From IMG/VR virus record IMGVR_UViG_3300010354_000656, positions 1 through 23,867 of that record: a DNA stretch of 23,867 nucleotides; one strand, written 5' to 3'. Each line of letters begins with the position of its first letter. Position 1 is the first letter of the stretch. Under the pieces are notes generated by a model. The model had not been told where the DNA came from. It worked only from the letters and a program-made list of their open reading frames with translations, and searched no databases. This DNA comes from a virus. A program made the position numbers and the translations under genes. This document shows, piece by piece, positions 1-23,867 of the stretch.

Positions 1-2
1 TG

Positions 3-1055
3 CAGGCAGATTACAACAACGTCAAAGCTATACAGTATACTGGATCCTTAAGCACTTCTTTTACTGAGAAGGAGTTTCTTGGAGCTGCATGGTATTTTAC
101 AGCATCTTTGAGCTCTAGTATAGCAATCAAACCAAATGTAGCATCTGACTACAGTCAACGGTACAACTTTCAAAACGAAGATTTTACTATAAACTTTATA
201 GCAATACCAAGTCAGTTACCAACACATCCATCCGGATCAATACTACTAACAAAGCAAGGGCCGGTAGATCAAGTGCGTGTTGATGAAAACGGCAACGTAT
301 ACTCTAATATAGTATCAAATAAAACACCTTACAGACTGACTTGGTTATCTGGAAGTAATGTTGTGCAATTTGAAGTGGATGCTGGTGATGCTACTTTTAA
401 CCTTACAAGTAGTGTTAGTTTGAGTGTTGATAACTTGTATCATGTAACCGCTCGCAAGAGTGGTTCACTATACACTCTCCAGGTGTATAATAACGGAATT
501 GAAGATGTGGTGTCAGGTAGCTGTGCGATAGTTGATAAGAGAGTTGCTAATGCAGCAAATGTTTTTGTTGGGAATAACCACACAGGTGATAGAGGATTTA
601 ACGGTGTGATTGATAATCTTAAAATGTATAAGGGTTACCTATCAAACAATGAAGTTAAGTTTTTGTGGGCAACTGTTGGTGCAGGTACGTTAAACGTAGG
701 AAATGTTTTTTATAACCATGGGATGATGGTACTAACAGGTATACCAATCCGTTGTGGAGAAATAACACAAGTGGATTGTAGAGGTACACATACAATATGG
801 GAAACAGAAATCTCATGTACAGTAAATCCTGGCGAGTTTGGAATGAGTTGCAATCCAACCCTACAAGAGTATGATCCAGTCTACAATGAGTATGTATACA
901 GACCTTTTGTAACAAGCTCCGAATTCAAGCCTTATATAACAACGATTGGACTTTATGATGATGCTGGAAGGTTGTTAGCTATCGGAAAAGTAAATACACC
1001 AATACAAACACCCAACAATACAGATACAACATTTATAGTAAGATTTGATAGATAA
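3..1055 (+). CDS. LamG-like (concanavalin A fold) phage tail/fibre protein, 5' end missing
   Basis: The reading frame is open from the first full codon at base 3, so the gene begins outside the window; the TTG at 108 is internal, not the start. 350 residues are visible. The first ~225 look like a LamG/concanavalin A-like sandwich: alternating beta-strand pattern, the strand-turn stretch LYHVTARKSGSLYTLQVYNN, and the closing FNGVIDNLKMYKGYLSNNEV typical of Laminin_G_3-type modules. The last ~120 residues form a second domain containing EISCTVNPGEFGMSCNP and PYITTIGLYDDAGRLLAIGK, a module I associate from memory with large structural proteins of marine and Bacteroidota phages. The likely role is a virion appendage that binds host-surface glycans. 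Adsorption function is inferred from the fold. The structural genes resume at 5775, after the replication island. Confidence 0.8.
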   Translation, partial: QADYNNVKAIQYTGSLSTSFTEKEFLGAAWYFTASLSSSIAIKPNVASDYSQRYNFQNEDFTINFIAIPSQLPTHPSGSILLTKQGPVDQVRVDENGNVYSNIVSNKTPYRLTWLSGSNVVQFEVDAGDATFNLTSSVSLSVDNLYHVTARKSGSLYTLQVYNNGIEDVVSGSCAIVDKRVANAANVFVGNNHTGDRGFNGVIDNLKMYKGYLSNNEVKFLWATVGAGTLNVGNVFYNHGMMVLTGIPIRCGEITQVDCRGTHTIWETEISCTVNPGEFGMSCNPTLQEYDPVYNEYVYRPFVTSSEFKPYITTIGLYDDAGRLLAIGKVNTPIQTPNNTDTTFIVRFDR

Positions 1056-1056
1056 T

Positions 1057-1473
1057 ATGAAAAGAAAAAAAGTTACAATAGCAAAACAAAAAGGTTACAG
1101 AAGTGGTTTGGAGGAAGTGATTAGCCAACAACTTGACAAAATGAGTATTGATGGCCAATACGAACAGCATAAAGTGCTTTATGTAAAACCAGTTACCTAT
1201 CACGAATATACACCTGATTTTAGATTACCTAACGGTATATTTGTAGAAACTAAAGGTAGATTTGTACTAGAAGATAGGAAAAAGCATCTGCTAATTAAAA
1301 GCCAACATCCTGAGTTGGATATACGCTTTGTGTTCCAAAATTCCAAAAACAAAATACGCAAAGGATCTAAAACAACCTACGCAGATTGGTGTGAAAAGCA
1401 CGGTTTTAAGTATGCTGATAAAGCTATTCCAGAAGATTGGGTGAAGGAAGTTCCTGTCGGAATTTTGGAATAA
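1057..1473 (+). CDS. T7-type endonuclease I (Holliday junction resolvase)
   Basis: 138 residues from ATG 1057; an in-frame TTG at 1045 would overlap the upstream stop codon and is less likely. The protein aligns by eye along its whole length with T7 gp3: RSGLEE, YTPDFRLPNGIFVETKG, DRKKHLLIKSQHPELDIRFVF, WCEKHGFKYADK. The four catalytic residues of the T7 enzyme (E20, D55, E65, K67) correspond to E19, D54, E64 and K66. The family is a domain-swapped dimer of the PD-(D/E)XK fold that resolves branched DNA and helps degrade host DNA. Here it probably trims replication and recombination branches before packaging. T4 itself uses the unrelated endonuclease VII (gp49) for this step. The gene follows the LamG gene with one base between stop and start and opens the replication island. 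Confidence 0.96.
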   Translation: MKRKKVTIAKQKGYRSGLEEVISQQLDKMSIDGQYEQHKVLYVKPVTYHEYTPDFRLPNGIFVETKGRFVLEDRKKHLLIKSQHPELDIRFVFQNSKNKIRKGSKTTYADWCEKHGFKYADKAIPEDWVKEVPVGILE

Positions 1474-1490
1474 AAGTTGTATAGTTCTAC

Positions 1491-2414
1491 ATGACTGTAA
1501 ATCTGTTACAAGTAAAACAACTACTTGATGAGCATCTTGGATCTAGCATCCAACATAAAAAGAATGGTGAGTTTAGTTATCACTGTCCTTTCTGTAATCA
1601 CTATAAGCCAAAATTACAAATAAACCTAACAAATCAGAAGTGGCATTGTTGGGTCTGTAATAGTCGTGGTTTGTCTTTAACATCACTATTGAAAAAAAGT
1701 AATGCACCACAACCAACTTACAGTAAAATAAAAGAGTTGTATGGTGAAACTAGAATAACTGGTAAGAGTGAGTTTGCTCGTGAAATAGTTGGACTACCTG
1801 AGCATTATAAGCCTTTGTATGTGAACCATAACACACCGGATTATCGTAATGCTCTACACTATATAATGAATGTGAGAAAGCTGAGTGCATTAGACATACT
1901 ACGATACCAAATAGGTTACTGCGAAGAAGGTCCATATGCTGGAATGATTATCATACCTAGCTTTGATGAAGGTGGTAACATAAACTTTTATGTTGGTCGT
2001 AGTTACTATTCACAATCAACCGTGTCTCACAAAAATCCACCGGTTACTAAGGATATTGTAGGGTTTGAGAGTCAGATAAACTGGGATGAGCCTATTATTA
2101 TAGTTGAAGGTGCTTTTGATGCAATGGCAACAAAAAGAAATGTGATACCTTTATTTGGTAAAGCAATTCATCCACAACTCAAAAACAAGATTGTTAAACA
2201 CACAAAGAAGCTTTATCTTGCGTTAGATAAGGATGCTATTACAGACGCACTCGACTACGTAGAGTACTTTCTAAATCACGACATAGAGGTGTATTTGGTT
2301 AACTTGCCTGGAAAAGATCCGAGTGAATTGGGTTATGGTAGTATGGTTGAATGCTTACAACACGCAGAAAAAGTAGATTTTTTCAAGCTAATGACATTAA
2401 AATTAAGTCTATGA
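1491..2414 (+). CDS. DnaG-type DNA primase (CHC2-like zinc finger + TOPRIM)
   Basis: 307 residues. An N-terminal zinc-binding module has H31/C32-x2-C35 and C53-x2-C56. The TOPRIM core lies around residues 200-280: VEGAFDA with E206, ALDKDA with D246 and D248, and GKDPSEL with D276, the acidic triad that binds metal. Between them (residues ~120-190) is the usual primase N-subdomain pattern (RYQIGYCEEGPYAGMIIIPS). There is no helicase domain, so it resembles the stand-alone primase of T4 (gp61) rather than the T7 gp4 primase-helicase; the helicase must lie elsewhere in the genome. It would synthesise RNA primers for lagging-strand replication. The start is ATG 1491, 17 bases after the resolvase, without a recognisable ribosome-binding site. 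At 307 residues it is short but has both functional modules. Confidence 0.92.
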   Translation: MTVNLLQVKQLLDEHLGSSIQHKKNGEFSYHCPFCNHYKPKLQINLTNQKWHCWVCNSRGLSLTSLLKKSNAPQPTYSKIKELYGETRITGKSEFAREIVGLPEHYKPLYVNHNTPDYRNALHYIMNVRKLSALDILRYQIGYCEEGPYAGMIIIPSFDEGGNINFYVGRSYYSQSTVSHKNPPVTKDIVGFESQINWDEPIIIVEGAFDAMATKRNVIPLFGKAIHPQLKNKIVKHTKKLYLALDKDAITDALDYVEYFLNHDIEVYLVNLPGKDPSELGYGSMVECLQHAEKVDFFKLMTLKLSL

Positions 2415-2456
2415 CCACACTAGCTGTTGTTTTTCTGGAAAAAAACGTGTAACTTG

Positions 2457-2465
2457 AATTTATTA
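2457..2465 (+). promoter_or_regulatory. near match to the TATTTATTA upstream motif
   Basis: AATTTATTA, one mismatch from the 9-mer that precedes genes at 5775, 16365, 19772 and 21658. It lies 11 bases before the SbcD start, in the only gap above 40 bases in the window (2415-2476). The rest of that gap is AT-rich with no clear hairpin. A promoter role is inference. Confidence 0.3.
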
Positions 2466-2476
2466 ACAAATAACTT

Positions 2477-3175
2477 ATGATTAATAAGATTAAATGTAAC
2501 CTAAAACAAATTGACAATATACTTCACGTAGCCGATATACATCTTAGAAATTGGAAACGTCACGCAGAATTCAAAGAAGTATTCAATAAACTATTTGCTG
2601 CTGTTGATGCGTCACCAGCGAATACTATTGTCACTGTTGGAGGTGATATCGTACACGCTAAGACTGATATGAGTCCGGAACTTATAAAGATGGTTTCATA
2701 CTTTTTTAACGGATTAGCGGATAGGAGGCCTACAATTGTTATTACTGGTAATCACGATACGAATCTAAATAACCAAAACAGATTAGATGCTTTGACACCT
2801 ATTGTGGAGGCAAACAACCATCCAAACCTATTTTACTTACGAAATTCAGGATTGTATGAAATAGGTGATATACTGATCAGTGTTATGTCTTTATTAGAGG
2901 ATCCGACATCATACATCACTATTGATAAAATTCCAAATAAAGAAAAGTATAAACATCTTGTCGCTATGTATCACGGTACAGTAGCAAACAGTAAGGTTGA
3001 TAGTGGTATGACTTTGTCTCACGGACTGGGTTGGGAAGTTTTTAGAGGTTTTGATCTTGTGTTGCTTGGCGACATTCACAAAAGACAACTTATGAGTAGC
3101 GAGTGGTTTGAGGACATAGAAGTTGATGAGAGTGAAGTTGAAACATATTTGCAGCAAGGTTGGGAAAAAGCTTAG
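2477..3175 (+). CDS. SbcD/Mre11-type nuclease (T4 gp47-like), catalytic domain only
   Basis: 232 residues. All the metallophosphoesterase motifs are present: DIH (D20, H22), GGD (D57), GNHD (N92, H93, D94), YHG (H166) and GDIH (D199, H201). With SbcC this makes the ATP-dependent exo/endonuclease that processes DNA ends for recombination-dependent replication. SbcD-family proteins normally run on past GDIH to a conserved VGSLIQQNFGE segment and a capping domain (T4 gp47 is ~340 residues). Here the frame instead ends ~30 residues after GDIH, at TAG 3173, and the capping part begins in the -1 frame within the next gene. So the protein is a truncated half, or the two frames are joined by frameshifting (see 3160-3180). 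The tail VDESEVETYLQQGW is an insert that the family normally lacks at this point. Confidence 0.92.
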   Translation: MINKIKCNLKQIDNILHVADIHLRNWKRHAEFKEVFNKLFAAVDASPANTIVTVGGDIVHAKTDMSPELIKMVSYFFNGLADRRPTIVITGNHDTNLNNQNRLDALTPIVEANNHPNLFYLRNSGLYEIGDILISVMSLLEDPTSYITIDKIPNKEKYKHLVAMYHGTVANSKVDSGMTLSHGLGWEVFRGFDLVLLGDIHKRQLMSSEWFEDIEVDESEVETYLQQGWEKA

Positions 3176-3180
3176 AAATG
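3160..3180 (+). promoter_or_regulatory. candidate -1 frameshift or stop-restart site inside split SbcD
   Basis: In the SbcD frame the codons are TGG GAA AAA GCT TAG (3161-3175) with five consecutive A at 3165-3169. A one-base backward slip on AAA continues as AGC TTA GAA ATG, the frame that carries the missing SbcD C-terminus. Alternatively ATG 3178, two bases after the stop, could be used for coupled reinitiation. The heptamer is not a perfect X-XXY-YYZ slippery site, and no strong downstream hairpin is obvious. An error in the length of the A-run would look the same. Confidence 0.4.
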
Positions 3181-5757
3181 GTAAAATTAAAAAGAAAGAA
3201 TCCAGCGCTATGGTATGTAGGTAGTCTGGTTCAACAAAACTTTGGAGAGGCTTTTGAAGGGCATGGTTATGCTCTTTGCAATTTGCAAACACCAAAACAA
3301 GTTGAGTGTAATTTTGTAGATATACCAAATGATTGTGGATATTTTACGTTAGATGTTGTGGATGGTGTATTGCCACCCAACCTACCTATCACACCAAAGA
3401 CAAATGTACGATTAAGAATTAGAAACACATCACCAGCACAGCTGAAAAGAATACTTGCTACAATACGTAAGGAGTATAAAAATAGTGATGTAATGGTTCA
3501 AAAGCTGGATAAGGTGTCAGTTGGTGATGATAGTAAGTTGTTTGGTGAATCACTACACCAAGGTGACATACGTAATGTACAGTATCAGAATCAACTAATC
3601 ACAGACTATCTTACTCACTGTGGTGTAGATGACACATTAATGCAGACGATACTGCAGATAAACGCAAAGCTTAATCAAGAATTGCCACAAGGCGAAGTTG
3701 CACGCAATGTTGTGTGGAAGCCCAAGAAGTTTGAGTTTTCAAACATGTTTAGCTACGGTGAAAACAATGTTGTAAACTTCTCCAGTCTTGATGGTACTTG
3801 TGGCCTTTTTGCGCCAAATCACGCTGGTAAATCAGCAATACTCGATTCACTATGCTTTTGCTTGTTTGATCACTCTTTTAGAGCGAGTAAGGCAGAACAA
3901 GTACTTAATCGTAAGAAGGATGACTTCTGGTGTAAGTTTAATTTTGAGTTGGGTGGAATTGATTATTTTATTGAGAAAAAGGCATATAAGTATAAAAGTG
4001 GTCCTCTTAAAGGCAAGTTGCGTGTTGATATTGATTTTTGGTGTGTTAATGGTGAAGGTGAGACTGTATCGTTGAATGGAGAGCAAAGAAGAGACACTGA
4101 TAAAATCATACAATCTTACGTTGGAACCTTTGATGACTTTATATTAACAGCGTTATCATTACAGCAAAACAATTCCAACTTTATCGACAAGACGCAAGGA
4201 GAAAGAAAGGAGTTGTTAGCAAACTTTTTAGATCTTAAGATTTTTGATACATTATACGATCTTGCAAACAAAGAAACAAAAACAGCATCAGTAATACTTG
4301 AAGAGTATCAAAAACAAGACTTTGAGACTAAACTAGGTGACGCTGAAAGAGCTTGTGAGCTTAACGAGCAAAAACACACAGTAGCACAACAACAGTTGAC
4401 AGCAGTAGAGCGGGAGATGGAGGAGTTGACAAACACGTTGTTAGAATTAAACAAGCAACTACAACCGTGTAAAGCGGATGGTTTAAGTTTGAGTGTGTTG
4501 GAAGGAGACTTACAAGCAAGCAATACAAGACAACAACAAGCAACAACCGATCTACAAAAAGCAATACAGCAGCGTGATGTATGTCAACAAGAACTGCAGC
4601 AAGTGACAGACAAACTCGATGCATACAAGCAATCGTTTGACACAACACTACATACCCAGTATATAGCAGCTATAAAGCAAAAAGAAGAATTAGAAAGGTC
4701 ACTTAACACCTATAAAATAACTGTTAAATCTAAACTTGAAAAGTTAGAAAAGTTAGAAAAACATGAATATGATCCAAACTGTAAATACTGTGTTTCAAAC
4801 GTGTTTGTACAAGATGCCATTGCCACAAAAGGTGATCTTGAAAAGGATAAGACAGCAGTACAAGAGCTGTTAGATCAACTAAAGCAAATCTCAGATTTCA
4901 TTGTTCATAACGAAGACATACAAACACAAGCAGAGTCAATACAAAGTCTTATAGTAAATCGTAAGGAACTGATAAACCAGTTAGATAAGCACCAAAGTCT
5001 ATGTGATCGTTACGAATACGCGATCGATATTGAACAGCATAAAATTGAGAAAATCAAAGCCGATATACAAACTTACAGAGAAAGTTTAGCAGTTATTGAA
5101 GAAAACAAAAAAATACAAGCACAGATTCGTGAAGTAGAAAGAGCAGTCAGCCATAAAAAGATTGAGCTATCAAAACTTAACAACACTGTAAAGGATCTTC
5201 ACGGCAAAATTAAAGTAGCAGAGCAAACAATATCAGATTGTAACGCAGCCATCCAACACATGCAGCAATTGGTGGAGAAACAAGAAGCTTATGACTACTA
5301 CTGTAGAGCGGTGTGTAAGGATGGTATACCGTATGTTTTAATAAGTAAAGCCGTACCATACATTCAACAATACGTTAATAATATACTCAGTCAGGTGATT
5401 GACTTTACAGTTGAGTTGGAGACTGATGGTAAAAATATAAACGCGTTTATTTGTTATGACGATAATAAGTGGGCTTTAGAATTAAGCTCGGGTATGGAGC
5501 GTTTTATATCATCATTAGCTATCAGAATAGCTTTAATTAAAATTACTAATTTACCCAAGCCTGACTTCATTGCGATTGATGAAGGTCTTGGTGTATTAGA
5601 TAGTAGTAACCTTAACTCAATGCACACACTATTTACATATATGAAGGATATTTTCCGGTTTAGCTTGGTAATATCACATATTGATGTTGTAAGAGATATG
5701 GTTGATAATATAATTACAATAGACCGAAAAGATGATTTTAGTCACATATCTTGTTAG
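3178..5757 (+). CDS. SbcD C-terminal domain fused to SbcC/Rad50-type ATPase (gp47C-gp46)
   Basis: The frame opens at TTG 3160; ATG 3178 is the first ATG. Counting from 3160 there are 865 residues. Residues ~14-175 are the SbcD/Mre11 C-terminal part (WYVGSLVQQNFGE, HGYALCNL, NFVDIPNDCGYFTL). From ~186 the SbcC/Rad50 ATPase begins (KKFEFSNMFSYGENNVVNF). Its features are Walker A at 218-225 (APNHAGKS, Ala replacing the usual first Gly), a long Gln-rich coiled coil (~360-720) with the zinc hook C541-K-Y-C544 at its apex, ABC signature LSSGMERF from 775, Walker B FIAIDEG with D807/E808, D-loop VLD, and the switch histidine in VISHIDV. T4 gp46 is ~560 residues with no SbcD piece, so this is a real domain rearrangement. 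It would drive DNA-end resection with the upstream nuclease domain. Confidence 0.94.
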   Translation: MVKLKRKNPALWYVGSLVQQNFGEAFEGHGYALCNLQTPKQVECNFVDIPNDCGYFTLDVVDGVLPPNLPITPKTNVRLRIRNTSPAQLKRILATIRKEYKNSDVMVQKLDKVSVGDDSKLFGESLHQGDIRNVQYQNQLITDYLTHCGVDDTLMQTILQINAKLNQELPQGEVARNVVWKPKKFEFSNMFSYGENNVVNFSSLDGTCGLFAPNHAGKSAILDSLCFCLFDHSFRASKAEQVLNRKKDDFWCKFNFELGGIDYFIEKKAYKYKSGPLKGKLRVDIDFWCVNGEGETVSLNGEQRRDTDKIIQSYVGTFDDFILTALSLQQNNSNFIDKTQGERKELLANFLDLKIFDTLYDLANKETKTASVILEEYQKQDFETKLGDAERACELNEQKHTVAQQQLTAVEREMEELTNTLLELNKQLQPCKADGLSLSVLEGDLQASNTRQQQATTDLQKAIQQRDVCQQELQQVTDKLDAYKQSFDTTLHTQYIAAIKQKEELERSLNTYKITVKSKLEKLEKLEKHEYDPNCKYCVSNVFVQDAIATKGDLEKDKTAVQELLDQLKQISDFIVHNEDIQTQAESIQSLIVNRKELINQLDKHQSLCDRYEYAIDIEQHKIEKIKADIQTYRESLAVIEENKKIQAQIREVERAVSHKKIELSKLNNTVKDLHGKIKVAEQTISDCNAAIQHMQQLVEKQEAYDYYCRAVCKDGIPYVLISKAVPYIQQYVNNILSQVIDFTVELETDGKNINAFICYDDNKWALELSSGMERFISSLAIRIALIKITNLPKPDFIAIDEGLGVLDSSNLNSMHTLFTYMKDIFRFSLVISHIDVVRDMVDNIITIDRKDDFSHISC

Positions 5758-5761
5758 AAGA

Positions 5762-5770
5762 TATTTATTA
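5762..5770 (+). promoter_or_regulatory. TATTTATTA motif, candidate late promoter element
   Basis: Exact TATTTATTA in the 17-base gap between the SbcC gene and the first structural gene; it ends 4 bases before ATG 5775. The same 9-mer precedes three other genes. It resembles the AT-rich late-promoter -10 boxes of T4-like phages, but any transcript starting just after it would be nearly leaderless. The promoter role is inferred from recurrence and position. Confidence 0.45.
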
Positions 5771-5774
5771 GCGT

Positions 5775-7916
5775 ATGGGATACGTATCGGTATATAAAAA
5801 ACCACAACCAAGAGGATATTCTAGAAACACCTACTATATTGAGGATCTGTCTGAGACATCGCCAGATTACTTCGATATTGATACATTTCCAGATGTAGTT
5901 GGTGGTGGACGGTACATAATTAAGCTTAAAGGAAATGGTATTAACTTGAGGTTAAACACCTTAGTTGATATTGAAATTGTTGATGCTAATGGTGAGTTGA
6001 TTTACAGCGAGATGTTAGATCTTGTAGATCGTTTTGGTAATGCATACATAGCATTTGACATTTACGACATAACAGCTCAAGGAATAGCAACTGCATACAT
6101 AGTTGGCGAAGCTTTGGTAGACTTGGACGGAAACCCAGTACCACAAGATCAGAAGGATAGGTTTAATGTTAGATGGTCAAAACAATTCACAGTTTTTCCA
6201 TTTGAAAGAAATAACGCAGAGCTGATATTTAACAATCCACCAAGTGTAAACGTAGCCCAAGTAATCACTCCAGCTCGATTAGAAACACAAACAACTGCAA
6301 GTGCTTACGCGTTTGCATACATAACCGGAAGTCCAGGCACAATGTCTATTGTGGAATCAAACTTTCAAGGATACGATAGAGACTTCCAATCAAGTCCAAA
6401 CATATTAGATATTCGTGAGCGTAGCATTCAAGTCGATCCATTCAGCAGACCATTAACAACAAACATAGTACCAACTGTAATACGACAAGTTGATGGTGAC
6501 ATGCAAAATGGACAGTTATTAAGCTACACATCACGATATGGAACAATACTAAAAACAGCAACACCTTTCTTTTCCAAACAACTGTTAGGAGGTTATTTTG
6601 AATTTTTTAGCTCCGAAAGTACACCACGAACATTATTACCTAATCCACCAAGTGGTGTAACGGTTTCGGGTAGTGCAAGTGAGCAGCTAAGCAGATATTA
6701 TGCAACAGTTGTGGAGGTTGTAAATTCAACACAAGCTGTGTTAAGTAAGCCTTTAACGGTAGTCACAATTGACTCCAACACAACCAGCGAAAACAAACTA
6801 TCAACACACACCTACAAATCAGTGCAGCTATTCACAGGTAGTATTACATATGTTCCGTCAGACTCGGCGTATGTAACAAGCTCAGCTGTTAGTGAATCAT
6901 ATCTACAATTTACTTTCACAGATCTCAACCCTATCAGTGGTCAGGTGTATCGTATAAGAACATCAACAAAGCTGGGAGCTGAGGTTGGAGACTTTAAGGT
7001 GTTGAATGATCAAATTATTAACGGTGTTGAGTACTTAACAGATGCAGAATTTCCAAACGGATTAAACTATGCAAGGCACAGCTCTGATTATAGGTTGATC
7101 GGTCACTTTCCAACACAATCACGATTAGATGACTACTGGATATTTTTAAGAGAAGATCCAGCAAACTTCGACGTAACAACAGGATCGATCAATCACAGTA
7201 TACAAATGGATAGTGCAGTATTACCAGCAACATACACACAATCTATGTGTCTCACAACTCAGTTTAGACAAAACTATACAGTTGATCAAATATATACGCT
7301 AAGCTTTTATTTAACCTTGGATCCATATACTGAGTTGGAGGTATATATGAATAGCAACGTACTAAACACCAATGTAATTGAATCCGATCTTTACCCGCGA
7401 GCATTTATCGAAACACAAAACACGGAAAAAAATAGATACTCTGGAGATTATAGCCGCTTTGGAAATTACACTGGAAAGATTACCAATGATAGGTCGACTA
7501 GAAAATATTATGGTAAGGTAGTGTTTGATTTTCAAACTGACGGTAGTGGTTTTGGAAGACCTTTGTTTAGATCAAGAGTTGTTGATGAAATGAATCAAAG
7601 TGGCAGTGCATACATCAGTGAAATCAGTATTAAGCCGTATACAATGAATGGTTTTACACCAAACATTGTACAATTTGCAGTTCCACTAACAGCAGAGCTT
7701 TTGACCGCAACTAGAATATCACAATCAATAGATTTCAAGATAGACTATTTTGATTACACTGGAAGACAGTCGGAGTATACAACCTACATCGATGATAGTG
7801 TATTAAACTTACAAGTAGAGATACCATCAAATACTTGCCAAGCCGATAAACTATTTTTCTACTTTAACTCTGATGCACAGGTGAGTAGAACAAACCAACC
7901 ACCAAGAAAAGGATAA
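5775..7916 (+). CDS. phage structural protein (baseplate/fibre-like), function unknown
   Basis: 713 residues; I do not recognise a named family. The sequence is rich in Thr, Ser, Asn, Tyr and beta-strand alternation, has few Cys and no signal peptide or membrane segment, as expected of a virion protein. The N-terminal ~160 residues (GGRYIIKLKGNG, LVDIEIVDANGELIYSEML, FGNAYIAFDIYD) look like a compact beta domain with a conserved head such as would attach to the baseplate or tail. The rest looks like successive beta-sandwich modules, including a possible carbohydrate-binding-type fold around 430-560 (YTLSFYLTLDPYTELEVYM) and again near the C-terminus. A TATTTATTA box sits just before the start. 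One base separates its stop from the next gene, so the three structural genes 5775-9851 are probably co-transcribed and act in one appendage. Confidence 0.8.
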   Translation: MGYVSVYKKPQPRGYSRNTYYIEDLSETSPDYFDIDTFPDVVGGGRYIIKLKGNGINLRLNTLVDIEIVDANGELIYSEMLDLVDRFGNAYIAFDIYDITAQGIATAYIVGEALVDLDGNPVPQDQKDRFNVRWSKQFTVFPFERNNAELIFNNPPSVNVAQVITPARLETQTTASAYAFAYITGSPGTMSIVESNFQGYDRDFQSSPNILDIRERSIQVDPFSRPLTTNIVPTVIRQVDGDMQNGQLLSYTSRYGTILKTATPFFSKQLLGGYFEFFSSESTPRTLLPNPPSGVTVSGSASEQLSRYYATVVEVVNSTQAVLSKPLTVVTIDSNTTSENKLSTHTYKSVQLFTGSITYVPSDSAYVTSSAVSESYLQFTFTDLNPISGQVYRIRTSTKLGAEVGDFKVLNDQIINGVEYLTDAEFPNGLNYARHSSDYRLIGHFPTQSRLDDYWIFLREDPANFDVTTGSINHSIQMDSAVLPATYTQSMCLTTQFRQNYTVDQIYTLSFYLTLDPYTELEVYMNSNVLNTNVIESDLYPRAFIETQNTEKNRYSGDYSRFGNYTGKITNDRSTRKYYGKVVFDFQTDGSGFGRPLFRSRVVDEMNQSGSAYISEISIKPYTMNGFTPNIVQFAVPLTAELLTATRISQSIDFKIDYFDYTGRQSEYTTYIDDSVLNLQVEIPSNTCQADKLFFYFNSDAQVSRTNQPPRKG

Positions 7917-7917
7917 C

Positions 7918-9300
7918 ATGGCATTTAGTACAAGAGCTTTTGATTTATATTACAAGAGGATGGGTCCAACTGGAAGCAATGCAGGTGCAAAGGCTTATAC
8001 GGGGTATATAGTTGAAAACTGGTATACGAGTAGTAGCAACTCCCCAGTAGTATCAGCATCATATTTAAACTTTCCAAAAGACACAATCTCAAACATATAT
8101 TTAACAACGCGTAATGTTAATAGTAATGCTCGTTTTGCAATACTCCCATGGGGATCCGCAGCATGTGACTTTTTATGGAATGTAACTGTACCATCGTGGT
8201 CTTACTACCAATCACAATCAACAGAAACAAGATATGGTTCATCTGGAACAACTGATGTTATTTATAGAATTTGGACGGTTGACACACACCAATCAAGAAG
8301 CTTCTTTAAAGACAATGTTTCATCGTTTAATGGCTTCGGTGTGAGTACTTATCCAATTACATCAAGCTGGCGTATACTAGATAGAAAATTGATTAGCGGC
8401 AGCAACAACATCCCAGCATCCTTTAAGTATGTTCACGAAGACAACAACTCACTAGCATACCCGGTGTTTATAGGTAGTGAGCAAAGTTATATTGCTACTG
8501 ACACATCACTGCAGTATGGATATGAAGCAAAATGGCCAACACTATCATCAACATCAACAGGATCGTTTAGTAAACAGTATTTTGATGATGATGGTGGAGC
8601 TGCAATTACACGAGCTGCTATAAGTGCCTCATTAGTAACAGCTTCCATCTCAGGCTCCAGCAACACTGCCACTGCTCTAAGACATATGACCCAAGCACTA
8701 AAAGCTAGAAGATTATTTTTCCCAATACCTGTCAGTGGCAGTGGCACTACTGGAGGTACCGATTATGTGTTTGGATACTTAACTGGGTATAAAGCAAGCG
8801 ATCTATTTCAAGACAATGGTGGAATCTATAATGTACAATTTACGCTTAAACGATCATTAGAAATAGACACATATCCTGATGAAGGTACCTATATGTCGGT
8901 GTTTATACACAACGTATTACCACAAATTCCATCAGCATCAGCCAGAGTACCGGGAGCTGATGGGTGGTATCCACCAGACACAAACATAATAAAGGTGGGA
9001 AATGGGTATCAAGCAACACCAATAATGACCTTTAGTGATGCAAATACCGGATACCTAGTAGAGCGATTCAGTATAACAGTTGTACAATATGGTTATCCAG
9101 CACAGTTGTGTTTTGAGGTTAGTGGATCGTTAGCAGATAACAAATATTTTGGAATTATTGTAGATGATGTGCAGGTTTGTCAAACAGGAGTAACAACAGA
9201 TCCAAGATTTATCAAACCACTTACAATCGAAGAAAGAACAAATATAGTAGCCGGCAAGTATGGCACTGTATCAGCACCAGCACCACCACCAATTGACTAA
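7918..9300 (+). CDS. phage structural protein (fibre/appendage-like), function unknown
   Basis: 460 residues, no recognised family. The composition is typical of a virion appendage: high Ser, Thr, Tyr and Gly, low Lys, many alternating beta-strands, no membrane segment. Two stretches stand out: a low-complexity Ser/Thr/Ala segment at ~235-255 (ISASLVTASISGSSNTATAL), perhaps a hinge, and a C-terminal beta domain ending FGIIVDDVQVCQTG, followed by a Pro/Ala tail (SAPAPPPID). The start ATG 7918 is preceded by AAGGA at a 5-base spacing, one of the few Shine-Dalgarno-like strings here, though it falls in the last codons of the upstream gene. Tight linkage on both sides (1 and 2 bases) suggests a shared transcript and a shared structure. 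Confidence 0.8.
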   Translation: MAFSTRAFDLYYKRMGPTGSNAGAKAYTGYIVENWYTSSSNSPVVSASYLNFPKDTISNIYLTTRNVNSNARFAILPWGSAACDFLWNVTVPSWSYYQSQSTETRYGSSGTTDVIYRIWTVDTHQSRSFFKDNVSSFNGFGVSTYPITSSWRILDRKLISGSNNIPASFKYVHEDNNSLAYPVFIGSEQSYIATDTSLQYGYEAKWPTLSSTSTGSFSKQYFDDDGGAAITRAAISASLVTASISGSSNTATALRHMTQALKARRLFFPIPVSGSGTTGGTDYVFGYLTGYKASDLFQDNGGIYNVQFTLKRSLEIDTYPDEGTYMSVFIHNVLPQIPSASARVPGADGWYPPDTNIIKVGNGYQATPIMTFSDANTGYLVERFSITVVQYGYPAQLCFEVSGSLADNKYFGIIVDDVQVCQTGVTTDPRFIKPLTIEERTNIVAGKYGTVSAPAPPPID

Positions 9301-9302
9301 TA

Positions 9303-9851
9303 ATGATCAACAATAGTGTAAATAGAAACGTTACAAGGCCATACCCAGTTTTACAAGCGTTGGTGAACGAACACGCATTAGGCAAGATACTAATTAAAAA
9401 CGTATACCAAGGCTGGCAAGGTGAGAGTATTCAACAAATAAGAGACAAACACGAATCAAATCCATATTCGCTTAGAATTGGAATGCCTCGAACAGACACT
9501 GAGTTGAAGGGTGATGCAATGTACTTTATATTACATTACCTATCCTACAATCCACTCACCAAAGATATAGAAAAGCGTGAATTAGTACCACTACGCAACA
9601 CTGAAAAAATCTATATCGGTCAATCTCTGGATGAAAAGGTGTATAGTGATTATCGATTATTTGTAGATGGTAACGTTATCGCTGATGATATGTATCTCAA
9701 GAAACATGAGTCAATAAAAGATACACCAGTAGGTGATTTATTAGTATCACTTGCACAGAAAATTGAAAAACTACAATTAGAAGTGATAAATTTGAAGCGT
9801 GAACTAAATAACAAACATATTTATACACAAGGTACCTTACATAATGAATGA
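9303..9851 (+). CDS. small fibre-associated protein with C-terminal coiled coil
   Basis: 182 residues. The N-terminal ~130 residues are mixed alpha/beta (LGKILIKNVYQGWQGESIQQ, GDAMYFILHYLSYNP). Residues ~115-140 (YRLFVDGNVIADDMYLKK) resemble the segment that precedes the S74 intramolecular chaperone in many phage fibres. Where the chaperone domain would begin, the protein instead goes directly into an amphipathic heptad helix (DLLVSLAQKIEKLQLEVINLKREL) and stops. It could be a trimeric fibre tip or collar protein, or a remnant of a longer S74-type fibre. The gene overlaps the next one by 8 bases. The function is inference; no catalytic motif is visible. Confidence 0.75.
   Translation: MINNSVNRNVTRPYPVLQALVNEHALGKILIKNVYQGWQGESIQQIRDKHESNPYSLRIGMPRTDTELKGDAMYFILHYLSYNPLTKDIEKRELVPLRNTEKIYIGQSLDEKVYSDYRLFVDGNVIADDMYLKKHESIKDTPVGDLLVSLAQKIEKLQLEVINLKRELNNKHIYTQGTLHNE
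9818..9825 (+). promoter_or_regulatory. TATTTATA, partial late-motif match before the ligase fusion gene
   Basis: TATTTATA lies inside the 3' end of the preceding gene, 18 bases before ATG 9844. It shares the first eight positions of TATTTATTA except the last base. Because it is in coding sequence and inexact, it is a weaker candidate than the intergenic copies. Confidence 0.22.
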
Positions 9852-11721
9852 ATTAACTAAATTCTTAGTTGAAAGCATATTGACTGAAGCACCAGCCGGA
9901 ATAACAGTATTGTTACCGGGTGGATTTAAGCCACCACACGGTGGTCATCTAGCATTAGCACAGCTATACGCATCACAACCAAACGTTTCCCAAGTAAAAA
10001 TACTTATAGGGCCAAAAGAAAGAGATGGCTACACAAGGGAGCAAAGCATGGCCGTTTGGAAAAAATTACTACTTGGATCACCAAACATAACAGTAGAACC
10101 GGTAGCAGAAAACAATCCACTATTAGGAGCCTACAAGTTTATTGAAACAGCCAAACCAGGAACTTATGCATTGGCTGCAAGTTCAAAAGGAGATGATTAT
10201 GCTAGAGTTAAACAGTTTGTTGATGGGCATGGTCCTAGTGGTAAATACAAGAGAGAGGGGGTTAATGTTGTTGAGTTACCACTAAACAGCAGACCAATAG
10301 TGTACAAAAACAGAACTGATAGTCGTAATGGACAGGAGGTTAGTGCAACCGTTCTTAGACAAGACTTAGCAACACAAAACTATAATGATTTCAAATCTAA
10401 TTATCCAGGACAACCAGAAAACATACTTAAAGACGTTTTCAACATACTAACAAAAAAGCCAATGAGAGAGTCGATGTTGTTAACCGAAGGTGGTGCAGCA
10501 GGTCATATGACACATCCTTACGAAGATTATGATCTAACGTTTGAAGACATTAAAAACATGATTGACTCTGCGTTGAGTGGTACGATTGAGTTTGCTCAAG
10601 AAAAGTTAGATGGTCAAAACTTAATGGTGACTTACAAGGATGGTGCAGTACGAGCAGCAAGAAATAAAGGTCATGTTAAAAATGCTGGTGCAACATCACT
10701 AACAGTAAAACAAATAGAAGACACGTTTGCTGGTAGAGGTCCAATACAAACTGCATTTGCAGAAGCAATGAAGGATTTGGAAAAAGCAATCAGCAAACTA
10801 ACACCAGCACAAAAACAAAAGTTTTTTGCAAATGGAAAAAAGTTTGTAAATCTAGAAGTTCTTTATCCAGAAACAGCAAACGTAGTACCTTACGGAGCAG
10901 CACAGCTTAGACTTCACAACATCACAGAATACGATCCTAATGGAAACGTGCTTGGAACAGATGCGGATTCAGCTGCAAGATTGCAAGGAGCACTGAGACA
11001 AGTAGAAGCAGAAAACCAGAAAACATATCAAATCAGAATCACAGATCCAGTCACAATCAACAAATCAAAAGACTACGAAAAGCAAAGGGCTGAGTTGGAT
11101 AAAATAGTAGATGATCTGCGTAACAAATTTAAACTCAAGCCATCTGACAAACTGGGAATGTATATACAAGAGTGGTGGAAAAAGTACATTACCGATATAG
11201 CAAAAACATATGGATATAAACCAACACCTGATACATTGCAGCAATTAGTAAATAGGTGGGGATTTTCAAATAAAGAAGTTAATATCAAAGCAATTCGCGA
11301 CGGAATCCAAAACGAGGATTTTAAAAACTGGGTTGATACTTTTGACAAAACCGATTTAGCAACACAAAAAAAGGTTTGTGTGAAACCAATTGAAAATCTG
11401 TTTTTAAAGCTGGGAGTTTACACGTTGAAAAACGTAGCACAGCTTGTAGCACTTAATCCTAACGATAGCGTAAGACAAATTAAAAGTGATCTACAATCAG
11501 CAATTGAACAGATTCGTGCAGCCGCTGCATCATCTGATATGGGTGATGATGACGCAGCATTAAAGTTTCTTAGAAGAGAATTACAACGTCTTAAGGACAT
11601 AGGAGGATTCAAAGCAATTGTACCACTGGAAGGCATTGTATTTAAGTATGATGGCAAACTTTACAAACTAACAGGTGCCTTTGCACCAATCAATCAAATA
11701 CTCGGATATTTAAAATTTTAA
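9844..11721 (+). CDS. fused nucleotidyltransferase (NMNAT/cytidylyltransferase-like) and ATP-dependent polynucleotide ligase
   Basis: 625 residues with three parts. Residues 1-15 (MNELTKFLVESILTE) form a short amphipathic leader ending LTE. Residues ~19-205 are a nucleotidyltransferase of the HxGH superfamily: GGFKPPHGGH (H32, H35) and the ISSTxxR-like VSATVLR (S167-R172), the nucleotide-binding signatures of NMN adenylyltransferases and TagD-type cytidylyltransferases. Residues ~215-625 carry covalent nucleotidyltransferase (ligase/capping) motifs: motif I EKLDGQN with K254 as the likely AMP-accepting lysine, motif III FVNLEVLYP (E338), motif IV LEGIVFK (E596-K601) and motif V-like KLYKLTG (K608). 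About 250 mostly helical residues separate motifs III and IV, far more than usual. MLLTEGGAAGH at 211-221 could be a second processing point. It may repair RNA or DNA ends; the substrate is unknown. Domain calls are firm, the pathway is inference. Confidence 0.88.
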   Translation: MNELTKFLVESILTEAPAGITVLLPGGFKPPHGGHLALAQLYASQPNVSQVKILIGPKERDGYTREQSMAVWKKLLLGSPNITVEPVAENNPLLGAYKFIETAKPGTYALAASSKGDDYARVKQFVDGHGPSGKYKREGVNVVELPLNSRPIVYKNRTDSRNGQEVSATVLRQDLATQNYNDFKSNYPGQPENILKDVFNILTKKPMRESMLLTEGGAAGHMTHPYEDYDLTFEDIKNMIDSALSGTIEFAQEKLDGQNLMVTYKDGAVRAARNKGHVKNAGATSLTVKQIEDTFAGRGPIQTAFAEAMKDLEKAISKLTPAQKQKFFANGKKFVNLEVLYPETANVVPYGAAQLRLHNITEYDPNGNVLGTDADSAARLQGALRQVEAENQKTYQIRITDPVTINKSKDYEKQRAELDKIVDDLRNKFKLKPSDKLGMYIQEWWKKYITDIAKTYGYKPTPDTLQQLVNRWGFSNKEVNIKAIRDGIQNEDFKNWVDTFDKTDLATQKKVCVKPIENLFLKLGVYTLKNVAQLVALNPNDSVRQIKSDLQSAIEQIRAAAASSDMGDDDAALKFLRRELQRLKDIGGFKAIVPLEGIVFKYDGKLYKLTGAFAPINQILGYLKF

Positions 11722-11722
11722 C

Positions 11723-12037
11723 ATGAAACTTAGACCGTTAATTGAAAAACAAAAGTTGGAAGAGAAAAAGCAAGCTATTGCATCGTCTCCAGCAACAAAC
11801 ATAACACTTCACTATGACTCTGGATTTTCCAATGTTGGAGAAGAAGGGTCCCCAGAATTTTCTTGCACAATAAGCATGTCATCAACAGGTGGCAAAGAAT
11901 ATTTTCGCGGCGTACAAGACACAGAAGAAAGTGCAAAACTTGCTGAAGGAGTTAGATTGGAGTTACGCAGAGCTATGCGTAAGTTTGACAAACACGTACA
12001 ATATATAGTTGATAAATACAAGTTACAAGCACGATGA
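11723..12037 (+). CDS. small hypothetical protein with leader-like N-terminus
   Basis: 104 residues, no family recognised. It begins MKLRPLIEKQKLEEKK, similar in layout to the short Met-basic-hydrophobic-Glu leaders of neighbours at 15017, 15580 and 16365. A beta-strand section follows (residues 27-60, NITLHYDSGFSNVG, FSCTISMSSTGG), then a basic C-terminal helix (~65-104, EGVRLELRRAMRKFDKHVQYIVDKYKL). The strands-then-helix pattern resembles a small dsRBD- or KH-sized fold, but I cannot assign one. It starts one base after the ligase fusion gene and overlaps the next gene by ATGA, so it is translationally coupled on both sides and could be a partner of either. Good coding evidence, unknown role. 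Confidence 0.7.
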   Translation: MKLRPLIEKQKLEEKKQAIASSPATNITLHYDSGFSNVGEEGSPEFSCTISMSSTGGKEYFRGVQDTEESAKLAEGVRLELRRAMRKFDKHVQYIVDKYKLQAR

Positions 12038-12537
12038 AAACAACCTACGTTACAACTGGAGCAAAGCCAACCAAGAGAGTAGAAGGCGATATTTGGGAAG
12101 AGAGAGGCAAAACATGGACCATAAAGAATGGTGTTAAAAGAACCGTATCTAAAATGGACCACGCTCGAAAACAATTTGCAACACCATTTACATGTCCTAA
12201 TTGCGGTAGTACAATGAAACACCACTTGGATGAAAAAATGTGGACAATACACAAGTTATGCTTTAATTGTGTCATTGACATGGAGCATGAAGTAATGAAA
12301 GCAGGAAAGTGGGAAGAGTATGAAAAAGGTAAGATAGTTGCAAATGCAAACGGTTACCTAAAAGATCTACAAGATTATCTACAAGATTATTTAAAAGAGA
12401 GTGTTGCACAAGCACACGTTACAGAGGATGGGCTTATAGAAGGTTGGTCAGATGCAAGCCAAACACACTTAAAGCAGGTAAGTGATACAGTAATACAAGA
12501 CATAACTAAAAAAGTAGAGGATTACAAAAATGTTTGA
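12034..12537 (+). CDS. zinc-ribbon phage protein, function unknown
   Basis: 167 residues. A four-cysteine zinc ribbon is clear: C54-P-N-C57 and C76-F-N-C79, separated by ~18 residues containing HH and a WTIH segment. The N-terminal region (IWEERGKTWTIKNGVKRTV) and the ribbon are of a kind I recall as recurrent in marine T4-like phages, without assigned function. A helical C-terminal half follows, including a duplicated QDYL from a 12-base tandem repeat (12367-12390). ATGA overlap with the gene before and an 8-base overlap with the gene after indicate coupling. It could bind nucleic acid or stabilise a protein contact. No catalytic residues are evident. Confidence 0.78.
   Translation: MKTTYVTTGAKPTKRVEGDIWEERGKTWTIKNGVKRTVSKMDHARKQFATPFTCPNCGSTMKHHLDEKMWTIHKLCFNCVIDMEHEVMKAGKWEEYEKGKIVANANGYLKDLQDYLQDYLKESVAQAHVTEDGLIEGWSDASQTHLKQVSDTVIQDITKKVEDYKNV
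12367..12390 (+). repeat. 12-base perfect tandem duplication (two copies)
   Basis: CTACAAGATTAT occurs twice head-to-tail inside the zinc-ribbon gene, duplicating LQDY in the protein and preserving the reading frame. It is probably a recent slippage event extending a helix by about one turn. Confidence 0.8.
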
Positions 12538-13138
12538 GCCATCAATTATAGTAGCATTTATAACGGGTGTATTGGGACCTATAATAGTACTTGTTGTCAA
12601 ACATTATTTAGACAAGTATAAGAAGAGTGATATAGTAGCAGATACACTAATCACTAGTGAAAAAATCACCAACAAACTTGAGCATATTAAGCATGAGTTT
12701 GGAGCTGATCGTGTTTGGCTAACGCAATTTCACAACGGTGGCCACTTTTATCCAACCGGAAAATCCATAGCAAAGTTTAGTATGGTGTACGAGACAGTTG
12801 AGGCTGGTGTGAAATCTATACAAAGCAGCTTTCAAAACATCCCAGTAAGTTTGTTTAGTAAATCAATCAACACACTACTTGAAAACAATGTCATCGAAAT
12901 CCCGGATTTTAAAGATGAGAGTGTTGCTACTTACGGATTAAAATATATTGCTGAGGAATCCGAATGCAAGTCAGCATATTATTTTGCTATAAAAACGATT
13001 GATGAGAGGTTTATTGGTGTAATATCTGTAGAATACACAAAAAGAAAAACAAAACTCGATCAAGAATCTATTAACCATTTAGCAAACCACGCCACAGCAA
13101 TAGGTGGTGTTCTTAATACACACTTACATAAAAACTAA
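12530..13138 (+). CDS. membrane-anchored GAF-like sensor domain protein
   Basis: 202 residues. A single N-terminal membrane segment (residues ~5-25, IIVAFITGVLGPIIVLVVKH) is followed by a basic stretch (KYKKSD) and then a soluble ~160-residue domain. That domain has a GAF-like order: helix, strand with RVWLTQFHNGGHFYPTG, a variable loop, a helix, then the closing strands YYFAIKTIDERFIGVISVEYTK and the terminal helix INHLANHATAIGGVL. GAF domains bind cyclic nucleotides, tetrapyrroles or small molecules, and the FHNGG motif could be part of a ligand pocket. By the positive-inside rule the soluble domain should face the cytoplasm. It overlaps the zinc-ribbon gene by 8 bases. It might sense host state or anchor something at the membrane; function unknown. 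The GAF assignment is by pattern only. Confidence 0.7.
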   Translation: MFEPSIIVAFITGVLGPIIVLVVKHYLDKYKKSDIVADTLITSEKITNKLEHIKHEFGADRVWLTQFHNGGHFYPTGKSIAKFSMVYETVEAGVKSIQSSFQNIPVSLFSKSINTLLENNVIEIPDFKDESVATYGLKYIAEESECKSAYYFAIKTIDERFIGVISVEYTKRKTKLDQESINHLANHATAIGGVLNTHLHKN

Positions 13139-13139
13139 T

Positions 13140-13967
13140 ATGAACGAAGAATCTAAAGGACTTTGGCATAACATTCGAGCTAAGCGAGCAAGAGGAGAAA
13201 AACCAGCTCGTAAAGGCTCCGATGCATACAACAAAGCAGTAGCAGCCGCTAAAAAAATAAATGCAATGAACGAAGAGGTTAGCATACAAGAATCACCAGA
13301 TGGCCTTACGGTTAATATAATAGAGGGTGGTAAAAAGATTGGTGAAATAGCGTTAGAAACATACGACCAAAAACACTACACCATTATAGATGCAAACATA
13401 GAGGACACAGAAAGAGGTAAGGGATATTATCAAAAAGCAATAATAGAGCTACTCAACAAAAAACCAAACATCATCATACACTCTGTATTCAGATCACCAG
13501 AAGCGGAGAGAGCTTGGCAGAGTCTATTAAAAAAGCTACCAGCGGACATTAAGCATAAAATACGGAAGTATCCTGAAGAAGGAACAACAGATATCGCAAT
13601 AACAAAAGGTGGAGCAATGAATGAAGTAACAATGTGTGAAACTTGCGCTCTTAGACTGCTAGAGGATATAAAAGCTGGCAAGTATGAACTTAATGAGGCT
13701 GAATATCAAGGTCGTGAAGTCAAGCTTGGTAAGCCGTTCAGACCAAAAGGAGGACCAAAAAAATTTGCAGTATATGTTAAAAACGATAAAGGAAATGTAG
13801 TAAAAGTGAATTTCGGAGATCCTGGACTATCAATAAAAAGAGATAATCCGGAACGCAAAAAAGCATTTAGAGCACGTCACAAGTGCTCACAAAAGAAAGA
13901 CAGAACAAGTGCAGGGTATTGGAGTTGTAGAATGTGGTCAAGTAAACCAGTTAGTAAAATCGTATAA
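13140..13967 (+). CDS. three-module protein: basic N-terminal motif, GNAT-like domain, C-terminal DUF-type phage domain
   Basis: 275 residues from ATG 13140, one base after the previous stop; an in-frame upstream start at 13104 would overlap the GAF gene by 35 bases and is less likely. Module 1 (1-40, GLWHNIRAKRARGEKPARKG) is a basic segment common in marine phage proteins. Module 2 (~45-155) looks like a GNAT acetyltransferase: it ends strands with DTERGKGYYQKAIIELL, like acetyl-CoA motif A R-x-x-G-x-G, followed by a strand/helix pair. Module 3 (~190-275) has GKPFRPKGGPKKFAVYVKN, VNFGDPG, RARHKCSQKK and YWSCRMW; I recall this as a widespread viral DUF (DUF6321-like, number uncertain) with two conserved cysteines. 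Stop and next start overlap by one base (TAATG). It may acetylate host or phage proteins; the substrate is unknown. Confidence 0.75.
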   Translation: MNEESKGLWHNIRAKRARGEKPARKGSDAYNKAVAAAKKINAMNEEVSIQESPDGLTVNIIEGGKKIGEIALETYDQKHYTIIDANIEDTERGKGYYQKAIIELLNKKPNIIIHSVFRSPEAERAWQSLLKKLPADIKHKIRKYPEEGTTDIAITKGGAMNEVTMCETCALRLLEDIKAGKYELNEAEYQGREVKLGKPFRPKGGPKKFAVYVKNDKGNVVKVNFGDPGLSIKRDNPERKKAFRARHKCSQKKDRTSAGYWSCRMWSSKPVSKIV

Positions 13968-14575
13968 TGGCCGTTGTTTATCAACACATAAGAAAAGATA
14001 CGAAGGAAGTGTTCTATGTTGGAATAGGCACTACAGAAAAAAGAGCACTATCTGATAGAGTTAGAAATGCTTTGTGGCATAACGTGGTCCAAAAAGCTGG
14101 TGGGTTTGAATATCAAATTTTAGCAAGCAGTTTATCGTGGAAAGAGGCTTGCAATGAAGAGAAGAGGCTTATATCAATTTATGGTAGACGTGATATTGGG
14201 ACAGGTATATTAGTCAACATGACTGATGGCGGTGATGGTCTGAGTGGATATAAACCCACCACAGAGTCTAACAAAAAAAGATCTGAAGCATTGTTGGGTA
14301 GAAAGAAGGTTTATGTAAAGGGTCCTAGAAAGAATCTGACTGAAGAACATAAGGTTAAATTGAGAAAACCCAAAAGCAATACTGAAAACTACAAAAAACC
14401 AAAAACAACAGAAGCAATAAAGAATTCAGCTAATACTAGAAGGAGGGTTACAGTAGAACAAGTTCAATTAATACATGAACTATTTATTAAGGGATTTACT
14501 AGAGGACAGATATCTATACAACTTAATATAACTGTGGATTTAGTTCAAAAATGGAAACACAAAACATTAAAATAA
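13967..14575 (+). CDS. GIY-YIG free-standing homing endonuclease
   Basis: 202 residues. The N-terminal GIY-YIG domain (1-90) has VYQ and FYVG in place of GIY and YIG, a likely catalytic Arg at R26, and the Glu of EACNEEKRLI at about E65. NUMOD3-like DNA-binding repeats follow (TESNKKRSEALLGRK; LTEEHKVKLRKPK), then a C-terminal helix-turn-helix (QVQLIHELFIKGFTRGQISIQLNITVDLVQKWKH). This is the seg/mob type of free-standing homing endonuclease, which nicks an intergenic or coding site in related phages and copies itself by recombination. It sits between two small basic protein genes with a one-base overlap at its start and one base at its end, as a neat insertion. No intron splice features are apparent around it. 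Confidence 0.93.
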   Translation: MAVVYQHIRKDTKEVFYVGIGTTEKRALSDRVRNALWHNVVQKAGGFEYQILASSLSWKEACNEEKRLISIYGRRDIGTGILVNMTDGGDGLSGYKPTTESNKKRSEALLGRKKVYVKGPRKNLTEEHKVKLRKPKSNTENYKKPKTTEAIKNSANTRRRVTVEQVQLIHELFIKGFTRGQISIQLNITVDLVQKWKHKTLK

Positions 14576-14576
14576 T

Positions 14577-14783
14577 ATGCCATATAGAGTAAAAAAACAA
14601 GGAGATCAATATGTGGTGTATAAGAAGGACACTGGAAAGCGTGTTGGTGCAACGGCAGGAAACAAAGAAGCCCTACGTAAGTATTTAGCTGCTTTGCATA
14701 TCAACGCTAAGGAGGGAGTTGAACAAACACTACGTGAAGTTATCCGTACGGAAATCCGTAAGATGTTGAAAAAATCTTCTTAA
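14577..14783 (+). CDS. small basic phage protein
   Basis: 68 residues, strongly basic. The N-terminal part (MPYRVKKQGDQYVVYKKDTG) is a short beta hairpin-type domain found in many phages, often fused to other domains. The C-terminal helix TLREVIRTEIRKMLKK resembles the helical segment of the protein at 16784 (LLRKYIRTQIKSLMEAEE). The shared helix suggests the two meet the same partner, for instance the prohead core or protease pathway. It follows the homing endonuclease by one base. Function unknown. Confidence 0.72.
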   Translation: MPYRVKKQGDQYVVYKKDTGKRVGATAGNKEALRKYLAALHINAKEGVEQTLREVIRTEIRKMLKKSS

Positions 14784-14805
14784 CCAAAAAAACACTCAAT
14801 GGACA

Positions 14806-15024
14806 GTGACAGTAGTCAACAAGAAAATATCGAAGGAGACAGTAGCAACTTGGTGTATGATGCTCGCACTTTTTTTCAATCCTTTTGGGTTCGATATTGT
14901 ACAGTATTGGTTAATGTTACTAACTGGAAGTTTATGGAGAGCCAATTTCGTTTTGTATTGTGTAGCGGGTGTATTCTTTGGATTATCTACGTACTTTCGA
15001 TTCTTACATAAGAAGTATGACTAA
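14806..15024 (+). CDS. two-helix membrane protein (holin-like candidate)
   Basis: 72 residues starting at GTG 14806. Two hydrophobic helices are visible: ~15-40 (WCMMLALFFNPFGFDIVQYW and onward) and ~46-66 (ANFVLYCVAGVFFGLSTYF), with charged ends (KKISKE, FLHKKYD). Size and topology suit a small holin, but a generic inner-membrane protein is equally possible. The spanin-like pair at 17454-18150 is 2.4 kb away, not adjacent. A second frame starting at ATG 14799 is also open, but its product is less coherent, so I prefer this one. The 3' end overlaps the next gene by 8 bases, consistent with coupling. The 22-base gap upstream has no recognisable signal. Confidence 0.6.
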   Translation: MTVVNKKISKETVATWCMMLALFFNPFGFDIVQYWLMLLTGSLWRANFVLYCVAGVFFGLSTYFRFLHKKYD

Positions 15025-15583
15025 GCTTAAGAGTATATTATCCGAAGACTTACGTGCCTGGTTTGGCAAAGGTGGTGCAGGAGGTGTAGGTGGTGGAGGT
15101 TGGGATAGATACAATTCTTCGGGAGATAGAGTTGGTAAATGCGGAGATGCAAAAGAAGGAGATCCTTATTCGGCTTGTTTATCAAAAGAAAAGGCTCGTA
15201 AATTAGGCAAAGCAGGTAGAGCTGTATTTGTAAAAAGAAAACGAGCTGCACAGAAAAAAGGTGGAGATGCTAAAAAAGGTGGTGAACAATCAAAAGGACA
15301 AAAACCTATAAAAGTGAAAACAGGAGCAAATGAGGAGATGACCCCACAACAATATCAACAAAAAGGTATGCCGTTTAAAGATAAAACTAGCATCAAAGTA
15401 GGAGAAAATCTATTAGAGCGTTTAAATTATCTACTAGAAAAGAATGTACCAACTAATCCAACTAAATGGGCCTACTACAAAGCACAAGCCAAAAAGAAAT
15501 TTGACGTCTACCCATCAGCATATGCAAATGCATGGGCAGCAAAAAAATACAAAGCAGCGGGAGGGGGCTGGAAAAAAGGATGA
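15017..15583 (+). CDS. basic, lysine-rich phage protein with capsid-leader-like N-terminus
   Basis: 188 residues from ATG 15017; upstream in-frame starts would run through the membrane-protein gene. It begins MTKLKSILSED, a leader resembling T4 capsid-targeting sequences. A Gly-rich segment follows (~15-35), then a conserved phage block with GKCGD and YSACLSKEKARKLG (two cysteines), a Lys/Gly-rich linker (~75-110), and a C-terminal domain NPTKWAYYKAQAKKKFDVYP with AAGGGWKK, a motif recurrent in marine and giant-virus-related phage genomes. The net charge is strongly positive. A packaged DNA-binding internal protein, analogous in location though not sequence to T4 IPI-III, is a reasonable hypothesis. 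Stop and next start overlap as ATGA. Confidence 0.75.
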   Translation: MTKLKSILSEDLRAWFGKGGAGGVGGGGWDRYNSSGDRVGKCGDAKEGDPYSACLSKEKARKLGKAGRAVFVKRKRAAQKKGGDAKKGGEQSKGQKPIKVKTGANEEMTPQQYQQKGMPFKDKTSIKVGENLLERLNYLLEKNVPTNPTKWAYYKAQAKKKFDVYPSAYANAWAAKKYKAAGGGWKKG

Positions 15584-16326
15584 TTAAGTTAAAGGATTTA
15601 TTGTCTGAGGTTGGCTTATCAGAAGCGTTTGCAACATCGAAAGAATTGCAAGCAACAGTAGACCATCTTAATGGTAAGAAACGCGTTTTACTATTAACTA
15701 CATCTAACCGATACCAAATCCCAGAAGAAGAAAAGGATATACCAAAATCAACACAACTAGCACAAGTAATTAAAAAGGCGTTGGGAGAGAAAGTGGTGTT
15801 GATTGATGTACCAGAACTGAAGATATATCCGTGTGAAGGTAATGTATCGAGAAAGGATGGAAATAGTTGTGGACTAAAGGATGCACTACTCAAATCAAAA
15901 ACAAAAAACCCAAGTGGTAATCACAGATGCTGGGCATCCATTAATAACCCAGATGATGAACTCTGGAAAATATCTAAAGAGTTGTTTGAAAGTGACGCTG
16001 TAGTGTTTTTTGCATCAATACGTTGGGGACAAGCAAATGGATATTATCAAAAACTTATTGAGCGTCTTAATTGGATAGAAAACAGACACACTACACTAGA
16101 GGAGAATAATGTTGTGAAAAACATTGAAGCTGGTTTCATTTGCATTGGTCAAAACTGGAATGGTCCTGAGGTTGTTAAAACCCAAAAGCAAGTTCATGAA
16201 TTTTACGGATTCAAAACACCAGACACACTTTATTGGAACTGGCAGTATACAGAGGATGAGCTAGATGAAACGCAAGAGTCGTATAAAAAATCAGCATCAG
16301 AGTTTAAAAAAACCTTTAAGATCTAA
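15580..16326 (+). CDS. flavodoxin-like NAD(P)H/FMN oxidoreductase with capsid-leader-like N-terminus
   Basis: 248 residues from ATG 15580 (ATGA overlap; a GGAAAAAAGG string precedes it). Residues 1-15, MIKLKDLLSEVGLSE, form the leader. From ~34 a flavodoxin-like fold is visible: strand RVLLLTTSNRYQ with the phosphate loop, strand KVVLIDVPEL, strand DAVVFFASIRWGQANGYYQK (the flavin-contacting segment of NADPH-dependent FMN reductase/iron-sulfur flavoprotein families) and strand EAGFICIGQNW. Between strands 2 and 3 are cysteines (YPCEGN, NSCGLK, HRCWAS) that could bind a metal or cluster. The domain resembles NAD(P)H-dependent FMN reductases; the redox partner is unknown. Such an enzyme among virion-assembly genes is unusual. 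No capsid-leader homologue is needed for the fold, so the leader looks added. Confidence 0.72.
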   Translation: MIKLKDLLSEVGLSEAFATSKELQATVDHLNGKKRVLLLTTSNRYQIPEEEKDIPKSTQLAQVIKKALGEKVVLIDVPELKIYPCEGNVSRKDGNSCGLKDALLKSKTKNPSGNHRCWASINNPDDELWKISKELFESDAVVFFASIRWGQANGYYQKLIERLNWIENRHTTLEENNVVKNIEAGFICIGQNWNGPEVVKTQKQVHEFYGFKTPDTLYWNWQYTEDELDETQESYKKSASEFKKTFKI

Positions 16327-16334
16327 ATACGTAC

Positions 16335-16343
16335 TATTTATTA
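16335..16343 (+). promoter_or_regulatory. TATTTATTA motif, candidate late promoter element
   Basis: Exact TATTTATTA in the 38-base gap before the gene at 16365, with 21 bases between motif and ATG. A run of five A follows it. Same 9-mer as at 5762, 19750 and 21645. Confidence 0.45.
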
Positions 16344-16364
16344 AAAACAGACAATACCAAGTAA

Positions 16365-16781
16365 ATGAAACTTGTAAACTTAATACCGCTAAAAGAGTAT
16401 AGTGTAGAGGACGCATCCGCAAACACTCCAGAACTAATTGCACAACCATACTTTCGTGAATTTCAAGCAGCTCACGGATATTTACCTGTATTCCAATACT
16501 TGGGTACAAAAGGTGAAGAGCATATATTTGTAGCCGAATTAAACAAGTTTGGCCAACTGGATATGATCATAAGCTATGCAAAGCTGTTTGCAAAAGTAAC
16601 CGATAAATATGCCGTTTTTGGTATTGTTTATGTGTTGACTGGTTTAGAAGAGTTTGATGCAACAGTTTGCAAGATGAAAAAGAAAAATGGCCAAATAGAG
16701 CGTATCATGTTTGATAACAAAGACAAGAAAAACTTTGACGCCAAAACAACTAACTTTGTTGACCTATTAGATAAAAAATAA
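16365..16781 (+). CDS. hypothetical phage protein with leader-like N-terminus
   Basis: 138 residues, no recognised family. It begins MKLVNLIPLKEYS, another leader of the Met-Lys-Leu-hydrophobic-Glu type. The body is mixed alpha/beta (YLGTKGEEHIFVAELNKFGQ, KYAVFGIVYVLTGLEEFD) with a lysine-rich C-terminus. It is the first gene after a candidate late promoter, in a short cluster that runs to terminase: 16365, 16784, 17110, spanins, terminase. Position suggests prohead core or internal-protein function, but nothing in the sequence proves it. Confidence 0.72.
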   Translation: MKLVNLIPLKEYSVEDASANTPELIAQPYFREFQAAHGYLPVFQYLGTKGEEHIFVAELNKFGQLDMIISYAKLFAKVTDKYAVFGIVYVLTGLEEFDATVCKMKKKNGQIERIMFDNKDKKNFDAKTTNFVDLLDKK

Positions 16782-16783
16782 AT

Positions 16784-17110
16784 ATGAAAGCTAAACAAAA
16801 ACTCGCAGAAGACTTGTTGCGTAAGTATATTCGCACACAAATTAAATCTTTAATGGAAGCTGAGGAACAAGAAAAAACTCCAGCTGAAGAACAACCAGCG
16901 CAAGAGGAACCAGAAACAGAGGAAGCTGGTTTAAGTCCTGAGCTACAAAAGGCTGTTAACTCCTTTGTTGCCAAACTCAAAAGCTCAACCGACTCAGTTG
17001 GATCTGAAGAGTTGGTAGACATGATTGGAACTGTGATCACAGCGTTCGTTGATTCGAGCGAAATCAGAATGAACATTCTTAAAAACATAAAAACAAATAT
17101 CGTACGCTAA
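16784..17110 (+). CDS. small acidic protein, possible prohead core component
   Basis: 108 residues. A basic amphipathic helix (KLAEDLLRKYIRTQIKSLME) is followed by a low-complexity Glu/Pro/Gln linker (residues ~25-48, PAEEQPAQEEPETEE), then a C-terminal helical segment (SPELQKAVNSFVAKL, ELVDMIGTVITAF). An acidic, low-complexity, helix-rich build is typical of scaffold or prohead-core proteins such as T4 gp67/gp68, but there is no detectable sequence homology by eye. SLMEAEE contains an LxE-type site that a gp21 protease could cut. The last base of its stop overlaps the next ATG (TAATG). Confidence 0.7.
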   Translation: MKAKQKLAEDLLRKYIRTQIKSLMEAEEQEKTPAEEQPAQEEPETEEAGLSPELQKAVNSFVAKLKSSTDSVGSEELVDMIGTVITAFVDSSEIRMNILKNIKTNIVR

Positions 17111-17451
17111 TGAAAACTAAGCACATAATAAAAAAGCTGCAAGAAGACACCGAATATCAGGAGTTTTTCAAAAAAGCTATGAAAAAGTTTGGAATCAACT
17201 CTCCAGCCGATTTTAAAGACGATGCAAAGAAAAAGGAGTTTTTCGACTACATCGACAAGAACTATAAAGCAAAGGTTGAAGAAAACACATATATGATGTC
17301 AACTGATCCAGCTGTCAAGTCTAAAGTTGAGATGGTAATTAAAACTTTACAGGATATTGAAGTAGATGGTGAAACAATGCAATACATTCTTGAAAAAGTG
17401 GGAATGGACGAGCAAATGCTGCAACAGCTAACACCAGGCGGAATACGATAA
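17110..17451 (+). CDS. small conserved phage protein of unknown function
   Basis: 113 residues, helical and charged. It starts MKTKHIIKKLQEDTEY, again a leader-like opening. The block EYQEFFKKAMKKFGINSPAD, KKKEFFDYIDKNYKAK is one I recall in many marine phage genomes, often at the C-terminus of otherwise variable small proteins. A helical tail follows (EMVIKTLQDIEVDGETMQYI). Translationally linked to the acidic protein upstream (one-base overlap) and two bases before the spanin-like gene. No enzymatic motif. Confidence 0.72.
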   Translation: MKTKHIIKKLQEDTEYQEFFKKAMKKFGINSPADFKDDAKKKEFFDYIDKNYKAKVEENTYMMSTDPAVKSKVEMVIKTLQDIEVDGETMQYILEKVGMDEQMLQQLTPGGIR

Positions 17452-17453
17452 CA

Positions 17454-17798
17454 ATGAGAGCAGAAAGATTAGCAGTTATTATACTAGCCAGCGTAGTTGT
17501 TGCGTTTTTGGTGTACATATTGTTTTTTAGCTCGTCTATAAACATAAACGACATCACCGCCGAAGAGCAGCGAATAGACAGCCTCAATCGTGTTATTGAG
17601 AATTTAAACAAGCAGCATGTTATACAAGACAGTATTATAGGAGCTTACCATAATCAGGTTGATTCGTTGAATAAGCAGGTTAATATTACTAAGAGTAAAA
17701 TCACACAAATAAAAAAGGAATATGGTAAAAAAACTGATATTGTTAGGAGTTATAATCCTACAGAGCTTGACAGCTTCTTCACAAACAGATACAAGTAG
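17454..17798 (+). CDS. Rz-like inner-membrane spanin subunit (candidate)
   Basis: 114 residues. One N-terminal membrane segment (~7-26, AVIILASVVVAFLVYILFF) is followed by a coiled-coil-prone periplasmic region (IDSLNRVIENLNKQ, NQVDSLNKQVNITKSKI) and a short C-terminal end (YNPTELDSFFTNRYK). This is the build of an i-spanin, and the next gene starts inside it in another frame (77-base overlap), the typical embedded Rz/Rz1 arrangement. Spanins fuse inner and outer membranes at the end of Gram-negative lysis. No endolysin is present in this window, so the lysis genes are dispersed. Assignment rests on topology and overlap, not sequence identity. Confidence 0.68.
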   Translation: MRAERLAVIILASVVVAFLVYILFFSSSININDITAEEQRIDSLNRVIENLNKQHVIQDSIIGAYHNQVDSLNKQVNITKSKITQIKKEYGKKTDIVRSYNPTELDSFFTNRYK

Positions 17799-18150
17799 GT
17801 TTGAAGATCCAAATTGTAAAACAACGTTGCCCTGTCACGTTGCAAAACAAATTGCAATTGACTTAACAGAAGGCGATGCGGCAAAAGCTACATTAGTTGA
17901 AACAGAAGCTTTAGTGCAGCAACTCGAAACAAAAATAACACTGCAGGATAGTGTGGAAGCGGCGCGTGTACAAAAAGAAAAGATATATAACGACCAAATA
18001 ACAGTTTATAAAGCGCAACAAGAAGAGTATCAAAAAGTAACTAAAAAACTAAAAAGAAGTAATAAAGCGTTGTCTATAGGAGTAAAGGTATTAGGAACGG
18101 TGTCGGGTGCTGGTGTAATAGGCACTATTGTAGGTTTCCTACTAAAATAA
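17722..18150 (+). CDS. secreted coiled-coil protein with C-terminal membrane segment, spanin partner (candidate)
   Basis: 142 residues, starting at ATG 17722 inside the preceding gene; AAAAGGAA lies just upstream. A signal peptide is clear (MVKKLILLGVIILQSLTASS, likely cut near ASS-Q) but there is no lipobox cysteine, unlike classical Rz1 o-spanins. Two cysteines follow (C32, C38), then a long coiled coil (~55-115) and a C-terminal hydrophobic segment (~118-141, LSIGVKVLGTVSGAGVIGTI) followed by a terminal Lys. N-terminal export plus a C-terminal anchor is reminiscent of u-spanins, although those are N-terminal lipoproteins. It probably acts with the upstream protein to disrupt the envelope. 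Confidence 0.65.
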   Translation: MVKKLILLGVIILQSLTASSQTDTSRFEDPNCKTTLPCHVAKQIAIDLTEGDAAKATLVETEALVQQLETKITLQDSVEAARVQKEKIYNDQITVYKAQQEEYQKVTKKLKRSNKALSIGVKVLGTVSGAGVIGTIVGFLLK

Positions 18151-18166
18151 CAAGAACTAGTTACGT

Positions 18167-19741
18167 ATGGCAGAAGAGAAGAATCTCAAAGAGATTATTA
18201 AGCAGGAGTATATTAAATGCGCACGATCCGCCTCCTACTTCATGAAAAAATACTGCATGATCCAACACCCCACCAAGGGGAAAATTCCATTTCACCTATT
18301 TCCGTATCAGGAGGATGCATTACAAGACTTCCAAGACAACGATAGGATCATTATATTAAAGTCACGGCAATTAGGTATATCAACACTTATAGCTGGATAC
18401 GCTTTATGGATGATTTTATTTCAAAACGATAAAAACTGTCTTGTAGTTGCGATTGATCAAAACACGTCTAAAAACCTTGTAACAAAGGTAAAGGTGATGT
18501 TTGACAATTTACCAAGCTGGTTAAAGCTAAAAGCGGTTGAAAGTAATAAATTATCAATAAGACTATCAAACGGCTCTCAAATTAAAGCCGTATCAAGCAC
18601 AGGCACATCAGGACGTTCTGAAGCATTATCGCTTGTTATCATAGATGAAGCTGCGTTTGTAGATGGTGCAGAAGACTTGTGGGCATCACTACAACAAACA
18701 CTATCAACCGGTGGTCAAGGTATTTTATTATCCACACCTAATGGAACTGGTAACTTTTTTCACAAAATGTGGACAAAAGCAGAGGCAGGGGATAACAAGT
18801 TTAAAACACTAAGACTACCTTGGCAAGTACACCCAGAGCGAGATCAAGCTTGGAGAGATAGACAAGATGCGGAGTTGGGAATAAGACTAGCTGCGCAGGA
18901 GTGTGACTGTGATTTTTCCACTTCCGGTAACACAGTAGTATCACCTGAGTTGATATCATACTACATGCAAACCTACGCTCAAGATCCAGTTGAAAAGCGT
19001 GGATTTGACAACAACATATGGATTTGGGAAATACCAGATTACACTAAAAATTATATTGTAAGTGCGGACGTAGCGAGAGGTGATGGATCGGACTATTCTG
19101 GGTTTCACGTTATTGATGTGGAAAGTTGTAGACAAGTTGCTGAATATAAAGGACAGTTAACAACCAAAGACTTTGGTAACATGCTCGTTGCAATAGCAAC
19201 AGAGTATAATGATGCACTACTTGTTGTGGAAAATGCAAACGTAGGATGGGCAGCACTACAACAGATAATCGATAGAGGATACAAAAATCTATACTACACA
19301 TACAAAAGCGATGTACTAGACTCAGATAGATTCTTAACTAAAGGATATGACTTGTTAAGCAAGGCAGACATGGTAGCTGGATTTACAATGAGTCATAAAA
19401 CAAGACCACTTGCAATATCCAAGATGGAGTTGTATATTCGCGAGAAAAGCTGTATAATACGCAGTAAACGGTTGCTCGAAGAGTTGTATGTTTTTATTTG
19501 GAAAAATGCAAGACCAGAAGCAGCACAAGGATATAATGATGATTTGGTTATGAGTTTTAGTCAAGGTTTGTGGGTACGCGACACAGCGTTAAAATTAAGA
19601 CAAGCTGGTATTGAGATTAACAGAGCTGCAGTATCAGGGATCAAGTCAACTGTCTCAGTGTATAAACCAAGACAGGACAGTAATCCATGGAGCATACGCG
19701 ATTCTAAAGGTAATCAACAAGACATTAACTGGCTTCTATAA
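18167..19741 (+). CDS. terminase large subunit (T4 gp17-like)
   Basis: 524 residues. The N-terminal ATPase has an atypical P-loop KSRQLGIST (65-73), where T4 gp17 has SRQLGKTT, so the usual Lys before Ser/Thr is Ile and K65 may substitute. Walker B is LVIIDEAAF (D160, E161); the coupling motif is LLSTPNGTG (189-194). The C-terminal RNase H-fold nuclease has SADVARGDGSDYSG (D301), LVVENANVGW (E355) and YNDDLVMS (D458/D459), the three acidic metal ligands of the headful nuclease. The protein powers DNA translocation into the prohead and cuts the concatemer. ATG 18167 follows the spanin partner by 16 bases. Length is ~90 residues below T4 gp17 (610). Confidence 0.96.
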   Translation: MAEEKNLKEIIKQEYIKCARSASYFMKKYCMIQHPTKGKIPFHLFPYQEDALQDFQDNDRIIILKSRQLGISTLIAGYALWMILFQNDKNCLVVAIDQNTSKNLVTKVKVMFDNLPSWLKLKAVESNKLSIRLSNGSQIKAVSSTGTSGRSEALSLVIIDEAAFVDGAEDLWASLQQTLSTGGQGILLSTPNGTGNFFHKMWTKAEAGDNKFKTLRLPWQVHPERDQAWRDRQDAELGIRLAAQECDCDFSTSGNTVVSPELISYYMQTYAQDPVEKRGFDNNIWIWEIPDYTKNYIVSADVARGDGSDYSGFHVIDVESCRQVAEYKGQLTTKDFGNMLVAIATEYNDALLVVENANVGWAALQQIIDRGYKNLYYTYKSDVLDSDRFLTKGYDLLSKADMVAGFTMSHKTRPLAISKMELYIREKSCIIRSKRLLEELYVFIWKNARPEAAQGYNDDLVMSFSQGLWVRDTALKLRQAGIEINRAAVSGIKSTVSVYKPRQDSNPWSIRDSKGNQQDINWLL

Positions 19742-19749
19742 CAACCGAC

Positions 19750-19758
19750 TATTTATTA
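19750..19758 (+). promoter_or_regulatory. TATTTATTA motif, candidate late promoter element
   Basis: Exact TATTTATTA in the 30-base gap between terminase and portal, 13 bases before ATG 19772 and followed by AAAA. Same 9-mer as at 5762, 16335 and 21645. Confidence 0.45.
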
Positions 19759-19771
19759 AAAATGTACTTTA

Positions 19772-21631
19772 ATGGCTGAAAACACAACGCTTTTTAGTAG
19801 GCTACAAAAACTCTTTAGTACGGATGTAATTATCCGTAACGTAGGAGGAAACCAACTAAAGGTAATAGATACAGCTCGTATTCAATCGGACGGAAACATT
19901 GCAACCAACCGAAGAGTAGACCGTTTCTCAAGACTATTTTCCTCAATACCAGGATTTTCATATCACTCAGGCCAATTACAACTATATACTCGACTAGAGC
20001 TGTTTAGAGATTATGAGGCAATGGACACAGATAGCATCATATCTTCAGCACTAGATGTGTATGCTGATGAGTGTACTGCAAAGAATGAGTTTGGTGATAT
20101 GTTGTCAATTAGTTCGGGTAATGAGAAGGTGCAACAAGTTTTGCACAATCTGTTTTACGACATAATGAACATTGAGTTTAACTTGTGGCCTTGGATAAGA
20201 AACACACTGAAGTATGGCGACTTTTTCTTGAAACTTGACATAGCTGAGCGGTATGGTGTAATTAACGTAGATCCCATATCACCATACGAAATGATTCGTG
20301 AGGAGAACTTTGATCCGGCAAACCCACATAAAGTGAGGTTTAAGCGTGATTACACTGCGTTATCATCACTCACACACATGGCAGCTTCAAAAGAGACCAC
20401 ACAAGAGTATGATAACTACGAAGTAGCACACTTTAGATTACTTACAGATACAAACTTTTTACCATACGGTAGATCAATCATTGAACCATCAAGAAAGGTT
20501 TGGAAACAAATCACATTGATGGAAGATGCGATGTTGATTCATCGCATTATGCGCGCACCAGACAAGCGTATCTTCAAGATTGATATTGGTAACATACCAC
20601 CAAACGAAGTAGATGCGTTCATGGAGTCCATGATCAGTAAAATGAAAAAGGTACCTTATGTTGATCCAGAAACCGGTCAATATAACCTCAAGTACAACAT
20701 GCAAAACATACTTGAAGACTTTTATTTACCAGTCCGCGGTGGTGAAAGTGGAACTTCCATAGAAAACTTAGGTGGTCTCAACTACGATGGTATAGCAGAC
20801 ATCGAGTACTTAAAGAATCGTTTGCTTGGATCGTTGAAAATTCCAAAAGCATACTTAGGATACGAAGAGGATACCTCAGGGAAAGCAACACTTGCATCGC
20901 AAGATTTTCGTTTTGCACGGACAATTGAAAGAATACAAAAAATTATTGCATCCGAGCTATATAAGATAGCTGTTGTGCATTTATATGCTCAAGGATTTAC
21001 TGACGAAGATCTCGTAGACTTCACACTATCACTCACAGCACCATCTTCAGTATACGAAAAAGAAAAGATTGAGCTGTGGTCAACAAAGGTAACACTTGCT
21101 GGAGACATGGTGGATAAAAAGTTATTTAGTCGTGCGTGGATATACGAAAACGTATTCAACATGTCTGAAACTGAGTGGCTTAAAGAGCAAAACAGACTTG
21201 TGCAAGATGCAAAGGAACAGTTTAGATTGGAACAAATTAAAACTGAAGGCAACGACCCAGTTAAAACTGGTCAGTCGTTTGGTACCAAGCACGACCTTGC
21301 AATGTTGTATAAAGGAGATGGTGGAGTTCCTAAGGGATATGATGAGAGAACGAGTGAAATGCCTCCAGGAGGTTGGCCAGGTGCTGGACGTCCAGAAGAG
21401 CCAGGAACACACGGTACACACGAACATCCACTAGGATGGGATCCACTTGGAAACAAGACAATTGGCAAAGTGTACGAGCAGTCTGAGTGGAGAAAGTACT
21501 TATCTGAGGGTTTTGTATCTAGTGTAAAGGAGGCTTATACAAAAAAGCAAGCGTTAAAGGAAACTTACAGCGACAATCAAGAAGAAACCTTTAATTTATT
21601 GGACGAAAGTAACATTTTACCAGAAGAATAA
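19772..21631 (+). CDS. portal vertex protein (T4 gp20-like)
   Basis: 619 residues. It forms the dodecameric ring at the portal vertex through which DNA is packaged and ejected. Recognisable T4 gp20-type segments are the DSIISSALDVYADECT helix, NTLKYGDFFLKLD, VAHFRLLTDTNFLPYG, RAPDKRIFKIDIGNIPPNEV, and LLGSLKIPKAYLGYEEDT followed by SQDFRFARTIERIQK. It is about 95 residues longer than T4 gp20 (524). The extra length is a C-terminal tail starting ~515, with a Gly/Pro/His-rich low-complexity stretch (~530-560, PPGGWPGAGRPEEPGTHGTH), then a helical end. The N-terminal ~60 residues are basic. It starts after a candidate late promoter and is followed by two core-like genes and the protease, as in T4. 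Confidence 0.96.
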   Translation: MAENTTLFSRLQKLFSTDVIIRNVGGNQLKVIDTARIQSDGNIATNRRVDRFSRLFSSIPGFSYHSGQLQLYTRLELFRDYEAMDTDSIISSALDVYADECTAKNEFGDMLSISSGNEKVQQVLHNLFYDIMNIEFNLWPWIRNTLKYGDFFLKLDIAERYGVINVDPISPYEMIREENFDPANPHKVRFKRDYTALSSLTHMAASKETTQEYDNYEVAHFRLLTDTNFLPYGRSIIEPSRKVWKQITLMEDAMLIHRIMRAPDKRIFKIDIGNIPPNEVDAFMESMISKMKKVPYVDPETGQYNLKYNMQNILEDFYLPVRGGESGTSIENLGGLNYDGIADIEYLKNRLLGSLKIPKAYLGYEEDTSGKATLASQDFRFARTIERIQKIIASELYKIAVVHLYAQGFTDEDLVDFTLSLTAPSSVYEKEKIELWSTKVTLAGDMVDKKLFSRAWIYENVFNMSETEWLKEQNRLVQDAKEQFRLEQIKTEGNDPVKTGQSFGTKHDLAMLYKGDGGVPKGYDERTSEMPPGGWPGAGRPEEPGTHGTHEHPLGWDPLGNKTIGKVYEQSEWRKYLSEGFVSSVKEAYTKKQALKETYSDNQEETFNLLDESNILPEE

Positions 21632-21644
21632 GAAAAACACGACA

Positions 21645-21653
21645 TATTTATTA
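21645..21653 (+). promoter_or_regulatory. TATTTATTA motif, candidate late promoter element
   Basis: Exact TATTTATTA ending 4 bases before ATG 21658, in the 26-base gap after the portal gene. The spacing to the ATG is identical to that at 5762-5775. Confidence 0.45.
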
Positions 21654-21657
21654 CTAG

Positions 21658-22512
21658 ATGAAAAAATCAACGCATTCCAAGATCAAGAACACAGCAATTC
21701 TGTTTGAACTGCTGACTCGTCAAGTTGCGGCAGATACAATGAAGGGTGTTGAAAGATCACCAGCTTTAACTATTATTAAGGAATTTTTTAAAGCTGATAC
21801 ACCACTTGCAAAGGAATTGATATTATATCAAACCTTGACTAACGAAAAGTACAATAACGCAGAAAAGGCAAACTATCTGCTTAATGCTGTAGTGAAACTA
21901 CGCAACAAGCTCGACACAAAAACACTTGCCGAGCAGAAGTATAACTTGATTAAAGAAGTTAAAAAGCACTACGATCTCAAAGAGTTTTTCAAAACTAACC
22001 TCACAGAGTACAAGCTGTATGCATCCATATATCGTGTATTTGAAGGTGTTAGTGTGTCAAAGGTTGCAGAAGTAGTACAAAGTCGCTACACGATTGTTGA
22101 GCATCTTAACAGAAAGGGTGGTAAAATTAGCGAAGCTGTAGAAACAGTTGTAGATGACTATCTTAAACAAGACGAAGAAGTGAGATTGCTAGCTTATAAG
22201 TTGATGATCGATAAATTCAACGAGAAATACGCTGGATTATCAACAAAGCAAAAGGCAATCTTAAAGGAATATATAAGCAACGTATCAAACACAGTTGCAT
22301 TGAAAGAATTTTTAGTAGCAGAGAGTAAGGCAGTGAGCACCTCAATCAAAAAGCTATTACCAAAAGTACAAGACCAGATCACCACTATTAAATTGACAGA
22401 GGTCTGCAATTTGGCATCCAAGCTAGAAAAAGTTAAATCTGTGAAGGAAGAACACGTGCTTTCTCTGCTACTTTATCACGAGCTATTGAAAGAGTTAAAA
22501 GATGTCAAGTAA
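21658..22512 (+). CDS. helical protein between portal and prohead protease, possible core protein
   Basis: 284 residues, almost entirely alpha-helical and lysine/glutamate-rich, no cysteine cluster or membrane segment. The opening (STHSKIKNTAILFELLTRQV) is a conserved phage signature in my memory for proteins encoded between gp20 and gp21 in marine T4-like phages. T4 has the small prohead core proteins gp67 and gp68 in this slot, so a core or assembly role is inferred from synteny, not homology. Its 3' end overlaps the next gene by 11 bases, implying coupled translation. Confidence 0.75.
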   Translation: MKKSTHSKIKNTAILFELLTRQVAADTMKGVERSPALTIIKEFFKADTPLAKELILYQTLTNEKYNNAEKANYLLNAVVKLRNKLDTKTLAEQKYNLIKEVKKHYDLKEFFKTNLTEYKLYASIYRVFEGVSVSKVAEVVQSRYTIVEHLNRKGGKISEAVETVVDDYLKQDEEVRLLAYKLMIDKFNEKYAGLSTKQKAILKEYISNVSNTVALKEFLVAESKAVSTSIKKLLPKVQDQITTIKLTEVCNLASKLEKVKSVKEEHVLSLLLYHELLKELKDVK

Positions 22513-23245
22513 AAAACTTACAGCACAGGAGATATTAGAAATCCGCGAGTATGTAAAAAAACTACGCAAGGAAGGTAGTACGTCGGCACAAGGAGTTCCT
22601 GGCTATCAAACACCGGCAGCATTTACTGGTGAGGAAGGTGGTGAAGGAACAACTCAACTAGATCTTGGTGATGGACAGTATGCATACACAGAAAAACCAC
22701 CAAAAAAGAAAAGGCATTTCATAAAGCTACATGAAGTCAGCTACAAAGCGTTTAAGCAGGATGAAAGTGCTAATGCGGTACAAAAAATCAATCGCAAGAT
22801 ACTTGAGGTGAATAAAATGATCGGAGAAATTTCACGATCGTTAGACCACAGCATCAAACTAAAAAACGAAACATCGCTAGATAACTCAGCTTATTGGAAG
22901 CGCACAAACGAAGCAATACTAAAAATTAGCAAGAGGTTGAGTGAGGTAAACAAGAAAGCACGCAAACTTGCAAACCTTAAAGAATTAGCCCAAGCCGATT
23001 TAAAAAATAAATTAGCTGGATTGTTTGTAAAGGCTGGTATGGATGTGAAAGGTGAAGATATTACAATGAACAAAGTTGGAACAGAACAGTATGAGATTGA
23101 TGTGTTTTTACACGGTGAACCATACGCAATCGATTACAACAATGGTGAATTAGTGTTTCAAGATTACGATAAAGAAGTTAGACTTGGAAACATTAACCAA
23201 GAATCTGAACTAATCAAAAACATTGCACAAACATTAGGAGCATGA
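22502..23245 (+). CDS. coiled-coil phage protein before the prohead protease
   Basis: 247 residues. A helical N-terminus (LTAQEILEIREYVKKLRKEG) is followed by a Gly/Thr-rich flexible stretch (~26-65), a basic patch (KPPKKKRHFIKLHE), two coiled-coil helices (~92-165, KINRKILEVNKMIGEISRSL), and a small beta domain at the C-terminus (TEQYEIDVFLHGEPYAIDYN). No enzyme motif. Position directly before the protease and 11-base overlap with the previous gene point to prohead core, perhaps cleaved during maturation. ATGA overlap with the protease gene (23242-23245) suggests matched production. Confidence 0.74.
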   Translation: MSSKKLTAQEILEIREYVKKLRKEGSTSAQGVPGYQTPAAFTGEEGGEGTTQLDLGDGQYAYTEKPPKKKRHFIKLHEVSYKAFKQDESANAVQKINRKILEVNKMIGEISRSLDHSIKLKNETSLDNSAYWKRTNEAILKISKRLSEVNKKARKLANLKELAQADLKNKLAGLFVKAGMDVKGEDITMNKVGTEQYEIDVFLHGEPYAIDYNNGELVFQDYDKEVRLGNINQESELIKNIAQTLGA

Positions 23246-23856
23246 ACAAACAAGTAATAGTTGACTTTATAGGCTCGATTGAATACACACCAGAGCAGAT
23301 TAACGAATCGTTAACAAAAAATAACGGTAAGTTGATTGTTAGTGGTATTATGCAAAGAGGTAGTACAGACGAGCAACGGGCGTTTAATCAAAATGGAAGA
23401 AGCTATCCACTGCCAATACTTAGGCGTGAAGCCGATAAGTATAAGCGATCATTCATAGCAGAACGCAGAGCATTAGGTGAACTGGACCATCCAGAATCCC
23501 AAGTTGTGAACTTATCAAACGTGTCTCACAACGTGTTAGATTTGTGGTGGAGTGGTAATGATCTGATGGGCAAAATTGAAATACTACCAACACCATCTGG
23601 AAACATAGCAAAGGAGTTGTTAAAGGCAGGTATTCGTTTAGGAATTTCTTCTCGTGGAATGGGTAGTGTAAAAAATCTTGGAGAAGGCAAGGTAGAAGTA
23701 CAAGACGACTTTGAAATTGTTTGCTGGGACTTGGTAAGTAATCCATCTACACAAGGAGCTTTTATGAACAACCTTAACGAAAGCAAAAGTGTTGTTAAAG
23801 TTGACAAGTATTCAAAAATCAATTCACTAATTGGTGACATAATCTCATTAATGTAA
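23242..23856 (+). CDS. prohead core protease (T4 gp21-like, S77 serine protease)
   Basis: 204 residues, close to T4 gp21 (212). The fold markers are present: RAFNQNGRSYPLPIL, ALGELDHPE with the catalytic His at H83, AGIRLGISSRGMG with the serine at S136 or S137, and FEIVCWDLVSNPS with D163. This enzyme cleaves scaffold, core and capsid-targeted proteins after Leu/Ile-x-Glu sites during head maturation, then degrades itself. Its presence is what makes the LxE-ending leaders upstream (9844, 15017, 15580, 16784) potential substrates. The gene begins with an ATGA overlap and is followed 5 bases later by another start codon. Confidence 0.95.
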   Translation: MNKQVIVDFIGSIEYTPEQINESLTKNNGKLIVSGIMQRGSTDEQRAFNQNGRSYPLPILRREADKYKRSFIAERRALGELDHPESQVVNLSNVSHNVLDLWWSGNDLMGKIEILPTPSGNIAKELLKAGIRLGISSRGMGSVKNLGEGKVEVQDDFEIVCWDLVSNPSTQGAFMNNLNESKSVVKVDKYSKINSLIGDIISLM

Positions 23857-23861
23857 TAAAC

Positions 23862-23867
23862 ATGAAA
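23862..23867 (+). CDS. start of the next gene, cut by the window end
   Basis: ATGAAA begins 5 bases after the protease stop, in the same tight spacing used throughout. Only two codons are visible. By T4 gene order (20-67-68-21-22-23) a scaffold/core protein (gp22) would be expected; this is inference only. Confidence 0.35.

Follow-up and report, generated by a model that had tools for sequence, protein, structure and literature searches.

The window analysed here is the whole of a 23,867-bp viral record (IMGVR_UViG_3300010354_000656), and the coding region for SbcD and SbcC on it is broken, relative to unbroken relatives, at a conserved site inside SbcD. A DNA primase gene lies upstream of the region and terminase and portal genes lie downstream, so the source of the window is taken to be a tailed phage. 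We propose, with a probability of about three in four, that a gene in which SbcD was fused to SbcC has been converted to a two-piece form just behind the last metal motif, GDIH, and that a tail on the first piece and a head on the second join the pieces as a working nuclease.

The SbcD catalytic piece (2477..3175, plus strand, 232 aa) consists of a metallophosphoesterase domain and a C-terminal tail. Its open reading frame matches Pfam PF00149 (2.2e-11) and the SbcD family of PHROG (PHROG 100, 9.9e-16), and a search of its sequence against the PDB gave no match. All five metal motifs of SbcD/Mre11 (DxH, GD, GNH[DE], H and GHxH) are found in the window: DxH at 2534, GD at 2639, GNHD at 2747, the histidine of YHG at 2969 and GDIH at 3068. 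In the last of these an aspartate replaces the first histidine of the usual GHxH. This is a variant of the whole family, since GDIH or GDVH was present in 381 of the 381 relatives examined. The motif (GDIHKRQ, 3068..3088, plus strand) is directly followed by an insert of about 92 nt, in which the reading frame ends at a TAG (3173-3175), 31 residues past GDIH. The split of SbcD after its last metal motif, as given in the preliminary description, is thus an accurate reading of the frame. The tail, EWFEDIEVDESEVETYLQQGWEKA (3101..3172, plus strand), is not present in unbroken fusions, as comparison with unbroken relatives showed. From an alignment of tails and a structural model of one relative that is described below, it is predicted to form a strand and a helix.

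The second chain (3178..5757, plus strand) comprises, in one open reading frame, a head, the SbcD cap, a helix-loop-helix and SbcC. The head, MVKLKRKNPALWYV (3178..3219, plus strand), has 14 residues and is predicted to be the partner strand of the tail, on the evidence of the heads of other loci and of strand 234-245 in the same model. It is followed by the cap, which begins at GSLVQQNFGE, and by the helix-loop-helix from about 3580 (together 3220..3708, plus strand); both were assigned by homology to unbroken fusions and from a model of such a fusion. Thereafter comes the SbcC/Rad50 ATPase (3709..5754, plus strand), recognised by profiles, motifs and the same model. The hallmarks of SbcC/Rad50 are all present in the window on the plus strand, namely Walker A (about 3820-3834), a coiled coil with a CxxC zinc hook (CKYC, 4780-4791), the signature (5476-5505) and Walker B (5566-5586), and the fold was checked on the modelled relative. 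Profile matches were to Pfam AAA_23 (3.3e-10) and PHROG SbcC (5.8e-45). The preliminary description had placed the missing part of SbcD (VGSLVQQNFGE through IPNDCGYFTL) in the next frame, in one chain with SbcC, and this frame does continue into SbcC without a stop. In the window, then, a stop codon separates the catalytic and cap domains, which unbroken relatives have on one polypeptide, and SbcC is not encoded apart from SbcD. The frame of the second chain is open from 3142, and its first ATG is at 3178, two bases past the TAG. The open reading frame proposed earlier stands, but its length of 865 aa, from a TTG at 3160, is less likely than 859 aa from the ATG at 3178, because the ATG agrees both with where the chain starts in relatives and with the spacing of 2 nt that is also seen between other genes of the window (9300/9303, 16781/16784 and 17451/17454); initiation at the TTG is possible.

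It might be thought that the join between SbcD and SbcC is the unusual feature of this gene, and the preliminary description took it so. The join is real, but it is the norm of the family, and the derived feature is the break. In two scans, viral contigs were searched with the pieces of the window as queries; about 140 loci came to light, and in nearly all of these SbcD and SbcC were in one frame and one open reading frame; the complete fusions in closer relatives measured approximately 1,055-1,078 aa. Further scans with diverse queries raised the pool to 425 loci, with 181 distinct unbroken fusions (called by an open reading frame of at least 700 aa). A conventional boundary of the gp47/gp46 kind was not seen in relatives, where the full SbcD-SbcC fusion was found instead. 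Because the unbroken fusion is the rule among relatives, the sequences identify the join as the normal state of this phage family and the break as derived. One unbroken fusion belongs to Microcystis phage Mel-JY01 (PP395634), in which it forms a single CDS annotated merely as an AAA domain containing protein. Seven metagenome-assembled bacterial or archaeal records carry the fusion too, and some of these are perhaps phage contigs. A search for near-identical phages found none.

The form of the fusion was examined on an AlphaFold model of a 1,079-aa relative, L156 (mean pLDDT 85.5, pTM 0.52). In this model the SbcD part closes with a helix-loop-helix at about residue 390 (helices 352-365 and 370-390), and SbcC starts at residue 397, which corresponds to residue 1 of Rad50 (3av0_B, Z 31.4, rmsd 3.8, 359 residues aligned). 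As modelled, the fusion is end to end, the linker between SbcD and SbcC being very short.

The break in the window is not an isolated case. Besides the window, about 58 distinct loci were broken just behind GDIHK, so that the architecture which the preliminary description suggested looking for in relatives is indeed present there. Some broken genes served as queries in the locus scans, and the counts of broken and unbroken loci therefore give no estimate of frequency. The upstream pieces of the broken loci end in a shared tail (for example EEIEVDESELEKYLxxGWE followed by the stop codon) and the downstream pieces begin with a shared head (for example MSKKIKIKxKKPxxAYPGS). Such tails are NQILQKYKYEEIEVDESDVDEYLKNGWQIK at L155 and QYLAGRDIELEIDESELSNYPEAEVIG at L171, each with the stop directly behind, and such heads are MSKKIKLFRKKPEVRYVGSTIQQN at L155, MTKIKLFRKKPTIAYPGS at L356 and MGKKIKIKVKKPWIAYPGT at L315. 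The tail of the window, EWFEDIEVDESEVETYLQQGWEKA, is homologous to the other tails and conforms to this pattern together with its head, MVKLKRKNPALWYVGS. The stop, two residues past the GWE of the tail, and the ATG are positioned as in the other broken loci. That so many other loci are broken at this very position and share homologous tails and heads is more than chance would give. When the profile of the tail was run against six frames of all fetched loci, which cover the flanks of the SbcD loci, no other gene carried it. A tblastn search of named phages with tail peptides found only LR756508, an uncultured phage without annotation, whose gene is broken, the gap being occupied by an endonuclease of 305 aa. 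Mel-JY01 and LR756508, both named records of this family, show 34-43% identity to the window. At two broken loci (L157 and L162) a small open reading frame of its own encodes the cap, whose tethering to SbcC is thus not always kept.

What tail and head might do is suggested by two natural proteins that are unbroken and carry both in frame: L156, the fusion modelled above, and L159, an SbcD without SbcC. The AlphaFold model of L159 has a mean pLDDT of 89, and of about 90 in the insert, and as a whole it adopts the SbcD/Mre11 fold (7dog, Z 23.9, rmsd 3.2, 247 residues aligned; 4lty, Z 23.6). The phosphoesterase and cap fold is thus found together on this unbroken relative; in the window the cap is on the second chain. 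The insert of L159 is modelled as a strand (201-212), a helix (213-221), a short strand (225-228) and a last strand (234-245). Tails align to the first strand and the helix, and heads to the last strand. From the order of these elements we infer that the insert would be a long arm, a beta-hairpin of two paired strands that carries a helix at the tip. The arm was read from an alignment with L159 as query (A4); a second alignment (A3) left the insert of L156 without tails and heads, so that the arm in that model comes from one sequence. The cut in the broken loci falls at the tip of the arm, and each piece would therefore bring one of its sides. On the strength of the model, tail and head probably re-join the two pieces.

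The contents of the gap between the pieces vary. It may comprise a few bases, a 4-nt overlap, a gene for a Vsr-type homing endonuclease or an unrelated open reading frame. In a large group of loci resembling L171 most pairs overlap by 4 nt (ATG, GTG or TTG over TGA) or abut, and at L154 the gap is 69 nt. Open reading frames in the gaps of L155, L150 and L162 match profiles of homing or HNH endonucleases with Vsr/MTES_1575-like or TnsA-like domains, and an open reading frame in the gap of L139, which runs up to the contig end, matches an HNH profile. A marine group (L158 and its kin) has a gap open reading frame of approximately 309 aa with no clear family match. By inspection, a similar zinc-finger open reading frame was also noticed in the gap of L300. 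The break of the window contains no homing endonuclease gene; L155, L150, L162 and L139 do have one at the corresponding position.

Homing endonucleases of the Vsr type are found in phage introns and also, in fractured genes, between the halves of split inteins. It could accordingly be argued that the insert represents either a split intein or a self-splicing intron, whose ends would be tail and head. We regard this as extremely unlikely. The insert of the window measures only about 92 nt, and at L155 the endonuclease gene leaves less than about 60 nt of the gap uncovered. No Rfam family matched in seven loci including the window. At approximately 40 residues in total, tail and head are shorter than an intein would have to be, and domain searches returned nothing of the intein kind. 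In L156 and L159, moreover, the insert is read as protein.

Another way of restoring one full chain would be programmed frameshifting or ribosome bypassing at the junction. Ribosomes bypass part of gene 60 of T4, a case in which a homing endonuclease insertion has affected the gene, and in the window the two frames overlap (3142-3175) and the overlap contains a short A run. By inspection, however, the overlap holds no canonical slippery heptamer. Among the broken loci all three values of the relative frame of the two open reading frames occur, and many pairs do not overlap at all, being separated by gaps of up to about 300 nt or by a whole gene. With the frames differing in this way and many pairs tens to hundreds of bases apart, programmed frameshifting is unlikely as a general solution, and for the window, too, we give it very little credence. 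For the same reasons the pieces appear to be made separately.

In a phylogenetic tree based on the SbcD part, ten unbroken fusions joined the window in a group with good support (SH-aLRT 97); the tree based on the cap and SbcC part put the window beside seven unbroken fusions (SH-aLRT 98). Nested among unbroken fusions in both trees, the break of the window is young, as far as the sequences tell. Since both parts lie in the same clade, the exchange of the cap domain considered in the preliminary description finds no support. The trees imply 14 changes between the broken and the unbroken state for the SbcD part and 12 for the SbcC part, at least 6 and at least 8 of them, respectively, being forced by strongly supported branches; they cannot tell gain from loss, and some unbroken members may therefore be reversions. 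Unbroken genes are found close by carriers of the endonuclease (L360 near L155 and L353; L369 near L357). Repeated change of state at the same codons, in company with site-specific endonucleases, is what homing would be expected to produce.

The position of the window among unbroken fusions could also mean that its gene, like that of L156, truly runs through the insert without a break, as a single fusion, and that the interruption comes from a single-base error of assembly or sequencing or from a private mutation. L156 and L159 are examples of an insert read in frame, and the exact junction of the window is known from one contig, a search for a second having found none. This explanation, the main competitor of the preferred one, nevertheless seems improbable, for in-frame inserts occur at two loci as against about 59 that are broken, the stop and the ATG of the window sit where those of the other broken loci do, and the spacing of 2 nt between them is typical of the genome.

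Selection on the pieces was estimated from 22 independent pairs of broken loci. The pN/pS was 0.33 for tails, 0.33 for heads and 0.22 for the catalytic core, values that are rough because synonymous change is near saturation. These ratios argue that tail and head are both selected as protein, by purifying selection. In the window the constraint on the pieces (SbcD 0.16, SbcC 0.22, in comparison with L002) equals that of unbroken pairs. It could be held that the break, lying directly behind a catalytic motif, has inactivated SbcD and that the remaining cap-SbcC chain is kept only passively. Against this, all metal motifs and both open reading frames are intact, the constraint is undiminished, and broken forms persist over whole clades with conserved tails and heads. 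Decay of the gene is hence a poor explanation with a very small chance of being correct.

The preferred reading, conversion of a fused gene to a working two-piece form, may be set out as follows. SbcD would first have been fused wholly to SbcC, and the fused gene would later have been broken inside SbcD at the site of a homing endonuclease. In an ancestor of the window the fused gene would have been converted to the two-piece form at the codons just behind GDIH. The split form may have reached this lineage by homing, with subsequent loss of the endonuclease, as other lineages suggest. Two proteins would then be made from the adjoining open reading frames, presumably by coupled translation: the SbcD catalytic domain with the tail, and the head with cap and SbcC. 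The strand and helix of the tail and the strand of the head would be the two sides of the beta-hairpin arm that holds the pieces together, the pairing of strands between the chains adding to the contacts which phosphoesterase and cap make anyway. So assembled, the pieces would act as a nuclease of the Mre11-Rad50 type. More tentatively, and at somewhat less than even odds, a selfish endonuclease element may have evolved a matching tail and head with which it equips the two halves of an invaded gene. Its insertion past the active site of SbcD would therefore be cheap for the phage, and the split form could spread by homing and persist after loss of the endonuclease, until a two-piece and partly fused Mre11-Rad50 became standard in whole lineages.

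Two features of this family appear to be undescribed. One is the single-chain SbcD-SbcC as the norm of a large phage family, an enzyme architecture that fixes the ratio of the Mre11 and Rad50 subunits at 1:1 and offers a ready tool for structural work. The other is the repeated cutting of a gene at one site behind the active site, with conserved complementary ends. In the open-access literature no description of an SbcD-SbcC fusion or of a split SbcD was found.

In domain content the system resembles SbcCD of Escherichia coli, gp46-gp47 of T4 and archaeal Mre11-Rad50: nuclease, cap, helix-loop-helix and ATPase follow in the same order, and the folds match known structures (7dog, 4lty, 3av0). 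Those systems, however, are encoded by two genes; here there was one fused chain, which has been cut again between the catalytic and cap domains of SbcD. Dassa et al. in 2009 reportedly described fractured genes of phage DNA metabolism, in which a break at a conserved site separates the halves of a split intein and a Vsr-like endonuclease gene lies in between. At some of its loci the SbcD break shares with them the Vsr-like endonuclease at a conserved position, and it differs in the lack of an intein. Since its ends are short tails and heads, the halves of SbcD would stay separate chains.

A closer parallel is found in nrdA of Aeromonas phage Aeh1. Friedrich in 2007 is said to have described its arrangement, nrdA-a, mobE and nrdA-b, as a ribonucleotide reductase of genes in pieces, and Crona in 2011 to have found the tails required for activity. 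It has reportedly been proposed for this enzyme that an essential gene, once broken, can be rescued by tails that arise along with a mobile endonuclease. The family described here makes that idea directly testable, because in it nature has repeated the experiment dozens of times, both with the endonuclease and without it. Split by mobE, the Aeh1 nrdA is functional (PMC2988022). As in Aeh1, a phage gene is present as two open reading frames with added tails, and a free-standing homing endonuclease gene, which sits in the break at some of the loci, may have caused the split; the enzyme and the kind of endonuclease are different. The Aeh1 tail (NC_005260) contains a loosely similar stretch, KSEVDKFKL, which we do not count as homology. 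Unlike the break in Aeh1, that in SbcD occurs in dozens of loci, mostly without an endonuclease, and in a gene that is itself a fusion of two subunits. The case of the window is best filed with the genes in pieces, on a single-chain Mre11-Rad50 architecture.

A conserved open reading frame of about 309 codons interrupts the SbcD gene in a group of marine phages, represented by locus L158 (4128-5054) and its relatives L160, L161, L164, L168, L174 and L224. The product gave a weak match to DUF354 and its family is not clear; judged by eye, it resembles a glycosyltransferase.

In L155 and L162, where the broken gene harbours an endonuclease gene, an inverted repeat separates the SbcD stop codon from the endonuclease start (670-727 in L155, with the arms TTGTATTAG...CTAATACAA; 4120-4181 in L162). 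The repeat could possibly form a hairpin that exerts control over the endonuclease gene. L162 belongs with L157 and L159 to a sister group in which SbcC is separate from SbcD. The SbcD cap domain is encoded by an open reading frame of its own (75-82 amino acids) in L157 (4125-4355) and L162 (5082-5306), while in L159 a single chain (3398-4351) comprises the catalytic part, the predicted beta-hairpin arm and the cap.

A SbcD-SbcC fusion of 698 amino acids was also found in a chromosome-sized record of 2.8 Mb assigned to a WOR-3 bacterium (CP070664; locus L436), where it may belong to a prophage or else be one of the rare copies carried by cells.

Few of the gene starts in the window (1491-23242) are preceded by a Shine-Dalgarno sequence and the regions upstream of them are A/T-rich. 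Phages of Bacteroidota likewise possess few Shine-Dalgarno sequences and A/T-rich upstream regions.

The last metal motif of SbcD reads GDxH in the window (3068-3079) and in 381 relatives, that is, at every locus examined. The first histidine of the usual GHxH motif is thus replaced by aspartate in all of these proteins.

Follow-up and report, generated by a model that had tools for sequence, protein, structure and literature searches.

A putative head-packaged pre-protein of T4-like phages combining an NMNAT-like nucleotidyltransferase with an RNA-ligase-like domain

The locus and its gene neighbourhood

The window, i.e., the whole stretch of 23,867 nucleotides analysed here, is a 23.9-kb virus record of a T4-like phage. 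One gene on its plus strand (9844..11721) encodes a 625-aa pre-protein, as delimited by the ORF translation, relatives and an AlphaFold model. The chain is 67-69% identical to the full-length relatives L001-L004, and a chance origin of the ORF is ruled out by these relatives and by the invariant residues described below. The gene lies between tail or neck genes and terminase genes (PHROG matches). The assembly-gene neighbourhood reported by the first-pass annotation was confirmed by PHROG and Pfam matches downstream, on the same strand, to the terminase large subunit (18167..19741; phrog_2, 1.1e-48), the portal protein (19772..21631; phrog_213, 7e-64) and a T4 gp21-type prohead protease (23242..23856; Peptidase_S77, 7.2e-25; phrog_207, 9.6e-52), which is a candidate processing enzyme and is present in 10 of the 11 records tested. 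Head packaging would best explain this neighbourhood.

T4 internal proteins are packaged via a short N-terminal targeting peptide that is cut by gp21 at L/I-x-E (PMC9026906). The N-terminus of the window protein (MNELTKFLVESILTE, 9844..9888, plus strand) resembles these capsid-targeting peptides and likewise ends in LxE, with a cut predicted after E15 (LTE|A) from the family N-termini and the gp21 motif. An [LI]xE motif ~10 to 18 residues in was found in 32 of 37 N-termini before the HxGH domain, against a mean of 9.8 and a maximum of 18 in shuffles. A short peptide ending in L/I-x-E and a gp21-type protease in the same genome, which together characterize CTS-bearing, gp21-processed head proteins, are both found. 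The tag is similar to those of T4 IPI-III and Alt (PMC9026906), but the window protein carries other cargo and has a second predicted cut between two enzyme domains. Two plus-strand neighbours carry tags of the same kind, namely a protein starting MTKLKSILSE (15017..15583) and one starting MIKLKDLLSE (15580..16326), which is flavodoxin-like by eye and whose start overlaps the preceding stop region. The latter tag recurs identically on unrelated proteins in other phages, where tags take the form MIKLKD[LI][LI/N]xE.

A small gene elsewhere in the window (13967-14575) has a GIY-YIG-like start (VVYQHIRKDTKEVFYVGIG) by eye and possibly encodes a homing endonuclease. In Microcystis phage Mel-JY01, the protein MIKLKSLLQEIISDRVWHLTT (L179, 35276-35923) bears the same tag type and, by eye, may be ADP-ribosyltransferase-like. 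Neighbours of a stand-alone ligase in a 462-kb phage (L011, 8198 and 8913) share a tag like MKFLKSYEEFLNE; a regular-expression scan for this huge-phage tag gives three proteins in 50 kb, which is suggestive only.

Two nucleotidyltransferase folds on one chain

The AlphaFold model of the full chain (67 relatives in the alignment) has a mean pLDDT of 92.0 and consists of two folded domains, with residues 206-216 as a linker of pLDDT <50. The first-pass annotation had placed an HxGH and a KxDG nucleotidyltransferase domain on one chain, and both are real: the motifs are found at residues 26-35 (GGFKPPHGGH), 166-172 (VSATVLR), 253-259 (EKLDGQN, with K254) and 595-601 (LEGIVFK), and the folds agree.

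The HxGH half spans residues ~20-208 (9901..10467, plus strand) and is NMNAT/PPAT-like in its model and structure matches. It has the HxGH motif GGFKPPHGGH (9919..9948, plus strand) and the ISSTxxR-type motif VSATVLR (10339..10359, plus strand) on a Rossmann-like fold, the combination that defines the HxGH nucleotidyltransferase superfamily (CTP_transf_like). In a VIA structure comparison of the predicted model, PPAT, NMNAT and related HxGH enzymes matched residues ~20-208 at Z ~14, a fold match from which the substrate cannot be read. Fold and both motifs are shared with NMNAT/NadM and PPAT, whereas the window domain falls below all curated cut-offs: the profile searches proposed earlier for each domain gave the HxGH half only sub-cut-off NCBIfam matches, NMNAT families being the best of these in several members, and PF01467 (Pfam) matches relatives only. 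As to loss of the catalytic motifs in relatives, which the first-pass annotation had held to count against its reading, KxDG is kept everywhere and HxGH in close relatives, but the first His of HxGH is gone in a large marine branch with GxHH (28 of 59 motif counts), where the predicted enzyme may be changed or inactive. Likeness to NMNAT suggests a role in NAD metabolism. The NAD-salvage reading is weakened because NadV was absent from 10 of 11 records in a co-occurrence search, including the complete Mel-JY01 genome.

The ligase-like half comprises residues 216-625 (10489..11718, plus strand), with GGAAGHM as its predicted mature N-terminus. In order along the plus strand, it contains motif I EKLDGQN with the nucleophile K254 (10600..10620), the segment NLEVLYPETANVVPY with E338 and an Rnl1-like ExxYPExxxVxxY signature (10849..10893), a mostly helical insertion of ~200 residues (11053..11613), and motif IV LEGIVFK (E596) followed by a motif V-like YKLTG (K608) (11626..11676). 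The equivalents of E-K-x-D-G, R-N, E338, E596 and K608 are invariant across an alignment of 35 ligase domains with identities as low as 26%, while the second lysine of motif V (KxK in classical ligases) is replaced by Thr (YKxTG).

Since all structures listed by VIA for the full model matched the HxGH half, residues 216-625 were folded alone (pLDDT 91.5), and the ligase fold that had been expected was recovered. Foldseek placed T4 Rnl1 first (E 2.3e-4) among top matches that include archaeal and fungal tRNA ligases, whereas the best VIA match was a Naegleria RNA ligase (Z 9.4), with fungal Trl1 and T4 Rnl1 and Rnl2 at Z ~8 to 9. These values are moderate, yet nearly all matches belong to one superfamily and the catalytic residues align. 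Sequence and fold features of the RNA ligase superfamily are present as KxDG on an adenylylation-domain fold, motif IV EGxVF and one motif V lysine. No usable match was obtained for this half in Pfam, PHROG, NCBIfam, PADLOC or PDB sequence searches.

With T4 Rnl1 and Trl1/Rnl-type ligases the window ligase has in common the KxDG nucleophile, the order I, Ia-like RN, E, IV, V and the predicted fold. It differs in the long helical insertion before motif IV, the motif V YKxTG, the HxGH fusion, an N-terminus predicted to be released at GG, and the lack of a Pfam RNA_ligase match; PF09511, the T4 Rnl1 family, does match a separate ligase of Mel-JY01. The ExxYPExxxVxxY signature is shared with that Rnl1-type ligase, a weak likeness (hhalign E 0.0049, probability 7.3). 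The insertion, which is novel, and the single motif V lysine would fit a KxDG domain that adenylylates or caps a protein or small molecule instead of RNA, but we consider this quite unlikely, given that the nearest folds are RNA ligases and that one relative carries a tRNA-processing partner domain.

The first-pass annotation had also allowed for NAD use by the ligase, which finds no support: in fold the domain belongs with ATP-type RNA ligases, no family match to NAD-dependent DNA ligases was found, and the domain preceding the KxDG half is HxGH by fold, with no Ia-like NAD domain seen. A related proposal, in which NMN is turned into NAD by the HxGH half and released again when the ligase half consumes that NAD, draws on the NMNAT-likeness and on a NadM-Nudix-like neighbour in one relative (L034). 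It is highly improbable in view of the ATP-using nearest folds and the rarity of NadV noted above.

The junction upstream of the ligase start

The disordered linker ends in MLLTE (10459..10488, plus strand), and a prohead-protease cut LTE|GG is predicted after E215. L/I-x-E is the cleavage motif of T4 gp21 (PMC9026906). In 62 distinct junction contexts the ligase starts with a conserved GGxxGHM, P3 is Leu or Ile in all 62, and the P1 residue is Glu (47 contexts), Met (14) or Cys (one), although the junction sequences are related, so that these counts overstate independence and the P values overstate the case. A Shine-Dalgarno-like site lies upstream of 13 of the 14 distinct junction Met, which are in frame, compared with 32 of 1942 other internal Met; at Met-type junctions, the preceding Lys-Glu is encoded by AAGGAG in 16 of the 18 listed, compared with 25 of 592 Lys-Glu pairs elsewhere. 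Members with the reversed domain order begin Met-Gly-Gly (MGG) at the same residue. Because LxE junctions, AAGGAG + ATG junctions and MGG starts share this one residue, the ligase with N-terminus GG appears to be freed by the protease, by internal translation or by standing first in the chain.

It had been supposed that one chain does both jobs. This is not favoured, as the ligase begins exactly where the linker carries a prohead-protease motif, a spot that in other members has an ATG preceded by an internal ribosome-binding site, and the two enzymes are therefore probably separated from each other. The chain might instead remain intact as a bifunctional enzyme that is expressed late and serves RNA repair or NAD metabolism inside the cell, with LxE only a hydrophobic lead-in to the ligase; a late-gene position alone does not prove packaging, and the conservation of hydrophobic residues at P3 and P4 could have a different cause, such as structure. 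We regard this as unlikely, given a linker that lacks confident structure, the strong internal ribosome-binding site that Met-type members have precisely at this junction, and the start of reversed-order members at the same residue.

A different KWDGA domain (DUF6267-like) occurs on HxGH proteins of ~630-1400 aa (L129, L136, L138-L140, L149, L151, L159 and L170) and also starts after an LxE junction, (I/V)LTE|TKANTHLTHLEEL or LE|AKANTHL. One chain (L005, 5992-8295) carries DUF6267 together with HxGH and a pol-beta-like segment whose start reads LVE|GGNVF. T4-like cyanophage cytidyltransferases with DUF6267 (phrog_395, phrog_3041 and phrog_455) likewise combine HxGH with a KxDG-bearing domain preceded by LxE. 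Homology between the ligase domain and the DUF6267 KxDG domain was considered, and none was detected (hhalign probability 1.3). A literature search found no papers on DUF6267 or Mel-JY01.

Domain pairing and the packaged-repair reading

Searches recovered the ligase domain from at least 579 stretches of environmental viral contigs but from just three of 50,697 phage records; one of the three is an isolate, Microcystis phage Mel-JY01. A cellular origin of the matches in genome contigs was rejected, as the sequences look like phage in MAGs. Of 53 complete non-redundant ligase chains, 52 (one of them truncated at the 3' end) have an HxGH or GxHH domain as well, a figure which could be inflated since some loci were fetched via an HxGH query; in the exception, L011, HxGH is in the next gene. 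HxGH comes first in 44 of the paired chains and the ligase in eight, and the existence of both orders points to a functional connection between the domains. The pairing is unusual, as had been noted, but as a widespread arrangement it is no isolated oddity.

Other partners in relatives are a CCA/poly(A) polymerase head domain (L173), a Nudix domain (L034) and a zeta/PNK-like P-loop kinase (L048 and L061), and a HAD-like DFDDTL segment was seen by eye in L024 and L025. These end-processing partners together with the RNA-ligase fold suggest a function of the predicted ligase in the repair of RNA, probably tRNA. A virion-assembly factor with secondary enzyme activity would also suit a gene between tail or neck and terminase genes, and has a precedent in T4 Rnl1 (gp63), which doubles as the tail-fibre attachment catalyst. 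Such a role is improbable here, as the catalytic residues are all invariant and the diverse partner enzymes point to chemistry.

Further chain arrangements were noted. A Flavobacteriales MAG encodes a phage-derived 1906-aa chain (L173, 838-6555) with the CCA/poly(A) polymerase head, HxGH and the ligase. In L062 (1450-5058) a retropepsin-like Zn_protease match (PF05618) and a pol-beta-like segment lie between HxGH and the ligase. That position is occupied in L015, L016, L017, L019, L023, L024 and L058 by a recurrent helical segment (QMKDxLKxxGLxxxxxLPGGxxxxLL), which is LETM1-like by eye and gave no Pfam match.

The reading we favour, at a probability of about 0.6, is that the pre-protein is packaged in the head and split by the protease, and that it brings in an RNA ligase together with an NMNAT-like enzyme, probably to repair tRNA, to restore NAD or both. 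The first 15 residues would act as the capsid-targeting peptide. As the head matures, the gp21-type protease encoded by the phage itself would cut after LTE at 15 and 215, as the sequence motifs predict, and so set the NMNAT-like adenylyltransferase free from the RNA-ligase-like enzyme, which would then begin with GGAAGHM. The two products would be ejected into the host with the viral DNA. The ligase would self-adenylylate K254 with ATP and seal broken RNA, most likely cleaved tRNA to judge from its fold and the partner domains of relatives, while the HxGH enzyme would make a dinucleotide, e.g., NAD from NMN and ATP as putative substrates. Together they may safeguard translation and NAD as soon as infection begins. 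The separate Rnl1-type ligase that Mel-JY01 has besides the ligase domain described here counts against the packaged-repair reading.

Polyvalent proteins of phages, which are believed to be carried in the virion and injected (Iyer et al. 2017; accessible part of PMC5512222), combine several conflict-related domains on one chain; many domain combinations occur in the present family, whose packaging is predicted. A text search of the accessible part of that paper did not find the HxGH + ligase combination, and release by LxE or an internal start is not described there (PMC5512222). Nor were this pre-protein family, its ligase clade and its release mechanism found in the accessible parts of the literature consulted.

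At somewhat below even odds, we tentatively extend this to a whole class of T4-like phages, large and with hardly any cultured members, which would package pre-proteins, with a new RNA-ligase clade always freed at the same GG, by protease or internal translation, alongside an NMNAT-like enzyme, as an injected RNA-repair and NAD kit acting before phage gene expression. The junction offers a clear, testable case in which one and the same boundary would serve for protease cleavage in some phages and for internal initiation of translation in others. The phage RNA-repair enzymes known so far are synthesized once infection is under way. Delivery in the virion, if it occurs, would allow cleaved tRNA to be repaired, and NAD perhaps restored, before host defences can stop phage protein synthesis.
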